A stretch of 64,000 nt of DNA, taken from NCBI RefSeq assembly GCF_007625205.1, contig NZ_VMNI01000012.1, forward strand, positions 62,001 to 126,000, written 5' to 3'. Positions within the stretch are counted from its first letter, which is position 1; each line of letters starts with the position of its first letter. The notes under the pieces were generated by a model that was not told where the DNA came from, ran no database searches, and was given only the letters and a program-made list of their open reading frames with translations. This stretch comes from Denitromonas ohlonensis. Its GTDB lineage: Bacteria; Pseudomonadota; Gammaproteobacteria; Burkholderiales; Rhodocyclaceae. Below, in pieces: positions 1-64,000 of the stretch. The translations under genes were made by a program, and so were the position numbers.

Positions 1-409
1 CGGCCTTGGAGCGCTGGTATTCCGACGGCCCCTGGGCATCGGCGCCCAGCGCGCTGATATGCACCAGCCGCCGCACACCGTGACGCTGGCAGGCCGCCAC
101 CAGTCGGGCGGGCAACAGCACATGCGCCCGCTCGAACGCCGGCCCGTAAGGCGTGCCCGGTCGCGAATGCAGTACGCCGACGAGGTTAACCACCGCGCCC
201 ACGCCGTCCATCAGACCGCTGAGCACGCCGTCGTCGAACACATCGGCCTCAATCACCTCCACGGTCGGCAGCAGCAGCAAATGCCGCGCCCGGTGACGAT
301 GGCGCGTCGGCACGCGCACCCGATAGCCGGCGGCCACCAACTGCGCCACCACCGAGTGGCCGACATACCCGCTGCCGCCCACTGCCAGAATGACTTTCGA
401 TCGATCCAT
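1..409 (-). CDS. NAD(P)-binding NDUFA9-like epimerase/reductase (3' end cut off)
   Basis: Partial gene running off the left edge; 136 N-terminal residues are visible. They form a Rossmann start with glycines at 11, 14 and 17 (GGSGYVG) and an extended-SDR type YxxxK pair at Tyr131 and Lys135. The segment AVVNLVGVLHSRPG and the pattern HISALGADAQ are typical of the complex I NDUFA9-like subfamily of atypical SDRs. These proteins bind NAD(P)H and act as reductases or assembly factors. The start is fixed by GGGAGGC seven bases upstream of the ATG. It lies 21 bases downstream of slt on the same strand and may be cotranscribed with it. The substrate cannot be told from sequence. Confidence 0.8.
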   Translation of the reverse strand, partial: MDRSKVILAVGGSGYVGHSVVAQLVAAGYRVRVPTRHRHRARHLLLLPTVEVIEADVFDDGVLSGLMDGVGAVVNLVGVLHSRPGTPYGPAFERAHVLLPARLVAACQRHGVRRLVHISALGADAQGPSEYQRSKA

Positions 410-430
410 GCGTCTGCCTCCCAGGCATTG

Positions 431-2353
431 TTAGCGCGGCGCCACCTGCCCCAGGCGCGTCGTCAGCGACTGCGGCTTGCCCTCCATCAGGGCAGCGTAG
501 ATCACCGCATTGGCCATCACCTTCTTCACATAGTCGCGTGTTTCGTTGAAGGGAATGGTCTCTACATAGATTGCGCCTTCCAGCATGCGTTCATCGCGCC
601 AGCGCTTGGCGCGCCCGGGCCCGGCGTTGTAACCGGCAGCGGCGAGCACCGGATGGTCGTCCAGATCGTCGAGCACGATGCGCATGTAGCTGGTGCCCAG
701 CAGCACATTGGTGTCGGGCTCCTGCAGGCGGCTGCGGCGGTAGTCGGTCATGCCGATCTTCTTGGCCACCCAGCTGCCGGTGGCCGGCATCACCTGCATC
801 AGGCCTTGCGCGCCCACCGGCGAGGCGGCGCGGGTGACAAAGCGGCTTTCCTGGCGCAACACGCCATACACCCAGGCCAGATCCAGATTCAGCGACAAGG
901 CCTGCGGCTCGATCAGATCGCGGAACGGGGTGAGGTAACGCAGGCCGAAGTTGTCCTGCGGATTGACCGCTTCGGCGGTGTTGATGGCGCGGTCGTAAAT
1001 GCCCTCGTCGAGCGCCAGTCGCGCGGCAGCCAGGCGGAAGCTGTCGTCGGCGCTGCGCAGGCGCCACAGCCACTCGCGCGTGCCCTCGGTATAGAGCGCC
1101 AATCGGTACAGCGCCAGCGCCCGCCGGATGTCCGGGTCGGCCGCCACATCCGCCTGCACCGCGGCCGTTTGTGGCGTGTCGGGCGGCGGCGGGGTAAAAG
1201 CGCGGCCGAGGCGCTCGTCGGCCAACATGCCATAGAAGTCAGGATGGCCGGCGATGCGCTCGAGCAGCAGACGGCCGCCTTCGGCCTCGCCCAGCGCCTG
1301 CTCGGCGCGGGCCAGCCAGTAGGTCCAGCTGCGCTCGGCGCGTTGCTCGGGCGACATGGCCAGAATCGCGTGGCGCACGGCTTTCCAGTCTTCCTGACGC
1401 AGCGCGGCGCGCACCTGCCAGGCGCGTTGCTCGTCGGGCATCTGCAGCTTGCCGGCCGCGCGGAACCAGCGCACTGACTCGGGCAGGTGGTCTTGCGCGG
1501 CGCGCCAGCCGAGCAACATGTAGCCATAGGCCTGATCGTCGGCCGACAAGCCATCGTTGAGCCGGGCAAAGCGGGCGTAGGCGGCTTTCGGGTCGCCCAC
1601 GGCCAGCCGACCGAGCGCGGCGAGCATCAATTCGCTATCGGCGCGGCGCTGCGCAAAGCCGGGGCGCAGGTTGTCGAGGTAGCGCGCCGGGTCTTTGACC
1701 ATCACCTTCAGGGCCGCGCTGGTTGGCGCCTCGCCGGCCGGCAGACCGCTGACGATCAGTTCCAGATCGCTCGGTCGGCGCGACATCATCTGTTCGCGAA
1801 AGCGCGCCCAGATGGCCTCCGGCGCCAAGCGGCCCGAGGCCGCCAGCTGGCCAACCAGCGCTTCGCAGGCCTCGGCCCGCAGGCTGAGCCCGGCCCACAC
1901 CGCGGCCGCCTCGTCCAGCGCCGTGCGGTCCCCGATGCGCGCCCGCGCCAGCCAGTGCTGGCAGCGCTGACCATCGGTCGGCGAGGCCAGACCACCCCAG
2001 GCGCCGATAAAGCCGATCCAGTTTTCATCCTTGGCCAGCCGGTTCAACCAGGCGCCGCGCAGGCGGTCGGCCAGCACGCTGCCGGCGTAACGCGCCAGAA
2101 AGGCTTCAATGCGCGCCGTGTCGGGCGGCTCGCTGCGCGCCAGCTGGTTCTGCAGATGCCAGCATTTAACGTAGCGCTCCAGCAAATGCGGCGAGCGCCC
2201 CGCGGCGAGCTGGTCGAGCGTCGCCTGATCGCCGGTGCGCAGCGCCTCCCGCGCCGCCAGAATACGTTCGTCTCCGGTTGGCGTTTGCGCCCACACCGGA
2301 CTCATGCACACCACGCCGAGCCACAGGACGACCCAGCCTTTTGCTACCTTCAT
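431..2353 (-). CDS. slt: Soluble lytic murein transglycosylase
   Basis: A 640-residue periplasmic Slt70-type enzyme that cleaves the MurNAc-GlcNAc bond of peptidoglycan to give 1,6-anhydro ends. It has a Sec signal peptide (hydrophobic segment ending at VWAQ near residue 23), a long helical superhelix (about 30-460) and a C-terminal SLT domain (about 480-610). The catalytic glutamate is Glu502 in GVLRQESRF, followed by the family motifs GLMQVMPATG and AAGYNAGPGRA. Length matches the family. It is divergent from fau with 120 bases between start codons. Confidence 0.95.
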   Translation of the reverse strand: MKVAKGWVVLWLGVVCMSPVWAQTPTGDERILAAREALRTGDQATLDQLAAGRSPHLLERYVKCWHLQNQLARSEPPDTARIEAFLARYAGSVLADRLRGAWLNRLAKDENWIGFIGAWGGLASPTDGQRCQHWLARARIGDRTALDEAAAVWAGLSLRAEACEALVGQLAASGRLAPEAIWARFREQMMSRRPSDLELIVSGLPAGEAPTSAALKVMVKDPARYLDNLRPGFAQRRADSELMLAALGRLAVGDPKAAYARFARLNDGLSADDQAYGYMLLGWRAAQDHLPESVRWFRAAGKLQMPDEQRAWQVRAALRQEDWKAVRHAILAMSPEQRAERSWTYWLARAEQALGEAEGGRLLLERIAGHPDFYGMLADERLGRAFTPPPPDTPQTAAVQADVAADPDIRRALALYRLALYTEGTREWLWRLRSADDSFRLAAARLALDEGIYDRAINTAEAVNPQDNFGLRYLTPFRDLIEPQALSLNLDLAWVYGVLRQESRFVTRAASPVGAQGLMQVMPATGSWVAKKIGMTDYRRSRLQEPDTNVLLGTSYMRIVLDDLDDHPVLAAAGYNAGPGRAKRWRDERMLEGAIYVETIPFNETRDYVKKVMANAVIYAALMEGKPQSLTTRLGQVAPR

Positions 2354-2473
2354 CGCTTACTATTCCTTCGCGCCCATGTCTTGCCGGGGCTGTTTGATGT
2401 GATCCCGGCCTCGCTGGGCCGACCTGCTTACTCTACACGGCCCGTGCCGCAAAAACCTGCTCTGGATAGCGAA

Positions 2474-3046
2474 ATGGAGATCGCCCGCAAACACCTGCGA
2501 GACACCGCCATCCGCGCCCGCGAAGCGCTCGGCCCCGACGCGCGCGCGCCGCTCGAAGCCGCGCTGCAAACGCATGTCGAGGCGCTGCTCGCGCGGCTCG
2601 CGCCAACCACGCTGGCCTTCTGCTGGCCGTATCGCGGCGAGCCCGATCTGCGGCCCGTCGTGCAACGCTGGCTGGCGGCCGACGCGGCCCGTTCGGCGGC
2701 CCTGCCCATCGTCATCGCGCCCGGTCAGCCCATGACATTCCGCCAATGGACACCGGCCAGCGAGATGGTTCCCGACCGCCATGGCATTCTCATGCCCGCC
2801 AGCGGTGCCACGCTGCACCCCGAACTGATCCTGATCCCGCTCAACGCCTTTGACGCCGCAGGCTATCGCCTGGGCTACGGCGGCGGCTACTTCGACCGCA
2901 CCCTGGCCGCCCTCTCGCCCGCGCCGCAGACCATCGGCGTCGGCTTCGAACTCGGCCGCGTCGACACCACCCACCCCCAGCCGCATGACCACCCCATGCA
3001 CTGGCTGGTCACCGACACCGGCATCCACCGCGTCGACGCGGCATGA
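2474..3046 (+). CDS. fau: 5-formyltetrahydrofolate cyclo-ligase
   Basis: A 190-residue cytosolic enzyme of the 5-FTHF cyclo-ligase (YgfA) family, which converts 5-formyl-THF plus ATP to 5,10-methenyl-THF. The family signature GYRLGYGGGYFDR is at residues 130-142 and contributes to the phosphate-binding loop; the basic N-terminus RKHLR is also typical. The ATG at 2474 opens the conserved region directly; the open frame extends much further upstream but that extension is antisense to slt. The stop codon overlaps the next start (ATGA), so it is translationally coupled to the ceramidase-like gene. In many proteobacteria 6S RNA precedes this gene; I do not see one here. Confidence 0.93.
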   Translation: MEIARKHLRDTAIRAREALGPDARAPLEAALQTHVEALLARLAPTTLAFCWPYRGEPDLRPVVQRWLAADAARSAALPIVIAPGQPMTFRQWTPASEMVPDRHGILMPASGATLHPELILIPLNAFDAAGYRLGYGGGYFDRTLAALSPAPQTIGVGFELGRVDTTHPQPHDHPMHWLVTDTGIHRVDAA

Positions 3047-3684
3047 ACTGGCGCGCGCCGCTCGACGTGTATTGCGAACGCACCGATGCCAGTCTGTGGG
3101 CCGAACCGGTCAACGCGCTCACCAACCTCGCCTTCATTATTGTGGCCGCGTGGCTGTTGCGCCGCATGGACCGCCGCACACCCGCCGACCTGCGCGCGCT
3201 GGCCGGGTTGATCGGGGCGGTCGGCCTGGGCAGCGCGGTCTTTCACACCGTGGCGCAAACCTGGGCCGCGGTGCTGGACGTGGTCTTCATCGCGATTTTT
3301 GTGGTCGTGTTTTTACAGCGCGCACTGGTGCGACTGATCGGCTGGCGCAACATGGCCGCCAATGTCGCGGTGCTCGGCATGCTCCTCGTCAGCGCGGCCA
3401 TCGCGCTCACCGTGACGCTCCCGGCGCTCAACGGCTCGGAGCTCTACCTCGGCCCTTGGCTGGCGCTGATCGCGCTCGCCGTGATCTGCCCCACGCCGCA
3501 CGCCCGTCGCTGGCTCGCCGCCGCGGCCGCCCTGTTCGGTGTGTCCATGCTGTGTCGGAGCATCGATCTGGTGGTGTGCGACGCCTTCCCGCTCGGCACG
3601 CACTTTGGCTGGCACGTGAACAATGCTTTGGTCTTGTGGTGCGCCATGCGCGCCTTGCTGCTGGCGCCGCGCCTCGCACGCTGA
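3043..3684 (+). CDS. Alkaline ceramidase-like integral membrane hydrolase
   Basis: A 213-residue protein with about seven hydrophobic segments, belonging to the ceramidase/CREST membrane hydrolase family. The N-terminal signature YCERTD...WAEPVNALTN is present (residues 10-28). All five residues that form the zinc site of human ACER3 have counterparts with the same spacing: Ser64, His68, Asp79, His187 and His191 (motifs GSAVFHT and GTHFGWH). It is therefore likely an active amidase-type membrane hydrolase. The substrate is unknown, because most Betaproteobacteria lack sphingolipids. It overlaps fau by four bases. Confidence 0.85.
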   Translation: MNWRAPLDVYCERTDASLWAEPVNALTNLAFIIVAAWLLRRMDRRTPADLRALAGLIGAVGLGSAVFHTVAQTWAAVLDVVFIAIFVVVFLQRALVRLIGWRNMAANVAVLGMLLVSAAIALTVTLPALNGSELYLGPWLALIALAVICPTPHARRWLAAAAALFGVSMLCRSIDLVVCDAFPLGTHFGWHVNNALVLWCAMRALLLAPRLAR

Positions 3685-3705
3685 CCCCCCTGGCACACCC
3701 GCAGT

Positions 3706-4440
3706 TCAGCGATCGCCAAAAGCCTCGTCACTGCGCCCCCGAACCGCCGCGAGCATGACCTGCGCCAGTTCCTGGCGGCTCGCTTCGAGCAGCTGCACCG
3801 CCGCCGACCGCTCCGCCGGGTTGCGGGCACCCAGCGCCACCTGACCGACCCGGCGGATCGCCGCGTCGGAATCCATCCGGCCCAGCCCACGCAGCGCCTC
3901 CAGCCGGACGCCCGCGTCGGGGTCGCCCAGCGCCGCATCCAGCGCCCGCAGACTGGCGTCGTCGGACTCGCCACTCAGTGCCGCGACGGCCTCGCGCCGC
4001 GCCATGGTCTCGGCGTCTGGCGCCGGCGGGCTCTGCCACACTTCATCGATTCGGCGCGCCGAAGGCGCGGTGACGGGCGCCGATACTGGCTGGACATCGG
4101 CGGCACCAAAAACAACGATCTCGCGCACCCCCCGCGCACCGCCCGGCACCACCAGAATATTCCACGGCCTGGCAATCTGGACCACCGCCTCGGCCACCGG
4201 CACCGCGTGCAACTGCCATCGCCGCAGCTCGGTCGGCAACGGCCCGCGAATCGTCAGACGTGCGCCTGTCGCCTGCGCGACCTGCGCCAGCACCACCGGC
4301 AGCGACGCGGCGTCCGCACTCAAGCTCAGCCGGCCGGCGGCAATATTGAGATCGACACCATCCTCGGCCGACAGCGCCCCCTCGGCACCCGACAGCGCCA
4401 CAAAAATGACCGCAAGAAGCGGGCTTCGCCACGGATTCAT
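3706..4440 (-). CDS. Secreted HEAT-repeat protein with STN-like N-terminal region
   Basis: A 244-residue protein with a signal peptide (hydrophobic residues about 7-24). Residues about 30-110 (DLNIAAGRLSLSADAASLPVVLAQVAQATG...LTIRG) resemble the secretin/TonB short N-terminal fold, and residues about 140-235 contain two or three HEAT-like repeats (DPDAGVRLEALRGLGRMDSD). Such proteins are periplasmic scaffolds of unknown partner. It is convergent with the ceramidase gene. No function can be assigned beyond the domain types. Confidence 0.7.
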   Translation of the reverse strand: MNPWRSPLLAVIFVALSGAEGALSAEDGVDLNIAAGRLSLSADAASLPVVLAQVAQATGARLTIRGPLPTELRRWQLHAVPVAEAVVQIARPWNILVVPGGARGVREIVVFGAADVQPVSAPVTAPSARRIDEVWQSPPAPDAETMARREAVAALSGESDDASLRALDAALGDPDAGVRLEALRGLGRMDSDAAIRRVGQVALGARNPAERSAAVQLLEASRQELAQVMLAAVRGRSDEAFGDR

Positions 4441-4647
4441 GCTTCATTCTGGCTCAAGTTGGTCGGAATTGCGCGCAGCCGACGCGCCACCGCGATCGCC
4501 ATGGGCGCAGACCACCCGCCACGATCTCGTATCGCTATCGCAGCGCAACATCACCACGCCATGACGCTGTCGAGATTTTTTACGCATTACCGACACGCGT
4601 CGACACACTTTTTTTCAAACCGCTGATTGTTATACAAATATCTGTTT

Positions 4648-4663
4648 TGGCTTGAATGTTGCT
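4648..4663 (+). promoter_or_regulatory. Candidate sigma-54 (-24/-12) promoter of the PEP-CTERM gene
   Basis: The 16-mer TGGCTTGAATGTTGCT matches the RpoN consensus TGGCACRNNNNTTGCW at TGGC, the purine and TTGCT with exact GG-to-GC spacing. It lies in an A+T-rich island within the 365-base gap 4441-4805, about 140 bases upstream of the PEP-CTERM start. A dyad around CGACACGCGTCGACAC (near 4588-4605) just upstream could be an enhancer site. PEP-CTERM genes are known to be controlled by the RpoN-dependent PrsK/PrsR system. Nothing else is seen in this gap. Confidence 0.6.
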
Positions 4664-4805
4664 CGACTCCAGGCGCTGGACATCACACCGACCGCCCGCC
4701 CCAAACGCTGCGCAGCACAACCCCCCCTCATTTTTGTCGCAAGCTCGTACCAGGCTTCACCCGCGCAGATCGCTTTGGCTGCTCACTCCAGGAGAGGCCC
4801 ACCAC

Positions 4806-5519
4806 ATGAAGCATCCCCTCAGCGCACTGACTCTCGCCGCCGGCATTCTGGCGGCCTCCAGCGGGGCATCCGCAGCCGTCATGACCACCTCGCTCGGCAA
4901 CACCGCCCCGGGGTTCAATGATGGCGACACGCCGGCATTGGTCCCCCAGATTCTTGCCGCGCAGTCAGGCCAACCCGCCCCATTCAACGCCGGCCTGGGC
5001 AATGAGGTCATCGGCCCCAGCGCCACCGGCGCCTGGACATTCACCTACGCACCAATCGCCGACCCGATCATCAGCGCCACACTCGACATCGGCCTGGTGG
5101 ACCACGACTCGGCCGCCGCGGGCGATCAGGTACTGCTGTTCACCGTCGACGGCATCGACCTGACGAGCAACCTCAATACGCTGTTCAATGCCTCCGGCGG
5201 CAGCAACAACGAATACAACGTCTACCAGCTCGATCTGCTCAGCCTGGCCGGCGCCCTCGCCGACGGCAGCGCGTCGATCGTGCTCAATCTGCAAGGCCCC
5301 GGATTGCAAGAGTGCCTCCCCTTCCTGCCCGGCTGCGACCCCAACAATCCGGTCAGCGCCACCACCTTCAATGGTGCGCACTACATCTTCTCGATGCTGA
5401 CCATCGAGACCCGTGAGGGCATGCCCCCCAACCCCAATGACGTGCCCGAACCGGCATCGCTCGTCCTGCTCGGCCTGGGACTGTCGGCGCTGGCATGGCG
5501 TCGGCGCCGGAACCCTTGA
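4806..5519 (+). CDS. PEP-CTERM sorting domain protein
   Basis: A 237-residue exported protein. It has a Sec signal peptide (ending near ASA, residue about 24), a beta-rich body of about 185 residues, and a C-terminal sorting tail: VPEP at 213-216, a hydrophobic helix (SLVLLGLGLSALAW) and an Arg cluster RRRR at 232-235. The tail is recognised and processed by exosortase (EpsH) in the inner membrane, so the protein is surface or matrix associated. The body shows no recognisable enzyme domain. The start is set by AGGAGA upstream of ATG 4806. No exosortase lies in the window. Confidence 0.92.
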   Translation: MKHPLSALTLAAGILAASSGASAAVMTTSLGNTAPGFNDGDTPALVPQILAAQSGQPAPFNAGLGNEVIGPSATGAWTFTYAPIADPIISATLDIGLVDHDSAAAGDQVLLFTVDGIDLTSNLNTLFNASGGSNNEYNVYQLDLLSLAGALADGSASIVLNLQGPGLQECLPFLPGCDPNNPVSATTFNGAHYIFSMLTIETREGMPPNPNDVPEPASLVLLGLGLSALAWRRRRNP

Positions 5520-5680
5520 TCCCCGCCGTCGAATAGACCAGAACCGGTCGCCGGGGAGCCTCCCTTCCCGGACGACCGCGGCAACACCGCTTCATTGACT
5601 GGTCAGGTTTGGCCATCGCAACACCGCTCGACCGGCTCCGCCGGCGAGGCGCTCGCCACCACCCCCACAGGAGAAGCACC

Positions 5681-6205
5681 ATGTCCGATCCCTTCATTGC
5701 CGAAATCACGATGTTCGGCGGCAACTTCGCCCCCCGCGGCTGGGCCTTCTGCGACGGGCAGTTACTCCCCATCGCGCAGAATACCGCCCTCTTTTCCATT
5801 CTCGGCACCACTTACGGCGGCGACGGCCGCACCACTTTCGGCTTGCCCGACCTACGCGGCCGACTGCCCATGCATCCGGGCAACGGGCCCGGTTTGAGCC
5901 CCCGACGGCTGGGCGAGAAAGCCGGCGTCGAAAACGTTACGCTCAACGCAAACCAGATCCCTGCCCACAACCACGCCGCCAACGCCGTTGCGCCAGCGGG
6001 CAACAGCAACGATGCGGCCGGCAACTTCTGGGCCGACGACGCGGGCGCTGCCTCAGCCACCTACAGCAGTGGCCCGGCCACCACCGCGATGAACGCCGGC
6101 GCGATCGGCAACGCCGGCGGCGGCCAGTCTCACACCAACGTACAGCCCTTTCTGTGCGTGAGTTTCATCATCGCCCTGCAAGGCGTCTTCCCTTCCAGAA
6201 ACTGA
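5681..6205 (+). CDS. Phage tail-collar (microcystin-dependent, MdpB-like) protein, copy 1
   Basis: A 174-residue tail-collar domain protein. The N-terminal half carries the family pattern MFGGNFAPRGWAFCDGQLLP and TYGGDGRTTFGLPDLRGR; the second half is Gly/Ala/Asn rich with NHAANAVAPAGN and ends IALQGVFPSRN. Such MdpB-like proteins are widespread outside phages and have no firmly established role. No other phage gene is nearby. It has a near-duplicate 525 bases downstream. The start is chosen at ATG 5681 after AGGAGAAGC. Confidence 0.88.
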   Translation: MSDPFIAEITMFGGNFAPRGWAFCDGQLLPIAQNTALFSILGTTYGGDGRTTFGLPDLRGRLPMHPGNGPGLSPRRLGEKAGVENVTLNANQIPAHNHAANAVAPAGNSNDAAGNFWADDAGAASATYSSGPATTAMNAGAIGNAGGGQSHTNVQPFLCVSFIIALQGVFPSRN

Positions 6206-6284
6206 GTCGCGGCATGTCGCCGACGAACAGCCGCCCGGCTGTCGCATGACGCATCGAAACACGATGCCCACACGGAGAAGACTC

Positions 6285-6683
6285 ATGAAAGACCGACGCG
6301 ATTTTCTCAACACCTGTGCGCTGGGGGCGGCAGCACTGGTGGCGCCGACCCGCCTGATGGCGGCCGGCAGCAACGACGCCCATCCCTCACGCAAGCTGTC
6401 AAAAGCGGGCTTCGAGGCCCTGATGGACGCGAATTTTCGCTGTCTGTCGGGTCGCGGCGAAGCCCTGCGGCTCACCCTGGCCGAGGTCCGTGACGGGCCA
6501 CAGAGCCCGGGGCTGGAGCAATTCGGCCTGCTGCTGCGCGGCACCGACGATCTGGCGGCCAATCCGCTCACGCCCGCGCTTTACCGCCTCTACCATCCTG
6601 AAACAGGCGCGATGCTGGTGCACCTGACACCCTCCGATTCGGTCGCGGGCAGCTATATCGCGCAGTTCGGCCTGATGGCCTGA
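6285..6683 (+). CDS. Small Tat-type exported protein between the two tail-collar genes
   Basis: A 132-residue protein with a twin-arginine-like leader (DRRDFLNTCALGAAALVAP at residues 3-21). The mature part (LTLAEVRDGPQSPGLEQFGLLLRG...LYRLYHPETGAMLVHLTPSDS) is similar in pattern to the 97-residue protein at 9103-9396. Both look like the small proteins recently grouped as DUF6916 that accompany tail-collar genes; I assign that family name from memory. ATG 6285 follows CGGAGAAG. Lying between the two collar genes, it probably works with them; its role is unknown. Confidence 0.7.
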   Translation: MKDRRDFLNTCALGAAALVAPTRLMAAGSNDAHPSRKLSKAGFEALMDANFRCLSGRGEALRLTLAEVRDGPQSPGLEQFGLLLRGTDDLAANPLTPALYRLYHPETGAMLVHLTPSDSVAGSYIAQFGLMA

Positions 6684-6730
6684 GCCGCTGACATCGCTCA
6701 GCCCTTTCCTCGATTCACAGGAGCCAGAAC

Positions 6731-7255
6731 ATGTCTTCGCCCTTTGTTGGTCAAATCAAGATGTTCGGCGGCAACTTTGCCCCGCGCGGTTACGCCCTGT
6801 GCGATGGCCAGTTGCTGCCCATCAACCAGAACCAGGCCTTGTTTTCCTTGCTGGGCACCATCTATGGCGGCGACGGCCGAACCACTTTTGCCCTGCCCGA
6901 CTTGCGCGGGCGCATCCCCATGCAGCCGGGCAACGGGCCCGGCTTGAGCAATCGCAGTCTTGGCGAGCGCAGCGGCGTAGAAGACGTTACGCTGACAGCG
7001 CAGCAGCTCCCGACCCACAACCACGCGGCCAACGCCGTGGCCCCGGCCGGGAACAGCAATGACGCCGCCGGCAACTTCTGGGCCGATGACGCCGGCGCCT
7101 CGTCAGCCACCTACAGCAGCGGCCCGGCCACCACGGCAATGAATGCGGGCGCCATCGGCAACGCCGGCGGCGGGCAGTCCCACACCAACGTACAGCCCTT
7201 TCAGTGCGTGAATTTCATCATCGCGCTACAAGGCGTTTTCCCCTCGCGCAACTAA
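6731..7255 (+). CDS. Phage tail-collar (MdpB-like) protein, copy 2
   Basis: A 174-residue paralogue of the protein at 5681-6205, identical in length and nearly identical over its C-terminal half (NHAANAVAPAGNSNDAAGN through GVFPSRN), with more differences in the N-terminal collar region (IKMFGGNFAPRGYALCDGQ). The arrangement collar, small Tat protein, collar suggests a tandem duplication around the small gene. The start follows CAGGAGCC. No phage head, tail-fibre or integrase genes are present, so this is a chromosomal cassette rather than a prophage. Confidence 0.88.
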   Translation: MSSPFVGQIKMFGGNFAPRGYALCDGQLLPINQNQALFSLLGTIYGGDGRTTFALPDLRGRIPMQPGNGPGLSNRSLGERSGVEDVTLTAQQLPTHNHAANAVAPAGNSNDAAGNFWADDAGASSATYSSGPATTAMNAGAIGNAGGGQSHTNVQPFQCVNFIIALQGVFPSRN

Positions 7256-7273
7256 CTCAGCGCGGCTCACCCG

Positions 7274-7762
7274 CTACCGGACAGGCCGGCGTTCGATAGC
7301 CAGATACACGCCATCGTCGCCGACCGCGTCGAAACCCAGGCGCTGCCACAGCCGCCAGGCGCGGCCGCCCTTGGCCACGTGGGCGCTAAGGCACAGGCCG
7401 GCGGCGTCCGCCTCGGCGATCAGGGCGCCGACCACGCGGCTGCCAATGCCCTGCCCGCAGTGTGCCGGCAGCAAGGCCACATCAATCAGCGCAAAGTGCG
7501 ACAGCCCACGCAGCGCATACACATACCCGACCGCCACGCCATCGACCATCACCAGATCGAAATCCGCACCGGGAAACTGCGCACGGTATTGCGATTGTTG
7601 CGCGCGATACTGCTGCTCAAGCAAGGGCCCGATCACGCTTTCAGGCAGCCCGGCCTGGCGAAACGGCGCCGCCCGCGTGGCCGAAAACACCTCGAAAACG
7701 AAGGCGTCGTCGGCCGCATCAATGGCCCGCAGCGCCAGCGTGTCAGTGCTCGATGGCGTCAT
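7274..7762 (-). CDS. GNAT family N-acetyltransferase
   Basis: A 162-residue acetyl-CoA dependent N-acetyltransferase of the Gcn5 superfamily. The acetyl-CoA pyrophosphate loop CGQGIGSR follows the beta strand FALIDVALLP, and the C-terminal WRLWQRLGFDAVGDDGVYLAIER is the usual final part of the fold. The start ATG at 7762 lies inside the 3' end of the AspH-like gene (20-base overlap) behind GGAGGAGG, so the two are translationally coupled. The acceptor substrate is unknown; the overlap suggests a role linked to the hydroxylase. Confidence 0.85.
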   Translation of the reverse strand: MTPSSTDTLALRAIDAADDAFVFEVFSATRAAPFRQAGLPESVIGPLLEQQYRAQQSQYRAQFPGADFDLVMVDGVAVGYVYALRGLSHFALIDVALLPAHCGQGIGSRVVGALIAEADAAGLCLSAHVAKGGRAWRLWQRLGFDAVGDDGVYLAIERRPVR

Positions 7763-8951
7763 GCGTGGCCTCCTCCTCCCGCAACCAGCGGATCATGTGG
7801 GGATACGGGGCGATGCCCAGCGCCTCGGCATGTGACGGATCGGCGCTCAGCCCGATCCACTGCAGCATCGGCAGCGCAATGAAGGTGCCCGCCGAGTAGG
7901 TATCGATCAACCACTGCGCGTCGCCCTTGTAGCCGTCGGCATGAAACACCACCTCGGGCGATAGCGCCAGGTGGGTCAGCGCCGCCCACGACCAGGCGAT
8001 AGCCATCATCTCCTGCGCGGGATCATTCGACACCTCGGCGCCCTGTTGGCAGCGCTGGTCGGGCGGCAACACCGCCAGATGGCCGGCCTCGTGCAACAGA
8101 TCGCCGGGATGCTGCAGGCGCGACGGATCGACCCGCAGCCCCCCGGCCTCGATCTCGATCCCCGGCAGGAAGCTTTTCCCGGGCAGATCCGCCGTGCTGA
8201 CACGCACGCCGATACGGCGCAAGAAATCCAGAATCCGTGGCGTGATGTCGTCGGGCTCGTGTGACACCCTCGGCCAGCCCGCCATCGGCTCGGACACCGC
8301 CGGCGCGTGTGCGCTCTGGGCCGCCGCCGGTGCCGGCTCGGCCGCCTGGAGCTGCGCCTCCAGCCAGTCATTCAGGTGGCAATCGACCACCAGATGCACC
8401 CGCGCCGCCGCCCCGTCGTTGCGCACCGCGTGCGGCTCGCTGGCGTCGATGTACCACAGCTCGCCGGGGCGCATGACGACCCGCGCGCCAGCCACCCGGA
8501 AGTCCACTGCCGCATTGGTGACAATGGGCAGATGCAGTCGCACCTCGCCAAAGGCATGGCCCAGATCGTGATCGCGATGCTCGGCAATGCGCGCGCCCGG
8601 CGCCAGTCGCAGCAAGCGCACCGCGCTGACCTCACACGCCAGTGCGTCGACCACCGCCTTGAAGTGCGGACAGCGGGCCAGCACCGGCAGGTCGGCGAAA
8701 TCGTTCAGGCCGGGGGCGTTATGCAATACCTCGACCGCATGTCTGGCGCCCGCTGGCGCACGCAGCGCCAGGCCGCTCCAGTCGCCGTGGTAAAGATCGG
8801 TATTGAAATGCGGGGTCCAGGGGCTGGCTTGCAGGCGGGCGAGATCCCGTGCGAGGCCTTCGGGCGCAAACTGCAGGCCCAGGCGCAAGGCAGGCCGCAG
8901 CGGCGGCCGCTTGCGTGCGGGCGCTTCCTGTGATGGCGTCGGATCTCGCAT
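7743..8951 (-). CDS. Aspartyl/asparaginyl beta-hydroxylase domain fused to a HEAGH-motif domain
   Basis: A 402-residue two-domain protein. Residues about 15-200 form an AspH-type 2-oxoglutarate/Fe(II) double-stranded beta helix, with candidate iron ligands in IAEHRDHDLGH and SEPHAVRNDG. A Pro/Ala linker (about 200-220) joins a second domain with LLHEAGHLAV: His287, Glu288 and His291 form a gluzincin-like HExxH, with a possible third ligand at Glu314 (DPAQEMMAIAWSW). Hydroxylase function is known for the first domain family; protease activity of the second is inference. The start at 8951 is preferred over 8957 because GGGAG is correctly spaced from it. Confidence 0.8.
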   Translation of the reverse strand: MRDPTPSQEAPARKRPPLRPALRLGLQFAPEGLARDLARLQASPWTPHFNTDLYHGDWSGLALRAPAGARHAVEVLHNAPGLNDFADLPVLARCPHFKAVVDALACEVSAVRLLRLAPGARIAEHRDHDLGHAFGEVRLHLPIVTNAAVDFRVAGARVVMRPGELWYIDASEPHAVRNDGAAARVHLVVDCHLNDWLEAQLQAAEPAPAAAQSAHAPAVSEPMAGWPRVSHEPDDITPRILDFLRRIGVRVSTADLPGKSFLPGIEIEAGGLRVDPSRLQHPGDLLHEAGHLAVLPPDQRCQQGAEVSNDPAQEMMAIAWSWAALTHLALSPEVVFHADGYKGDAQWLIDTYSAGTFIALPMLQWIGLSADPSHAEALGIAPYPHMIRWLREEEATHDAIEH

Positions 8952-9102
8952 GGGCATACTCCCAGTCGCGGGCCGGGCAGCGTCGCAGGCACGGCCGGCG
9001 GGTCAGCGACGAAACCAGTTTAGCGTAAGCTGTCGTCATCGCAAGGCCAGCCGGCGCCAACACCGACATCGGCGCCGACAATCCACCGCACAGGAGACGC
9101 GC

Positions 9103-9396
9103 ATGCCCACCGCGATCACACTCGCGCTATTCACCCCCCTGATCGGACAGCCGTTCGCGCTGGACGGCCCCCACGCCACGGCCAGCCTTGCGTTGGTCGA
9201 AGCCGCCGCGCTACCGACCCAGCCGGGCGCGCCGCGCGCCGACCCGTTTTCGCTGGTTTTTCGGGCGGCCCGCGAACTCGGGCTGACGCAAGGCCTGGTG
9301 CGACTCACGCATGCCCGCGTCGGCACACTTGAGCTGTTTCTCGTGCCGGTCGGTCAGGACGAACAGGGCCAACACTTCCAGGCGCTGTTCACCTAG
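9103..9396 (+). CDS. Small DUF6916-like protein
   Basis: A 97-residue soluble protein without a signal peptide (LALFTPLIGQPFALDG...RADPFSLVFRAARELGLTQGLVRLTHARVGTLELFLVPVGQD). It shares its overall pattern with the Tat-exported protein at 6285-6683, and both lie near the tail-collar genes. The ending LELFLVPVGQDEQGQHFQALFT is the strongest family-like block. The start follows AGGAGACGC. Function unknown; the family name is from memory and should be read as tentative. Confidence 0.7.
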   Translation: MPTAITLALFTPLIGQPFALDGPHATASLALVEAAALPTQPGAPRADPFSLVFRAARELGLTQGLVRLTHARVGTLELFLVPVGQDEQGQHFQALFT

Positions 9397-9412
9397 TGAC
9401 CTCAGCCGCGGA

Positions 9413-10429
9413 TCACACGCGCAACAGCACGACCTTCAAGGGCGGATTGCCATCCGGGCTCGGGAAATCGGATTCCGGTTCGATCCATTCCACCGCATGC
9501 ACCGGTCGGCCGATCTTTTTCGCGCTGCGCTGGAGTTGGTCCACCCAGTCCTCACGCGCCACCTGCGCCACGTTATTGCAGCAGATCAGCGTGCCGCCCT
9601 CGGCGGTGGTGCGCAGCGCCAGATTGAACAGCGCGGAGTAGTCGTTGACCAGGTCCACCACGCCGAACAGGCTCTTGGCGTAGCGCGGCGGGTCCAGAAA
9701 CACCAGATCAAACTGGCGCCCCTCCAGCGGCGGGAAGGGCGGCATGCGCTTGCCCCGCACGACTTTGGACTGCCCCTGCCCCGCCAGCTGACGCAGCGCC
9801 GGGAACACATCGCTCTTCACGAAACGCACCCGGATCGGCAGATCATTCAGGCGGGCATTGTCTTTGCCCACGGCGAGGCTGGAGGCGGAAAAATCCACAT
9901 TCACCACATGCTTCGCACCGGCCTTGGCCGCGGCCACGCCAACACCGCAAGTGTAGGCAAACAGGTTGAGCACGGACTTGTCCGCGGCCTCGGCCATGAC
10001 CCGCCGCCGCGCCGCGCGCAGATCGAGAAACAGCCAGGGGTCCTGCCCCTCGTGGCGGCCCTGAAAGCGGTACTTGACGCCCAACTCGGAGAACTCGCGC
10101 GGCAAGGCCGCGGCTTCGGACTGCGCGGCATTCAGTTCATTTGACACCCGTGAATTGCCCGCGCTGCGGTCGTTCCAGATCACCGGCAGGCCGGGGTAGG
10201 CCTTGGCATAGAACGTTTCAATGGCTGCCAGATCGTCTGCGCTCAGCGCCTGATGAAAGGTCTGCACCAGCAGGGCGTCTCCGTAACGGTCTACCGTCAG
10301 CCCGGGCGCGCCCTCGGCGCTGCCATGAAACACCCGGTAGGCCTCCGTACCCTCTTCTGCCAAACGTTCGAAAAGCGGCGCACGCGCCGACAAGGCGGTC
10401 GCGAGTTGATCAGTCAGGGGGGAGGTCAT
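9413..10429 (-). CDS. Class I SAM-dependent rRNA methyltransferase (RlmI-like)
   Basis: A 338-residue methyltransferase of the Methyltrans_SAM family, related to RlmI and RlmK, which methylate 23S rRNA. The SAM-binding motif is SVLNLFAYTCGVGVAAAKAG (about 150-170), followed by an acidic NVDFS. The catalytic-loop motif is LDPPRYAKS. The N-terminal region (YRVFHGSAEGAPGLTVDRYGDALLVQ) resembles the linker of RlmI, but a clear PUA domain is not seen. The precise target nucleotide cannot be inferred. Convergent with 9103-9396. Confidence 0.85.
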   Translation of the reverse strand: MTSPLTDQLATALSARAPLFERLAEEGTEAYRVFHGSAEGAPGLTVDRYGDALLVQTFHQALSADDLAAIETFYAKAYPGLPVIWNDRSAGNSRVSNELNAAQSEAAALPREFSELGVKYRFQGRHEGQDPWLFLDLRAARRRVMAEAADKSVLNLFAYTCGVGVAAAKAGAKHVVNVDFSASSLAVGKDNARLNDLPIRVRFVKSDVFPALRQLAGQGQSKVVRGKRMPPFPPLEGRQFDLVFLDPPRYAKSLFGVVDLVNDYSALFNLALRTTAEGGTLICCNNVAQVAREDWVDQLQRSAKKIGRPVHAVEWIEPESDFPSPDGNPPLKVVLLRV

Positions 10430-10589
10430 GGCGGGCGCCGGAAGCAGGAAAGACGACCATCATAGCGCCTTGCACGTGACCGCCCGAAGGAATCGATCGC
10501 GTTGGCCGCCTCAGCGCTGCGACCGATACGCAACGAGGGCGGCTCGCGGGCGGCGGAGGCCCGCCGCCACCGCGACCACCTCTCGCCGC

Positions 10590-11591
10590 CTAGTGTCCAC
10601 TCAAGCGCTTGCCAAAGGAAATGGCATAGGTGGGCGAACGGAACAGCAGCACCGGGTCGTTTGTCGGCGCGATCCCATCAGACATCACCAGCGGATCAAA
10701 GTTGATTCCCTCGCAAGCCGCGCCTTTTTGCGGGGTCGCCGCATGGAGACTCAGCGTCCCCACGCTCACCTCCGGGCGCTCAGAGGGCCAGGCCAGCGTC
10801 GGGTCGTCTTCCGGATCGCCCGGGACGCCAACTGTGAGCATCATGTCCCAGCGCACCGGGCCACGCCGGGTCCGCTCGATCAATGCCTTCTCCAGGAAGT
10901 TCGCGCCTGCGGTCTTCAATTCGTCCGCTGACAGCGCTTGTTCGCCGTCCTGCGGCACAAAGCGCCAGCGAACGATCGTGGTCTCATCCTTGGTATTGAG
11001 GAACTTGAAGCTGTGAATGCCCCAGAACGCGGCATTGGCGTAACTGGTCGGCGGATTGTGGCTGGCCATGTACTCGCCGAGCGGGCGCGCGTCCGGGTGG
11101 CTGGCCTTGAAGTCGCGCAGTCGGTCCGGGTCGGGTTTGCCCGTGGCGGGATCCGGTTTCATCGCTCGCATCAGATCAAGAAAGGTCTGCGGATGCGCGG
11201 CGCCAAACACCGGTACATTCAACATCGTCATATGATGCAGCGATCCGTCCGGCAACTTGAACTCCAGCGCCATCCCGCGACCGCTCCGTGCAGTATCCGG
11301 CGCCGCCGGATTCCCTCCGGAAAGCGAGAGCCGCGCAACCACGGGCACCGCCGCACCGGAGAACAGCGCCGACCGCGTGTAGCGGGAGGCTGCCGGACGC
11401 CCGACGAATTCGCCCACGGCGCAACTACCTTTCGTGTGGTTGCGGCGCTCGCCCGGCACCGCGCCAAACACCGCCTCGATGGCGGAAATCACCTCGTCCG
11501 CCGACACCACATTGTCTGAGGCCAAGGCCGGTGTCGCTGCGGCGACCATCAGGCCGGTGAAGGTAAGAAGGTTTACGGTATGTCGTCGCAT
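10590..11591 (-). CDS. Exported catalase-related peroxidase (SrpA type)
   Basis: A 333-residue haem catalase-fold protein, shorter than true catalases. It has a Sec signal peptide (ending PALASD near residue 25), so it acts in the periplasm. The distal histidine is His52 in NHTKGSCAVGEF. The haem Tyr ligand is predicted at Tyr322 in the RxxxY motif RSPTYAISFG (Arg318, Tyr322). The block GRGMALEFKLPDG is typical. Such proteins have peroxidase rather than strong catalase activity. ATG 11591 is favoured by CAGGA upstream; the frame continues 33 codons further without a good ribosome site. The preceding gap 10430-10589 shows nothing. Confidence 0.88.
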   Translation of the reverse strand: MRRHTVNLLTFTGLMVAAATPALASDNVVSADEVISAIEAVFGAVPGERRNHTKGSCAVGEFVGRPAASRYTRSALFSGAAVPVVARLSLSGGNPAAPDTARSGRGMALEFKLPDGSLHHMTMLNVPVFGAAHPQTFLDLMRAMKPDPATGKPDPDRLRDFKASHPDARPLGEYMASHNPPTSYANAAFWGIHSFKFLNTKDETTIVRWRFVPQDGEQALSADELKTAGANFLEKALIERTRRGPVRWDMMLTVGVPGDPEDDPTLAWPSERPEVSVGTLSLHAATPQKGAACEGINFDPLVMSDGIAPTNDPVLLFRSPTYAISFGKRLSGH

Positions 11592-11834
11592 GCGAGAGTC
11601 CTGGTTGATCCGAGTGGGGGCCGCGCCGCCAAGGACGCGGGCAAGGCCAAAATGTGGCGTGCGTTGTGTGACAACGCCAACTCGGAGCAAACACCGGGCG
11701 GTGCGAATTTATTCCATCCAGGCGGCGTTGACGCGCAACGCAACGCCCGTCGCGACCGGCGAAGTGATCAGGGCGCGACCACCTCCAAACCGCTCGCCAT
11801 CGCCATCCGGACCGCCCCTGGAGACCGGCGCGCT

Positions 11835-12047
11835 TCACTTGCCGTCATCAGAGGGGTCCTTTACCGGCGTATCCACATCCAGCCCCCAATCGCCGTGCTC
11901 GTACCAGTCGTCGCCCAGCATCTCGGCCGGATGCAGCGTACGGCCCGCGCCGTTACCGCACATCAGCGCGTCGGCGGAGCAGTATTTGTCGCAGCCCCAG
12001 CAGATGCGCTCGGGACGCTTGGGATGGAGCGGGAATTTTTTGGCCAT
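11835..12047 (-). CDS. DUF3079 cysteine-rich small protein
   Basis: A 70-residue protein matching the DUF3079 pattern: MAKKFPLHPKRPERICWGCDKYC, then CGNGAGRTLHPAEMLGDDWY. The cysteines in CWGCDKYC plus the later CGNG look like a metal or Fe-S site. The start is put at the internal ATG 12047, where family similarity begins, not at the longer open frame (12080). Function is not known. The gap 11592-11834 between it and the peroxidase holds nothing recognisable. Confidence 0.85.
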   Translation of the reverse strand: MAKKFPLHPKRPERICWGCDKYCSADALMCGNGAGRTLHPAEMLGDDWYEHGDWGLDVDTPVKDPSDDGK

Positions 12048-12194
12048 GTCGCACACCTTCACGCCGCAGTCTCGCTGCACGGCGTACTCAGTCTCGCGAT
12101 GTAAAGTCGATCAATTTACTCTGGTATTACCACAAAGGCTTTGATTGCTATCAATGGGCGCGCCGTCGATGCCCCACGCCGCGCAGCCGCTACA

Positions 12195-12764
12195 ATGGCC
12201 CAGACTGCCCATCCCGCTCTCGCCATGCGCCCCAAGCCCCCACCCAACTACCTCGCCGGCTACCCCGCCCATCTGGTCACGCAAGTCACCGACCTGATCG
12301 CGGCCGACACGCTGGGCGAGGTCTTGCGCCGCAAATACCCGGACGCACATGCCGTACGCACCGACCGCGCGCTGTACGACTATGTGCTGGACGTCAAAAA
12401 CACCCATCTGCGCACGGCCGGGCCGCTGAGCAAGGTGGCCTACGACAGCAAGCTGCAGGTCATCGCGCATGCGCTGGGTACGCACACGGCGATATCCCGG
12501 GTGCAGGGGGGCAAGCTCAAGGCGAAGCGGGAGATCCGCGTGGCGACGGTGTTTCGGGACATGCCGCCGGCGTTTCTGGAAATGATCGTGGTGCACGAGC
12601 TGGCGCACATGAAAGAGCGCGAGCACGACAAGGCCTTCTACCAGCTGTGCCGGCACATGGCGCCGGCCTACCATCAGTGGGAGTTCGATCTGCGCGCCTA
12701 TCTGGCCTATCTGGCCGCGGGCGGCGCGCCGCTGTGGGCGGGCGCCGGCACAGCCGATGACTGA
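12195..12764 (+). CDS. YgjP-like zinc metallopeptidase-fold protein
   Basis: A protein of 189 residues (or 179 if ATG 12225 is used) of the YgjP/DUF45 family. It has the zinc motif HELAH at residues 134-138 and the third histidine His144 in EREHDKAFYQLCRHMAP, giving HExxHx5H. This is the standard arrangement for the family. The role is undefined; the related YgjP/UpfE proteins are thought to be metal-dependent hydrolases. The start is uncertain because the frame opens further upstream at 12141. Confidence 0.85.
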   Translation: MAQTAHPALAMRPKPPPNYLAGYPAHLVTQVTDLIAADTLGEVLRRKYPDAHAVRTDRALYDYVLDVKNTHLRTAGPLSKVAYDSKLQVIAHALGTHTAISRVQGGKLKAKREIRVATVFRDMPPAFLEMIVVHELAHMKEREHDKAFYQLCRHMAPAYHQWEFDLRAYLAYLAAGGAPLWAGAGTADD

Positions 12765-12785
12765 CTGGCGCGCCAACCCATCAAA

Positions 12786-13718
12786 TCAATACACCGGTGG
12801 CACGAACATCTCGTCCGGCACCGGATGCCGGATGTAGTTGCTGTTGTACACCCGCGCCGGCAGCTCGACCGCAGAATGCGGAATTTCCTGGTAGGGAATC
12901 TGGCTGAGCAGGTGGTGGATGCAGTTGAGCCGCGCGCGCTTCTTGCCGCCGGGCTGGATCACCCACCATGGCGCCTCGGGGATGTGCGTGCGCTCGAGCA
13001 TCACCTCCTTGGCAATGGTGTATTGCTCCCAGCGACGGCGCGACTCCATGTCCATGGGGCTGAGCTTCCACTGCTTGAGCGGGTCGTGGATGCGCATCTG
13101 GAAGCGGCGGTTCTGCTCGTCGTCGGTGACCGAGAACCAGTATTTGACGAGGATGATGCCCGAACGAATGATCATCTTTTCGAACTCGGGCACGTCGCGG
13201 AAAAAGGCTTCGTATTCGTCGTCCGAACAAAAGCCCATCACCCGCTCCACGCCGGCGCGGTTGTACCAGCTGCGGTCAAACAGCACGATCTCGCCGCCCG
13301 CCGGCAGATGATTCACATAACGCTGGAAATACCACTGGCTCTGCTCGCGCTCGCTCGGCGCGGGTAGCGCGGCGACCCGGCACACACGCGGGTTGAGGCG
13401 CTGGGTGATGCGCTTGATCGCGCCGCCCTTGCCGGCCGCGTCGCGCCCCTCGAACAGCACCACCAGCTTGAGTTTGTGGTGCACCACCCAGTCCTGCAGC
13501 TTGACCAGTTCGCCCTGTAGCCGGATCAGTTCCTGAAAATACAGCCGGCGATCCATGTCGCGTTCGGCGCTATCGGCGCCCCGCGTGTCGTGATCGAGCA
13601 AGGCCTCCATACGATAGTCGTCGAGTTCCATCTCCAGCTCTTCATCAAAGCTGTCGAGCAACTCGTCATGAAGATGGGGGTCACGGGCAATATCACGCGT
13701 GAAACTATCGGCACTCAT
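12786..13718 (-). CDS. ppk2: Polyphosphate kinase 2
   Basis: A 310-residue class I PPK2. It transfers phosphate between polyphosphate and (d)NDPs, mainly making GTP or ATP from polyP, in the cytosol. The Walker A loop is GRDAAGKGG (lysine 97), the Walker B/lid region is LFDRSWYNRAGVERVMGF, and the C-terminal conserved EAPWWVI is present. The start is ATG 13718 because GGAG sits nine bases upstream; an ATG three codons earlier lacks spacing. Convergent with the YgjP-like gene, 21 bases apart. Confidence 0.94.
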   Translation of the reverse strand: MSADSFTRDIARDPHLHDELLDSFDEELEMELDDYRMEALLDHDTRGADSAERDMDRRLYFQELIRLQGELVKLQDWVVHHKLKLVVLFEGRDAAGKGGAIKRITQRLNPRVCRVAALPAPSEREQSQWYFQRYVNHLPAGGEIVLFDRSWYNRAGVERVMGFCSDDEYEAFFRDVPEFEKMIIRSGIILVKYWFSVTDDEQNRRFQMRIHDPLKQWKLSPMDMESRRRWEQYTIAKEVMLERTHIPEAPWWVIQPGGKKRARLNCIHHLLSQIPYQEIPHSAVELPARVYNSNYIRHPVPDEMFVPPVY

Positions 13719-13810
13719 CGAGCACATCTCCGGTCAGGGGATGGCTGAGATGATAACCGGATTAAGAAGTTCCGAAGATGACAGACGTGTGACTGCGACG
13801 GCGCACGGCG

Positions 13811-14308
13811 CTATCGCCGCAGCTTGCAGCGCTTGCCTTCGTACTCGTGGCGATGCAGGCCGTAGGCCTTGCCATTCCAGCGATGGACCGGAAAGCAGAA
13901 GCCCGGCCCGCCAATCTGGATGTCGGGCCAGCCATCCACGCCCCGGCTGGCGAGAAAGCCCGGCAGACCGACCGACGCGGTGATCTTCTGCCAGCCACCG
14001 CCGGCTTGCTGGCTGACGATCCAGAAGCCGCTGCCGGTCATGCCGTAACAGTAGGTACCGCCCTCGCTGATCACCGCTTCGGGCCGGCCGTCGCCGTTGA
14101 GATCGACAATCTGGTCGATTTGTCCGGGGCTGTAGCTGGGCGTGCCGGGGTCATCGCAGCCGCTGCGCCACTGACCTCCGCGCTGGGTGAAGCCGGCGGC
14201 CTTGAAGGCGGCGGCTTGCTCGGCCGCCGATAAACCCGTCGGTGCGCTGACCACCGCGCCCGCGCCGGCGAGCAGTGTCAGCATCATGAAAAAAACGGGT
14301 GTGCGCAT
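13811..14308 (-). CDS. Exported FG-GAP/VCBS-like single-repeat protein
   Basis: A 165-residue secreted protein with a signal peptide (MRTPVFFMMLTLLAGAGAVV). The body contains a calcium-binding style repeat DQIVDLNGDGRPEAVISEGG, followed by YCYGMTGSGFWIVSQQAGGGWQKI and a second WPDIQIGG segment, as in FG-GAP proteins of beta-propeller type, but only about two blades' worth. It may be a small periplasmic binding or scaffold protein. Function unknown. The start at 14308 is chosen because the signal peptide begins there. Confidence 0.7.
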   Translation of the reverse strand: MRTPVFFMMLTLLAGAGAVVSAPTGLSAAEQAAAFKAAGFTQRGGQWRSGCDDPGTPSYSPGQIDQIVDLNGDGRPEAVISEGGTYCYGMTGSGFWIVSQQAGGGWQKITASVGLPGFLASRGVDGWPDIQIGGPGFCFPVHRWNGKAYGLHRHEYEGKRCKLRR

Positions 14309-14395
14309 GATGAGCTCCGTCGGCATCCGGCCGGGGTTTCGATCCCAGCCTAGACGCCGCCGCACGCCGCTTCAACAGGCATTTTCGGCCCCCGC

Positions 14396-15841
14396 TCAAT
14401 CGGTCAGCGCACGCACCTTCACGGACTTGCCCTTGACCTTGCCGCGCCCCAACCGGCGCACCGCCTCGTCGGCAATCTCGCGCACCACGGCCACATAGGT
14501 GCTCTGATCGGTCACGGTGATCTTGCCGACCTGCTCGCGGGTAAAGCCGGCTTCGCCGGTGAGCGCGCCAAGCACATCGCCGGGACGGATCTTTTCCTTG
14601 CGCCCGCCGAGAATCTGCAGCGTCACCATCGGCGGCACCAGCGGCGCGTCGTTACCGCTTTGCAGCGAGCCCAGCGTATGCCACTCCGGCTCGGTATCCA
14701 TCTGCTGCCCCAGCGCACCGACCCGGCGCTTGTCGGCCGGGCTGCACAGGCTCAGCGCCCAGCCGTCTTCGTCACCACGACCGGTGCGGCCGATGCGGTG
14801 GATGTGCACCTCGGGGTCGGGCGTCACGTCCACATTGATCACCGCTTCGAGCCGCGCGATGTCCAGCCCGCGGGCGGCCACATCGGTCGCCACCAGCACC
14901 GAGCAACTGCGGTTGGCAAACTGGATCAGCACCTGGTCACGCTCGCGCTGATCCATGTCGCCATTGAGGGTGAGCGCATGAAAGCCCTGAGCCTGCAGCA
15001 CCTCGACCAGATCGCGGCACTGCTGCTTGGTGTTGCAGAAGGCCAGCGTGCTGACCGGCCGATAGTGCTTGAGCAGCACGCCCACGGCCTGCAGACGCTC
15101 GTCATGCTTGATCTCGTAGAAACGCTGGCGGATCTTGCTGTCGGCGTGCTGCTCGCGCAGCTTCACCTCCTGCGGATTGCGCTGGAAGCGGCTCGCCAGC
15201 GCGGCGATCGCCGGCGGATACGTGGCCGAAAACAGCAGCGTCTGGCGCTCGGCCGGGCAATGCTTGGCCACATACACGATGTCGTCATGAAAGCCCATGT
15301 CGAGCATGCGATCGGCCTCGTCCAGCACCAGCGTATTGAGCCCATCCAGAGTCAGACTGCCGCGCTCCAGGTGGTCCATGATCCGCCCCGGCGTGCCGAC
15401 CACCACATGCGCGCCATGCGCCAGCGAGTCGCGCTGCGGGCGCATCGTCGTGCCGCCGCACAGCGTCAGCACCTTGATGTTGTCTTCGGCGCGGGCCAGG
15501 CGGCGGATCTCCTGCGTGACCTGGTCGGCCAGCTCGCGCGTCGGGCACAGCACCATCGCCTGCACCGCAAACCAGCGCGGATTCAGCTTGGTCAGCAGCG
15601 GCAGCGCAAACGCGGCGGTCTTGCCGCTGCCGGTCTTGGCCTGGGCGATGATGTCATGCCCCGCCAGCGCCACCGGCAGGCTGGCTGCCTGGATCGGCGT
15701 CATGTTGAGATAGCCGAGCTGCACCAGCGTCGCCTGCAAGGCGGGCGACAAGGGCAGTTCGGTAAACGGGGTGGCGGGCGCGGCTGCCGGCGCGGCAAGC
15801 GGCTCGGCCGCGGTATCGGGGGTCGGGACAATATCGGTCAT
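14396..15841 (-). CDS. dbpA: ATP-dependent RNA helicase DbpA
   Basis: A 481-residue DEAD-box helicase acting in 50S ribosome assembly. Motifs in order: Q-motif region (TPIQAASLPVALAGHDIIAQ), Walker A AKTGSGKT, PTRELA, GG, TPGR, DEAD in VLDEADRMLDMGF, SAT in LLFSATYPP, and HRIGRTGRGDEDG. The C-terminal 75 residues (LQILGGRKEKIRPGDVLGAL...) form the DbpA-specific RNA-binding domain that recognises 23S hairpin 92. The N-terminus has an Ala/Pro-rich extension of about 22 residues. Gap 15842-16005 upstream shows no feature. Confidence 0.94.
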   Translation of the reverse strand: MTDIVPTPDTAAEPLAAPAAAPATPFTELPLSPALQATLVQLGYLNMTPIQAASLPVALAGHDIIAQAKTGSGKTAAFALPLLTKLNPRWFAVQAMVLCPTRELADQVTQEIRRLARAEDNIKVLTLCGGTTMRPQRDSLAHGAHVVVGTPGRIMDHLERGSLTLDGLNTLVLDEADRMLDMGFHDDIVYVAKHCPAERQTLLFSATYPPAIAALASRFQRNPQEVKLREQHADSKIRQRFYEIKHDERLQAVGVLLKHYRPVSTLAFCNTKQQCRDLVEVLQAQGFHALTLNGDMDQRERDQVLIQFANRSCSVLVATDVAARGLDIARLEAVINVDVTPDPEVHIHRIGRTGRGDEDGWALSLCSPADKRRVGALGQQMDTEPEWHTLGSLQSGNDAPLVPPMVTLQILGGRKEKIRPGDVLGALTGEAGFTREQVGKITVTDQSTYVAVVREIADEAVRRLGRGKVKGKSVKVRALTD

Positions 15842-16005
15842 GCCGAATTATCCCGCCTCGCGGGGACAACACCGAAAAAAACTTGTGCGCCGCGCCAGAC
15901 GGCGGGAGGCACGAACGAGCCGCCTGAAAAAAACGAGTGACTCAGTCCCGGCCGCGATGCGTCTGCGTACTACGCTGCGCGGCCTGAATCACGCCTTCCG
16001 ACGGC

Positions 16006-16503
16006 TTAGCGCGCCGCCTTGCGACGACGCGCGGCAGCCGCGTGGCGCCACTGACCGGCGCGTTTGGCGGCGGCTTCGGCGGCCTTGGTCTTGGGCATCA
16101 GCATGTTGCGGCCGGTGCCGGATTTCGACGCCCTGTGCGTCTTGATGGCCGCATGAATGGCCTCGACCGTCAGCACCACGGCCGGGTGGTCATCGGCTTG
16201 CGGATAACCGGCGAGATCCTCGCGAATGCTGTCGACCCGTTCGTCCGATATAGCCTTCTTGGGCAGGCCGACCACCATTTTCTCGCCCTCGGCGGTGAGC
16301 ACATAGCCCCCGTCAAGCTCGGCGATCAGACCATGCGTGGACAGGCGTCCGAAAGAATCAATCAGCTTGGGCGAGGGCGGAATCGCGCCTTCGAGGATCA
16401 GATCCAGCGCGGCGATCACACCAACCAGATCGGCCGCGCGGCGCTTGGACGCCATCAGCGTGGCCAGTAAAAGCGGGGCGTCCGCATCACGAAAAATGTG
16501 CAT
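16006..16503 (-). CDS. Hypothetical protein, winged-helix-like with basic tail
   Basis: A 165-residue protein I do not recognise. Residues about 1-85 are helical with a short turn YVLTAEGEKM, compatible with a winged helix (SFGRLSTHGLIAELDGGYVLTAEG). The C-terminal 35 residues are Ala/Lys/Arg rich (AKRAGQWRHAAAARRRKAAR), like a nucleic-acid-binding tail. No ribosome site is evident at the start. A DNA- or RNA-binding role is a guess. Confidence 0.6.
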   Translation of the reverse strand: MHIFRDADAPLLLATLMASKRRAADLVGVIAALDLILEGAIPPSPKLIDSFGRLSTHGLIAELDGGYVLTAEGEKMVVGLPKKAISDERVDSIREDLAGYPQADDHPAVVLTVEAIHAAIKTHRASKSGTGRNMLMPKTKAAEAAAKRAGQWRHAAAARRRKAAR

Positions 16504-16851
16504 CTGAAAAACCTTTGTTTGCGCGCAAGCGGCGCATTGAACATCGAAGCGCAGCGGCGCGCGGCATCAAAAACGCCGCGTTCGAACACCGTAAACCCCT
16601 CGGAAGACGCAGAGTGTAATGCTTTGCCGCGCAATTGCCTTGCCCCACAAGCGCTTGCAGGACCAACGGCGGCATCAACGCCCACCACCACACTGCCCAA
16701 CACACGGCTTGCCAGTACCCGCACCGGGTCTATGCTGACACTACGTCATCGCAGGCTCAGCACCGCTTCGCCGCGACGCAGCGCCTGTCTGCCCACTCGC
16801 ATCGGGCGCCACAGGTTCGAACCATCCCGCGCCCTGATTGAGAGGTGTCTC
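16504..16851. other. Intergenic gap, 348 bases, no gene seen
   Basis: Between two divergent genes. No open frame with a ribosome site, repeat, RNA fold or strong promoter was recognised. The only promoter-like trace is TCTATGCT near 16730, without a convincing -35 box. Confidence 0.5.
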
Positions 16852-17214
16852 ATGCGGCGAACCCCCGCTCTCCTCGTGCTGTCGCTGGCCTTGTCGAACG
16901 CATTTGCGCAAGACCCCGTCGTCACCGACGGTGACAAATACACGCTGGTGCTCGAGAACGAACAGGTCCGCGTCCTCGAATACCGCGACCTGCCCGGCGA
17001 AACCACCCACCCGCATCACCACCCCGCCTTCGTGCTCTACGCCGTCAGCCCCTTCAAACGCAGCATCACCCTGCCCGACGGCAAAGTCATCCAGCGCGAA
17101 TTCAAAGCCGGCGACGTGATGTATTCGCCGGCACAGACCCACATCGGCACGAACACCGGCAGCACCCCGACGCACGCCATCATGGTCGAGCTCAAGGCGC
17201 CCGCCAAACCCTAG
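16852..17214 (+). CDS. Exported cupin-fold protein
   Basis: A 120-residue protein with a signal peptide (LLVLSLALSNAFAQ, cleavage near residue 20). The rest is a single cupin: TLVLENEQVRVLEYRDLPGETTHPHHHPAFVLYAVS with three adjacent histidines as likely metal ligands, then GDVMYSPAQTHIGTNTG with a further histidine. Cupins of this kind are metal-binding and often structural or quercetinase-like. It is probably periplasmic; activity unknown. It ends four bases before the convergent oxidoreductase. Confidence 0.8.
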   Translation: MRRTPALLVLSLALSNAFAQDPVVTDGDKYTLVLENEQVRVLEYRDLPGETTHPHHHPAFVLYAVSPFKRSITLPDGKVIQREFKAGDVMYSPAQTHIGTNTGSTPTHAIMVELKAPAKP

Positions 17215-17218
17215 CGAC

Positions 17219-18469
17219 TCACTCCCCCGCCAACATGGCGTCCTTTTCTGCCCGCACGGTGGGGTGGTAGCAGTCGGCGGGCTGGGCGCCGAGGTGGCCG
17301 ACGCAGCCGTTGCAATCCACGCAGCGCGGGCCGGGGGTGTTGTCGTGCAGGTGGCGGAAGAAATAGGGATCGGCGATGAAAGGCCGGCCGGCTGAGACCG
17401 CGTCGCACAGGCCGTGCCGCAGCGCGTCTTCCATGGCGGCGCGGGTGCGGAAGCCGCCGACGCAGATCACGGGAATGTTCAGCGCGGCCTTGAAGTCGGG
17501 CGTGTAGTCGAGGTTGAAGCCTTCGCGGCCCGGCCACAGCACGTTGGAAGCCAGCGCCACCAGCGGGCGAAACACGCGCATGGCCCAACGCCGCAGCCAC
17601 GGCAGGTGCGCCATGCTGCCCTGCACCATGTGGCGCAGGCAGCGGCCGAAGCTGCCGCACACCATGGGAAAGCCCGATTCGTAATGGCCGACTGAGATCT
17701 CGACCGCGTCGACGCCGGCCGCTTCCATGATCTTGGCGATCTGCACCAGCTCATGGGTTTTCAGGCCGTCGCGCAGGGGGAGCTTGTCGGCGCCGTTCAT
17801 CTTGATGATGACCGGGAAGTCCGCCCCAACCCGCGCGCGGATGGCGGCCAGCACCTCGCGACCGAAACGGGTGCGGCGCTCGAGGTTGCCGCCGTACTCG
17901 TCCTGACGGCGATTGGTGTAAGGCGTCAGAAACTGGCTGAGCAGGTAGCCGTTGGCCGAGTGCATCTGCACGCCGTCAAAGCCGGCCTTCTGGCAGCGCT
18001 CGGCGGCGGCGGCAAAGTCGGCCACGATCTGGCGGATCTCGGCCACGCTCATTTCGCGCGGGCGGGTGCCGGTGAGCAGGTCTTTGGTGGCGGAGGCGGA
18101 CACGACCTCGGTGGCGCCGACGAAATTGGGCACCACCTGACGGCCGCAGTGATTGAGCTGGGCAAACATCCGCCCGCCGTGGGCGTGCACCTCGGCCACC
18201 ATCCGCGCCAGGCCGGGGATCTTGTCGTCATCATCGGCGCCGAGCTGAAAGGGCGCGGACTTGCCCTGCCGGCTGACGTAGATATTGCCGGTGATGATCA
18301 GCGGCGTGCCGCCACGGGCGATGGGCCGGTAGAAGTCGAGCACCGCGTCGCTCACAAAACCGTCGGGCGTGGCCCGCGTTTCGGCCGTGGCGGTCTTGAA
18401 CAGGCGGCCCGGCAGGTCGAGCGTACCGATGCGGATCGGTGAAAACAGCCCGCGCTGATCGGTGTCCAT
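17219..18469 (-). CDS. NADH:flavin oxidoreductase (old yellow enzyme family)
   Basis: A 416-residue FMN-dependent TIM-barrel ene-reductase. Family blocks: LFSPIRIGTLDLPGRLF, QLNHCGRQV, the catalytic-loop HSANGYLLSQFLTPYTN with RQDEYGGN, and VICVGGFRT. The C-terminus has four cysteines (RCVDCNGCVGHLGAQPADC), which could bind a metal or small cluster as in the larger OYE relatives; no full 4Fe-4S plus FAD domain follows. The start at 18469 has GGGGAGG; the longer frame (18538) is rejected. The physiological substrate is unknown. Confidence 0.85.
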   Translation of the reverse strand: MDTDQRGLFSPIRIGTLDLPGRLFKTATAETRATPDGFVSDAVLDFYRPIARGGTPLIITGNIYVSRQGKSAPFQLGADDDDKIPGLARMVAEVHAHGGRMFAQLNHCGRQVVPNFVGATEVVSASATKDLLTGTRPREMSVAEIRQIVADFAAAAERCQKAGFDGVQMHSANGYLLSQFLTPYTNRRQDEYGGNLERRTRFGREVLAAIRARVGADFPVIIKMNGADKLPLRDGLKTHELVQIAKIMEAAGVDAVEISVGHYESGFPMVCGSFGRCLRHMVQGSMAHLPWLRRWAMRVFRPLVALASNVLWPGREGFNLDYTPDFKAALNIPVICVGGFRTRAAMEDALRHGLCDAVSAGRPFIADPYFFRHLHDNTPGPRCVDCNGCVGHLGAQPADCYHPTVRAEKDAMLAGE

Positions 18470-18571
18470 GCAAATGTCCTCCCCGGTATCAAAACGGTGT
18501 TCAGTCACTGCGTTATAGCCCATGCGCATGACGAACACCGGGCCGCCGCGGGGCGGCCGATCGGAGCGGAT

Positions 18572-19378
18572 TTAACGCGCGATGACGGTAAAGCGCCGGC
18601 TGGGGGCGCTGCCGAGCGTACGCACCGGCTGCGTATTGCTGACCAGCTCAAGCTCCGCCGTGTAGGCGCCCGCCGGCGGGTTCAACCAGACCTGCGTGCG
18701 GCCATCCGCCAAGGTGATCACCTCGGTCTTGCCCTCGGCGGTGTGCAGCTTGACGCGAAAATGACCGGTTTGCGCTTCCTTGATGTCGGTGTGCGAGACG
18801 TTGAAACCGGAGGCGTGCACGCCGAGCAAGAAGGGCGCCGTGACACGCGCGCCATCGTTCGGCGTCAAGATCTCGACCGACTTCGCCGTAAGCGCAGCCT
18901 TGTCGTGCCCGCTCGGCCCGCGCACTTCGATGTGCAGCACGTCGCTGTACACAAAATTGGGAATGTGCTTGTCATCCGCGAACACCAGCCGCAGCGCGTG
19001 CCTGCCGGCCGGCAGCTCGAGCACCACCTCCATCTGGCCCTTGCCGAAGTGCACATACTGGTCGTTGAAGGGCAGCGGCTGAGTGAAGTCGAGCGGCAAC
19101 TCGCGATCGATCATCAAGTGATGGTGGCCGGTATGCGATACCGGCTTGCTGACCCCCGCGATGCCAATGCCGGAGAGCCCGAATTTGACCAGGAAAGGGC
19201 TGTCGACCACGTCGCCGGATGTCAGGTTTGAAAAATAGGCGTTCTTCTCCAGCCGGGGCGACTCGGTCACCCACGGGTGGACGGCCTCGGCCCCGGCGGG
19301 CAGGGCAAAAACGAATGCAGCCAGGGCCAGAGCATGGCGCAGTGCACTCGCGACCGCTGGCAATTGACTTGCTCTCAT
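18572..19378 (-). CDS. Exported DUF4399 protein with two related modules
   Basis: A 268-residue secreted protein. After a signal peptide (ending near AGAEA, residue 32) comes a DUF4399 module: YFSNLTSGDVVDSPFLVKFGLSGIGIAGVS, then TGHHHLMID and PAGRHALRLVFADD. A second, weaker copy follows in the C-terminal half: VEILTPNDGARVTAPFLLGVHASGFNV, TGHFRVKL and PAGAYTAELELV. The family is periplasmic with unknown function. The His-rich TGHHHL could bind metal in the first copy but is not conserved in the second. Confidence 0.85.
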   Translation of the reverse strand: MRASQLPAVASALRHALALAAFVFALPAGAEAVHPWVTESPRLEKNAYFSNLTSGDVVDSPFLVKFGLSGIGIAGVSKPVSHTGHHHLMIDRELPLDFTQPLPFNDQYVHFGKGQMEVVLELPAGRHALRLVFADDKHIPNFVYSDVLHIEVRGPSGHDKAALTAKSVEILTPNDGARVTAPFLLGVHASGFNVSHTDIKEAQTGHFRVKLHTAEGKTEVITLADGRTQVWLNPPAGAYTAELELVSNTQPVRTLGSAPSRRFTVIAR

Positions 19379-19682
19379 GGCGCGAACTCTCAGGGGGTTG
19401 GGACGCTGAGCGTAGAGCGGCGGCGGGGTGGCGTCAATCGCGATGTGGCGGCAATCTTTGCGTCGTCACCCGATCGGTCGCTTGACAGAGCCTGACGGGC
19501 AGCGCACACACTCCGACAGCGGCGAGCCGTTTTCGGGCGTGCCCGGCAGGCGACCGCCGACTCACACCATGGCGCCGCCGCCTGTCAGATATGCACCAAC
19601 CCAAGTGGAATATTTCCTTACTCTCTTAACGCGATATGGGTAATATTCTCCAACCACTTTTCCTCTGACAGGACGTTCCACA
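19379..19682. other. Divergent intergenic gap, 304 bases
   Basis: Separates the DUF4399 gene and the DUF2167 gene. It holds a TAATAT box (19641-19646) that may serve as -10 for the rightward gene, with no good -35. The DUF2167 ribosome site AGGACG lies near its 3' end. Nothing else is recognised. Confidence 0.4.
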
Positions 19683-20567
19683 ATGCTGCTCCGCCGCCTC
19701 CGCACTCTGCTGGCAATCCTCGCCTTGGGGTGTGTCATCCCCAGCCTCGCTCAGGCCGACACGGCCAATGAGCTCGAAGCCGCGTCCATAGCCGCTACGG
19801 CGGCGCAGATCACCGGCCCGCAACACGTCATGCTCGGCAATCAGGCCCAGTTGGCGCTACCCAATGGCTTTGCCTTCATCCCGGCGGCCGAAGGTGCCCG
19901 CCTGATGCGCGCGATGGGCAACCAGACCGACGACGGCTTCATGGGCCTGGTCATCGGCGAGCAGATGGCGGGCTTCATGAGCGTCCGTTACGACGCCGCC
20001 GGGTACATCAAGGACGACGACGCCCGCGACTGGGATGCCGAGGCCCTGCTGCAGAATCTCAAGGACGGCACCGAGGCCGGCAACGAGATGCGTCGCCAGC
20101 AAGGTTTCCCGGAATTCGTGGTAGACGGCTGGGTCGAGGCACCGCGCTACGACGCCGCCCACCAGCGCCTGGTATGGTCGGCCCGCCTGCGCGACAAACA
20201 ACCGCCGGCGGAGCAGAGCAGTCCGGGGGTGAACTACAACACCTACCAGCTCGGCCGCGAAGGCTATATCTCGATGAATCTGGTCACCGACCTGGCCAAC
20301 GTGGAGAGCCAGAAGCCGATCGCCGGGCAGATGCTCGATGCCCTGAGCTTTCACGAGGGAAAGCGCTACGCCGACTTCAACGCCGACACCGACAGCGTTG
20401 CCGCCTACGGTCTGGCGGCGCTGGTCGGCGGCGTTGCCGCCAAGAAAATCGGCCTGCTGGCCACGGCCGGGCTGTTCCTCGCCAAATTCTGGAAGATCGC
20501 CGCGATCGCCGTGTTCGGGTTCGGCGCGGGCCTGCGCAAGCTGTTCAACAAGAAATCGGCCGACTGA
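19683..20567 (+). CDS. DUF2167 membrane protein
   Basis: A 294-residue protein with a signal peptide (LLAILALGCVIPSLAQA) and a DUF2167 body: LPNGFAFIPAAEGARLMRAMGN, DDARDWDAEALLQNLKDGTEAGN, VDGWVEAPRYDAAHQRLVWSARLRD and TYQLGREGYISMNLVTDL. The C-terminus has one or two membrane helices (VAAKKIGLLATAGLFLAKFW). The family is of unknown function, often in envelope-stress contexts. Its stop is directly followed by the ATG of a site-2 protease, so they form a two-gene operon. Confidence 0.88.
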   Translation: MLLRRLRTLLAILALGCVIPSLAQADTANELEAASIAATAAQITGPQHVMLGNQAQLALPNGFAFIPAAEGARLMRAMGNQTDDGFMGLVIGEQMAGFMSVRYDAAGYIKDDDARDWDAEALLQNLKDGTEAGNEMRRQQGFPEFVVDGWVEAPRYDAAHQRLVWSARLRDKQPPAEQSSPGVNYNTYQLGREGYISMNLVTDLANVESQKPIAGQMLDALSFHEGKRYADFNADTDSVAAYGLAALVGGVAAKKIGLLATAGLFLAKFWKIAAIAVFGFGAGLRKLFNKKSAD

Positions 20568-21287
20568 ATGAAGGCGCTGATCGCCCTCCTGCTGGGGGGC
20601 GCCAAACTGGCCAAATTCGGCAAGCTGCTGACCACCGGCGGCACCATGCTGCTGTCAGTGTTCGTCTATGCCGGCATCTACGGCTGGCGCTACGCCGTGG
20701 GCTTCATCGCCCTGCTGCTGTGTCACGAGATGGGGCACTACGTTGCCGCCCGCCAGCGCGGCCTCGATGTCGGCGCACCGACCTTCATCCCCTTTGTCGG
20801 CGCCTGGATCGAACTCAAGGAGCAGCCGATGAACGCCGAAACCGAGGCCTACATCGGCATGGCCGGGCCGCTGACCGGCACCGTGGCGGCGCTGGCCTGC
20901 TATTTTCTGGCGCGCAACGAAGGCAGTCAGCTGCTGCTGGCGGTGGCCTACTCGGGCTTCTTCCTCAATCTGTTCAACCTGATCCCGGTGCCGCCACTCG
21001 ATGGCGGACGGATGACGGCCGTCATCTCGCGCAAGATGTGGCTGCTCGGCGCCCCCCTGCTCATCGGCCTGTTCTTCTGGCGCCCCAGCCCGATGCTGAT
21101 CCTCATCGCATTACTCGCTGCACCGCAGCTTTGGCGCGCGCTCAAGGGTGAGGACGCGATGCCGGCCGACTACTACGCCGCCACGCCGGCCGGTACCCGC
21201 GCCGAGTACGCGCTGATCTACCTGGGTCTGGTCAGCTTTTTGGCGGTGATGTCACACGATGTCTACGAAATGCTCGGCGGCGCCTGA
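20568..21287 (+). CDS. Site-2 protease family (M50) membrane metalloprotease
   Basis: A 239-residue polytopic protein. The zinc motif HEMGH (residues 53-57) lies in a membrane segment (FIALLLCHEMGHYVAARQRG), and the second M50 motif NLFNLIPVPPLDGGR has the third ligand Asp145. This is the standard intramembrane protease core; no PDZ domain is present. It starts immediately after the DUF2167 stop codon and is coupled to it. The substrate is not known; cleaving a membrane-anchored partner, such as the neighbour, is speculation. Confidence 0.9.
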   Translation: MKALIALLLGGAKLAKFGKLLTTGGTMLLSVFVYAGIYGWRYAVGFIALLLCHEMGHYVAARQRGLDVGAPTFIPFVGAWIELKEQPMNAETEAYIGMAGPLTGTVAALACYFLARNEGSQLLLAVAYSGFFLNLFNLIPVPPLDGGRMTAVISRKMWLLGAPLLIGLFFWRPSPMLILIALLAAPQLWRALKGEDAMPADYYAATPAGTRAEYALIYLGLVSFLAVMSHDVYEMLGGA

Positions 21288-21301
21288 CAGGCCAGCGTTC
21301 C

Positions 21302-21330
21302 AAAAAAAGCCGGCAGCTGCCGGCTTTCTT
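21302..21330. terminator. Bidirectional rho-independent terminator
   Basis: A perfect palindrome AGCCGGCAGCTGCCGGCT (21308-21325) is flanked by seven A on the left and TTCTT on the right, so it can terminate from both sides. It lies between the convergent site-2 protease gene and ilvA. Confidence 0.8.
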
Positions 21331-21342
21331 CCGGCGCACCGC

Positions 21343-22863
21343 TCAGCCGAGAAACATCCGATACGCCGGGTTGGCGGTTTCGTCGGCGTATTCGTAGCCG
21401 AGCCGGTCGAGGAAGGTCTGGAAGGCGGCCTTGTCGCCCGCGGGCACCTGCATGCCAACCAGCACCCGGCCGGAGTCGGAGCCGTGGTTGCGGTAATGGA
21501 AGAGCGAGATGTTCCAGTCCGAGCGCAGGTTGGTGAGGAAATTCATCAGCGCACCGGGGCGCTCGGGGAAGACGAAGCGATAAAGGACTTCGTTGTCGGC
21601 TTGCGGGGCATGGCCGCCGACCATGTAGCGCACATGGCTCTTGGCCATCTCGTCATCGGTCAGGTCCATGCAGGGCAGGCCTTCGGCAACCAGATTGGTG
21701 ACCAGCGCGCGAGACTCCTCGCGGTTGTGCACCGACACGCCAACAAAGATGTGCGCCTCGCGGCTGTCGGCGTAGCGATAGTTGAACTCGGTGATGTTGC
21801 GGTTGCCCAGCAGGCTGCAGAAGCGCTTGAAGGAGCCGGGCTGCTCGGGAATGGTGACCGCCAGCACGGCTTCGCGCTGTTCGCCGACCTCGGCGCGCTC
21901 GGCGACGAAGCGCAGGCGGTCGAAGTTCATGTTGGCGCCCGAGGCCACCGCCACCAGCGCGGCGTCGCGCAGGCCTTCGCGCGCGGCGTAGGCCTTGGCG
22001 CCGGCCACGGCCAATGCGCCGGCAGGCTCAAGAATGGAGCGGGTGTCTTCGAACACATCCTTGATGGCGGCGCAGATGGCGTCGTTATCGACCCGGATCA
22101 TCTCGTCCACATACAGCTGGCACAGGCGGAAGGTTTCTTCGCCCACTTCCTTGACCGCCGCGCCGTCGGCGAACAGGCCGACCTGATCGAGCACCACACG
22201 ATGACCGGCCGCCAGCGACTGGGTCATGGCGTCGGCGTCGATCGCCTCCACACCGATGATCTTGATCTCGGGGCGGACGCGCTTCACATAGGCCGCGATG
22301 CCGGCGATCAGCCCGCCGCCGCCCACGCAGCAGAAGATGGCCTCGATCGGCTTGGGGTGCTGACGCAGGATTTCCATGCCGACGGTGCCCTGACCGGCGA
22401 TCACTTCCGGGTCGTCGAAGGGGTGCACAAAGGTCAGGCCCTCGGCGGCTTCGAGTTCTTTGGCGTGGGTGTAGGCCTCAGAGAAGCTCTCGCCGGCCAG
22501 CACCACTTCGCCGCCGCGGCGACGCACCGCGTCCACCTTGATCAGCGGCGTGGTGGTGGGCATCACGATGACCGCCCGCACGCCCTTTTTCTGCGCCGAC
22601 AAGGCCAGACCCTGAGCGTGGTTGCCGGCCGAGGCGCACACCAGCCCGCGCGCCAGGGCTTCGGGCGACAGTTTGCTGAGTTTGTTGTAGGCGCCGCGCA
22701 GCTTGAAGCTGAACACCGGCTGCAGGTCTTCGCGCTTGAAGTAGATGTGATTGCCGGTCCGGGCCGACAGGCTGGGGGCAAAATCGAGCGGCGTTTCAAT
22801 GGCGACGTCGTACACCTGCGCGTTGAGGATGCGTTCAAGATAGTCAGGGTGCGCGGTGCTCAT
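21343..22863 (-). CDS. ilvA: Biosynthetic threonine ammonia-lyase
   Basis: A 506-residue PLP enzyme converting L-threonine to 2-oxobutanoate, the first step of isoleucine synthesis. Lys54 in FSFKLRGAYN holds PLP, with the glycine-rich phosphate loop GGGGLIAG and NHAQGLA also present. Two C-terminal ACT-like regulatory domains (about 330-500; FPERPGALMNFL...) indicate feedback control by isoleucine, as in the E. coli enzyme. The start is put at ATG 22863, where similarity begins. Confidence 0.95.
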   Translation of the reverse strand: MSTAHPDYLERILNAQVYDVAIETPLDFAPSLSARTGNHIYFKREDLQPVFSFKLRGAYNKLSKLSPEALARGLVCASAGNHAQGLALSAQKKGVRAVIVMPTTTPLIKVDAVRRRGGEVVLAGESFSEAYTHAKELEAAEGLTFVHPFDDPEVIAGQGTVGMEILRQHPKPIEAIFCCVGGGGLIAGIAAYVKRVRPEIKIIGVEAIDADAMTQSLAAGHRVVLDQVGLFADGAAVKEVGEETFRLCQLYVDEMIRVDNDAICAAIKDVFEDTRSILEPAGALAVAGAKAYAAREGLRDAALVAVASGANMNFDRLRFVAERAEVGEQREAVLAVTIPEQPGSFKRFCSLLGNRNITEFNYRYADSREAHIFVGVSVHNREESRALVTNLVAEGLPCMDLTDDEMAKSHVRYMVGGHAPQADNEVLYRFVFPERPGALMNFLTNLRSDWNISLFHYRNHGSDSGRVLVGMQVPAGDKAAFQTFLDRLGYEYADETANPAYRMFLG

Positions 22864-22982
22864 CGTAAAAGCCTGTAACTTCAAGGGAAACGTGCACGGT
22901 AGCAGGGCATGGCGCAGCGCGGCAAGACACAATCCGCCGCCAGATCGGAGACAATCTCCTCCCCCTTGATCCGCGAGTCCTC

Positions 22983-23405
22983 ATGGAAGTGCTCACCTGG
23001 CTCGACCCCGGCCCCGACGCCGGCCTCGGTGCGGTGTTTGTCGCCAGCTTTTTGGCGGCCACGCTGCTGCCCGGCGGATCGGAGCTGGTGTTTGCCGGCT
23101 TTCTCCAATTGCATCCCGACCAGGCCTGGCCGGCGCTGGCGCTCGCCACCGTTGGCAACACCCTGGGCGGCATGACGACCTACGCCATGGCACGGGCCAT
23201 TCCGCACGGCGCCACGCCACCGCGCGCGGCGTGGATCGAACGCCACGGCGCGCCGGTGCTGATCCTCGCCTGGGCGCCCGTCGTGGGCGATGCCCTGTGC
23301 GCCGCCGCTGGCTGGTTGCGTCTGCCCCCGATCGCCTGCGCGGCATGGATGGCGCTCGGCAAACTGCTGCGCTATGCGCTGATTCAGGCCGCCACACTGG
23401 GCTGA
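22983..23405 (+). CDS. YqaA-like small membrane protein (DedA-related)
   Basis: A 140-residue protein with about four hydrophobic segments: FVASFLAATLLPGGSELVFAGFL, the middle NTLGGMTTYAMARAIP, APVLILAWAPVVGDALCAAAGWL and a final helix. The pattern GNTLGGMTTY and PVVGD is typical of the YqaA branch of the SNARE-associated/DedA family, proposed membrane transporters or lipid scramblases. Divergent from ilvA. Confidence 0.82.
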   Translation: MEVLTWLDPGPDAGLGAVFVASFLAATLLPGGSELVFAGFLQLHPDQAWPALALATVGNTLGGMTTYAMARAIPHGATPPRAAWIERHGAPVLILAWAPVVGDALCAAAGWLRLPPIACAAWMALGKLLRYALIQAATLG

Positions 23406-23493
23406 ACACCCCCGCGCCACACAAATTCACACTTGTTTCGCCGATTCCGGGCCCGCCGTGCAATCGGTCATGCGCTTGGCGTAGTCCACTCCG

Positions 23494-23499
23494 TATACT
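23494..23499 (+). promoter_or_regulatory. Possible -10 box of the pel operon
   Basis: TATACT lies 30 bases upstream of pelA, within CTCCGTATACTCGG. No good -35 is seen at 16-18 bases (only weak TGCGCT), so activation by a regulator would be expected. Low confidence. Confidence 0.3.
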
Positions 23500-23529
23500 C
23501 GGCAGCCCATCCTGCCTGAAAGCCAAACG

Positions 23530-26295
23530 ATGCCCCGCGCGCTCGCCTTTCTGTTGTCTATGCTCCCCTGCCTCATCGGCATGACCGAGCTGCAGGCCGC
23601 GCCGTTCTCGATCGCCTTCCACTACGGCAGCACCCTGCCCGCCGACGGCCTGCGTGCGCACGACATCGTGGTGGTCGAAGCCGACCACGGCCACGCCCCC
23701 GGCGCACTCGGCCCGGACACCGAGCTGTTTGCCTATGTGAGCGTCGGCGAAGTCCATCCGCAACGCGCCTATCTGGCCGAATTGCCCGCCGCGCTCAAAC
23801 GCCAGATCAACCCGGACTGGGGCAGTGTGGTCATTGATGTCAGCCAGCCGGCCTGGGCCGAGTTCATGGCCGAGCGCATCGTCGGCCCGCTATGGCAGCG
23901 CGGCTATCGCGGCTTCTTCCTCGACACGCTCGACTCTTACCGCCTGCTCGATGATGTCGACCCGGCCGCCGCCCAACGCGGGCTCGAACAGCTTATCCAG
24001 ACGCTGGCCAAGCGCTACCCCGGCATCCGGCTGATCTTCAACCGCGGCTTCGAATTGCTGCCGGCCGTGCATTCGCAGGTGTTCGCGGTGGCCGCCGAGT
24101 CGGTGCATCGCGGCTGGCGGGCTGGGCAGTCGCGCTATGTGGCCGTGCCCGAGGCCGACCGCCGCTGGCTGCTCGACCGCTTCGACGAGGTGCGCCAGCG
24201 CTACGCCCTGCCGGTGATTGGCATCGACTACCTGCCCGCCACCGCGCTCGACGAAGCGCGCGACCTGGCCCGCCGCATGCTGGCCGAGGACATCATCCCG
24301 TGGATCGCCGAGCCCTCGCTCACCACCCTCGGCACCGGCGCCAACGAGGCCCTGCCGCGCCGCGTGCTGGTGGTCTATGACGCCAACGAAGCCAGCGCCA
24401 TCAACTACACCAACGCCCACCGCTACATCGAGATGCCACTCAACTACCTCGGCTACGTGGCCGACTATGTGACACCCGACGACGCACTGCCCGAACGGCT
24501 CGACCCGCGCCTCCATGCCGGCATCGTGACCTGGATGACCGGCGGCATCAAAAGCGGCGAGCGCCTGCATCGCTGGCTGCAGACGCAGATCGACGCCGGC
24601 ACCAAAGTGGCGATCTTCGACGACTTCGGCTTCGAGCTCGGCCACAGCGCCGCCGCCCGGCTCGGGCTGCGCATCGCCCCGCCGCCAACCGCCCCGCTTA
24701 CGCTCAGCGCCAGCGATCCGCTCATCGGCTTCGAAATGCCGCCGCGCCCGCGCGCCAGCGCCTTGCTGCCGATCACCGTTGCCGCCCCCGATGGCGTCGC
24801 GCTGGCCACGCTGACCGACGCCAGGGGCCAGACCTACCACCCCGCGGCCATCATGCCCTGGGGCGGCTATCTGCTCGATGCCTTTGCCGTCACCGAGCTG
24901 CCCGGCGTCGAAGGCCAGAGCCGCTGGGGCGCCGACCCCTTCGCCTTCCTGCAGCGCGCCCTGCGCCTGCCCCCGCGCCCCGTGCCCGACCCCACCACCG
25001 CCAGCGGTCGCCGCCTGTTGATGGTGCACATCGATGGGGATGGTTTCCCGTCGCTGGGCGAATTCCCCGGCTCACCGCTGGCCGCGCAGGTGCTGCTCGA
25101 CGACGTGCTCAAGCGCTATCGCATCCCGCACGCCATGTCGGTGATCGAGGCCGAAGTCAGCCCCCAGGGGCTCTACCCGGCGCTGGCCACACGGCTCGAA
25201 AACATCGCCCGCCAGATGTTCGCCCTGGAACATGTCGAGATCGCCAGCCACACCTACTCGCACCCCTTCAAGTGGCGCAAGGTGTTCGACGCACGCGACG
25301 ACGACCGCGCCGCCGACTACCACCTCGACATCCCCGGCTACACGCCCAGCCCCGAGCGCGAGATCCTCGGCTCCATCGACTACATCCGAAGCCGCCTCGC
25401 CCCGGCCGGCAAACCCGTGCGCCTGCTGCTGTGGAGCGGCAATGCCGCACCCGACGCCGACACCCTCAAGCTGATCGCCGATCACAATCTGCTCGACATG
25501 AATGGCGGCAACACCACCATGAGCCGGCGTCGGCCCACCGTGGCCGCGGTGTCACCCATCGGCGTGCATCAAGGCCCCTACTTCCAGCCCTACGCCCCGG
25601 TGATGAACGAAAATGTGTACACCCGCGACTGGACCGGCCCTTTCTACGGCTTTCGCGATGTCATCGACACCTTCAAGATGACCGGCGAGCCACGCCGCCT
25701 CAAACCGATCAACATCTACTACCACACCTATTCCGCCAGCAAGGTCGCCGCCCTCAAGGCCTTGCACACCGTCTACGACTGGGCCCTCGCCCAGCCCACC
25801 CAGCCGGTGTTTCCGAGCGACTACATCGCCATGGCGCACAACTTCAACACCCTGAGCCTCGCCCGCGCACTCGACGACCCCGACACCCTGCATATCCGCA
25901 ACGCCGATGCCCTGCGCACCCTGCGCCTGCCGCCCGATTTTGCCACCCCCGATCTGGCCAACAGCCCCGGCCTGGCCGGCACCGCCAGCGGGCCCGACGG
26001 CCGCTTCGCCACCCTCGCCGCCTCGCGCGCCAGCCTGCGCACCGGCAACACGGCGGATGATCTCCCGCATTTCATCTCGGCCAACGCGCGCCTCACCCGC
26101 TGGCAGCACCACCCAAAAAGCATTATTTTTGCCCTAAAGGCGTACAGCCCCTTATCCTTCACCCTGTCTCACCCGGCGGGCTGTCGTCTCCAGACGGACA
26201 AGACGCGCGTCCAGCCGGCTCGCCGCGATGGCCACGCACACCACTATCAACTCAACACCCACCATGCCGAACTCACCCTCCACTGCCCCGGCTGA
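23530..26295 (+). CDS. pelA: PelA: Pel polysaccharide hydrolase/deacetylase
   Basis: A 921-residue periplasmic protein with signal peptide, similar in length to the Pseudomonas PelA. Residues about 25-270 are a GH114-type endo-alpha-1,4-polygalactosaminidase (FAYVSVGEVHPQRAYL, Glu190 candidate in FAVAAESVHRG). A middle region (about 275-460) is reductase-like. The deacetylase core has Asp502/Asp504 in VHIDGDGF and His574/His578 in IASHTYSH, as in NodB-like polysaccharide deacetylases; the C-terminus is beta-rich. It removes acetyl groups from and can cut GalNAc-rich Pel. It overlaps pelB by 68 bases in another frame. Confidence 0.95.
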   Translation: MPRALAFLLSMLPCLIGMTELQAAPFSIAFHYGSTLPADGLRAHDIVVVEADHGHAPGALGPDTELFAYVSVGEVHPQRAYLAELPAALKRQINPDWGSVVIDVSQPAWAEFMAERIVGPLWQRGYRGFFLDTLDSYRLLDDVDPAAAQRGLEQLIQTLAKRYPGIRLIFNRGFELLPAVHSQVFAVAAESVHRGWRAGQSRYVAVPEADRRWLLDRFDEVRQRYALPVIGIDYLPATALDEARDLARRMLAEDIIPWIAEPSLTTLGTGANEALPRRVLVVYDANEASAINYTNAHRYIEMPLNYLGYVADYVTPDDALPERLDPRLHAGIVTWMTGGIKSGERLHRWLQTQIDAGTKVAIFDDFGFELGHSAAARLGLRIAPPPTAPLTLSASDPLIGFEMPPRPRASALLPITVAAPDGVALATLTDARGQTYHPAAIMPWGGYLLDAFAVTELPGVEGQSRWGADPFAFLQRALRLPPRPVPDPTTASGRRLLMVHIDGDGFPSLGEFPGSPLAAQVLLDDVLKRYRIPHAMSVIEAEVSPQGLYPALATRLENIARQMFALEHVEIASHTYSHPFKWRKVFDARDDDRAADYHLDIPGYTPSPEREILGSIDYIRSRLAPAGKPVRLLLWSGNAAPDADTLKLIADHNLLDMNGGNTTMSRRRPTVAAVSPIGVHQGPYFQPYAPVMNENVYTRDWTGPFYGFRDVIDTFKMTGEPRRLKPINIYYHTYSASKVAALKALHTVYDWALAQPTQPVFPSDYIAMAHNFNTLSLARALDDPDTLHIRNADALRTLRLPPDFATPDLANSPGLAGTASGPDGRFATLAASRASLRTGNTADDLPHFISANARLTRWQHHPKSIIFALKAYSPLSFTLSHPAGCRLQTDKTRVQPARRDGHAHHYQLNTHHAELTLHCPG

Positions 26296-29200
26296 GCGAC
26301 CCCGCGTCGTCTCGCTGCGCGCGCTGGTGATCTTCGGCGCGCTGGCCACCGCCGGCATGGTGCTGCTGTTTCCGTATGAGACCCTGGTCAAGGCCTCGCT
26401 CGGCGCCCGTCAGGGCGACGTGCTGGCCGCCGCCTACCTGCACAATCTGCTGCGCACCGAAACCGACAACGCGCAGATGCGTTTCGCCCTCGCCGCGCAA
26501 CACCAGGCCCGGCGCGATTACCCCGCCGCCCGCCAAGCCATTGCCCCGCTGCTCGGCCACCCCGACCCGGCCATCGCACACCGTGCCCGCTGGCTCGACT
26601 GGCGTTTCACCGTCGACGACGCCCCCGACACGCTCACGCCGCGCGCGCTCAGCCTCGCCCAAACCCACACCCTGAACGCCCTCGCCGACGAGGCCGCGCT
26701 GTCAACGCCCGACCGGCTCAGCCTCATCACCTACGCCGCCCGCCACGCGCAGCCCGAGATCGCCGCCCACGCCATCGACACCCTGGCCGCCGACGCCCGC
26801 CTCGATGCCGACACCGCCCAGACGCTCGCCGACACGCTGCGACGCGACGCCCACCCGCACCTGGCCGCCCGCGCCTACCTGCTCGCCCGCGACCGCAGCG
26901 AAGGGCTCGCCGCGCAACGCCAGCACTTCCTCGCCGCCCTGCGCACCCTGCAAGCGATCAGCGACTTCCCGGCCGCGCTGGCCATCGCCGACGAAGCGCT
27001 CGGTGCGCTCGAGACCGACGCCCCCACGCTCACCTATCTCATCGGCCTCGCCCGCGCCGCCAACCGGCCCGACCGCGCCGCCGACTACGCCCGCCGCCTG
27101 ATCCGCCTCAGCCTGCGCGAACAGCTCGACGGCGGCCTGCGCCTCGTTGCCCTGAACAGCGACGCCGACCCCGCGCTGCCCTTCGACGACGCGCGCTACC
27201 GTCTCGCCTACGACACCTTCCTCGGTGCCGGCGCGCTCGAAGACGCCTATGTGCTCAGCCTCTCCGCCGTACGCCAGGCCCCCGACAGCGCCGACTGGCG
27301 CCGCCGCCTCGCCCAGGTCGCCGAATGGCACGGCAAACCGGCCGACGCGCTGGCCCAGTGGTATCACCTCGCCCGCCACGGCCACACCGACGCCTGGGCC
27401 CAGGTGCTGCGCCTCGCCCCCGGCCTGTTCGAACACCGCCCGCTGCTCGACGCCCAGAAATTTCAGCTGCGCCAGGATCCACGAAACACCACCTTGCTGC
27501 GCGACATCGCCGCGCTGTATGAACGCCTCGGCGAGCCCGACGCCGGCATCGCCTATCTGCAAGCGCACACCGCGCGCCACCCCTCCGACGCCGCCTTCGA
27601 TGCGCTCGCCACCCTCGCCGAGCGCGCCGGCCAAGGCGCCATCGCCGACGCCGCACTGGTCATGTGGGAACAGCACGCCGGCGTCTCCCCCGCCCTTAGC
27701 CAGCGCCGCGCGGCCGGGCTCATCCCCCGTGGCCAGCTGGAAGCCGCCCTGGCCGCGCTCGACACCGCCCGCAGCCACACCCCCGACACCGCCACCGACT
27801 ACTGGCAACTGCGCGCCTCGCTCGCCGGCCTGCTGCAGCATCGCGACGCGCAACGCGACGCCCTGAACCGACTGGTGCCCCAGCCCACGGCCCGGCCCGA
27901 CGACTTCGCCGACCTGATCGAACTGCTGCGCCCGGCCCACCCCGACCAGGCCGCCCGCCTCGCCGCCCAAGCCTGGGAGCGCCTCGGCACGCCCGACTGG
28001 CTGCTGCGCAGCCTCGACCTTCACCTGTCCACCCGCAACTACGCCGCCATGGGCGTGCTGATCCGCGGCCTCGACGACACCCGGCGCCAGACGCTCGAAC
28101 GCAACGCCAGCTTCCTGCGTCTGCGCGGGCAATGGCATCAGGGCCTCGGCGAGTTCGACGCCGCACGCGCCGACTTCGACGCCGCGCTGACCCACGAGCC
28201 GGCCAACACCGCCGCCCGCGCCTCGCTGCTGTGGCTGCTGATCGACGGCGGCAAGGCCGACACCCTCACCGCGCTGCTCGCCCGCCACGAAACCCGCTGG
28301 GCACGCGACGGCGACCTGCACGACGCTCTGGCCGCCGCCAACGCCCTGCTGTCTCGCCCGCAGCGCGCGCTCGACCGCTACCTGCTGCCGCGCGCCCGCG
28401 CCAACCGCGACGATTTCCTGTGGATGATGGGTCTGGCCGACACGCTCGAACAGGCCGGCGAGATCGACCGCGCCTGGCATCTGCGCGAACAGCAGTGGCA
28501 ACAACGGCCACGCACTGCGCCCACCGACGCCGAGACCGAGCTGGCCCGCCGCGCCGCCGAGGTCCGCCTGGCCCGCCAGCAACGCCCCGGCGACGCCAGC
28601 GACCAACTGCTGCGCGCGCTGATGCGCCAGGACGGTGAGACCGACCCGCTCGACACCCCCCTGCTGCGCGACCTGGCCATGAGCTGGCTGCTCGACCAGG
28701 GCGACATCGACGGCGCCCGCGGCTTTCTGTGGGAGCGCTACGCCCGCGCCCTCACCCGCCCGGTGTGGGCCGAAGCCGCGATCGCGCTGGCCCGCGACGA
28801 ACACGCCACCCTGGCCGACATCCTCGCCCGCCACGACACCGCCCTGCCCGCCGCCCAGCGTGGCGAAATCGCCGAACGCCTTGGCCGGCCAGACGTCTCC
28901 GCCAGCGTCACCCATGCCGCCGCCGACGACCAGCGCCACAACGACGCCCTGCATCTGCAACTAAGCGAGGTACTGCTCGACCAGGCCCACCGCCTGCGCC
29001 TGGACGCCGCCGCGCACAAACTCGACGCCTTCAAAGAGCGAACCCAGCACGCCGAACTGCGCCTGCGCCTCGCCCCCCGACTCAAGCTCAGCCTCACCCT
29101 GGGCAGCATCCAGCGCCGCCTGAACGGCAGCGGCGCGCTCGCCGCCGCGCCCAACGAACGCCAGGCCAGCGTCGAAATGGCGTGGACCACCGACGCCGGC

Positions 29201-29902
29201 ATCACCCGGCTCGGCGTCGCCCGCCGCCACGGCCTGACCGACACCACCCCCGTCTGGGCCGGGCACGACCTCACCCTCGACCAGCGCTGGGCCTTCGCGC
29301 TCGAGGCCGGCCTCGCACTGCCCGCCAACGAAAGCGCGGCGCTGCGCGTGGCCGGCATGAAGGACGAGCTGCTCGCCAGCGCCGCCTACGGCCTCAGTTC
29401 GCGCGAGCGCATCGCCGCCCAGTGGGCGCACAGCCGCTACAGCAGCCAGCACGGACTGGCGCTGGGTCGCGCCGATCGCTGGCAGCTCGACTACACTCAC
29501 CGCCTGACCCGCGGCCGCCCCGAGATCGAAGCCGGCGTGTATGTCGGCGGCTATCGCTTCCGCGCCGATATCGGCGACAACGCCGGCGACCGCGCCGCGC
29601 TGGCGTCAATCCTGCCCGGCGGCCTCGCCCCGCTGCTACCCGACAGCTACCTGTTTCGCGGCGCGCGAATGACGGTCAACAACCGCCAGCGCCACGGCCT
29701 GCAACGCGCCCTGGTGCCCTATGCCACGCTCGACCTCAACCATGTGAGCGGCCGCGGCTATGGCTATGGGGTCGAACTCGGCCTGAGCGGCCGGGTCTTC
29801 GGCGCCGACCAGTTCCTCATCGGCGTGCAGCACGACAAGGGCGGCGAAGGCGACGCCGGCCGCAATTCCGCCCTGTTTCTCGACTATCAACTGTTCTTCT
29901 GA
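26228..29902 (+). CDS. pelB: PelB: outer-membrane export channel with TPR scaffold
   Basis: A 1224-residue protein. One N-terminal membrane helix (about 27-48, SLRALVIFGALATAGMVLLF) is followed by a very long Ala-rich alpha-superhelix of tetratricopeptide-like repeats (about 60-880). The last roughly 300 residues form a 16-strand-type beta barrel (LRLAPRLKLSLTLG...FLDYQLFF, with terminal Phe). In Pel systems it binds PelA through its TPRs and forms the outer-membrane pore with PelC. Length agrees with Pseudomonas PelB. The start is either 26228 or ATG 26264; neither has a clear ribosome site, and both overlap pelA. Confidence 0.93.
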   Translation: MATHTTINSTPTMPNSPSTAPAERPRVVSLRALVIFGALATAGMVLLFPYETLVKASLGARQGDVLAAAYLHNLLRTETDNAQMRFALAAQHQARRDYPAARQAIAPLLGHPDPAIAHRARWLDWRFTVDDAPDTLTPRALSLAQTHTLNALADEAALSTPDRLSLITYAARHAQPEIAAHAIDTLAADARLDADTAQTLADTLRRDAHPHLAARAYLLARDRSEGLAAQRQHFLAALRTLQAISDFPAALAIADEALGALETDAPTLTYLIGLARAANRPDRAADYARRLIRLSLREQLDGGLRLVALNSDADPALPFDDARYRLAYDTFLGAGALEDAYVLSLSAVRQAPDSADWRRRLAQVAEWHGKPADALAQWYHLARHGHTDAWAQVLRLAPGLFEHRPLLDAQKFQLRQDPRNTTLLRDIAALYERLGEPDAGIAYLQAHTARHPSDAAFDALATLAERAGQGAIADAALVMWEQHAGVSPALSQRRAAGLIPRGQLEAALAALDTARSHTPDTATDYWQLRASLAGLLQHRDAQRDALNRLVPQPTARPDDFADLIELLRPAHPDQAARLAAQAWERLGTPDWLLRSLDLHLSTRNYAAMGVLIRGLDDTRRQTLERNASFLRLRGQWHQGLGEFDAARADFDAALTHEPANTAARASLLWLLIDGGKADTLTALLARHETRWARDGDLHDALAAANALLSRPQRALDRYLLPRARANRDDFLWMMGLADTLEQAGEIDRAWHLREQQWQQRPRTAPTDAETELARRAAEVRLARQQRPGDASDQLLRALMRQDGETDPLDTPLLRDLAMSWLLDQGDIDGARGFLWERYARALTRPVWAEAAIALARDEHATLADILARHDTALPAAQRGEIAERLGRPDVSASVTHAAADDQRHNDALHLQLSEVLLDQAHRLRLDAAAHKLDAFKERTQHAELRLRLAPRLKLSLTLGSIQRRLNGSGALAAAPNERQASVEMAWTTDAGITRLGVARRHGLTDTTPVWAGHDLTLDQRWAFALEAGLALPANESAALRVAGMKDELLASAAYGLSSRERIAAQWAHSRYSSQHGLALGRADRWQLDYTHRLTRGRPEIEAGVYVGGYRFRADIGDNAGDRAALASILPGGLAPLLPDSYLFRGARMTVNNRQRHGLQRALVPYATLDLNHVSGRGYGYGVELGLSGRVFGADQFLIGVQHDKGGEGDAGRNSALFLDYQLFF

Positions 29903-29917
29903 GCCCACGGGATCGAC

Positions 29918-30445
29918 ATGAAAACCTTGCTTGCCCACCCTGTCCTGCGCCTGATGTGCCTCGTCACCGTCCTCAGCGGCTGCGCCGTCACCGACCGCGT
30001 GCCCGACCGCAGCGTCACGCCCGACGCGCGCTGGGCCGTGCTCACGCTCGAAAACACCACCACCACACCCATGGCCGGCGCCCGCGCCGAAGCGGTGGCC
30101 CGTGCCCTGCTGCATACGCTGGGCGTCAAGGAGGTGGTGCGCCCGCCGGCAACGGCGCGCGACGCCTTGTTCGACCCGGCCCCGGCCGCCGACACCGAGG
30201 CGGCCCTCGCTTGGGCGCGCAGCGCCGGCGTGCGCTATGTGCTCACCGGCACGGTGGACGAATGGCAATACAAGGTCGGCGTCGATGGCGAGCCGGCGGT
30301 GGGTCTGGCGCTGCACATCATTGATGTCGAGGACGGCAGCACGGTGTGGAGCGGCGTCGGCGCGCGCACCGGCTGGGGCCGCGACTCGCTGGCCGCCGTC
30401 GCGCAAACGCTAATCAAGTCGCTGCTCGCACCGGTCGTCCGCTAA
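29918..30445 (+). CDS. pelC: PelC: outer-membrane lipoprotein
   Basis: A 175-residue lipoprotein with lipobox LSGC (Cys22) and short leader. The mature body contains the CsgG-like pattern WAVLTLENTTTTPMAGARAEAVARALLHTLGVKEV and RYVLTGTVDEWQYKVG...GLALHIIDVEDGSTVWSG, as in PelC, which forms a dodecameric funnel on the periplasmic side of the PelB pore. It is 15 bases after pelB and 8 before pelD. Confidence 0.92.
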   Translation: MKTLLAHPVLRLMCLVTVLSGCAVTDRVPDRSVTPDARWAVLTLENTTTTPMAGARAEAVARALLHTLGVKEVVRPPATARDALFDPAPAADTEAALAWARSAGVRYVLTGTVDEWQYKVGVDGEPAVGLALHIIDVEDGSTVWSGVGARTGWGRDSLAAVAQTLIKSLLAPVVR

Positions 30446-30453
30446 GTCGTCGC

Positions 30454-31791
30454 ATGCCCTTTCGTCATTTGCTCGCACCCCGTCAGGTAACAAGCTCCGC
30501 ACTGGCTGAGACCGTCGTCCTGCCCCTGCTGCTGCTCGCGCTGGCCTGGTGGCTCAACCCGACCGACCCGCTGTTTGCCTGGGCCAGCTTCCCCTGGCCA
30601 ATCCTCGGCCCGCTGCTGCTGGCGCTTCGCTACGGCCCAATGATGGGTGTGATCGGCAGCATCGTGCTGCTCGGCGGCTGGCTCGGCCTGACCGGCACCG
30701 GCAAGGTCAGCGCGGCCACCCCGCAGCTGTATTTTCTGGGCACCCTGGTGCTGGTGATGGTCTGCGGCGAGTTCGCCTCGATCTGGCGCAGCCGCGTGCG
30801 TCGCGCCGAAACCCATGCCCGCTACGTGCAGGAGCGGCTCGACCACCTGACCCGCCAGCACTACCTGCTGCGCGTCTCTCACGACCGCCTGGAGCAGGAC
30901 TTGATCAGCCGGCCGGTGTCGATGCGCGACGCGCTCACCGGCCTGCGCGAGTTGCTCGGCACCGACACCGCCGGCCCCCTGCCCGGCGCCGAGGCGCTGC
31001 TCAAGCTGCTGGCCCAGTTCTGCCAGATCGAACGCGCCGCGCTGTATCCGCCCGATACCACCGACACCCCGGCCGGCCAGCTCGGCGCGCCCTTTGCCTT
31101 TGCGCCCAAAGACCCGCTGGTGCTGGCCGCTGCCACCGAGATCGGCCTGTGCCATGTCGCCAGCGACGCGCTACCCGAACACCACGGCAGCCAGTATCTG
31201 GTGGTCAGCCGCCTGCGCGATCTGCGCGGCACGGACCACGGCGTGCTGGTGGTCGAGTCGATGCCCTTTTTCGCGCTGAACGAAGACAGCTTGCAGATCA
31301 TCAATCTGCTGGTCGGCTACTACGCCGACAGCCTCGCCAGCCGCGACATCGTCCGTCCGGTGCTCGCCGTGGCGCCGGCCTGCCCAACCGAGTTTGCCCT
31401 TGAATTGCAGCGCATGTGGCATGTCACCCGCGACAGCGGCCTGCCCAGCGCCCTGGTGGTGCTGACCTACCGAAGCCGCCCGGTGCTCGACGACCTGCCC
31501 CTGCAATGGCACCGCCTGCAACGCACGCTGGATGTCATCTGGCACACCCACGAGGACGACCGCCACGCCTTGCTGGTGCTCATGCCACTGGCCGGCCCGG
31601 CGGCCATCGAAGGCTATCTCGACCGCATCGACGCCTGGCTCACCCAGCACCTGGGCGCACCGCCGGGCGAATTCGGCATCGCCTTGCACGCCTATCGGCT
31701 CGACGCCACACCGGCCACCGAGTTGCTGTCCACCCTGCTTGAGGATTGCCATGTTCGCCCTGCTCAGCGGCCTGTCAGCACTGCTGCTTGA
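30454..31791 (+). CDS. pelD: PelD: c-di-GMP receptor of Pel biosynthesis
   Basis: A 445-residue inner-membrane protein. Four N-terminal helices (about 20-110) precede a GAF domain (about 175-310; LVVSRLRDLRGTDHGVLVVES) and a degenerate GGDEF domain. An inhibitory-site-like RxxD is at Arg357-Asp360 (RTLD), and Arg391 is a candidate for the third contact. These correspond with constant offset to R367, D370 and R402 of the Pseudomonas protein. Loss of GGDEF catalytic residues is expected for a receptor. It stimulates polymer synthesis when c-di-GMP is bound. Its 3' end overlaps pelE by 41 bases. Confidence 0.93.
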   Translation: MPFRHLLAPRQVTSSALAETVVLPLLLLALAWWLNPTDPLFAWASFPWPILGPLLLALRYGPMMGVIGSIVLLGGWLGLTGTGKVSAATPQLYFLGTLVLVMVCGEFASIWRSRVRRAETHARYVQERLDHLTRQHYLLRVSHDRLEQDLISRPVSMRDALTGLRELLGTDTAGPLPGAEALLKLLAQFCQIERAALYPPDTTDTPAGQLGAPFAFAPKDPLVLAAATEIGLCHVASDALPEHHGSQYLVVSRLRDLRGTDHGVLVVESMPFFALNEDSLQIINLLVGYYADSLASRDIVRPVLAVAPACPTEFALELQRMWHVTRDSGLPSALVVLTYRSRPVLDDLPLQWHRLQRTLDVIWHTHEDDRHALLVLMPLAGPAAIEGYLDRIDAWLTQHLGAPPGEFGIALHAYRLDATPATELLSTLLEDCHVRPAQRPVSTAA

Positions 31792-32743
31792 AGCGCTGGC
31801 GCTGTGGCTGCTCGGCACCGCCGACAGCCGCACGCACCCGCTGGCCGTGGTCTTGCTGCCGCACCTGGCCGCCAGCGCACTGCTCGCGCTGAGCGCGCTG
31901 GCCCTCATGCCCGCGCTCACCGCCCGCTCGCGACGCGCCAGCGGACTGCTGATGTTCGCCCTGTCGGCCTTCATCCCCGGTCTGGGCTTCGCCGGCATCA
32001 TGGCCGGCTTGTGGATCGGCCGCTACCGCCTGGCCGCCCGCCGGCCGCGCGGCCTGCGCACGCTTGAATTGCCCGCACTCGACCCGCATCAACGCGAACG
32101 CAGCGGCTTTCACCAGACCGGCGCGGGCGGTTTTTTGCGCAATCCGCGCGCCCCCACGCCGCAGCGCCTCAAAGCGCTGGTCGCGCTCCAGCATGTGCCC
32201 GGCCGCGTCGCCAGCCCGCTGCTGCGCGACCTGCTCGGCGATGACAGCGAAGACCTGCGCCTGCTCGCCTACGGCATGCTCGACCGCAAGGAGAAAACGC
32301 TCAACGCCCAGATCCAGGCCGAACGCCAGCGCCTCGCCAGCGCGCGCAGTGCCATCACGCTGGCGCTCGCCCACACCCGGCTGGCCGGCCTGTATTGGGA
32401 ATTGATCTACCAGCAACTGGCGCAGGGCGACCTGCGCACCCATGCCGCCGAGTCCGGGCTGCATCATGCCCGCGAGGCGCTCGCCCTGCGGCCGAACGGC
32501 GCGGGCCTCTACCTGCGCTGTGGGCAATGTCTGCTGGCGCTAGGCAACACGACAGAGGCCGAGGTGGCCTTCGAGGCGGCGCGCGCGGCCGGCCTGCCCG
32601 ACCACCGCGTCCTGCCCCATCTGGCAGAGCTGGCCTTCTTGCGACGCGACTTTGCCGCAGTCCGGCGCCTGCTCGCACCGCTGGCCAGTTGGCGCGGCAT
32701 GATGGGCGTGCAGAAAGTCGCGCAATTCTGGAGCCCACGATGA
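31751..32743 (+). CDS. pelE: PelE: membrane TPR protein
   Basis: A 330-residue protein with two N-terminal membrane helices (about 5-30 and 45-65; LSGLSALLLEALALWLL, then FIPGLGFAGIMAGLWIG) and cytoplasmic tetratricopeptide-like helices to the C-terminus (AREALALRPNGAGLYLRCGQCLLALGNTTEAEVAFEAARAAG). PelE is thought to link PelD and PelF in the inner-membrane synthase complex. The length equals that of Pseudomonas PelE (about 329). It overlaps both neighbours, ATGA with pelF. Confidence 0.9.
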   Translation: MFALLSGLSALLLEALALWLLGTADSRTHPLAVVLLPHLAASALLALSALALMPALTARSRRASGLLMFALSAFIPGLGFAGIMAGLWIGRYRLAARRPRGLRTLELPALDPHQRERSGFHQTGAGGFLRNPRAPTPQRLKALVALQHVPGRVASPLLRDLLGDDSEDLRLLAYGMLDRKEKTLNAQIQAERQRLASARSAITLALAHTRLAGLYWELIYQQLAQGDLRTHAAESGLHHAREALALRPNGAGLYLRCGQCLLALGNTTEAEVAFEAARAAGLPDHRVLPHLAELAFLRRDFAAVRRLLAPLASWRGMMGVQKVAQFWSPR

Positions 32744-34281
32744 ACGCCTTCCCCACCGCCGCCGACGCCGATGTGGCGTTGCTGCTCGAAGGCACCTACC
32801 CGTTTGTGTCGGGCGGGGTGTCCTCGTGGATGCATCAGATCCTGCTGGCCCACCCCGATGTGCGCTTTGCGCTGGTGTTTCTCGGCAGCCGCCGCGAAGA
32901 CTACCCGGCCATGCGCTACGAACTGCCGGCCAATGTGGTACATCTGGAAACCCATTTCCTTCACGACAGCCTGTCCGACGCGCCCGACACCCCGCGCGCC
33001 CGCAGCGGCAACGCCGCCGCCTTTGCCGACATCGACGCCCTGCACATGGCCTTTCGCAGCGGCCAGGCCGTGTCGCCCAAGCTGATGCACGCCGCCTGCG
33101 CCCACATCAAGCCGGGCGGCGCCATCCCCGAGCACGATTTCCGCCACGCCGAAGCGGCCTGGCAGCGCATTACCGAGCACTACCGCAAGCACTGCTCCGA
33201 CCCCAGCTTTGTCGACTATTTCTGGTCGGTGCGCATCATGCACCAGCCGCTGTGGCAACTCGCGCGCATTGCCGACGCACTGATCCCGGTGCGGGCCTAC
33301 CACAGCATCTCGACCGGCTATGCCGGCTTTCTCGGCGCGCTGCTGGCGCAGGCCACCGGGCGCCCGCTGATCCTCACCGAGCACGGCATCTACACCAAGG
33401 AACGCAAGATCGACTTGTTTCAGAGCGAGTGGATCCACGACAACCGCAACGCCTTTCAGCGCGATCCGACCGAGCTGTCCTACTTCCGCCAGCTGTGGAT
33501 CCGCTTCTTCGAGTGGATGGGCCGGCTGAGCTATGACGCCGCCGACCCGATCATCTCGCTGTACGAAACCAATCGCCGCCGGCAGATCGCCGATGGCGCC
33601 ACCGCCGAGCGCACGCAGGTGATTCCCAACGGCGTGTCGATCGGCCGACTGGCGCCGCTGCGCGCCCAACGCGTCGACGAGATCCCGCCCGTGCTGTGCC
33701 TGATCGGCCGGGTGGTGCCGATCAAGGACGTGAAGAACTTCATCCGCGCCATGCGCACCGTCATCACCCGCCTGCCCACGGCCGAAGCCTGGATTGCCGG
33801 CCCGCTGGACGAAGACCCGGCCTATGTGGCCGAGTGTCGCCACCTGATCGACAGCCTCGACCTGGGTGACAAAGTGCGCCTGCTCGGCATGCAACGCATC
33901 GACGCGCTGCTGCCGAAGATCGGCCTGGTGGTACTCAGCTCCATCTCCGAAGCCCTGCCGCTGGTGGTGCTCGAAGGCTTTGCTGCCGGCGTACCCTGCA
34001 TCAGCACCGATGTCGGCTCCTGCCGGCAGCTGATCGAAGGCGGTGACGCCGAGGACCGCGCCTTTGGCAGCGCCGGTGCGGTGGTCGGCATCGCCGATCC
34101 GCAAGCCCTGGCCAACGCCGCGCTCGAGCTGCTCGGCCACCCCGAGCGCTGGCGCGCCGCCCGCGACGCCGGTATCCGCCGCGTCGAAGCGCGCTACAGT
34201 GACGCCCTGATGTTCCAGCGCTACCGCGACGTCTACGATCGCGCGCTAGCCCCCTCACTCGCCAAGGAGCGCCAATCATGA
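32740..34281 (+). CDS. pelF: PelF: cytosolic glycosyltransferase (GT4)
   Basis: A 513-residue GT-B fold glycosyltransferase that polymerises the Pel chain from a UDP-sugar. Typical PelF blocks: LLLEGTYPFVSGGVSSWMHQ near the N-terminus, LTEHGIYTKERKID, VIPNGVSIGRL, LIGRVVPIKDVKNFI and the donor-site EX7E region SSISEALPLVVLEGFAAGVPCIST. The start ATG overlaps the pelE stop, and its own stop overlaps the ridA-like gene. Confidence 0.95.
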   Translation: MNAFPTAADADVALLLEGTYPFVSGGVSSWMHQILLAHPDVRFALVFLGSRREDYPAMRYELPANVVHLETHFLHDSLSDAPDTPRARSGNAAAFADIDALHMAFRSGQAVSPKLMHAACAHIKPGGAIPEHDFRHAEAAWQRITEHYRKHCSDPSFVDYFWSVRIMHQPLWQLARIADALIPVRAYHSISTGYAGFLGALLAQATGRPLILTEHGIYTKERKIDLFQSEWIHDNRNAFQRDPTELSYFRQLWIRFFEWMGRLSYDAADPIISLYETNRRRQIADGATAERTQVIPNGVSIGRLAPLRAQRVDEIPPVLCLIGRVVPIKDVKNFIRAMRTVITRLPTAEAWIAGPLDEDPAYVAECRHLIDSLDLGDKVRLLGMQRIDALLPKIGLVVLSSISEALPLVVLEGFAAGVPCISTDVGSCRQLIEGGDAEDRAFGSAGAVVGIADPQALANAALELLGHPERWRAARDAGIRRVEARYSDALMFQRYRDVYDRALAPSLAKERQS

Positions 34282-34628
34282 GCCTGACCCGTTACGGCAC
34301 CACCACCCGCTACTCCGACATCGTGGTGCACAACCAGACCCTGTACACCGTCGAAGTGCCCGCCAGCATCGACACCAACATCGAAACCCAGACCAGCGAA
34401 ATCCTCGGCAGCATCGACCGCCTGCTGGCCCAGGCCGGCAGCGACAAGTCGCGCATCCTGATGGCCACCATCTATCTGGTCGACATGGACGACTACACCG
34501 GCATGAACGCCGTGTGGGACGCCTGGCTGGCCCAAGGCACCGCGCCCTGCCGCGCCTGCGTTCAGGTGGCCGGCCTGGCACAGGCCGGCTGGCGTATCGA
34601 GATCGCGCTAACCGCCGCGGTGGACTGA
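34278..34628 (+). CDS. RidA family protein inserted between pelF and pelG
   Basis: A 116-residue RidA/YjgF fold protein. RidA enzymes hydrolyse reactive enamines and imines from PLP enzymes. The substrate-binding arginine is kept as Arg92 in APCRACVQVAGL and the catalytic glutamate as Glu108 in WRIEIALTA, so activity is likely intact. It overlaps pelF by ATGA and is followed nine bases later by pelG, so it is part of the operon. It is not among the seven pel genes first described in Pseudomonas. Its link to Pel may be a dependent by-product, or incidental. Confidence 0.88.
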   Translation: MSLTRYGTTTRYSDIVVHNQTLYTVEVPASIDTNIETQTSEILGSIDRLLAQAGSDKSRILMATIYLVDMDDYTGMNAVWDAWLAQGTAPCRACVQVAGLAQAGWRIEIALTAAVD

Positions 34629-34637
34629 GGGGAATTC

Positions 34638-36008
34638 GTGGCCGGCATCGGTTTCGAGCTGCGCAAGCTCTTGCGCAAGGACAGCCTGCTCGGGCTGGTG
34701 CAGGCCTATGCCTATGCCGGAGTGATCGGTTCGGGGCCGTGGGTGCTGTCGATTGTCGGCATCCTGGTCATCGGCCTGCTCAGCGCATCACTGGGCGCGT
34801 CCAGCCATGGCGTCACGCAGTTTCAGGTGTCGGTCACCTGGCTGATCGCCAGCTCGCTGATTCTCACCGGCGGCGTGCAGCTGGCCTTTACGCGCTATGT
34901 GTCCGACCGCCTGTTCGAGCACAAGCACGACACCGTGCTGCCCAATCTGCACGGCGTGCTGTGTCTGGTGCTGGTGGCTGCCGGCACGCTGGCCACCGTG
35001 CTGGCCTTTACCGCCTTTGCCGGTGAGAGCGTGCTCTACCGGCTGCTGATGATTGCCGGTTTCACGCAGCTGTGTGTCATCTGGGTGCTGACCATTTTCC
35101 TGTCCGGCCTCAAGCGCTATCGCGCCATTCTGGCAATGTACGCGCTCGGCTACGGCATCACCGTCGGCGCCGCGCTGCTGGCGCGCAACTGGGCGCTCGA
35201 AGGCTTGCTCGCCGGCTTCGTGCTCGGTCACTTTGCGCTGCTATGCGGCATGTGGTGGCTGACGGTGCGCAGCTTCAGCGCCACCGAAGCGGTGCGCTTC
35301 GACTTTCTTCAGCCCCAACACCGCTACCCCAGCCTGCTGATCATCGGCGTGCTCTACAACCTCGCGGTGTGGGCCGACAAGCTGGTGTTCTGGCTCTACC
35401 CCGACACCTCGGCCGCCATCATCGGCCCGCTGCGCGCCTCGGTCATTTACGACCTGCCGGTGTTCATGGCCTACCTGTTCATCATCCCCGGCATGGCGGT
35501 GTTTCTGGTGCGCATCGAGACCGACTTCGTGGACTACCACGAGCGTTTCTACAATGCGGTGCGCGAAGGCGGCAGCCTGGAGACCATCGAATCCATGCGC
35601 GACGAGATGGTGCTCGCCATCCGCCAGGGCTTCGCCGAAATCGGCAAGATCCAGACCCTCGCCCTGCTCGCCGCCATCATCGTCGGCCCCACGGTGCTCG
35701 CCGCGCTGGGCATCTCGGCGCTTTACCTGCCGCTGTTCCACATCCAGACGCTCGGCGCCAGCCTGCAGGTCGGCCTGCTGGCGCTGCTCAATGTGTTCTT
35801 CTACCTCGACCAGCGCGCGCTGGTGCTGCGCCTGTGTGCGCTGCTGTGCGTCAGCAACCTCGCCCTCACCACGCTGTCGCTCCAGCTCGGCGCTGCCTTC
35901 TATGGCTACGGCTACGCCGCCGCCGTGCTGCTGACCCTGCTCTACGGCCTGTTCGCGCTCGACCGCAAACTGCACCGGCTGGAGTACGAAACCTTCATGC
36001 TGCGTTAG
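34638..36008 (+). CDS. pelG: PelG: Wzx-like Pel polysaccharide inner-membrane transporter
   Basis: A 456-residue polytopic protein with about 12 hydrophobic helices, of the multidrug/oligosaccharidyl-lipid/polysaccharide (MOP) superfamily, thought to move Pel across the inner membrane with PelD and PelE. The N-terminal GIGFELRKLLRKDSLLGLVQ and SGPWVLSIVG are characteristic. The start codon is GTG at 34638, supported by GAGGGG upstream. The length equals that of Pseudomonas PelG. Confidence 0.93.
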   Translation: MAGIGFELRKLLRKDSLLGLVQAYAYAGVIGSGPWVLSIVGILVIGLLSASLGASSHGVTQFQVSVTWLIASSLILTGGVQLAFTRYVSDRLFEHKHDTVLPNLHGVLCLVLVAAGTLATVLAFTAFAGESVLYRLLMIAGFTQLCVIWVLTIFLSGLKRYRAILAMYALGYGITVGAALLARNWALEGLLAGFVLGHFALLCGMWWLTVRSFSATEAVRFDFLQPQHRYPSLLIIGVLYNLAVWADKLVFWLYPDTSAAIIGPLRASVIYDLPVFMAYLFIIPGMAVFLVRIETDFVDYHERFYNAVREGGSLETIESMRDEMVLAIRQGFAEIGKIQTLALLAAIIVGPTVLAALGISALYLPLFHIQTLGASLQVGLLALLNVFFYLDQRALVLRLCALLCVSNLALTTLSLQLGAAFYGYGYAAAVLLTLLYGLFALDRKLHRLEYETFMLR

Positions 36009-36066
36009 CCACGCACGCGGGCCACGGCTTGGAGTAAATTAGTCCATCGGACCTCAAGGCGCCGAC

Positions 36067-36570
36067 ATGACTTCACCGACCGTGCTCACCCCCGCGCTGG
36101 CCGATTTCGTGACCAGCCACCTGTCGATCCATCTCGCCGCCAGCGACGATCGGGGCATTGCCACGCTGGTGCGCGGCCTGGGCTGCCGGCGCGACCCGGC
36201 CGCCACCAACCGCCTGCGCCTGCTGATCGCCGCCCCGCAGGCCGAACCGGTGCTGCGCGCCCTGACCACCAACGGCCGGATCGCCGTGGTGTTCAGCGAG
36301 CCGGAAAGCCACCGCACCGTCCAGCTCAAGGGGCGTGACGCCCACCGGGTCGAGCGCGACCCCGACGATACCGCGCTGCTGGCGCCCTACATCAACACCC
36401 TGGTCGCCCGCCTCGCCACCGTCGGCACCCCCGAAGCCTTCGTGCGCGCCCTGCTGCATTGCCCCACCGAGGCGCTTTGCATTGTCCGATTCACACCGGA
36501 TGAGGTCTTCGGCCAGACTCCCGGCCCCCAGGCCGGGCAGCGTCTGGCCACCGGCAGCGCCCTGCCATGA
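36067..36570 (+). CDS. PPOX (pyridoxamine 5'-phosphate oxidase-like) fold protein
   Basis: A 167-residue single-domain split-barrel flavin-binding family protein, with LSIHLAASDDRGIATLVRGLG, LIAAPQAEPVLRALTTNGRIAVVFSEPESHRTVQLKGRDA. It starts 58 bases after pelG and overlaps the next gene by four bases (ATGA). The gap to pelG includes GGAGTAAATTAG, which might be a weak promoter. The substrate or flavin use cannot be told from sequence. It forms a pair with the downstream PPOX-GAF protein. Confidence 0.75.
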   Translation: MTSPTVLTPALADFVTSHLSIHLAASDDRGIATLVRGLGCRRDPAATNRLRLLIAAPQAEPVLRALTTNGRIAVVFSEPESHRTVQLKGRDAHRVERDPDDTALLAPYINTLVARLATVGTPEAFVRALLHCPTEALCIVRFTPDEVFGQTPGPQAGQRLATGSALP

Positions 36571-37913
36571 ATCCGGAGCTGAGCCTCGACACCCTGCGCA
36601 GTTGCCTCGAGGGCATCCTGCCGGCCGGGCTGGCCACCTGTGCACCCGACGGCACGCCCAACGTCACCTATGTCTCGCAACTGATGTATGTCGACCCGGA
36701 GCATGTCGCGCTGTCCTTCCAGTTCTTCAACAAGACCCGCGAAAACATTCTCGCCAATCCGCACGCCACGGTGCTGATGATGGACCCGGACACCGCCGCC
36801 CGCTACCGGCTGAGCATCCGCTACCTGCGCACCGAAACCGCCGGCCCGCTGTTCGAACGCATGAAGGCCACGCTCGCCGGCATCGCCTCGCACACCGGCA
36901 TGACCGGGGTGTTCCGGCTGCGTGGCGCCGATATTTACCGGGTACTGGCGATCGAGGCCGTGCCCGGCCACAGCCTGCCACCGCCGGTCGCTCGCGCGCC
37001 ACTGCTGCCGGCACTGCGCCGCAGTGTCGACGCCTTGTCGGCGTGCCGCAGCCTGGAGCACCTGATCGACACGCTGACGATGCGCCTTGAACGACACTTC
37101 GGCATTGACCATCAAATGCTGCTGATGGCCGACGACGCCGCCCAGCGCCTCTACATCATGGCCAGCCGGGGCTATGCCAGCTCCGGGGCCGGCGCCGAAG
37201 TGCGCTACGGGGTGGGCGTGATCGGCGTCGCGGCACGTGAGCAAACCCCTATCCGCATCATCTTTCCGGCCGCCGAATATGCCTACAGCCGCGCCATCCG
37301 TGAGCAACTCGAAGGCGGCGAACTTGCCGGCCAGCTCGAAGCGGGCATCCCCCTGCCCGGCCTGCCCGAGCCGTCCAGCCAGCTCGCCGTGCCGGTGCGC
37401 GCAGGCGACCGCCTGATAGCGGTGCTGTATGTCGAAAGTGCCCAGCAATGCCGGTTCGACTACGACATGGAAGATGCGCTGGTCGCCCTGTGCGCCATGC
37501 TCGGCCCCTGCATGTGCGCGCTGCAAGGCGATGCCCTCGAAGACGACAGCCCCGCCGCCGCCCACGATCACCCCGCGCCGGATGCCACCGCCGAACCGCT
37601 GCGGGTGCATTACTTCGGCCGCGACGGCAGCGTCTTTCTGGACGACCACTACCTGATCAAGGGCGTTGCCGGCAGCATTCTGCGGGCCCTGCTCGAAGAC
37701 CACCTCGCGCAGGGTCGCAGCGAGTTCTCGAAACGCGAAATGCGCCTCGACCCCCGGCTGCGCCTGCCCGAGGTGGTCGACAACCTCGACGCCCGGCTCA
37801 TCCTGCTCAGCCGGCGGCTGGCTGACCGCAGCACCGAGGTGCGCATCGAAAAGGCCGGCCGGGGTCGCATCCGACTGGTGCTCACCCGACCGGTGGTCCT
37901 GATCACCGACTGA
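36567..37913 (+). CDS. PPOX-GAF protein with C-terminal DNA-binding-like domain
   Basis: A 448-residue three-part protein. Residues about 5-135 are a PPOX split barrel (ATCAPDGTPNVTYVSQLMYVD, SFQFFNKTRENILANPHATV), about 155-325 a GAF domain (RLERHFGIDHQMLLMADDAAQRLYIMAS...LAVPVRAGDRLIAVLYVES), and about 345-448 a helical/winged domain (GSVFLDDHYLIKGVAGSILRALLEDHLAQGRSEFSKREMRLDPRLRLP). The last part looks like a transcriptional-response winged helix. A flavin- or redox-sensing regulator of the adjacent pel genes is an inference from position. Confidence 0.75.
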   Translation: MNPELSLDTLRSCLEGILPAGLATCAPDGTPNVTYVSQLMYVDPEHVALSFQFFNKTRENILANPHATVLMMDPDTAARYRLSIRYLRTETAGPLFERMKATLAGIASHTGMTGVFRLRGADIYRVLAIEAVPGHSLPPPVARAPLLPALRRSVDALSACRSLEHLIDTLTMRLERHFGIDHQMLLMADDAAQRLYIMASRGYASSGAGAEVRYGVGVIGVAAREQTPIRIIFPAAEYAYSRAIREQLEGGELAGQLEAGIPLPGLPEPSSQLAVPVRAGDRLIAVLYVESAQQCRFDYDMEDALVALCAMLGPCMCALQGDALEDDSPAAAHDHPAPDATAEPLRVHYFGRDGSVFLDDHYLIKGVAGSILRALLEDHLAQGRSEFSKREMRLDPRLRLPEVVDNLDARLILLSRRLADRSTEVRIEKAGRGRIRLVLTRPVVLITD

Positions 37914-37944
37914 TGCTGAGCACCCACACCGCGCCCGGCATCGA

Positions 37945-38445
37945 TCAACGCGTCCGTGCCCCGAGCACCACCTGGGTGGGCGGCTGCGGAACGAACACGA
38001 AGTGCGGCGTCGGAATCGGCGCGCCCGGCGGTAGCGCCGCCGGCGCCGCCTCACCCGCGGGGCCCAGCGCGCGCAGATAGGCATAGATCGCGTTCAGATC
38101 GCCATCGGTCATGGTCTTCAACGCAGCCCAGGGCATGGGCGGCAAACCGCCGGCGCGGGCCCGCGTGCGCCATTCGCGCTCGCTCAGGGTGCTGACCGAC
38201 AGGCGCAGATTGGCCGGATAGCTCACCCCCCAGGGACCACTGAAGCCGACGCCCAGACCGGTCAGCCGGGCCGCTTCGGGCACCGCCTCACCCGCCTCGG
38301 CAAAGCCGGCGGTATGACAGCCATTGCAATCGGCCACCGCGACCAGGTAGCGCCCGCGGGCGACCGGGTCGCGCGCCTCGGCCGCCTGCACTGACACGCT
38401 GGCGCCGAGCAGCGCGGCCAGGATCATTTTTTGGAACCGTTTCAT
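37945..38445 (-). CDS. Exported monohaem cytochrome c
   Basis: A 166-residue periplasmic c-type cytochrome. It has a signal peptide (MILAALLGASVSVQA) and a single haem motif CNGCH in VAVADCNGCHTAGFAEAG, and a later methionine (LPPMPWAALKTMTDGDLNAIYAYLRAL) that is a likely distal ligand. The C-terminal tail PHFVFVPQPPTQVV is Pro rich. It is likely an electron carrier for an unidentified dehydrogenase. The start is ATG 38445 behind CGGAGTGGG. Confidence 0.88.
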   Translation of the reverse strand: MKRFQKMILAALLGASVSVQAAEARDPVARGRYLVAVADCNGCHTAGFAEAGEAVPEAARLTGLGVGFSGPWGVSYPANLRLSVSTLSEREWRTRARAGGLPPMPWAALKTMTDGDLNAIYAYLRALGPAGEAAPAALPPGAPIPTPHFVFVPQPPTQVVLGARTR

Positions 38446-38682
38446 TGCCCACTCCGATGAATGAATCGAGCCTCCAGCGTATGGGCCGCCGGCGCGCCTC
38501 GCCCTTAAGAGTTGCTTCAGCAAATCCTCAAAAAATACTAAGTGCGGAATTCGCCCGATGCGGGCAGATAAACGCCGAAAATCAAAGCCTTGTTGGGCTC
38601 AGGGTTTTTCATTGGGGCTGCATGGTGCACCGCAGTTCGATAGAATGCATCGTTTCCCCCAACGCAACCGCAAGACACGCCG

Positions 38683-41600
38683 ATGACCCAGCGCCTGCGA
38701 GAGATCCCCTATAACTACACCTCGTTCTCCGACCGCGAGATCGTGATCCGCCTGCTCGGCGAAGAGAGCTGGCAGGTGCTTGACGCCTTGCGCAGCGAGC
38801 GGGTGACCGGCCGCTCGGCGCGCATGCTCTACGAGGTGCTCGGCGACATCTGGGTGGTGCAGCGCAACCCCTACCTGATGGACGACCTGCTCGGCAACCG
38901 CGACCGGCGCGGCGCCCTGGTCGGGGCCCTGCGTCACCGCCTGAACGAGATCGACAAGCGACGCCTCGATTCGCAGTCCGAAGACCAGGACCGCAGCGAG
39001 AAGGTCGAACTGCTGGTGCGCGCGGCACGCGAGGCGGTCGCCCGCTTTGAAGTGCAGTTCGAAGAAACCATCGATCTGCGTCGCCAGGCCACCCGGGTGC
39101 TGACGCGTCACACCCGCAAGGACAACATCTGCTTCGACGGCCATGCGCGCGTCTCGCATGTGACCGACGCCACCGACTGGCGGGTCGAGTACCCCTTCGT
39201 GGTGCTGTATCCCGACACCGAGGCCGAGATCGGCCCGCTGGTGCGCGACTGTATCGAGCTCGGTCTGACCATCATCCCGCGCGGGGGTGGCACCGGCTAC
39301 ACCGGCGGCGCCGTGCCGCTGGATGCGCGCTCGGTGGTCATCAACACTGAAAAGCTGATCGACATCGGCAAGGTTGAAGAGACCGTGCTGCCGGGCCTCG
39401 ACGGCCCGATGGCCGAGCCCTACGCCACCATCCGCACCAGCGCCGGCGTGGTCACCGCCCGCGTGGCCGAAGCGGCCTCGGCCGCCGGCCGGGTGTTTGC
39501 GGTGGACCCGACCTCGGCCAGCGCCTCGTGCATCGGCGGCAACGTGGCCATGAACGCCGGTGGCAAGAAGGCCGTGCTGTGGGGCACGGCGCTCGACAAC
39601 CTGGCGTGGTGGAAGATGGTCACGCCCGACGGCAACTGGCTGGAGGTCGAGCGCCTCAACCACAATTTCGGCAAGATCCACGAGCAGGACACCGTGCACT
39701 TCCGCCTCAAGCGCTTCGACGCCTCGGGCACCAAGTCGCTGGGCGAAGAGCTGCTATCCATGCCCGGCGCGGCCTGTCGCAAGGACGGCCTGGGCAAGGA
39801 CGTCACCGACAAGTTTCTCGGTGGCGTGCCGGGCGTGCAGAAGGAAGGCACCGACGGCATCATCGTCGCGGCGCGCTGGGTGCTGCACAAGATGCCGCCG
39901 GTCACGCGCACGGTGTGTCTGGAATTCTTCGGCCAGGTGCGCGAAGCCGTGCCCGCCATTGTCGAAATCACCGACTACTTCAAACCGGGCGGCGAAGGCC
40001 ACGCCCTGGGCGTGCAGCTGGCCGGCCTGGAGCACCTCGACGAGCGCTATGTGAAGGCCGTCGGCTACACCACCAAGGCCAAGCGCCACGGCCGGCCCAA
40101 GATGGTGCTGGTCGGCGACATCGTCGGTCTGGACGAAAAAGCCGTGATGACGGCCACCTCGGCCGTGGTCCGCATGACCAATGCGCGCGGCTCGGAGGGC
40201 TTCATCGCCGTCAGCGACGAGCAGCGCAAGAAGTTCTGGCTCGACCGCTCGCGCACCGCCGCCATCTCGCGCCACACCAACGCCTTCAAGATCAACGAAG
40301 ACGTGGTCATCCCGCTGCCGCGCATGGGCGACTACTGCGATCACATCGAACGCATCAACATCGAGCTGTCGACCCGCAGCAAGCTGGAATTGTGCGACGC
40401 GCTGACCGAGGCGCTGTCGGGCGAGCTGCCGCTGCACACCCAGGACGCCGACATCGACGCCGCCGAGATCATCGGCGACCGCCGCCAAGCCGCGCTCGAC
40501 TATGTCACCCGCATCCGCGCGCGCTGGCAGTGGCTGCTCGACAACCTCGACACCCCGCTGGCCGAGGCCGAAACCCGCTTTGCCGAGTTCGGCATCACCG
40601 CCGGCGAACTGACCAACACCGCCGCCAACCCGGTGCTCTTCCACCGCCTGCAGGACTACTCGGTGCGCACCTCGTGGAAGACCGAGCTGCGCGCGCGCCT
40701 GATCAAGATTTTTGAAGGCGACGTGTTCCGCCCGGTACGCGAGAAGGTCGACGCCACCCACGCCCAGGTGCTGCGCGGCCGGCTGTTCGTGGCCCTGCAC
40801 ATGCACGCCGGTGACGGCAACGTGCACACCAACATCCCGGTCAACTCCGACAACTACGCCATGCTGCAGACCGCCAACGAGACGGTGGACCGCATCATGG
40901 CCATCGCCCGCGCGCTCGACGGCGTGATCTCCGGCGAGCACGGCATCGGCATCACCAAGCTGGACTTCCTCACCGACGAGGAAATGGCCAACTACTGGAC
41001 CTACAAGCAGAAGGTCGACCCCGAAGGCCGCTTCAACCGCGGCAAGCTGCAGCGCGGCGCCAACCTCGACCGCGCCTACACCCCCAGCTTCGGGCTGATG
41101 GGCCACGAATCGCTGATCATGGAACAGACCGAGATCGGCGAGATCGCCCACGACATCAAGGACTGCCTGCGCTGCGGCAAGTGCAAGCCGGTGTGCTCCA
41201 CGCATGTGCCGCGCGCCAACCTGATGTATTCGCCGCGCAACAAGATCCTGTCCACCTCGCTGCTGGTCGAAGCCTTCCTGTATGAGGAGCAGACCCGCCG
41301 CGGCGTGTCGCTGGCGCACTGGGCCGAGTTCGAAGACGTGGCCGATCACTGCACCATCTGCCACAAGTGCAAGAACCCCTGCCCGGTCGACATCGACTTC
41401 GGCGATGTGTCGGTCAAGATGCGCAACCTGCTGCGCAACCAGGGCAAGAAGTCCTTCAACCCCGGCAAGGCGGCGGCCATGGCCTTCCTCACCGTCAAGG
41501 ACCCGGCCACCATCAAGCTGATGCGCAAGGGCATGATCGAGTGGGGCTACAAGGCGCAGCGCTGGGCGCACAAGACCGCCAAGTCGCTCGGCCTGATCCA

Positions 41601-42573
41601 GGCCCAGGTCAAGCAGCCGCCGGCCACGCTGCGCAAGGCGCCGATCAAGGCGCAGGTGATCCACTTCATCAACAAGCCGATGCCGGGCAACCTGCCCAAG
41701 CGCACCAGCCGCGCCTTGATGGACATCGAGGACGACAAGGTCATCCCCGTCATCCGCAATCCGCAGATCAAGGCCGATCAGTCCGAGGCGGTGTTCTACT
41801 TCCCCGGCTGCGGCTCCGAGCGCCTGTTCAGCCAGGTCGGCCTCGCCACCCAGGCCATGCTCTATCACGTCGGCGCCACCACCGTGCTGCCGCCGGGCTA
41901 TTTGTGCTGTGGCTATCCGCAGACCGCGGCGGGTGAGGAAGACAAGGGCCAGAAGATCACCACCGACAACCGGGTGCTCTTCCACCGCGTCGCCAACACG
42001 CTCAACTACCTCGACATCAAGACCGTGGTGGTGTCCTGCGGCACCTGCATGGATCAGTTGATGAAGTACCAGTTCGACAAGATCTTCCCGGGCTGCCGCC
42101 TCATCGACATCCATGAATACCTGATGGAAAAAGGCGTCAAGCTCGAAGGCATCACCGGCCAGAAATACATGTACCACGAGCCCTGCCACACCCCGATGAA
42201 GATCCATTCGGGTATCAAGGTAGCCAACGAACTGATGGGCACGCGGGTCGATCTCAACGACCGCTGCTGCGGCGAGTCGGGCACCCTGGCCGTGGCCCGG
42301 CCGGACATCTCCACCCAGGTGCGCTTCCGCAAACAGGAAGAAATGGAACAGGGCGCCGCGGCGCTGCGCGAAGGCGACGCCAGCACACCGGTGAAGATCC
42401 TCACCTCCTGCCCCAGCTGCCTGCAAGGCCTGACGCGCTACGCCAACGACGGCGGCGGCATCGAGGCCGACTACATCGTGGTCGAGATCGCCAAGCACCT
42501 GCTCGGCGACAACTGGCTGCCCGAGTATGTCGACCGCGCCAACCATGGCGGCATCGAGCGGGTGCTGCTGTAA
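38683..42573 (+). CDS. DUF3683 - FAD-binding oxidase - 4Fe-4S - CCG fusion dehydrogenase
   Basis: A 1296-residue protein combining domains usually separate in glycolate or D-lactate dehydrogenases. Order: DUF3683 (about 1-110), FAD-binding type 4 ([15 protein letters not shown] near 199-213), FAD-oxidase C-terminal domain ([29 protein letters not shown]), two 4Fe-4S motifs ([15 protein letters not shown] from Cys828 and [16 protein letters not shown] from Cys890), and two CCG cysteine-rich domains (PGCGSE at about 1043, YLCCGYP at about 1075; HEPCHTP and RCCGESG later). It likely oxidises a 2-hydroxy acid and passes electrons via Fe-S to quinone. Substrate unknown. Upstream A+T-rich region 38515-38680 may hold its promoter. 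Confidence 0.92.
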
Positions 42574-42580
42574 GTGGTGG

Positions 42581-42619
42581 CTGATCGCAGCCGGGCGAGC
42601 CCTGCCCGGCTGCGATCAG
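42581..42619. terminator. Strong hairpin between convergent genes
   Basis: A 16-base perfect stem (CTGATCGCAGCCGGGC, 42581-42596, and its complement 42604-42619) with a seven-base loop. It lies just after the DUF3683 gene and includes the stop codon of the convergent gene. No T-run follows on either side, so it is a terminator-like barrier of uncertain efficiency. Confidence 0.6.
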
Positions 42620-43272
42620 GAGTGAATCAGCTTGCCGAGCAGCCAGCGCAACATCTGCGCGCGGGTGGCTCCGGGCTCGCTCGCGCCCTGAACAAAGCTC
42701 CCGCCCATTTCTTCGATCTGCCGGTCGCTCATCCAATACACGGTGTTCCACTGCAAGGGATTGAGATCCGGATCGCGGTTATAGAACACCGAGCCCTGCG
42801 CGAGCTGCCAGCCCTCGAGACGCTGATCGCCCGTCGGTAGAATCTGGCGCCCGGTCGGCCGACCATAGCGCTCGATCAAGCGTTTCTCCATGCCGGCATG
42901 CCACCACCACGGCACATCCACCTTCATGCTCGCCAGCTTGCCGTCGCGCAAGAAAAAAGCGACAAAGTGCGCGCCGTAGCCATCGAAGCGCTTCGCGTAG
43001 TTGTAGCAGACCCGATCGCCCAGGTTCTGGATGTCGGCCGGCGCCGACTGGCAACGCAATTCCAGTTCGGGGAATCGGCGCAGCACCCCGGCCTCGGTCA
43101 AGCGACCGGACAGCGTATTCAGGTCGAGCGAGAACGACGCCGTGCCCCGGCGCCAGCTCGCCACGTTGTCCAGAAACAGGTTCTTGTTCACCAGCAGGAA
43201 CACCGAAATGCCCAGCAGAACCAGCAAGACCAGCAACCGAACACCGCCGGACGCGTTTGATGTCGCTGCCAT
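42616..43272 (-). CDS. Membrane-anchored hypothetical protein
   Basis: A 218-residue protein with one N-terminal membrane helix (about 11-28, LLVLLVLLGISVFLLVN) and a periplasmic-looking domain (LDLNTLSGRLTEAGVLRRFPELELRCQSAPADIQNLGDRVCYNYAKRFDGYGAHFVAFFLRDGKLASMKVDVPWW). Cysteines at about 75 and 92 may pair. I do not recognise the family. The start is ATG 43272 after GGGGAGG; the longer frame (43326) is not supported. Convergent with the DUF3683 gene. Confidence 0.7.
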   Translation of the reverse strand: MAATSNASGGVRLLVLLVLLGISVFLLVNKNLFLDNVASWRRGTASFSLDLNTLSGRLTEAGVLRRFPELELRCQSAPADIQNLGDRVCYNYAKRFDGYGAHFVAFFLRDGKLASMKVDVPWWWHAGMEKRLIERYGRPTGRQILPTGDQRLEGWQLAQGSVFYNRDPDLNPLQWNTVYWMSDRQIEEMGGSFVQGASEPGATRAQMLRWLLGKLIHS

Positions 43273-43493
43273 TGCGACCTCCCCAAAAAGCCGAAAATAT
43301 ACCTCAGGCATTTGCATGAATGCCACATGGATTTATGCAGCTCGCCTTCCGCCCCCCGCCCCGGAATCGTATTTGACGCCGACGCGCAGCCACCTATTCT
43401 GAAATTCGGGCCCGGCGTGCTGTCGAAAAACCCCGAGCACCAACGACTAAGGGATGAGGCCAGCACGTCGCCACACCGGACAAGGAGATCTTC

Positions 43494-44627
43494 ATGGCAA
43501 GCGCGCACCCCGTTCTACTCGTGGCCACCCGCAAGGGCGCGTGGCTGCTGCACGGCGACACCGGTCGCCAGCACTGGCGCCTCGACGGCCCGCACTTTCT
43601 TGGCCAGATCATTAACCACCTGGTGCTCGATCCGCGCAACGGGCGAACCCTGCTCGCCGCAGTGTCCACCGGACACCTCGGCCCGACCCTGTTCCGCTCC
43701 GCCGACCTGGGCGCAAGCTGGCAGGAAGCCGCCCGGCCACCGGCCTTTGCCACCACGGCTGACGGCAGCGGGCGCAGCGTCAAGCACACCTTCTGGCTCG
43801 AACCCGGCCCGGCCAGCGAGCCCGAGGTGTGGTACGCCGGCACCTCGCCGCAGGGGCTGTTCCGCTCCGCGGACGGCGGCGACACCTGGGCGCCGTTTTC
43901 CTGCCTCAATGACGATCCGACGTTCCGCGAGTGGATGGGCACCGAACAGGACGGCACGCCGGACGGCCCCAAGCTGCATTCGATCCAGATCGACCCGCGC
44001 GACCCGCAACACCTCTACATCGCCATGTCGGGCGGCGGCGTGCACGAATCCACCGACGGCGGGCGCAGTTTCACGCCGCTGCTCGATGGTCTCGCCGTGG
44101 TCGAAGGCTTCGACCGCAACACGCCGACCTTCCACGATCCGCACTGCGTGCGCCTGTGCCCCACGCTGCCCGACCGGCTCTACCAGCAGAACCATTGCGG
44201 CATCTACCGGCTCGACCGCCCCGCCACCACCTGGCAGCGCATCGGCGACAACATGCCGGCCGAGGTCGGCGATATCGGCTTTCCGCTGGTGCTGCATCCG
44301 CGCGACCCGGACACGCTGTGGGTCTTCCCCATGAATGGCGACACCGTGTGGCCACGCACCAGCCCGGACGGCAAGCCCGCGGCCTATCGCAGCCGCAATG
44401 GTGGCGCGAGCTGGCAACGGCAAGATCACGGTCTGCCTGCTGAGCAAGCGTGGTGGACGGTCAAACGCCAGGCGATGTGCGCCGATACCGAAGCCACGCT
44501 GGGGCTCTATGTCGGCACCACCAGTGGCGAGCTGTGGGCCAGCCGCGATGAGGGCGACAGCTGGCAGTGTCTGGCCCGGCATCTGCCCGAGATCTACGCC
44601 CTCAGCATCGGCTATCCGCAAACCTGA
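43494..44627 (+). CDS. Asp-box/BNR beta-propeller protein
   Basis: A 377-residue protein with about five Asp-box (SxDxGxxW) repeats: SADLGASWQ, SADGGDTWA, STDGGRSFT, RNGGASWQ and SRDEGDSWQ, forming a predicted six- or seven-bladed beta propeller of the WD40/YVTN/BNR class. It has no signal peptide, so it is cytosolic. The RTLLAAVSTGHLGPTLFRS start is typical of the family. Its stop overlaps the next start (TGATG), so it is coupled to the MoaD-like gene. Function unknown. The start is set by AAGGAGAT. Confidence 0.82.
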   Translation: MASAHPVLLVATRKGAWLLHGDTGRQHWRLDGPHFLGQIINHLVLDPRNGRTLLAAVSTGHLGPTLFRSADLGASWQEAARPPAFATTADGSGRSVKHTFWLEPGPASEPEVWYAGTSPQGLFRSADGGDTWAPFSCLNDDPTFREWMGTEQDGTPDGPKLHSIQIDPRDPQHLYIAMSGGGVHESTDGGRSFTPLLDGLAVVEGFDRNTPTFHDPHCVRLCPTLPDRLYQQNHCGIYRLDRPATTWQRIGDNMPAEVGDIGFPLVLHPRDPDTLWVFPMNGDTVWPRTSPDGKPAAYRSRNGGASWQRQDHGLPAEQAWWTVKRQAMCADTEATLGLYVGTTSGELWASRDEGDSWQCLARHLPEIYALSIGYPQT

Positions 44628-44884
44628 TGCGCGTGCTGATCCCCTCCCCGCTGCATGACTACACCCACGCGCCGCGGGTCGACGCGAATGGCGACACGCT
44701 GGGCGCGCTGCTGGACGACCTGGATCGCCAGTTTCCGGGCATCCGCTTTCGCATGGTGGACGAGCAGGGGCAGATCCGGCGCCACATGCGCTGTTTCATT
44801 GGCGGCGTGCAGATTTTCTCGCTGGCGCACGCCCTCGATGGCGCCGACGAAGTGCTCTTCGTTCAGGCGCTCAGTGGCGGCTGA
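44627..44884 (+). CDS. MoaD/ThiS-like small ubiquitin-fold protein
   Basis: An 85-residue beta-grasp protein ending in Gly-Gly (ALSGG). The body GDTLGALLDDLDRQFPGIRFRMVDEQGQIRRHMRCFIGG has the MoaD/ThiS pattern with the terminal diglycine used for sulphur activation by E1-like enzymes. No MoeB- or ThiF-like enzyme is visible nearby. Translation is coupled to the Asp-box gene (TGATG). It probably delivers sulphur in a pathway that cannot be named. Confidence 0.85.
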   Translation: MRVLIPSPLHDYTHAPRVDANGDTLGALLDDLDRQFPGIRFRMVDEQGQIRRHMRCFIGGVQIFSLAHALDGADEVLFVQALSGG

Positions 44885-44894
44885 GCGACAACGC

Positions 44895-46268
44895 TCACTT
44901 GCCGTTTTCGAGCACCCAGTCGAAAGCCTGCAGATGCAGGCGGCCGGCGTCTTCCGGGGTCAGCCCGATCCGCTCGCAGGCGGCATGGATGGCGGCGGTG
45001 TCGCCGCTGTCCCAGGCGCGGGCCAGCACCAGATACGGGCCGTAGGGGTTGTCAGCCTCGGTGCCGGCCAGGGCCGCGCGAATGGTGTCGCTCATCGGCA
45101 GGGTGTCGAGCACGCGGGTGGCCGGCACCTGCAAGACGGTGTCGAGCAGCGACAGCATGCCGAGCACAAACAGCTCGTCACGCTGCGGCACGCTCAGGCT
45201 GGCGCCGAGCAACTCCATGAAGCGCGCACGCACCAGCGTGGCCTCGCCGCGCACTTCAGACAAGGTGCCCTTGGGCGCACCAGCGAGCAACAAGAGCATC
45301 AACCACCGGTACAGTGGGCGACGCCCGAGCATGAGCATGGCCTGTTCGATGGAGCTGATCGGATTGACCAGCCCCCAGGCCGCGGCATTCACATAGCGCA
45401 GCAAGCGGTAGGACAAAGCCACGTCCTGCTTGAGCACGCCGGCCATTTCGCGAATCTCGGCCCCCTGGCGCAACTTGCTGAGCAAGGAGGCCACACGCAG
45501 TCCGTTCGGCGAGAAGCGACCGCCAAGATTGGGCGCCCGTTCGCTCACGAAGGGACCCGTGATGGCGGCACAGCCGAGCCGATGGGGCAGCGCCAGATCA
45601 TCAACGGTGGGCACATCGAGCGCACACCACGGCACGCCGGGGTAGGTGGTTTTCAGGCCGGCCACGAACTGCTCCATGCCATCGACCGACTGCCCCCCCA
45701 GGCTGATGGCGAAACCGCTCGCCTGCGGCGCCAGCGACGCCAGCCAGGGCGCGCTGTCGCAGGCCAGCAGCCAGACCCGGAAGCCCGCCGCACGCAACTG
45801 GGTGACGGCGGCGATGCACGCGTCGGAGGCGGGTTCGCCGCGCGCGTCGGAATCCAGAATCAGATGAACGCCATCGCCGCCGAGCGTCGCCAGCGCGACC
45901 GGATCGAGGGCGTCAGCATCCAGACGCAGGAAAATCTGGCGGTGGCTGCGCCAGGCAGGCGAAATGGTGGCGACATGGCTGACCAGCATCGCGTCCAGAA
46001 ACTGCCTGACCCGCGCGCCGCCGCGCACACGCAAGCTGGCCGCCTCGGACAAGAAAAAGCGATAGCCCAGCGGCTGCGACTTGTCGCCCACCACGGCTTC
46101 CCACACCAGCACGCCAGCGGTCTGCGCAGACATCCCCGGCGGGACATCCACCGATGGCACGGGCCGCGCGTCAACAACCGCCGCCGGACCAGCCTTCTCT
46201 TCGGACGCCGCGACCTGCGGTTTTGCCGCCTCATCCGCCGCGCCCAGCAATCGACTTAACCAACCCAC
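44895..46268 (-). CDS. Degenerate-EAL HDOD domain signalling protein
   Basis: A 457-residue protein of the EAL-HDOD (YuxH-like) type. Residues about 65-250 resemble an EAL fold in which the catalytic EAL signature is absent (VLVWEAVVGDKSQPLGYRFF, LDADALDPVALATLGGDGVHLILDSDARGEP). The C-terminal HDOD domain (about 265-440; LLSKLRQGAEIREMAGVLKQDVALSYRLLRYVNAAAWGL) is a regulatory phosphodiesterase-like helical domain without catalytic His-Asp. The start is GTG at 46268, with GAAGGGACACC immediately upstream. A regulatory rather than catalytic role in c-di-GMP signalling is inferred. Confidence 0.85.
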   Translation of the reverse strand: MGWLSRLLGAADEAAKPQVAASEEKAGPAAVVDARPVPSVDVPPGMSAQTAGVLVWEAVVGDKSQPLGYRFFLSEAASLRVRGGARVRQFLDAMLVSHVATISPAWRSHRQIFLRLDADALDPVALATLGGDGVHLILDSDARGEPASDACIAAVTQLRAAGFRVWLLACDSAPWLASLAPQASGFAISLGGQSVDGMEQFVAGLKTTYPGVPWCALDVPTVDDLALPHRLGCAAITGPFVSERAPNLGGRFSPNGLRVASLLSKLRQGAEIREMAGVLKQDVALSYRLLRYVNAAAWGLVNPISSIEQAMLMLGRRPLYRWLMLLLLAGAPKGTLSEVRGEATLVRARFMELLGASLSVPQRDELFVLGMLSLLDTVLQVPATRVLDTLPMSDTIRAALAGTEADNPYGPYLVLARAWDSGDTAAIHAACERIGLTPEDAGRLHLQAFDWVLENGK

Positions 46269-46500
46269 GGTGTCCCTTCCCTCAGTGATCGACGTGGTGA
46301 CCACATGCTTTACGGCCACGCGGGAAAAAAATTGAGAACGGCCCTGTCGCCAGACCGACCGTCGGGCGCGGACTCGTCATAGCTTGTGTCATGCCCTATC
46401 CGGGTCCAGCCGGGCGCGCTACTGTCAGAGCATGAAGTGCGCGCAAGGCGAACCTCGATCGAATAAAGTACCGCCCCCGGCGCGCACGCCAGGAGCACAC

Positions 46501-46902
46501 ATGGGTTTTACGCTTTCCCTGTCAGCGTGCGGCCACTTTGTCCTTTGCCGGGTCAGCGAAGACGTGACACTGGGTCTGATCCGCCAGGCAACGCTCGACG
46601 CCACCGCGTTTGGCGATGCCCACGGCACGCAAGGGTTTCTGTTCGATGCACGCGGCACGCGCAATGTCGAATCGATCTTCCGCAACTACCAGTTCGCGCA
46701 CGAAGAATTGCCGACGCTGGGGGTCAACCGTGCGGCCAGCTTCGCCGTTCTGATCGACCCGGACGACCGCTCGCAGGATTTTCTCGAGACCACCGTCCGA
46801 AACGCCGGCTTCGACATGCGCCTGTTCACCGACCCCGACAAAGCGGCGCAGTGGCTCGTGCTACGCCAGCCAGGCGCCACGCGCATGGGCAATGGCGTCT
46901 GA
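46501..46902 (+). CDS. Hypothetical SpoIIAA/STAS-like protein
   Basis: A 133-residue protein of alternating beta-alpha pattern (CGHFVLCRVSEDVTLGLIRQATLDATAFG, GFLFDARGTRNVESIFRNYQFAHEELP, AVLIDPDDRSQDFLETTVRNAGFDMRLFTDPDKAAQWL). It resembles the SpoIIAA/STAS-like family known in bacteria but with no strong family match that I can name. No membrane segment. ATG 46501 follows AGGAG. Function unknown. Confidence 0.65.
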   Translation: MGFTLSLSACGHFVLCRVSEDVTLGLIRQATLDATAFGDAHGTQGFLFDARGTRNVESIFRNYQFAHEELPTLGVNRAASFAVLIDPDDRSQDFLETTVRNAGFDMRLFTDPDKAAQWLVLRQPGATRMGNGV

Positions 46903-47032
46903 CGCGTCATTGTTTTTGAGCGCCGACCGTAAGCATTGCCCCCTCAGCCGGGTCTATCTCCCTGACAGCGCCCTGAACGGACGCCCCAACACCCCGGCAG
47001 CCCCGCCTGCCCGATGTCCAGGAGACCCCGTC

Positions 47033-47491
47033 ATGAAACACTTCCGCCTTCCCCTCACCGCGGCCCTGTTGGCGCTCGGCATGGGCACCGCCCAAGCGGC
47101 CGCAGAACCCACCGTGATCCACTTGAACCAGGTCGGCTGCCAGTTTCTGGAAAGCGAGCACGACATCAATCGCGGCTACACCCCCATGACCGCCGACGAT
47201 TGCCGCAAGATCAACGCCGACACCGGCGACAAGCGCCTGGCCGAGGCCAAGGTGCTGAACCTCAAACCCGGCCGCTACGTCTTCCGGGTCAGCAACCAGA
47301 ACGTGCCTTACGAGCTCGGCTTCTGGCTGCGCGGCGACGGGCTGGCTGCCCGCGCGCTGCTGCCCAGCGTGTCGGGCGGTGGCCTGGTGACCGGCAAGAC
47401 GCAGGACTACGAGATCGAGCTCAAGGCCGGCGAATATGTCTATTCCTGCCCGCTGAACCCCACCCCCGACTACAAGCTGGTGGTGCGTTAA
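47033..47491 (+). CDS. Periplasmic cupredoxin-like protein
   Basis: A 152-residue exported protein (signal peptide about residues 1-24, LLALGMGTAQAAA). The body is beta-rich with NQVGCQFLESEHDINRGYTPMTADDCRK and, near the C-terminus, YVYSCPLNPTPDYKLVVR. The SCPLN...YK end resembles cupredoxin copper-site tails, but the usual histidine and methionine ligands are not obvious. A copper-related periplasmic role is possible, not shown. A terminator follows at 47510. Confidence 0.7.
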   Translation: MKHFRLPLTAALLALGMGTAQAAAEPTVIHLNQVGCQFLESEHDINRGYTPMTADDCRKINADTGDKRLAEAKVLNLKPGRYVFRVSNQNVPYELGFWLRGDGLAARALLPSVSGGGLVTGKTQDYEIELKAGEYVYSCPLNPTPDYKLVVR

Positions 47492-47509
47492 GTGCCTCGG
47501 CCACACGCA

Positions 47510-47536
47510 AAAACGGGCCGTCGATCGGCCCGTTTT
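47510..47536. terminator. Bidirectional rho-independent terminator
   Basis: An 11-base stem, AAAACGGGCCG (47510-47520) against CGGCCCGTTTT (47526-47536), with a five-base loop TCGAT and A/T tails. It lies between the cupredoxin-like gene and the convergent DUF6969-like gene. Confidence 0.85.
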
Positions 47537-47557
47537 ACATGATTTGCGAGCGCAAGC

Positions 47558-48289
47558 TCAGCGCAGAGACTCGGTCAGCGCCGCGGCAAAGGTGTCGACC
47601 GCGATCGGCAGGTAGCCGATCACATCAATATTGCGATCTTCGTAGACATCGTCGCCCGGCCGGTCGCGCTGGCAATCGGACATGACCGCGTCTCGATGGC
47701 GCAACAAGCCCTCGATCTGCGGCCCGTACAAGCGCAGCAAGGCCGTCAGCCAGCGATTGGTCGGCCACGAGGGGAAGGCGTGATCGATCTCGAAGTGTTG
47801 CAGGATGGCGACGGCGTCGTCGGCGGCATACCAGGACTCGTCGGTCACCCAGCGGTTGGTGGTGAACAAGCCTGACGGATAGCCCCAGCCATCCATCGAC
47901 ACCGCGATCAGATGGCAGATGGCGTCGTCGCCCGTCGGACGCGGCTCACTGGCATGCGGCACCGCCAACGGCACTCGGCCGTCCGGCACGCCACCGGCGC
48001 GCACAAAGGTATGGAAATGGCCATGCTCGGCGTCGACGCCGCGATGGGCGTGATAGTAATACTGACCATGGGTGTCGCGGTCATACACATCCTCGGCCGG
48101 ATAGTGCGCCAGCTCGACGAACTCGCCCCCGCCCCGCAGCACCTCGCCCACCACATTCAGACCGCCCTTGCGCAAGACCCGATAGCACTCATCAATGTCA
48201 CGCGCGGCCGCCTGCATCTGCATGCGCCGGGCACGCGGAATGCCCGCCAGATCCGGCAGGTAATCATCCAGTCGAAGCGTAGAAGACAT
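47558..48289 (-). CDS. DUF6969-like hypothetical protein
   Basis: A 243-residue cytosolic protein with His-rich HGQYYYHAHRGVDAEHGHFHTFVRAGG, then HLIAVSMDGWGYPSGLFTTNRWVTDESWYAADDAV. This looks like a family I recall as DUF6969; the name is tentative. The clustered histidines suggest a metal site. ATG 48289 follows GAGGAGGGG. Function unknown. Confidence 0.7.
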   Translation of the reverse strand: MSSTLRLDDYLPDLAGIPRARRMQMQAAARDIDECYRVLRKGGLNVVGEVLRGGGEFVELAHYPAEDVYDRDTHGQYYYHAHRGVDAEHGHFHTFVRAGGVPDGRVPLAVPHASEPRPTGDDAICHLIAVSMDGWGYPSGLFTTNRWVTDESWYAADDAVAILQHFEIDHAFPSWPTNRWLTALLRLYGPQIEGLLRHRDAVMSDCQRDRPGDDVYEDRNIDVIGYLPIAVDTFAAALTESLR

Positions 48290-48396
48290 GGCGGCCCCTC
48301 CTCGGGCAAGCGTGCAGACAAGGCACCGGATCGCATCGCGCCAGCGCGCAGCCTCAATCCCGCCGCATGGTGCAAGCGGCTGGCACCACAAACCAC

Positions 48397-48420
48397 GGGC
48401 GCCCTCAGGCGCCCATTTTT
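48397..48420 (+). terminator. Rightward terminator-like hairpin
   Basis: GGGCGCC (48397-48403) pairs with GGCGCCC (48408-48414) and is followed by ATTTTT. It reads rightwards but no rightward gene precedes it, so it may be a leftover or limit antisense transcripts into the NPCAA locus. Confidence 0.35.
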
Positions 48421-48469
48421 CAGTTCGCCGTCATGCCGACAATAGCGGCCACGGCGGGCGGGAGCAAGC

Positions 48470-49177
48470 TCAGTAGGCTTTGCAGGGGTTCTTCGCAGCG
48501 CACGGATTACGAGCAGCGCACGGGTTTTTCGCCGCGCAGGGGTTGCGGGCGGCGCACGGGTTGGCGGCGCACGGACTCTTTGCAGCGCAGGGATTGGGCT
48601 TGTAGCCCTTTTGCACCACGTTCACGTAGGCCACCAGATCGGCCAGCTCGCGCGACTTCCAGCCCAGCGGCTGCGCCGCCATCGGGCGCACCATGCACAG
48701 CTGCACCATCTCATCGAGGTGGATCTGCGTCATGCCGTAGTTGTCCATGGCCATCTGCACAGGGTGCGGATAGGGCTGGGCAAAGCTGGCCTTATAGGCG
48801 GCGCCACCGGTATGGCAGCTATTGCACGACAAGCCATTGGTAGACAGCTGGGTGTCCTTGAAGACCGCTTCACCACGCGTGGCATCGCCCTTCATCGGGA
48901 CATAACCGGCCGGACGCGTGATCGCCTTCGCGGCGCAAGGGTTGGGGGCTTTGGCGGCCGCACACGGATTAGCGGCACACGGGTGCTTTGCCGCACAGGG
49001 GTTACGAGCGGCGCAGGGGTTTTTTGCGGCGCAGGGATTCTTGGTCGACCAGGCTTTGCGGTCACGGGCACTGCATGGACGGCACGGCGCGGCGGCCAAA
49101 GCGGCGCCACCCGCAGTCATCAAGCCCGTCGCCAGCATGGCCGCGACCAGGGTATGGGGTGTTGATACCTGAGCCAT
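48470..49177 (-). CDS. NPCAA-repeat protein with a c-type haem motif
   Basis: A 235-residue exported protein, unusually rich in Cys, Ala, Asn, Pro and Lys. After a signal peptide (about 1-30) come six PCAA units (about residues 47-84, NPCAAK/NPCAAR/HPCAA), a compact cytochrome c domain (about 90-192) with CNSCH at Cys118-His122, and seven more NPCAA units to the C-terminus (195-235). The central part contains candidate Met distal ligands (MAMDNYGM, VQLCMVRPM). The flanking repeats are predicted thiol or metal-binding tails. I find no precedent for this whole architecture. ATG 49177 follows GGGAGAG. Confidence 0.82.
   Translation of the reverse strand: MAQVSTPHTLVAAMLATGLMTAGGAALAAAPCRPCSARDRKAWSTKNPCAAKNPCAARNPCAAKHPCAANPCAAAKAPNPCAAKAITRPAGYVPMKGDATRGEAVFKDTQLSTNGLSCNSCHTGGAAYKASFAQPYPHPVQMAMDNYGMTQIHLDEMVQLCMVRPMAAQPLGWKSRELADLVAYVNVVQKGYKPNPCAAKSPCAANPCAARNPCAAKNPCAARNPCAAKNPCKAY
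48473..48595 (-). repeat. Tandem repeat coding for C-terminal NPCAA units
   Basis: Seven imperfect units of about 15-18 bases encode N/S-P-C-A/K-A-K/R at residues 195-235. The units vary in codons, so the array is diverged. Confidence 0.8.
48926..49039 (-). repeat. Tandem repeat coding for N-terminal NPCAA units
   Basis: Six units of about 15-27 bases encode N/H-P-C-A-A-K/R at residues 47-84, interrupted by one expanded unit (NPCAAAKAP). Confidence 0.75.
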
Positions 49178-49339
49178 GAGTCTCTCCCGTTCTCTGTGGG
49201 GATGGTTCATTCGACGCCGCTTACGCCGGCATGGCCAACAGGCACCGAACAAGAACGAACTTGCCCCGGCGTGTTCGTGCGCCAGGGCAAGCGGCGAGGC
49301 CCGCCGAGCCGATCATGACGACCTTGGCGGGCGGCCTCA

Positions 49340-49594
49340 TTACATCTTCTTGGCTGCGCAGGGGTTTTTCGCCGCGCAAGGATTCTTGGCAGCACACGGA
49401 TTCTTCGCCGCGCAGGGGTTTTTCGCCGCGCAAGGATTGGCGGCGCAGGGGTTCTTTTTGGCAGCGCACGGATGCTGAGCCGAGCAGGCGCCTTTCTTCG
49501 GTGCGCAGGTGGCGTAGGCCATGCTGCCCGCGGCCATCAGACCAGCGGCGACAAAGGCGGTGGCGAGCTTGCGAGCGGTCGGGTTCTTGGTCAT
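49340..49594 (-). CDS. Small exported NPCAA-repeat protein
   Basis: An 84-residue protein with an Ala-rich signal peptide (about 1-28) followed almost wholly by repeats: one HPCAAKK and six NPCAA(K) units, ending NPCAAKKM. It has nine cysteines in the mature part, no aromatic residues and no enzyme motif. It has its own ribosome site (TGGAGATTCCC) and lies 162 bases upstream of the haem-containing partner on the same strand. Likely metal-binding or thiol-rich periplasmic peptide; not assignable further. Confidence 0.8.
   Translation of the reverse strand: MTKNPTARKLATAFVAAGLMAAGSMAYATCAPKKGACSAQHPCAAKKNPCAANPCAAKNPCAAKNPCAAKNPCAAKNPCAAKKM
49343..49474 (-). repeat. Tandem repeat coding for NPCAA units
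   Basis: Seven units of about 18 bases (e.g. GCAAGGATTCTTGGCAGCAC-like on the plus strand) encode residues 41-82. The most regular of the three arrays. Confidence 0.8.
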
Positions 49595-49726
49595 GGGAAT
49601 CTCCAGGTCTCAAAATGGTGGTGTGCGGTTTGTGTGTGCCGCTTTCGCCCACTGCGAAAGCAGCGGACTCACCTGACAGACCGCCGCTTTTTCCGATTCC
49701 TTACACACGACCCGGCATTTCTTGTT

Positions 49727-50599
49727 CTAGCGCAAGAAATGCAGGACCACTACCTGACCATCGTCCAAGGGCATCCGCCAGCGATCCGGGCCATCCGGCA
49801 CCAGATTGCCCCCGATGCGCCCGGGCAAGTCGACACTCGCCAGCGTCTGCCACTCGCCGGCCCAGCGCAGCACTCGCATGCGCCGCTGCGCCTGATCCGG
49901 CACCAGCAGCGCATCGCGATCACCCACGCGCAGCACCTGCCCGAGCCCCAGCGCTGTGCTGCCGATACGGTGCGTGCTGACATCGCCGGTGCGGGCAAAC
50001 GGAACCAGCCGGGGCGGCGCCACCCGGTAGAGCGTCAGGATGCCGCCAAGGTGCGGGGTGAGCACGGCGGCCAGATCGACGTGGCCGTCACCATCGAAAT
50101 CACCGACGCCGACGGGATTGAGCCAGCGGTTGGGCTGGCCGATGAACTCGCTGCTGGCGTGGCGCACCACGGCGCCGGCATCCACCCGCCAGACGCTCAG
50201 CGCGGCCCCGCGGTCGGCATCGCTCTCGACCACCACCACGGCGTCGTCGCCCTCGCCCAGTGCCATCAAGCGCGGTACGAGGTCTTCGAAGACGCGGGTC
50301 TCAGCCAGTGTCGCAATGTAGACCTGGCCGTCGACCGTTTCGATGCGCAACTGCCCGGCCTCCAGCGCATCGCCCAGCACGGCATGGCCGTAGCGGTCGG
50401 TCGGCGCGGCCAGCCAGGCGGCGCGAATCGGTCCGCGCCCGAGCGCAACGGTGCTGTGTGGCAACTGATCGGGGCGCGTGGCGGCGGTCACCGGGGCCAC
50501 GGCTTTCGCTGGCGCAAGCCTCAGCTCAAACGCGCCAGCCGGCGCCAGGCAGCTCAGGCAGACCAGGCCCAACAGCAGATGCAACGCACGACGACGCAT
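49727..50599 (-). CDS. Exported FG-GAP/VCBS-repeat protein
   Basis: A 290-residue secreted protein with signal peptide (LLLGLVCLSCLAPAGA). It contains an FG-GAP calcium loop VGVGDFDGDGHVDLAAVLTPHLGGILTLYRV and related segments (LPVTAATRPDQLPH...), forming a probable beta propeller. ATG 50599 follows GAGGAGGCC. It lies nine bases downstream of the Bcr/CflA efflux gene, so it may be the last gene of that operon. Function unknown. The gap 49595-49726 shows nothing. Confidence 0.75.
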   Translation of the reverse strand: MRRRALHLLLGLVCLSCLAPAGAFELRLAPAKAVAPVTAATRPDQLPHSTVALGRGPIRAAWLAAPTDRYGHAVLGDALEAGQLRIETVDGQVYIATLAETRVFEDLVPRLMALGEGDDAVVVVESDADRGAALSVWRVDAGAVVRHASSEFIGQPNRWLNPVGVGDFDGDGHVDLAAVLTPHLGGILTLYRVAPPRLVPFARTGDVSTHRIGSTALGLGQVLRVGDRDALLVPDQAQRRMRVLRWAGEWQTLASVDLPGRIGGNLVPDGPDRWRMPLDDGQVVVLHFLR

Positions 50600-50608
50600 G
50601 AGGCCTCC

Positions 50609-51820
50609 TCAGGCGCGTCGGCTGGCCGGGCGCACCCACAATAGATAACTGAGCAGCGATCCGCCCATGCCAGCCGAGATGGCCGCCGCCATGGGCACGG
50701 TGGAATCGGTGAAGCTGTGACCGACAAAGATACCAAAGGCCGCGGCCAGCGCCATTTGTGAGAAGCCCATCAGCGAGGCCGCGGCACCGGCCATGGTCGG
50801 CCAGGGCGCCAGCGCGATGGCCGTGGCGTTGGGCATGATGAAGCCGATACCGCAGGTCACCAGCCACATCGGCACCATCACCGCCGCCGGGTGTTGCCAG
50901 CCAACCAGCGCCATGAGCAGCATCACCACGCCGCCGGCGCTGCCGACCCCCACCCCGGCGGTCAGGATCACATCCGGCCCGTGACGCGAGGCCAGGCGGC
51001 CGGACGACATGGTGCCGGTGATGAAGCCCGACACCATCAAGCCGAAGGCCAGGCCCATGGTCTGCGGGCTGAAGCCGAACAGGTTGATGAACACGAAGGG
51101 CGCGCCGGAGATGAAGGCGAACATCCCGGCATAGGCCAGACCATTGCACATCAGCACGCCGCGGTAGGTGGTGTCGCGTAGCAAGGTGGCGTAGTTGGCG
51201 AGGATGCGGCGCGGCTGGATGGCGGTGGGATCGGGGTGCCGGTTGCTCTCGGCGAGCAGGCGCCAGGTTGCGGCGGTCTGCAAGGCTGAGTAAATGATCA
51301 GGAACACGAAAGTAGCCCGCCAGCTGAAGGCCACCGACAGCCAGCCGCCGAACACCGGCCCGAGCAGCGGCGCCAGCGCCATGGCCGCCGAAATGTAGGA
51401 CAGCATTCGCGCCGAGTCTTTCGGGCCGTAGAGATCGCGCACCACCGTGCGACCCAGCACCGGCCCGGCGCAGGCGCCAATGGCCTGCACGAAACGGGCG
51501 ACGATCAGCGTCTCGATATTGGGTGCCAGCGCGCAGGCAATGCTGGCGACAAGAAAGATGACCAGCCCCGTCAGCATCAGCGGGCGCCGGCCGAAGCGAT
51601 CCGACAGCGGCCCGTAGAACAGTTGGCCGATGGCAAAGCCACCGAGAAAGATCGACAAGGTGAGCTGGGTGCCGGCCACATCGGTGCCCAGCGCCGCCGT
51701 CATGGCCGGCAGCGATGGCAGGTAGAAGTCGGTCGACAGCGGCCCCAGCGCCACCAGCGTGGTCAGCAGGACGGCGATACCCAGGCCGGGCGCCGCCTGT
51801 GAGTCGGGCTTACTCGGCAT
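50609..51820 (-). CDS. Bcr/CflA family multidrug efflux MFS transporter
   Basis: A 403-residue 12-helix drug:H+ antiporter of the DHA1 type. The family patterns TDFYLPSLPAM (helix 1-2) and motif A GPLSDRFGRRPLMLTG are present, plus the motif C-like stretch RFVQAIGACAGPVLGR. In the catabolic context it may export a toxic aromatic intermediate. The start is put at ATG 51820, 11 bases inside the maiA 3' end; the longer frame (51880) is not supported. Confidence 0.9.
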   Translation of the reverse strand: MPSKPDSQAAPGLGIAVLLTTLVALGPLSTDFYLPSLPAMTAALGTDVAGTQLTLSIFLGGFAIGQLFYGPLSDRFGRRPLMLTGLVIFLVASIACALAPNIETLIVARFVQAIGACAGPVLGRTVVRDLYGPKDSARMLSYISAAMALAPLLGPVFGGWLSVAFSWRATFVFLIIYSALQTAATWRLLAESNRHPDPTAIQPRRILANYATLLRDTTYRGVLMCNGLAYAGMFAFISGAPFVFINLFGFSPQTMGLAFGLMVSGFITGTMSSGRLASRHGPDVILTAGVGVGSAGGVVMLLMALVGWQHPAAVMVPMWLVTCGIGFIMPNATAIALAPWPTMAGAAASLMGFSQMALAAAFGIFVGHSFTDSTVPMAAAISAGMGGSLLSYLLWVRPASRRA

Positions 51821-52454
51821 CCGCCTGGGCGCCGGGCGACGCTGCCTGGAAGGCCGGCAAGCCCTCGCAGGCCTCGACAATGCGCATCACTGTCGGCACA
51901 TGGTCAAGCCGGCTGTTGAAGCGCCGCGCGTTATACACCTGCGGCACCAGGCAGCAATCGGCCAGGCCCGGGGTGTCGCCATGGCAGAACACACCGGTGT
52001 CGGGGTGCTCGGCCAGCATGGCCTCGACCGCCGCCAGCCCGGTATCGACCCAGTGCCGATACCACTGCATCTTCTGGTCTTCACTCAGGCCCATTTCTCC
52101 GGTCAGGTATTGCAACACCCGCAGATTATTGATCGGGTGAATATCGCAGGCAATCGCTTGCGCAATCGCCCGCACCCGGGCCCGCGCGATCAGATTGCCC
52201 GGCAGCAAGGCCGGTTGCGGGCGGAGTTCTTCGAGGTACTCGATGATCGCCAGCGACTGGGTCAGCGTGGCGCCGCGGTCTTCGAGCGTGGGCACCAGTT
52301 CGGCGGGATTCACCGCCCGGTAGGCGTCCGAATGCTGCTCGCCGCCATCGCGTGCCAGATGCACCGCCGCCGCGTCCCAGGGCAGGCCCTTGAGATTGAG
52401 CGCGATGCGGACGCGGTAGGCCGCCGAGGAGCGAAAATAAGTGTAGAGCTTCAT
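51810..52454 (-). CDS. maiA: Maleylacetoacetate isomerase-like zeta-class glutathione transferase
   Basis: A 214-residue GST-fold enzyme of the zeta class. The signature SSAAYRVRIALNLKG (residues 9-23) supplies the glutathione-activating serine and arginine, and the ALVPTLEDRG...TQSLAIIEYLEE thioredoxin part and the helical second domain are complete. These enzymes isomerise maleylacetoacetate or maleylpyruvate to the fumaryl form. It lies between the TRAP genes and the efflux pump. The start follows CAGGAGA. Confidence 0.9.
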   Translation of the reverse strand: MKLYTYFRSSAAYRVRIALNLKGLPWDAAAVHLARDGGEQHSDAYRAVNPAELVPTLEDRGATLTQSLAIIEYLEELRPQPALLPGNLIARARVRAIAQAIACDIHPINNLRVLQYLTGEMGLSEDQKMQWYRHWVDTGLAAVEAMLAEHPDTGVFCHGDTPGLADCCLVPQVYNARRFNSRLDHVPTVMRIVEACEGLPAFQAASPGAQADAE

Positions 52455-52475
52455 GTCAGTCTCCTGTGCCGGCCA

Positions 52476-53801
52476 TCAGCCGCCTAACAGATGCACCAGC
52501 CACAGCGCCACGCCCGGGAAGAAGGCGATCAGCACGATGCGCAGCAGGTCCGAGGCGAGGAAGGGCAGCACGCCACGGAAGGTTTCCTTCATCGGCACAT
52601 CTTTGGCGAGCGAGTTGATGATGAACACGTTCATGCCCACCGGCGGCGTGATCAGTCCGATCTCGACCACCATCAAGGCCAGAATGCCAAACCAGATCGC
52701 CTTGTCGCTATAACCCAGCCCCCAGTAGTCCAGCCCCATGATGATGGGCAGGAAGACCGGAATGGTCAGCAGGATCATCGACAGGCTGTCCATCACGCAG
52801 CCGAGCAGCAGATAGACCAGGATCATGGCAAACAACACCACCATCGGCGGGTAGCCGCTGGCCAGCACCCATTCGGCGATCGCCACCGGCATCTGCGACA
52901 GCGCCAGGAAGGCGTTGAGCACATCGGCGCCGAGCAGGATCAGGAAGATCATGGCGGTTGCTTCGGCCGCACCGAGCACCGCCGCCATGAATTCGCGCCA
53001 GCGCATCTCGCGCGAGGCCACGGCCAGCGCGGTGGTGGCAAAAGTGCCGACCGCCGCCGCTTCGGTGGGGGTGAAGATACCGCCGTAGATGCCGCCGATC
53101 ACGGTGATGAACACCGCCAGAATCGGCCACACCCGGCCGACTGCGTGCAGGCGCTGCCGCCACGGCAGGGGCGCCGAGGCCGGACCGCTGCCCGGCACGA
53201 AGCGGGCGTACAGCGTCACCACCAGCATGTAGCCGAACATGGCGATCAGGCCGGGGATGAGCGCGGCCATGAACAGCGCGGCGACGTTCTGCTCGGCCAG
53301 AATGGCGTAGATCACCAGCACCACGGAGGGTGGAATCAGGATGCCCAGCGTGCCGCCGGCGGCCAGCGCACCGGTGGCCAGCGACGGCGAGTAATTGCAG
53401 CGGCGCAGCTCGGGCAATGCCACCTGCCCCATGGTGGCCGCGGTGGCAAGCGAGGAGCCGCAGATCGCGCCAAAGCCGGCGCAGGCGCCAATCGCGCTCA
53501 TCGCCACACCGCCGGGGTAGTGGCCGAGGAAGGCGTTGGTGGCTTCAAACAGCCGACGCGACAGGCCGCCCTTGGCAGCGACGTTGCCCATCAGCAAGAA
53601 CAGCGGCACCACTGACAGGTCATACACCGAGAAACGACCGTAAGCGAGGTGCTTGAAGTAATTCATCAGCGGGTCCCAGCCGGACACCAGGGTGTAGCCG
53701 ATGGAGCCGCCGAGCAGCATGGCCATGCCGATGTGCACGCGGAAGGCGAGCAGCACCAGGGTGAAGGCGCCGATGGCGAAGCCGATTTCAACGGAGCTCA
53801 T
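52476..53801 (-). CDS. TRAP transporter large permease (DctM type)
   Basis: A 441-residue polytopic protein with about 12 membrane segments, the large permease of a tripartite ATP-independent periplasmic transporter. Typical blocks: VPLFLLMGNVA, GAICGSSLATAATMG, AGGTLGILIPPSVVLVIY, GGIYGGIFTPTEAAAVG and GLITPPVGMNVF. The start ATG overlaps the stop of the small permease (ATGA). Transports the solute captured by the SBP at 54428-55456. Confidence 0.95.
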   Translation of the reverse strand: MSSVEIGFAIGAFTLVLLAFRVHIGMAMLLGGSIGYTLVSGWDPLMNYFKHLAYGRFSVYDLSVVPLFLLMGNVAAKGGLSRRLFEATNAFLGHYPGGVAMSAIGACAGFGAICGSSLATAATMGQVALPELRRCNYSPSLATGALAAGGTLGILIPPSVVLVIYAILAEQNVAALFMAALIPGLIAMFGYMLVVTLYARFVPGSGPASAPLPWRQRLHAVGRVWPILAVFITVIGGIYGGIFTPTEAAAVGTFATTALAVASREMRWREFMAAVLGAAEATAMIFLILLGADVLNAFLALSQMPVAIAEWVLASGYPPMVVLFAMILVYLLLGCVMDSLSMILLTIPVFLPIIMGLDYWGLGYSDKAIWFGILALMVVEIGLITPPVGMNVFIINSLAKDVPMKETFRGVLPFLASDLLRIVLIAFFPGVALWLVHLLGG

Positions 53802-54340
53802 TCCATGCCCCCTTCGCTGTGCAGCGTGCCTTGCCAAGCGGTGTAGGCGGCAGTCAGCCCGAGCAGGAAGAAGCCGGGGCCGAGCGTGGTGTAGGACCAC
53901 CACAGCGGCCAGCCGAGCAACATGGTGGTCTCGCCGGTCTCGTACGCTTCCCACGCGCCGACGAAGCTGCGCCAGGAGATGACGAAGGCCAGCACCATGA
54001 GCAGCACCGCGGCAATGCGGTCGAGCACGCCGCGCACGGCGGGCGAGGCGGTGTGGGTGAAGAAGTCGACGATCACGTGGGCGTTCTTCATCTGCGCCCA
54101 GGGCAGGAAGGCCGCCACGGCCAGCGCGCAACCCATCTGCACCAACTCGACATCGCCGAGCACCGGCTCGTCGGTCAGCCAGCGGCCGACCACGCTATAC
54201 ACCGACACGCCGCAGATCGCGAACAGGGTGAGGCTGCCGCCGATGGCGGAGAGCATCGACCAGTTGTAGAGAAAACGTCCGATCGGGTCGCGCGGACGCG
54301 GGTCCGGCATGTCGCCGGACCGGGGGATTGCTTCAGCCAT
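53798..54340 (-). CDS. TRAP transporter small permease (DctQ type)
   Basis: A 180-residue protein with four membrane segments: about 26-47 (LSAIGGSLTLFAICGVSVY), then segments in VQMGCALAVAAFLPWAQ, ILMVLAFVISWR-type and TLGPGFFLLGLTAAY. The NAHVIVDFFT motif of DctQ proteins is present. It couples the DctM permease with the periplasmic SBP. It overlaps dctM by four bases. Confidence 0.93.
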   Translation of the reverse strand: MAEAIPRSGDMPDPRPRDPIGRFLYNWSMLSAIGGSLTLFAICGVSVYSVVGRWLTDEPVLGDVELVQMGCALAVAAFLPWAQMKNAHVIVDFFTHTASPAVRGVLDRIAAVLLMVLAFVISWRSFVGAWEAYETGETTMLLGWPLWWSYTTLGPGFFLLGLTAAYTAWQGTLHSEGGME

Positions 54341-54393
54341 GGGGAACTCTCTTGGTCAGAGGCGCGCCCGCAGGCGCAGTGGCGCTTCGTCCG

Positions 54394-54418
54394 CCGGGGC
54401 CGGCAGCGCCGGCCCCGG
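54394..54418. promoter_or_regulatory. Hairpin between TRAP SBP and small permease
   Basis: An 11-base perfect stem, CCGGGGCCGGC (54394-54404) against its complement (54408-54418), loop of three. It lies in the 87-base gap between SBP and small permease. There is no T-run. It probably stabilises the upstream SBP mRNA or partially attenuates the permease genes. Confidence 0.5.
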
Positions 54419-54427
54419 TGACACACC

Positions 54428-55456
54428 TTATTGTGCGTTGGCTTGCTTGATCAGGCTCTTGGCAGTGTCGAGCATGGCCTGGCCCTTGTAGCCCTTGCCA
54501 TTCATTTCCTTGACCCAGCTCTCGGCCAGCTTGTCGCCCACCTTGCGCCACTTGGTCAGCTCCTCGACCGAGATCTTGGCAAACTCGTTGCCGTGCGCGA
54601 CGGCCTTTTCGCGGGCCGGCGGGGCCGACACATCCCAGGCCTTGCCGATCGAGGCCGAGAAGTCGGCGCCGGAGTTGGCGTCGATGACCTTCTTCAGATC
54701 GTCCGGCAGGCTGTCGTACTTGGCCGGGTTCATCGCCACCACAAACAGCGTGGTGTAGAGCGAGGGCAGCGAGCCTTCGGTCTCGGAGTGGTACTTGGTC
54801 ATCTCGTGCAGCTTGATCGCCGGGATCACTTCCCAGGGCAGCACATAGCCATCGACCACGCCCTTCGACACGGCCTCGGCCACGGCCGGCATCGGCATGG
54901 CCACCGGGGTGGCGCCGAAGGCGGCGATCATCTTGTTGGTCATGCGGGTCGGGGCGCGCATCTTGAGGCCGCGGAAATCCGACATCTTGGTGATCGGGCG
55001 CTTGTTGTTGTGCACATAGCCTTCGTCATGCACATGGAAGGCCAGCGGCTTCACGTTGGCGAAGTCTTCCTTGCCGAACTGCTCGTAGTACAGCCACGCA
55101 GCGCGGCTGGCCGGCTCGGCGCGGTTGGTCATGAAGGGCAGCTCGAAGGCTTCCATCGACGGAAAGCGGCCGGCGGTGTAGCCGGGCAGGGTCCACACGA
55201 TGTCGGCCACGCCATCCTGCGCCTGCTGAATCAGTTGCGGCGGCGTGCCGCCGAGCTGCATGGCCGGGTAGATCTGGCACTTCATGCGGCCAGCCGACTC
55301 CTGCTCGATCTTGGCGCACCACGGCTCCAGCACTTTTTGCTGGCTCATCGCGGTGGGCGGCCAGAAGTGTGCCACTTTGAGGATGATCGGCTCGTCGGCC
55401 AGGGCGGCGGTGCTGCCAAGCAGCGCGATGGCTGCGGTGATCAGGGTCTTTTTCAT
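54428..55456 (-). CDS. TRAP transporter substrate-binding protein (DctP type)
   Basis: A 342-residue periplasmic solute receptor with signal peptide (MKKTLITAAIALLGSTAALA). The conserved arginine Arg167 in GLKMRAPTRMTNKMIA would bind a carboxylate. The DctP pattern PGYTAGRFPSMEAFELPFM is present. The neighbours suggest an aromatic or phenolic acid as ligand; not shown. The start follows AAGGTGGAC. Confidence 0.92.
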   Translation of the reverse strand: MKKTLITAAIALLGSTAALADEPIILKVAHFWPPTAMSQQKVLEPWCAKIEQESAGRMKCQIYPAMQLGGTPPQLIQQAQDGVADIVWTLPGYTAGRFPSMEAFELPFMTNRAEPASRAAWLYYEQFGKEDFANVKPLAFHVHDEGYVHNNKRPITKMSDFRGLKMRAPTRMTNKMIAAFGATPVAMPMPAVAEAVSKGVVDGYVLPWEVIPAIKLHEMTKYHSETEGSLPSLYTTLFVVAMNPAKYDSLPDDLKKVIDANSGADFSASIGKAWDVSAPPAREKAVAHGNEFAKISVEELTKWRKVGDKLAESWVKEMNGKGYKGQAMLDTAKSLIKQANAQ

Positions 55457-55493
55457 GTCTCGTCCACCTTTTTTATGTTGGGTTGCTGCGGGG

Positions 55494-56510
55494 CTACGAC
55501 GCGCGGGGCGTCACCACGGTGTTGTCGATGCTGCCAAAAATGCTGTGGCCGGCCGCGTCCTTCATCTCGATGCGCACCCGGTCGCCGGGCTGCATGAAGG
55601 GGGTCACCGATTTGCCTTGCTCGATGGTTTCGTACATGCGCACCTCGGCCAGGCAGCAATAACCGACGCCGCCGTTGTCGATGCTCGACCCCCACAGGTC
55701 GCCCTGCTTGTTGGAGACCGTGCCCGAACCGATGATCGAACCGGCTTCGAGCTCACGCGTCTTGGCCACATGCGCCACCAGCTGACCGAAGTTGAAGGTC
55801 ATGTCGACGCCCGCATTGGGCTTGCCGAAGGGCTTGCCGTTCAGCTCGACCAGCAGCGGCAAATGCAGCTTGGCGCCCTGCCAGGCCGCGCCCAGCTCGT
55901 CGGGCGTGACCGCCACCGGGCTGAAGCTTGATGCGGGCTTGGACTGGAAGAAACCGAAGCCCTTGGCCAGTTCGTTGGGGATCAGGTTGCGCAGCGACAC
56001 ATCATTGACCAGCATCACCAGGCGAATCGCCTCGGCCGCTTGCTCGGGCGTTGCGCCCATGGGCACATCGCCGGTCACCACGGTCACTTCGGCCTCGAAA
56101 TCGATACCCCAGGCCGGATCGGCCACCACGGTGTCGCGCGGGCCGACGAAGCTGTCGGATCCACCCTGATACATCAGCGGATCGGTGTAGAAGGACGCGG
56201 GCAACTCCGCCCCGCGCGCCTTGCGCACCAGCTCCACATGGTTGATGTAGGCCGAGCCGTCGGCCCACTGATAAGCGCGCGGCAGCGGCGAGTGGCAGGC
56301 GGCCGCATCAAAGGGCTCGGCGTGGCGGGCCGCGCCATTGTTGAGCGCCTCGTACACCGCGGCCAGCTGCGGCGCGGTGTCGGCCCAGTTGTCCAGCGCT
56401 TGCTGCAGCGTGGTAGCCACTTCCGGTACGCGCTGGCAACGGGTGAGGTCACGATTGACCACCACCAGCGTGCCGTCGCGTCCGCCCGCTTTCAGGGTTG
56501 CGAGTTTCAC
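55494..56510 (-). CDS. Fumarylacetoacetate hydrolase family protein
   Basis: A 338-residue FAH superfamily enzyme. It cleaves a C-C bond in a diketo acid such as fumarylacetoacetate or fumarylpyruvate. The metal-binding acidic cluster is in WGIDFEAEVTVVTGD; other blocks are GGSDSFVGPRDTVV, NDVSLRNLIPNELAKGFGFF and GSGTVSNKQGDLWGSSI. The start codon is GTG at 56510, overlapping the stop of the VOC gene (GTGA), so translation is coupled. Confidence 0.9.
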   Translation of the reverse strand: MKLATLKAGGRDGTLVVVNRDLTRCQRVPEVATTLQQALDNWADTAPQLAAVYEALNNGAARHAEPFDAAACHSPLPRAYQWADGSAYINHVELVRKARGAELPASFYTDPLMYQGGSDSFVGPRDTVVADPAWGIDFEAEVTVVTGDVPMGATPEQAAEAIRLVMLVNDVSLRNLIPNELAKGFGFFQSKPASSFSPVAVTPDELGAAWQGAKLHLPLLVELNGKPFGKPNAGVDMTFNFGQLVAHVAKTRELEAGSIIGSGTVSNKQGDLWGSSIDNGGVGYCCLAEVRMYETIEQGKSVTPFMQPGDRVRIEMKDAAGHSIFGSIDNTVVTPRAS

Positions 56511-57055
56511 TTGAACATCTCCACATAACTGCCGTCGTGCATCCACGCGGCGTGTTTGGGCGCCTTCTTGGTCTTGGCCCACTCCTCGAGCATGTCCCAC
56601 TTCACGGCGTCGAGCGCTTCGAGCATACCCGGACGCAGCGTGTTGGCGGCCAGCTCCAGACGGTGACCATTCGGGTCATAGAAGTAGATCGACTTGAACA
56701 GCGCATGGTCGGTCGGCCCCACCACCTCGATGCCGGCGGCCTCGAGCCGCGCCTTGGCAGCCATCATGGTATCTACCGAATCGACCTCCATCGCCAGATG
56801 CTGGGTCCAGTTGGGGGTGTTTTCGTCGCGGCCCATCGGCGAGCAGGTCGGCAGCTCGAAGAAGGCCAGCACGTTGCCCATGCCCGCATCCATGAAGATG
56901 TGCATATAGGGATCGGGGGCGCCAGTGGAAGGTACGGCGTCCTCGGCGATCGACAGCACCAGCTTCATGTCGAGGTGCTTTTCGTACCAGCGCGCCGTCT
57001 CCAGCGCGTCAATGCAACGGTATGCCACGTGATGGATTTTCTGGACCAAGCTCAT
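56507..57055 (-). CDS. VOC family metalloprotein, candidate ring-cleavage dioxygenase
   Basis: A 182-residue vicinal oxygen chelate protein. Candidate metal ligands are His9 (IHHVAYR), His86 (NWTQHLAMEV) and Glu134 (HRLELAANT), the two-His-one-carboxylate set of extradiol dioxygenases and glyoxalases. It is first in an operon with FAH and MaiA. The cluster otherwise lacks a homogentisate or gentisate dioxygenase, so this is a candidate for that step, though a glyoxalase-like role is possible. The start follows AAAGGAGA. Confidence 0.8.
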   Translation of the reverse strand: MSLVQKIHHVAYRCIDALETARWYEKHLDMKLVLSIAEDAVPSTGAPDPYMHIFMDAGMGNVLAFFELPTCSPMGRDENTPNWTQHLAMEVDSVDTMMAAKARLEAAGIEVVGPTDHALFKSIYFYDPNGHRLELAANTLRPGMLEALDAVKWDMLEEWAKTKKAPKHAAWMHDGSYVEMFK

Positions 57056-57190
57056 TCTGCTGTCTCCTTTATGCGGACCTGACCGGTCTCTGCGCGTTTC
57101 GGGCCGATGCCACTGGCCGATGTGTCCATTACAGCCCAGAACGATCTATCATACAAACAGCTTTTTCAGATCAATTTATCGGATGAACTA

Positions 57191-58099
57191 ATGAATATCA
57201 CCCTGCGCCAGCTCCGCGCCTTTGTCGCCGTCTCGCGCACCGGCAGCTTCACCCTCGCCGCCGAGAGCCTGTTCATCACGCAATCCGCGCTGTCCGGCCT
57301 GATCAAGGAACTCGAAAGCTCGCTTGGCCTGCGCCTGATCGACCGCAGCACCCGCCGCATCCAGCTCTCCGACACCGGCCGCGAGCTCTACCCGCTGGTC
57401 GAGAAGATCCTCAACGACCTCGACAACGTCATCGACGAAGCCACCAAACTCAAAGCCCTCAAGAAAGGCACCGTGCGCGTCGCCGCCCCGCAGCTGATGG
57501 CCTGCACCCTGCTGCCCGAAGTCATCGCCGCCTACAGCGCCGAACACCCCGACATCCGCATCCGGCTGGTCGACTGCGCCGTCGAGAGCGTGGTCTCGCG
57601 CGTCTTCTCCGGCGAGGTCGACTTCGGCGTCGGCCCCGAACGCGACCCCAACTCCGACATCGACGCCACCACCCTGTTCGAGCTGCCCTTTGTCGCCGTC
57701 TTCCCCCCCGATCACGCCCTCGCCAAACAGAAAACCGTCGGCTGGACCGACCTCGAAGCTTGGCCCCTCATCGCCCTGCAAGGCCAGTTCACCGAACGCC
57801 TGTCGGTCGACCTGCACACCGCCATGCGCGAAAAATCCCTCGACCCCAACACCACCGTCGCCTTCATGTCCACCGCCCTCAGCATGGTCAGCTCAGGCCT
57901 CGGCATCACCGTCTGCATCCCCTACGCCGCCTCCCTCGTGCGGCTGTACGGACTGGAAATGCGCCCGCTGGTCGACCCGGTGGTCACGCGGCGCTTCTAC
58001 ACCTTCAGCCGCAATGGCCGATCACTCACGCCGGCGTCGCAGAGTTTTCGGGATTTTCTGTTTCGGTATATCGGGGAGCATGAGGGGTATGCACGGTAG
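57191..58099 (+). CDS. LysR-type transcriptional regulator
   Basis: A 302-residue LTTR. The N-terminal winged HTH (MNITLRQLRAFVAVSRTGSFTLAAESLFITQSALSG) is followed by the effector domain (about 90-300; GTVRVAAPQLMACTLLPEVIAAY). It is transcribed divergently from the VOC-FAH-TRAP-maiA operon across a 135-base A+T-rich spacer, so it probably activates that operon in response to a pathway acid. ATG 57191 is used; a longer frame (57107) runs into the regulatory spacer. Confidence 0.93.
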   Translation: MNITLRQLRAFVAVSRTGSFTLAAESLFITQSALSGLIKELESSLGLRLIDRSTRRIQLSDTGRELYPLVEKILNDLDNVIDEATKLKALKKGTVRVAAPQLMACTLLPEVIAAYSAEHPDIRIRLVDCAVESVVSRVFSGEVDFGVGPERDPNSDIDATTLFELPFVAVFPPDHALAKQKTVGWTDLEAWPLIALQGQFTERLSVDLHTAMREKSLDPNTTVAFMSTALSMVSSGLGITVCIPYAASLVRLYGLEMRPLVDPVVTRRFYTFSRNGRSLTPASQSFRDFLFRYIGEHEGYAR

Positions 58100-58144
58100 A
58101 AACTGCCATTGGCATAACGCAGCCCGATCGGCATACTCACAAGC

Positions 58145-58642
58145 ATGGAACGAACCACTTTTATCGCAATCGTCATACTCGCGTTTGCGCTCATACCGAT
58201 CGCACTCATCGTTTTCGTCGTCGGCGCCACGCGACACAGCGAATCAGTCGCCCGCGGAGAGCGCAAATCACCGCTACTGGTCTGGTTGAGCTCACTAGTG
58301 ATGCTGCCGCTAGCCGCGTTTGCCCTCATCACTGGGCATGGCCTTCTTGCAGTCAACGCTGCGGTGCTAAACGGACTTTTTGTCGCACTGCTGATGCGAC
58401 AGGCCTACCAGTCCAGTTCAGACCCAAGGCATCTGGTGTTTTGGGAGCGCGCAACCGCAGTCATGCTGGGGATCGTCTTGCTCGGTGGCATCTGGAAAGC
58501 CGTGCAGAGCGCCGTTTCGGGCGAGCCCCTGTTCAGCCAGACCACGTTAAATACACTCGCACTCATCGGAATTGTCTGGATGTACCGCCGCGGCCGCGAC
58601 GCAATCACCAACAGCGCGCGACAGCCCGGCAGAGTTCAATAG
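58145..58642 (+). CDS. Small integral membrane protein, unknown
   Basis: A 165-residue protein with four hydrophobic segments (IAIVILAFALIPIALIVFVVG; LSSLVMLPLAAFALITG; AVLNGLFVALLM; VMLGIVLLGGIWKAV) and no recognisable domain. Codon use is less extreme than in its neighbours. Function unknown. Confidence 0.6.
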   Translation: MERTTFIAIVILAFALIPIALIVFVVGATRHSESVARGERKSPLLVWLSSLVMLPLAAFALITGHGLLAVNAAVLNGLFVALLMRQAYQSSSDPRHLVFWERATAVMLGIVLLGGIWKAVQSAVSGEPLFSQTTLNTLALIGIVWMYRRGRDAITNSARQPGRVQ

Positions 58643-58662
58643 CGTGAATCGTGAGGCACGAT

Positions 58663-58688
58663 GGTGGGCGGCAAGCCGCCCACCCTAC
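58663..58688. repeat. REP-like palindrome
   Basis: GGTGGGCGGC (58663-58672) pairs with GCCGCCCACC (58675-58684), followed by CTAC. Resembles common short intergenic palindromes of proteobacterial genomes. Confidence 0.6.
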
Positions 58689-58748
58689 GGAGTGACGCTT
58701 TTCCGAGCTGGCGATGGCGAAGCCGAGCCCGCACGCCGCACCCCTTCT

Positions 58749-58919
58749 GTACCGCCGAACGAAGCCCGTGACTGGCGGGAATTGTCGTGTCGCCTGTTTG
58801 AGCCCGCAGGGCGAGTTTGCGACACGACCCGCCGGGCGCGGGCGTAGTGAGGGAACCGGCGAAGCCGGCGGTACAGCGGGGGCGCTTCTTTGCGTCCTTT
58901 CTTGTCGCTACAAGAAAGG
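58749..58919. repeat. Nested inverted-repeat element
   Basis: Outer arms GTACCGCC (58749-58756) and GGCGGTAC (58867-58874) enclose inner arms TCGTGTCGC (58785-58793) and GCGACACGA (58819-58827). A further hairpin CCTTTCTTGT/ACAAGAAAGG lies at 58896-58919. Highly structured and non-coding; probably a dispersed repeat. The 502-base gap 58643-59144 contains this and the neighbouring palindromes but no gene. Confidence 0.6.
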
Positions 58920-59014
58920 ATGTCGCCCGCCGGGGCGAGACCCGGCCAACGGAAGATTGCAGCCGCGCAGCCCTCCGCCACGAGCAGATCGGCGACACGG
59001 AGCCCGCATGAAGG

Positions 59015-59080
59015 CGCATCCGCCAACGGTGCCGCTTCGGGGCGGTGTTCGGCGGATGCGCTGCGCTTATCTGCCCTACG
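59015..59080. repeat. REP-like palindrome with CATCCGCC arms
   Basis: CGCATCCGCC (59015-59024) pairs with GGCGGATGCG (59051-59060), followed by CTGCGCTTATCTGCCCTACG. The motif of a CATCCGCC arm plus GCGCTTAT...CCCTACG is a familiar intergenic repeat in many beta- and gammaproteobacteria. Confidence 0.6.
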
Positions 59081-59092
59081 CCACCGGTGAAC

Positions 59093-59124
59093 GAAAAACG
59101 GCGAGCCGCAGCCCGCCGTTTTTC
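59093..59124. terminator. Bidirectional terminator downstream of DUF2783
   Basis: GAAAAACGGCG (59093-59103) pairs with CGCCGTTTTTC (59114-59124), loop of ten bases. On the minus strand it ends the MBL-FAD-DUF2783 operon in a T-run. Confidence 0.8.
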
Positions 59125-59144
59125 TCTTCGCGACAACGCTCGCC

Positions 59145-59369
59145 TCAAACCCCTTCGCGTGCCTTGTCCATCGCCTCGCGCAGCACGCTGATGTCGCCAA
59201 TATGGTTCGACAACAGCAGAATCAGCCGCGCGTTGACCATGGCCGACTGTTCGTCGGTGAGGTCGCGGTGCATGTCGATCAGGGCTTCGTAGAAGTCGTC
59301 GCCGGGGCTGAAGGTCTGAAAGTAGCGCTTGCCCGGCTCGGCGAAATTGCTGGTGGTGATCAGGGACAT
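59145..59369 (-). CDS. DUF2783 protein
   Basis: A 74-residue protein with the DUF2783 pattern FYEALIDMHRDLTDEQSAMVNARLILLLSNHIGD. The family is typically encoded next to FAD-dependent aromatic hydroxylases, as here (11 bases downstream of one). It is a probable accessory or assembly partner of that enzyme; function not established. Confidence 0.85.
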   Translation of the reverse strand: MSLITTSNFAEPGKRYFQTFSPGDDFYEALIDMHRDLTDEQSAMVNARLILLLSNHIGDISVLREAMDKAREGV

Positions 59370-59380
59370 GGTCGGTCTCC

Positions 59381-61060
59381 TCAGGCGTTGCAGGTGGCCA
59401 CGGCCACGGCTTTCTTGACGGCGGCGGCGTTGAAGGCGCGCCAGCGGGCGGCGACATGCTGGTCTGGGCGGGCCAGATAGCAGGTGCCGGACTGGGCGTC
59501 GTAGCGTTCGGCAATGCGGCCGCGGGTGTCGATGACGGTTTTGAGGCCGGCCGGGGCGATGCCGGTCTTGGCAACGACAATGACCTGCACCGGCACGGTG
59601 TTGTTGGCCAGGTCAGCCAGCGCGGCGGCATCGGCCACCTGGCTGGCGTCATCGGCAAACACCAGCAGCTGGAAGCGGTTGCCGAGCACCTGCAGCAGCC
59701 ACGGCTCGCCGCTGTCGGTTTCGATGGGCGCGTCGTCCATCGGCGCGCCCGGCACCATCTTGCCGGCGAACGTGTCGGTGTCTGCGGTGTTGAGCCGCGA
59801 TTCGGTGAGGTAGGCAGGCACCGACAGTCGGCCGGAGTTCACCAGCGCACGGGCAAACGGGTAGTGCTCGGCGAGGCCCAGCACGGCATTGCGGAAGGTT
59901 TTGCTGGTGGTGCTCTTGGGGGTGATGAAGTCGGTGGAGCGGGTCGAGTTCATCAGATTTTCGTCGGCGGCGAACACGCGCTCTTCGGAATAGGTATCGA
60001 GCAGCGTGGGCGGCGCTTTGCCGTCCATCACCAGCTTGAGTTTCCAGGCCAGGTTGTCGGTGTCCTGGATACCGGAGTTGGCGCCACGCGCACCGAAGGG
60101 CGAGACCTGATGCGCGGCATCACCGACAAACAGCACGCGGCCGTGGCGGAAGCTGTTCATGCGGCGGCACTGGAAGGTGTAGACGCTGACCCACTCAAGC
60201 TCGAATTCGCGGTCCTCAGTTCCGTTTGCTGCGAGCATCGCCTTGATGCGCGGGACGACGTTCTCGGGCTTTTTCTCTTCCGCCGGATCGGCATTCCAGC
60301 CGAGCTGGAAGTCGATGCGGAACACGTTATCCGACTGGCGATGCAGCAGCACCGACTGGTTGCGGTGGAAGGGCGGATCGAACCAGAACCAGCGCTCGGT
60401 CGGGAAGTCGGCCTTCATCACCACGTCGGCAATCAGAAAGCGATCCATGAAGATCTTGCCGTCGATGTCCAGCCCCAGCATGGTGCGGATGCTAGAGCGG
60501 GCGCCGTCGCCGACCACCAGCCAGTCGGCCTCGATGTTGTAGACGCCATCGGGCGTCTCGACACGCAGGCCGGTGGTGTCTTCGCCGGGGTTCACCGCGA
60601 TCACGGTGCTCTTCCAGCGCAGATCCACGCCGACTTCGACGGCGCGCTTCACCAGATACTCCTCCAGATAGTACTGCTGGAGGTTGATCATGCCCGGGCG
60701 ATGATGATCCGGCTCGGGGCAGAGGTTGAAGTTGAACACTTCTTCTTCGCGGAAGAAGGTGCGGCCGACGTTCCACGACACGCCCTTGTTCACCATCTCG
60801 TCGCCACAGCCGAGGCGGTCGAGCACCTCCAGCGCGCGCTTGGCGTAGCACACCCCGCGCGAGCCGATCGACACGGTGTCGTCGTTGTCCAGCACCACCA
60901 CTTTCTGGCCCTGAATCGCCAGATCGATCGCCGCCGACAAGCCCACCGGGCCCGCCCCGACCACCACCACCGGGTAACGCGCCGGTGCGCCATTCTCGCC
61001 AGCGGCCAGTTCAGCCGGCTTGCGGTATTCGTACTTTGGATACTGATAGGTACTCAGCAC
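59381..61060 (-). CDS. FAD-dependent aromatic hydroxylase (MhpA/phenol hydroxylase-like)
   Basis: A 559-residue flavoprotein monooxygenase of the FAD_binding_3 type. The dinucleotide-binding motif VVGAGPVG has Gly35, Gly37 and Gly40; RVLFVGDAAHQVSPFGARG is the second FAD motif; the DG motif lies in VVGDGARSSIRTMLG. A C-terminal thioredoxin-like domain (about 430-559) is typical of this subgroup. It would hydroxylate an aromatic ring using NAD(P)H and O2. The start is GTG 61060 because AAAGGAGG lies seven bases upstream; upstream ATG 61081 would put the ribosome site inside the gene. Confidence 0.9.
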   Translation of the reverse strand: MLSTYQYPKYEYRKPAELAAGENGAPARYPVVVVGAGPVGLSAAIDLAIQGQKVVVLDNDDTVSIGSRGVCYAKRALEVLDRLGCGDEMVNKGVSWNVGRTFFREEEVFNFNLCPEPDHHRPGMINLQQYYLEEYLVKRAVEVGVDLRWKSTVIAVNPGEDTTGLRVETPDGVYNIEADWLVVGDGARSSIRTMLGLDIDGKIFMDRFLIADVVMKADFPTERWFWFDPPFHRNQSVLLHRQSDNVFRIDFQLGWNADPAEEKKPENVVPRIKAMLAANGTEDREFELEWVSVYTFQCRRMNSFRHGRVLFVGDAAHQVSPFGARGANSGIQDTDNLAWKLKLVMDGKAPPTLLDTYSEERVFAADENLMNSTRSTDFITPKSTTSKTFRNAVLGLAEHYPFARALVNSGRLSVPAYLTESRLNTADTDTFAGKMVPGAPMDDAPIETDSGEPWLLQVLGNRFQLLVFADDASQVADAAALADLANNTVPVQVIVVAKTGIAPAGLKTVIDTRGRIAERYDAQSGTCYLARPDQHVAARWRAFNAAAVKKAVAVATCNA

Positions 61061-61129
61061 GTCGCGTCCTCCTTTGGACATTTTTGGGATCTCGCCCGGT
61101 CTGTTTGTTGTGCGCCGGGTTGGGGATCT

Positions 61130-61149
61130 GGCGGCCCCTTCGGGCCGCC
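61130..61149. promoter_or_regulatory. Hairpin upstream of the FAD hydroxylase gene
   Basis: GGCGGCCC (61130-61137) pairs with GGGCCGCC (61142-61149), loop CTTC. In the 188-base spacer between the MBL-fold and FAD hydroxylase genes; a possible mRNA stability or attenuation element. Confidence 0.45.
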
Positions 61150-61188
61150 TGGGGTTGTTCTTACAGCAACTGGTGCACTCGATGCGCT

Positions 61189-61234
61189 GTAGGGTCGGCT
61201 TCAGCCGACCATGGCGGGTTGAAACCCGCCCTAC
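61189..61234. repeat. Double REP-like palindrome
   Basis: Two adjacent hairpins, GGTCGGCT/AGCCGACC (61193-61210) and GGCGGGTT/AACCCGCC (61213-61230), inside outer arms GTAGGG and CCCTAC. A classic twin-palindrome intergenic repeat. Confidence 0.65.
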
Positions 61235-61248
61235 GCCCGCATCGCCAA

Positions 61249-62214
61249 TCAGTCGGCCTGCAGCGCGTGCCACATTTCCTGGTCGCGCTCGGCGGTCCAG
61301 ATGCGGGGATGCTTGATGCCGTTCGCCTCGTCCACCGCGCGGGTCACGTCAAAGGGCAGGCAGTGCTCATAGATGAACACCTGACCGAACTTCGGATCCA
61401 TGTTCTTGCGCACCAGCGCCATCGCGGCTTTCAGGTCGAGGCCCTGCGCGGCAGCTTCTTTGGCCGAGCTGTACAGCGTGGTGACGAAGTCGCGAGTGTA
61501 GGCCAGACCTTCGGCCACTTTCTGCGGCGAGGTCAGCGCGGGGCCGCGGCCCGGCACGATGGCCTGCGGATTCAGCGCCGAGATCGCGTCCAGCGTGGCG
61601 GGCCACTCTTCGAGTTGCGCGTCGCCGGTGTAGCAGGCCGCATCGCACTCGACCAGATCACCCGAAAACAGCACCTGCTCGCTCGGCACCCACACCACCG
61701 TGTCGCCCTTGGTGTGGCCGGGGCCGAGGTGCATCACCTTCACTTCGAGGCCGCCCATGTACAGCGTCATCTCGTCCTTGAACACCATGGTCGGCCAGGT
61801 CAGGCCGGGCACGGAGTCAAAGTTCTGGAACAGGCGCGGGAAGCGCTCGTACTCGCTCTTCATGTCCTGCTCGCCGCGCTCGACGATCATTTCATACGTG
61901 CCCTGGCTGGCGATGATCTGCTCCATGCCCTCGGCCTTGTAGCCCGAGGCGCCCAGCACGCGCACCGCGTGGTAGTGCGACAGCACCACATACTTGATCG
62001 GCGCGGCGCTGACCTTGCGGATCTCGGCGATCAGGCTCTGCGCCATCAGCGGCGTGGCCAGGGTGTCGCAGATCAGCACGGCTTCGTCGGTGATGATCAC
62101 GCCGGTATTGGGATCGCCCTCGGCGGTGTAGGCCCAGCAATGAGCGGAGAGCTGCTCGAAGGTGGTTTTTTTCACTTCCAGGTCGGCCTGGGAGGCAAAG
62201 ACTTTGGTGTTCAT
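61249..62214 (-). CDS. MBL-fold protein with altered metal motif
   Basis: A 321-residue metallo-beta-lactamase fold protein, likely a hydrolase or quinoprotein-relay-type relative. The usual HxHxDH motif reads His80-Tyr-His82-Ala-Val84-Arg85, so the Asp and second His of metal site 2 are lost, while His167 (GPGHTKGDT) and Asp186 (LFSGDLVEC) remain. It is first in the operon with the FAD hydroxylase and DUF2783. ATG 62214 follows ACGGAG. Its role is unknown; a mononuclear or non-catalytic variant is plausible. Confidence 0.85.
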   Translation of the reverse strand: MNTKVFASQADLEVKKTTFEQLSAHCWAYTAEGDPNTGVIITDEAVLICDTLATPLMAQSLIAEIRKVSAAPIKYVVLSHYHAVRVLGASGYKAEGMEQIIASQGTYEMIVERGEQDMKSEYERFPRLFQNFDSVPGLTWPTMVFKDEMTLYMGGLEVKVMHLGPGHTKGDTVVWVPSEQVLFSGDLVECDAACYTGDAQLEEWPATLDAISALNPQAIVPGRGPALTSPQKVAEGLAYTRDFVTTLYSSAKEAAAQGLDLKAAMALVRKNMDPKFGQVFIYEHCLPFDVTRAVDEANGIKHPRIWTAERDQEMWHALQAD

Positions 62215-62303
62215 TGGGGGCTCCGTGATCTTGGGGTGGGGCTGGGTCGCTCTCGAACGGATGCAGGCATCCCGGCAACCGCGACACCCTCATGCTAGTT
62301 TTT

Positions 62304-62333
62304 GATTTGTTAATCGTCAATCGTTTTGTTAAT
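62304..62333. promoter_or_regulatory. Candidate IclR-type operator
   Basis: The A+T-rich divergent spacer has the direct repeat TTTGTTAAT (62306-62314 and 62325-62333), 19 bases apart, with a GATT-TGTT-AATC palindrome (62304-62315). Suited to binding the adjacent IclR regulator; not demonstrated. Confidence 0.4.
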
Positions 62334-62418
62334 GGATAATTCGTCGCGCACGACGAACGGCGAGAAAGCCACAGGAAAACTGCTAACATCTGCCCAAAAA
62401 ACCGAAAGGCAGCCATCC

Positions 62419-63210
62419 ATGGAACGTGATCGCCGGGGCATCCAGTCAATTGAAGTCGGCGGCACGCTATTGCAGGCGCTGGTGCGCCACGGCACCCCCA
62501 TGATGCTGCGCGACCTGGCCCGCGACGCCGGCATGCCGCCGGCCAAGGCCCATCCCTATCTGGTGAGCTTCGGCAAGCTCGGGCTGATCGAGCAGGACCC
62601 GGTCACCGGCCGCTACGGCCTCGGCCCCTTCGCCCTGCAGGTCGGCCTGTCCGCCCTGCAGGGGCTCGAGCCGCTGCGCGCCGCCACCCCGGCCGTCGCC
62701 CAGCTGGCCGACGACCTGCAGCTGAACATCGCCATCGCCGTGTGGGGCAATCGCGGCCCGACGGTCGTGCGCATTGAAGAATGCAGCCGCCCCATCCACG
62801 TCAACATGCGCCCCGGCACCGTCATGACCCCGCTCATGGCCTCGGCCACCGGCCGCCTGTTCGCCGCCTTTCTGCCCGAGCGCATCACCCGCCCGCTGGT
62901 CGAAAGCGAGCTGGCCCAGCTCGGCGGTGGCGAGCAGCCCGCCCTGCGCCAGTCGCGCCGCCATGTGGACGACACCCTCGCCGAAATCCGCCAGCACGGC
63001 CTCGCCCGCGCACTCGGCAACCCCATCCCCGGCATCAACGCCTTCTCGGCCCCGGTCTTCGACAGCGGCAACCACCTCACCCTGGCACTCACCGCCATGG
63101 GCCCGGCCAGCAGCTTCGACCCTGCCTGGGACGGCCCCATCGCCACCCGACTGATGGCCAGCGCCCGCGAGATCTCGCAGCGGCTGGGGCAGTCGCGCCC
63201 ACAGACCTGA
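62419..63210 (+). CDS. IclR-family transcriptional regulator
   Basis: A 263-residue regulator. The N-terminal winged HTH (IEVGGTLLQALVRHGTPMMLRDLARDAGMPPAKAHPYLVSF) is followed by the effector-binding domain (about 85-260; TPLMASATGRLFAAFLPE, NAFSAPVFDSGNHLTLALTAMG). Divergent from the MBL-FAD-DUF2783 operon and directly upstream of the TAXI gene; likely controls both. ATG 62419 is chosen because similarity begins there. Confidence 0.9.
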   Translation: MERDRRGIQSIEVGGTLLQALVRHGTPMMLRDLARDAGMPPAKAHPYLVSFGKLGLIEQDPVTGRYGLGPFALQVGLSALQGLEPLRAATPAVAQLADDLQLNIAIAVWGNRGPTVVRIEECSRPIHVNMRPGTVMTPLMASATGRLFAAFLPERITRPLVESELAQLGGGEQPALRQSRRHVDDTLAEIRQHGLARALGNPIPGINAFSAPVFDSGNHLTLALTAMGPASSFDPAWDGPIATRLMASAREISQRLGQSRPQT

Positions 63211-63422
63211 TACTTTCGGCTTAGTCCACCTCGAGCATTTGCAGCAGATACAACCCGATAACAATAAATTCGGCTCCCACTGCGGCGCTTTGTGCGATAG
63301 TACTTTCGCCGCATTCGGGAAGCATCCCGACGCACAGCATCCAGAACAAGAACCAATAAATTCCGTCAGGCAAAAACCTGGCCGGTTTCCCGCTCGGGAA
63401 ACGCGATTCGATGGAGAAAACT

Positions 63423-64000
63423 ATGAAGCTTGGACGTATGGCAACCTTCGGCGCAGCGCTCACGCTGGCGCTGAGCTCCACCCTCGCAGCGGCAGAAACC
63501 CGCGTCACCCTCAAGGCGGCGAAGGCCGGCACCTCGTATTACCAGATGGCCGTGCAGATCGGTGAGTCCGTCAAAAAGGCCAGCGCCAGCGCCATCATCG
63601 TCACCGTGGAAGAGAGTCAGGGTTCGGTCCAGAACGTGATGGAATCCGCCGGTCGCGACGCCAACTACATGTTCACCTCGCCCCCGGCGCTGGTCGAAAA
63701 GGCCGTCGCGGGCGAGAAGCCCTTCGAGCCGGCCGATGAAGCCTTCAAGAAGATCCGCGCGATGTTCCCGATCCCCTCGCTGACCATGCACTACGTGGTG
63801 CGCGCCGATGCGGGCATCAACAGCTTTGCTGATCTGGCCGGCAAGCGCTTCGTGACCGGCAAGGGCTCGTTCGGCGCCACCGAGGCGGTGAAGAACTTCA
63901 AGCTCTTCGGCATTGAAGACAAGGTCGAGGTGATCGACATCGAGCTCTCTGGGGCCGGCGCGGCGATGAAAAACCGTCAGGTCGAGGGCTTTGCCACGGC
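63423..64000 (+). CDS. TAXI-family TRAP solute-binding protein (3' end cut off)
   Basis: 192 residues visible of a periplasmic TAXI-type solute receptor. Signal peptide (TFGAALTLALSSTLAAA), then VTLKAAKAGTSYYQMAVQIGESVKKA, MESAGRDANYMFTSPPALVEKAV and FADLAGKRFVTGKGSFGATEAVKNF. TAXI receptors work with a fused 4TM/12TM permease, probably just beyond the right edge. ATG 63423 follows GGAGAAA; an in-frame ATG four codons earlier lacks a site. Confidence 0.9.
   Translation, partial: MKLGRMATFGAALTLALSSTLAAAETRVTLKAAKAGTSYYQMAVQIGESVKKASASAIIVTVEESQGSVQNVMESAGRDANYMFTSPPALVEKAVAGEKPFEPADEAFKKIRAMFPIPSLTMHYVVRADAGINSFADLAGKRFVTGKGSFGATEAVKNFKLFGIEDKVEVIDIELSGAGAAMKNRQVEGFAT

Follow-up and report, generated by a model that had tools for sequence, protein, structure and literature searches.

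In bufferin systems, a Cys-rich precursor with Sec-dependent export is encoded ahead of a cytosolic enzyme (PMC12452194); the main text of that account makes no mention of DUF6969, SoxA, YeeE, rhodanese or cytochrome. Enzymes of the SoxA family join thiosulfate to a thiol, the ligand Cys serving as intermediate (PMC4423706); in TsdA the haem ligand is Cys123, on which a thiosulfonate intermediate forms, and Arg119 of the thiosulfate site is invariant in TsdA and SoxA. In Hyphomicrobium, the YeeE-like transporter SoxT imports sulfur and the periplasmic SoxYZ carries it (PMC11582611). The locus analysed here lies in a stretch of 64,000 nucleotides from Denitromonas ohlonensis (contig NZ_VMNI01000012.1, positions 62,001 to 126,000), which is referred to below as the window. 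Its features are listed in Table 1.

Table 1. Features of the Cys-repeat locus and its convergent neighbour, in window positions
Feature	Position	Strand	Basis
Exported 84-aa Cys-repeat protein with seven PCAA units	49340..49594	-	ORF listing
Exported cytochrome, 235 aa, predicted SoxA/TsdA-type haem domain flanked by two Cys-repeat arms	48470..49177	-	ORF; PF21342; AF2 model
Cytochrome N-terminal arm, six PCAA units, residues 47-84	48926..49039	-	Residue positions
Cytochrome haem c attachment motif CNSCH, residues 118-122	48812..48826	-	Motif; C37 C40 H41 invariant in A3
Cytochrome Cys161 (C80 of A3), aligned with TsdA haem-ligand Cys123	48695..48697	-	Invariant 44/44; HMMER alignment
Cytochrome C-terminal arm, seven PC(A/K) units, residues 195-235	48473..48595	-	Residue positions
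DUF6969 (PF22308), 243 aa, candidate metal-dependent partner enzyme	47558..48289	-	PF22308 match; neighbourhood; AF2; invariant His
Very weakly cupredoxin-like exported protein, convergent neighbour	46892..47491	+	Cupredoxin_1 E 0.02, below cut-off

The original prediction had described two exported proteins that share NPCAA-type units, one of them a cytochrome with six units before and seven after CNSCH, and both statements were borne out, the first by the ORFs and the second by residue positions. It had also credited the small protein with seven NPCAA units; seven PCAA units do follow an N-terminal Sec-like signal, but six of these are NPCAA and one is HPCAA. The last unit of the C-terminal arm of the cytochrome is NPCKA, and its ORF was read from an ATG at 49177, with a longer alternative from a TTG at 49252. 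Signal peptides were called by eye and by a hydrophobicity rule, not by SignalP. The key partner had been overlooked: it is DUF6969, the gene next after the cytochrome, and in the order of transcription the three minus-strand genes encode the small repeat protein, the cytochrome and DUF6969. A terminator scan gave three terminator-like sites against 1.7 expected in shuffles, and as two on the minus strand sit between the three genes, co-transcription of the trio is not established. A promoter scan returned no promoters, and no Rfam match reached the gathering score.

The small protein matched no Pfam or NCBIfam family at E ≤ 0.1, and so carried none of the precursor signatures in these two collections. 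When searched against its own genome (4.42 Mb, rated 100% complete), it matched only itself and the two cytochrome arms, and no third NPCAA gene was found; these two were also the only Cys-repeat ORFs that the fixed rule given below picked out in the window. The repeat units use mixed synonymous codons (for Ala, for example, GCC, GCG, GCT and GCA) and the arrays show 71-82% DNA match in TRF, so that the repeats appear to have been kept as protein rather than to be a fresh DNA expansion. The genome holds one YeeE/YedE (PF04143) gene, which is on another contig and not beside the window locus; no rhodanese gene lies beside the locus, and no second gene with a SoxA/TsdA domain (PF21342) was found in the genome. 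The view that no such architecture had been described held in the literature searched, where no paper with NPCAAK, DUF6969 or PF22308 was found and where, among the matches listed, the strings NPCAA or NPCGP concerned unrelated subjects by title.

A scan of a species-level genome collection gave 331 candidate stretches, and in 292 of them a relative was encoded at E ≤ 1e-3. As repeat peptides made up two of the six patterns used in the scan, the 292 may include repeat proteins lacking a haem domain. All of the best 80 of the 292, which were kept, have a cytochrome ORF, and by record title they come mostly from Beta- and Gammaproteobacteria, with some Rhodospirillales, Magnetococcales and Rokuibacteriota MAGs. 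The window, these 80 and 10 further loci made up the 91 loci analysed. An unambiguous NPCAA cytochrome ORF, with C..CH and four units or more, was present in 89, while L012 and L013 were left out of the cytochrome counts. PC units flank the haem motif on both sides in 89/89 loci, with 2-17 before it and 1-14 after. The nearest named relatives, in a search that may exclude the window's own genome, were Zoogloeaceae bacterium G21618-S1 (78%) and Denitromonas iodatirespirans (71%).

The two NPCAA genes had been taken as the conserved unit. This pairing was rejected as the unit, since no more than 26/80 loci have a small NPC gene of its own within 1.5 kb of the cytochrome (30/80 anywhere in the fetched stretch), whereas DUF6969 lies within 3 kb in 68/80, on the same strand in 66 and downstream in 65. 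In the remaining 12 loci no DUF6969 was found in the fetched stretch, which for two of them holds less than 2 kb of downstream sequence. A sample of the order was consistent with this link: a strong cytochrome hit (E < 1e-30) was obtained in 14 of 399 genomes, and DUF6969 was present in 11 of the 14 as against 25 of the 399 overall. The three cytochrome genomes lacking it are G240, G413 (87% complete) and G219 (67% complete). As the cytochrome gene adjoins a small NPC gene in both G240 and G413, and neither genome gives a DUF6969 hit anywhere, DUF6969 is a usual but not an indispensable companion.

DUF6969 genes were also collected regardless of NPCAA, from 25/399 genomes of the order, 30/369 of the class and 20/398 of the phylum (overlapping samples, in which it occurs in about 5-8% of genomes) and from four plasmid records hand-chosen among 168. 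This gave 75 distinct loci including the window, reduced to 74 when L138, with too little of the gene, was dropped. A Cys-repeat neighbour was defined by a fixed rule as an ORF on the same strand, within 1.5 kb and of at most 400 aa, with a Cys tripeptide occurring at least three times, an apolar N-terminal stretch and low Arg. A Cys-repeat ORF beside DUF6969 was found in 62/74 loci, 50 by the rule and 12 by eye (L114, L135, L136, L137, L170, L182, L184, L188, L191, L193, L278 and L282, with L182 and L184 having only two PC units each), as against 1/74 on the opposite strand by the same rule; the rule was written after most loci had been seen, which favours it; it was applied unchanged in both controls, on the opposite strand and in the far regions. 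Some of the 50 rule ORFs are haem proteins with Cys-repeat arms and not small proteins (e.g. L118, L119, L265 and L272), the NPCAA cytochrome itself being among them. In 40 extended loci, hand-chosen from the 56 DUF6969 loci of the order and class samples, 36 rule ORFs occurred in 79.0 kb near DUF6969 and one, an NPCAA cytochrome, in 236.4 kb beyond 2.5 kb. Both in the window and in most of the loci listed, the Cys peptide lies upstream of DUF6969. No Cys-repeat neighbour was found in 12/74 (L115, L172, L173, L192, L264, L266, L267, L268, L270, L273, L280 and L281), among which L270 is truncated at the edge of its contig, and for L115 an NPCAA cytochrome is encoded elsewhere in the genome, on a different contig.

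The repeats differ between lineages, the classes being NPCAAK, NPCGPK, NPCAPSARGG, CAPK and CGAK, PCGL (SPCGL) or PCSL after an N-terminal membrane anchor, and CCGCCG, CAAT and others; in Sinorhizobium meliloti 1021, a DUF6969 copy on pSymA, at a locus near 1,280,771-1,281,316 of NC_003037.1, adjoins an APCAAG-repeat protein. When mapped on a DUF6969 tree, repeat class required 12 changes against a shuffled mean of 46.7, and 0/200 shuffles were as low, with seven labels that include 'other' and 'none' and a quick tree that has 28/71 inner branches drawn open and some long branches. This clustering partly reflects shared ancestry, as is expected for any linked pair. At the level of gene neighbourhood, then, DUF6969 was shown to sit with a Cys-repeat protein in most loci examined and repeat type to cluster on the DUF6969 tree. 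Judged from these comparisons, the adjacency has outlasted turnover of the repeat sequence itself, and we hold it highly probable that DUF6969 and an exported Cys-repeat protein belong to one module.

The window DUF6969 matched PF22308 at E 3.2e-79 (265.7 bits against a cut-off of 27). By eye, no signal-like stretch was seen at its N-terminus, so that it is probably cytoplasmic, a location also assumed for the MNIOs that act on precursors with a signal peptide (PMC12452194). An AlphaFold2 model built from 33 aligned sequences had a pLDDT of 94.5 and a pTM of 0.92, and its best Foldseek E-values were 0.59 in the PDB and 0.14 among viral models. With no fold match in either set, no mechanism could be assigned by homology, and the modelled fold is possibly new when compared against the PDB and viral models. 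Five histidines (H80, H82, H91, H93 and H126) are invariant in 74/74 DUF6969 loci, as are N145 and V148. They fall on strands 75-83, 88-97 and 124-132 of the DSSP string, and the hairpin register would set H80 opposite H91. We infer a putative five-His metal site, and we incline slightly towards an enzymatic role for the protein.

The full-length window cytochrome matched PF21342 (SoxA/TsdA cytochrome c) at E 2.3e-8 (34.4 bits, cut-off 27), as did 44/44 diverse relatives at E ≤ 0.01. CCP_MauG was also matched by 44/44 relatives, with the window domain at 21.1 bits against a cut-off of 25.6, and the window protein scored 29.1 bits against the SoxA equivalogue TIGR04484, whose cut-off is 110. 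An AlphaFold2 model of the domain (pLDDT 91.2, pTM 0.84) had TsdA as its best PDB match in Foldseek (E 3.4e-3, probability 1.00), followed by SoxA. A PDB sequence search with the whole cytochrome gave no match at E ≤ 0.001; with profile A3, the highest ranks went to c-type cytochromes of other kinds, mostly through the region of the haem motif, and lower down came SoxA (1h31 at 4.1e-4, 3ocd at 0.01) and TsdA (0.46). Since all Foldseek E-values stayed above 0.001 and HMMER matched TsdA weakly, the assignment rests on the Pfam match, the Foldseek probability and the rank taken together.

In the A3 alignment both Cys and the His of the haem motif are invariant, and so is the Cys aligned with TsdA Cys123 (HMMER with 4v2k/4wq7, weak at E 0.79), which has conserved Met residues near it. 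The haem is probably Cys/His-ligated, as in the SoxA/TsdA family. Four residues before this Cys, at the position of TsdA Arg119, the window protein and at least 90% of A3 have Met (M76), and with the Arg replaced thiosulfate itself is a doubtful substrate of the NPCAA cytochrome; canonical thiosulfate conjugation by this cytochrome is weakened by the missing Arg. The model is of a SoxA/TsdA fold in which the known thiosulfate site is incomplete. The original prediction had seen in the haem a sign of electron transfer; the link to haem stands, but the predicted fold points to sulfur or thiol chemistry over generic electron transfer.

The wider gene context was named by Pfam on one representative per cluster. 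Members of the YeeE/YedE cluster (Sulf_transp, PF04143) were found in 17/40 extended loci, all on the DUF6969 strand, 12 being full length and five half proteins; 15 lie upstream and those of L206 and L233 about 1.8 kb downstream. An exported-looking rhodanese (PF00581) lies downstream of DUF6969, always on its strand, in 15/40, and the genes mostly follow one another as YeeE/YedE, Cys peptide, DUF6969 and rhodanese. Within 4 kb of the cytochrome (n=89), DUF6969 was found in 70 loci, Sulf_transp in 25 (25/25 on the same strand), a multihaem cytochrome in 24, DUF302 in 20 and DUF3179 in 14.

We propose a two-part module of DUF6969 and one or more exported proteins with short Cys repeats. DUF6969 would be a metalloenzyme of the cytoplasm, built around a five-His site, to which the repeat protein would bind ahead of its export and which would modify, load or protect the cysteines of that protein. 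Once in the periplasm, the exported product would carry sulfane sulfur or some other group bound to its thiols, and in many loci the YeeE/YedE transporter and the exported rhodanese could deliver sulfur to or from this carrier. In the NPCAA lineage, which includes the window, sulfur species could be oxidised by the cytochrome and handed on to the arms fused at either side of its haem domain and to the small protein, these arms and the small protein standing in place of a SoxYZ carrier. The best reading is that a DUF6969 metalloenzyme acts on repeat cysteines which then carry periplasmic sulfane sulfur, a proposal that we hold tentatively. On the nature of the cargo taken by itself, sulfur is the probable one and metal a rather unlikely one. 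It is doubtful that the fullest version would hold in all its parts, with DUF6969 as founder of a new fold class of MNIO-independent, metal-dependent Cys-modifying or Cys-loading enzymes, with the products as new multi-site periplasmic sulfur carriers, and with the NPCAA cytochrome haem writing sulfur onto its own arms.

The main rival is metal buffering, in which the repeat thiols, modified or free, would bind surplus copper or a different soft metal in the periplasm and DUF6969 would serve as their maturase or as a metal chaperone. The layout is that of bufferins (PMC12452194). An ECF sigma factor lies within 4 kb of the cytochrome in 21/89 loci and in 7/40 extended DUF6969 loci, and an anti-sigma factor of the zf-HC2 type in 11/89. 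A relative of the cupredoxin-like neighbour lies within 4 kb in 28/89 loci, yet the name comes from the window member alone, where the match is below the cut-off, and the cluster representative (L110:10187-10672) has no Pfam match at E ≤ 0.01. In L197, the genes for DUF6969 and a CGAK peptide form a single run with those for an MNIO, DUF2063 and DoxX. The original prediction had seen no MNIO nearby, which extends to the whole of this genome (0 hits in a search whose Caulobacter control was positive), so that MNIO processing was rejected there; an MNIO (PF05114) was present in 30/54 DUF6969 genomes and absent from 24, and it shared the extended stretch in 3/40 loci. In the other two, L195 and L227, each MNIO has its own adjoining precursor-like ORF, which presumably resembles DUF2282, and an action of these MNIOs on the NPC peptides is not favoured. 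YeeE/YedE and rhodanese in turn point to sulfur. We regard metal buffering as unlikely.

A thiol redox or electron conduit is less probable again. Here the arms would be thiol/disulfide buffers or flexible docking tails kept reduced by a CcdA/thioredoxin pair, the haem would only move electrons, and DUF6969 would be a chaperone and not an enzyme. This is compatible with the repeats, which by composition look disordered, and with the CcdA/DsbD_TM-like genes in 3/40 extended loci, the exported thioredoxin-like genes in 7/40 and a CcdA-like cluster, assigned by likeness, near 5/89 cytochrome loci, but it leaves the five invariant histidines, the predicted SoxA/TsdA fold and the link to YeeE and rhodanese unexplained. 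Slightly more improbable still is that DUF6969 is merely a frequent neighbour with an unrelated job, such as envelope lipid transport or regulation, the Cys-repeat proteins working alone. In Azospirillum, DUF6969 follows an Mla-type lipid ABC operon where no Cys peptide was found, and in such loci it may act on something else; the 12/74 loci lacking a Cys-repeat neighbour and the 3/14 cytochrome genomes lacking DUF6969, two with a small NPC gene, fit the same explanation, which is opposed by the excess of rule ORFs near DUF6969 over the far regions across very different repeat classes. Finally, a local low-complexity expansion or artefact in one strain, as the short periods at the DNA level might suggest, can be dismissed given the mixed codons, the related stretches in many public genomes, where the architecture recurs in relatives of 45-78% identity, and the retention of the repeats through deep divergence.

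The genomic link gives DUF6969, for which no function was found in the literature searched, a first candidate substrate in the adjoining exported Cys-repeat protein. If it modifies those cysteines, it would provide a second route, besides the MNIOs, to processed Cys-rich exported proteins, and if the products carry sulfane sulfur, an extra periplasmic step would precede import by YeeE/YedE. The pairing across many bacteria suggests undescribed handling of sulfur or metal outside the cell membrane.

Among known systems, the bufferins and oxazolins, with EGKCG-type repeats and an MNIO (PF05114) and DUF2063 as partner, likewise have a short Sec-exported Cys-rich precursor directly upstream of a cytosolic partner and an ECF sigma factor, sometimes with DoxX, nearby. 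HvfA is a protein that we take to belong to this group. Unlike them, the module has DUF6969 in place of the MNIO, with a model that found no PDB match at E ≤ 0.5, its repeats are mostly xPCxx, the surroundings met most often in the extended DUF6969 loci are sulfur genes, and the small protein lacks a Pfam or NCBIfam precursor signature. With SoxYZ and SoxT/TsuA it shares a periplasmic Cys that may carry sulfur, and relatives have YeeE/YedE and a sulfurtransferase in the same locus; it differs in having many repeated Cys on a low-complexity chain as against one Cys on a folded carrier, a rhodanese that looks exported, and DUF6969 in addition. The NPCAA cytochrome resembles SoxA and TsdA in its predicted fold, in a Pfam domain above the cut-off and in the invariant Cys at the position of TsdA Cys123, while it has one haem motif only, Met in place of Arg119 and Cys-repeat arms at both sides. 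In this genome the module combines a bufferin-like layout without the MNIO that defines bufferins and a SoxA/TsdA domain without the complete site.

The gene upstream of the small NPCAA gene, which encodes the 84-residue exported repeat protein, belongs to a cluster found near five analysed loci, the window counted among them. Of the 89 loci with a clear ORF for the NPCAA cytochrome, 28 have a member of the cluster of the very weakly cupredoxin-like exported protein close to it; the representative of this cluster has no Pfam match, and the C-terminal YSCPLNPTPDY of the window protein lacks the usual His ligand of the cupredoxin pattern.

Features near the trio in the window and at further DUF6969 loci
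Feature	Location	Strand	Remark
FG-GAP-like repeat protein, upstream of small NPCAA gene	window 49727-50599	-	Pfam below cut-off
Very weakly cupredoxin-like exported protein	window 46892-47491	+	E 0.02
DUF6969 directly after anchored APCAAG-repeat protein	L279:5601-6552		S. meliloti 1021 pSymA
MNIO (PF05114), DUF2063, DoxX, CGAK-repeat exported peptide, DUF6969, single run	L197:3138-6659
NPCAP-type repeat fused to cytochrome P460-like haem domain	L265:213-1304	-	Pfam match below cut-off

The pSymA DUF6969 matched PF22308 with 239 bits (Pfam), in a stretch that is without annotation in the collection's copy of the record; S. meliloti 1021 is a laboratory strain. At L197, the two enzyme types, MNIO and DUF6969, may have one substrate in common.

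On the Azospirillum plasmids L280 and L281, DUF6969 follows an MlaE/MlaD-type lipid ABC transporter operon, and a Cys-repeat protein was not found on the DUF6969 strand of the 12.6-12.7 kb stretches examined; this DUF6969 may have another role, or its partner may lie far off. At three further loci (L266-L268), where DUF6969 is without a Cys peptide, it is adjoined by an FGE-sulfatase (formylglycine-generating enzyme-like, PF03781) protein, assigned by Pfam for L266 only and by sequence likeness for L267 and L268.

The NPCAP-repeat haem protein of L265 also adjoins DUF6969. Its haem domain matched cytochrome P460 in Pfam with an E-value of 1.8e-4 and 22.3 bits, below the cut-off of 27. This is the second c-type haem protein with fused Cys repeats, its cytochrome P460-like domain differing in type from the haem domain of the NPCAA cytochrome.
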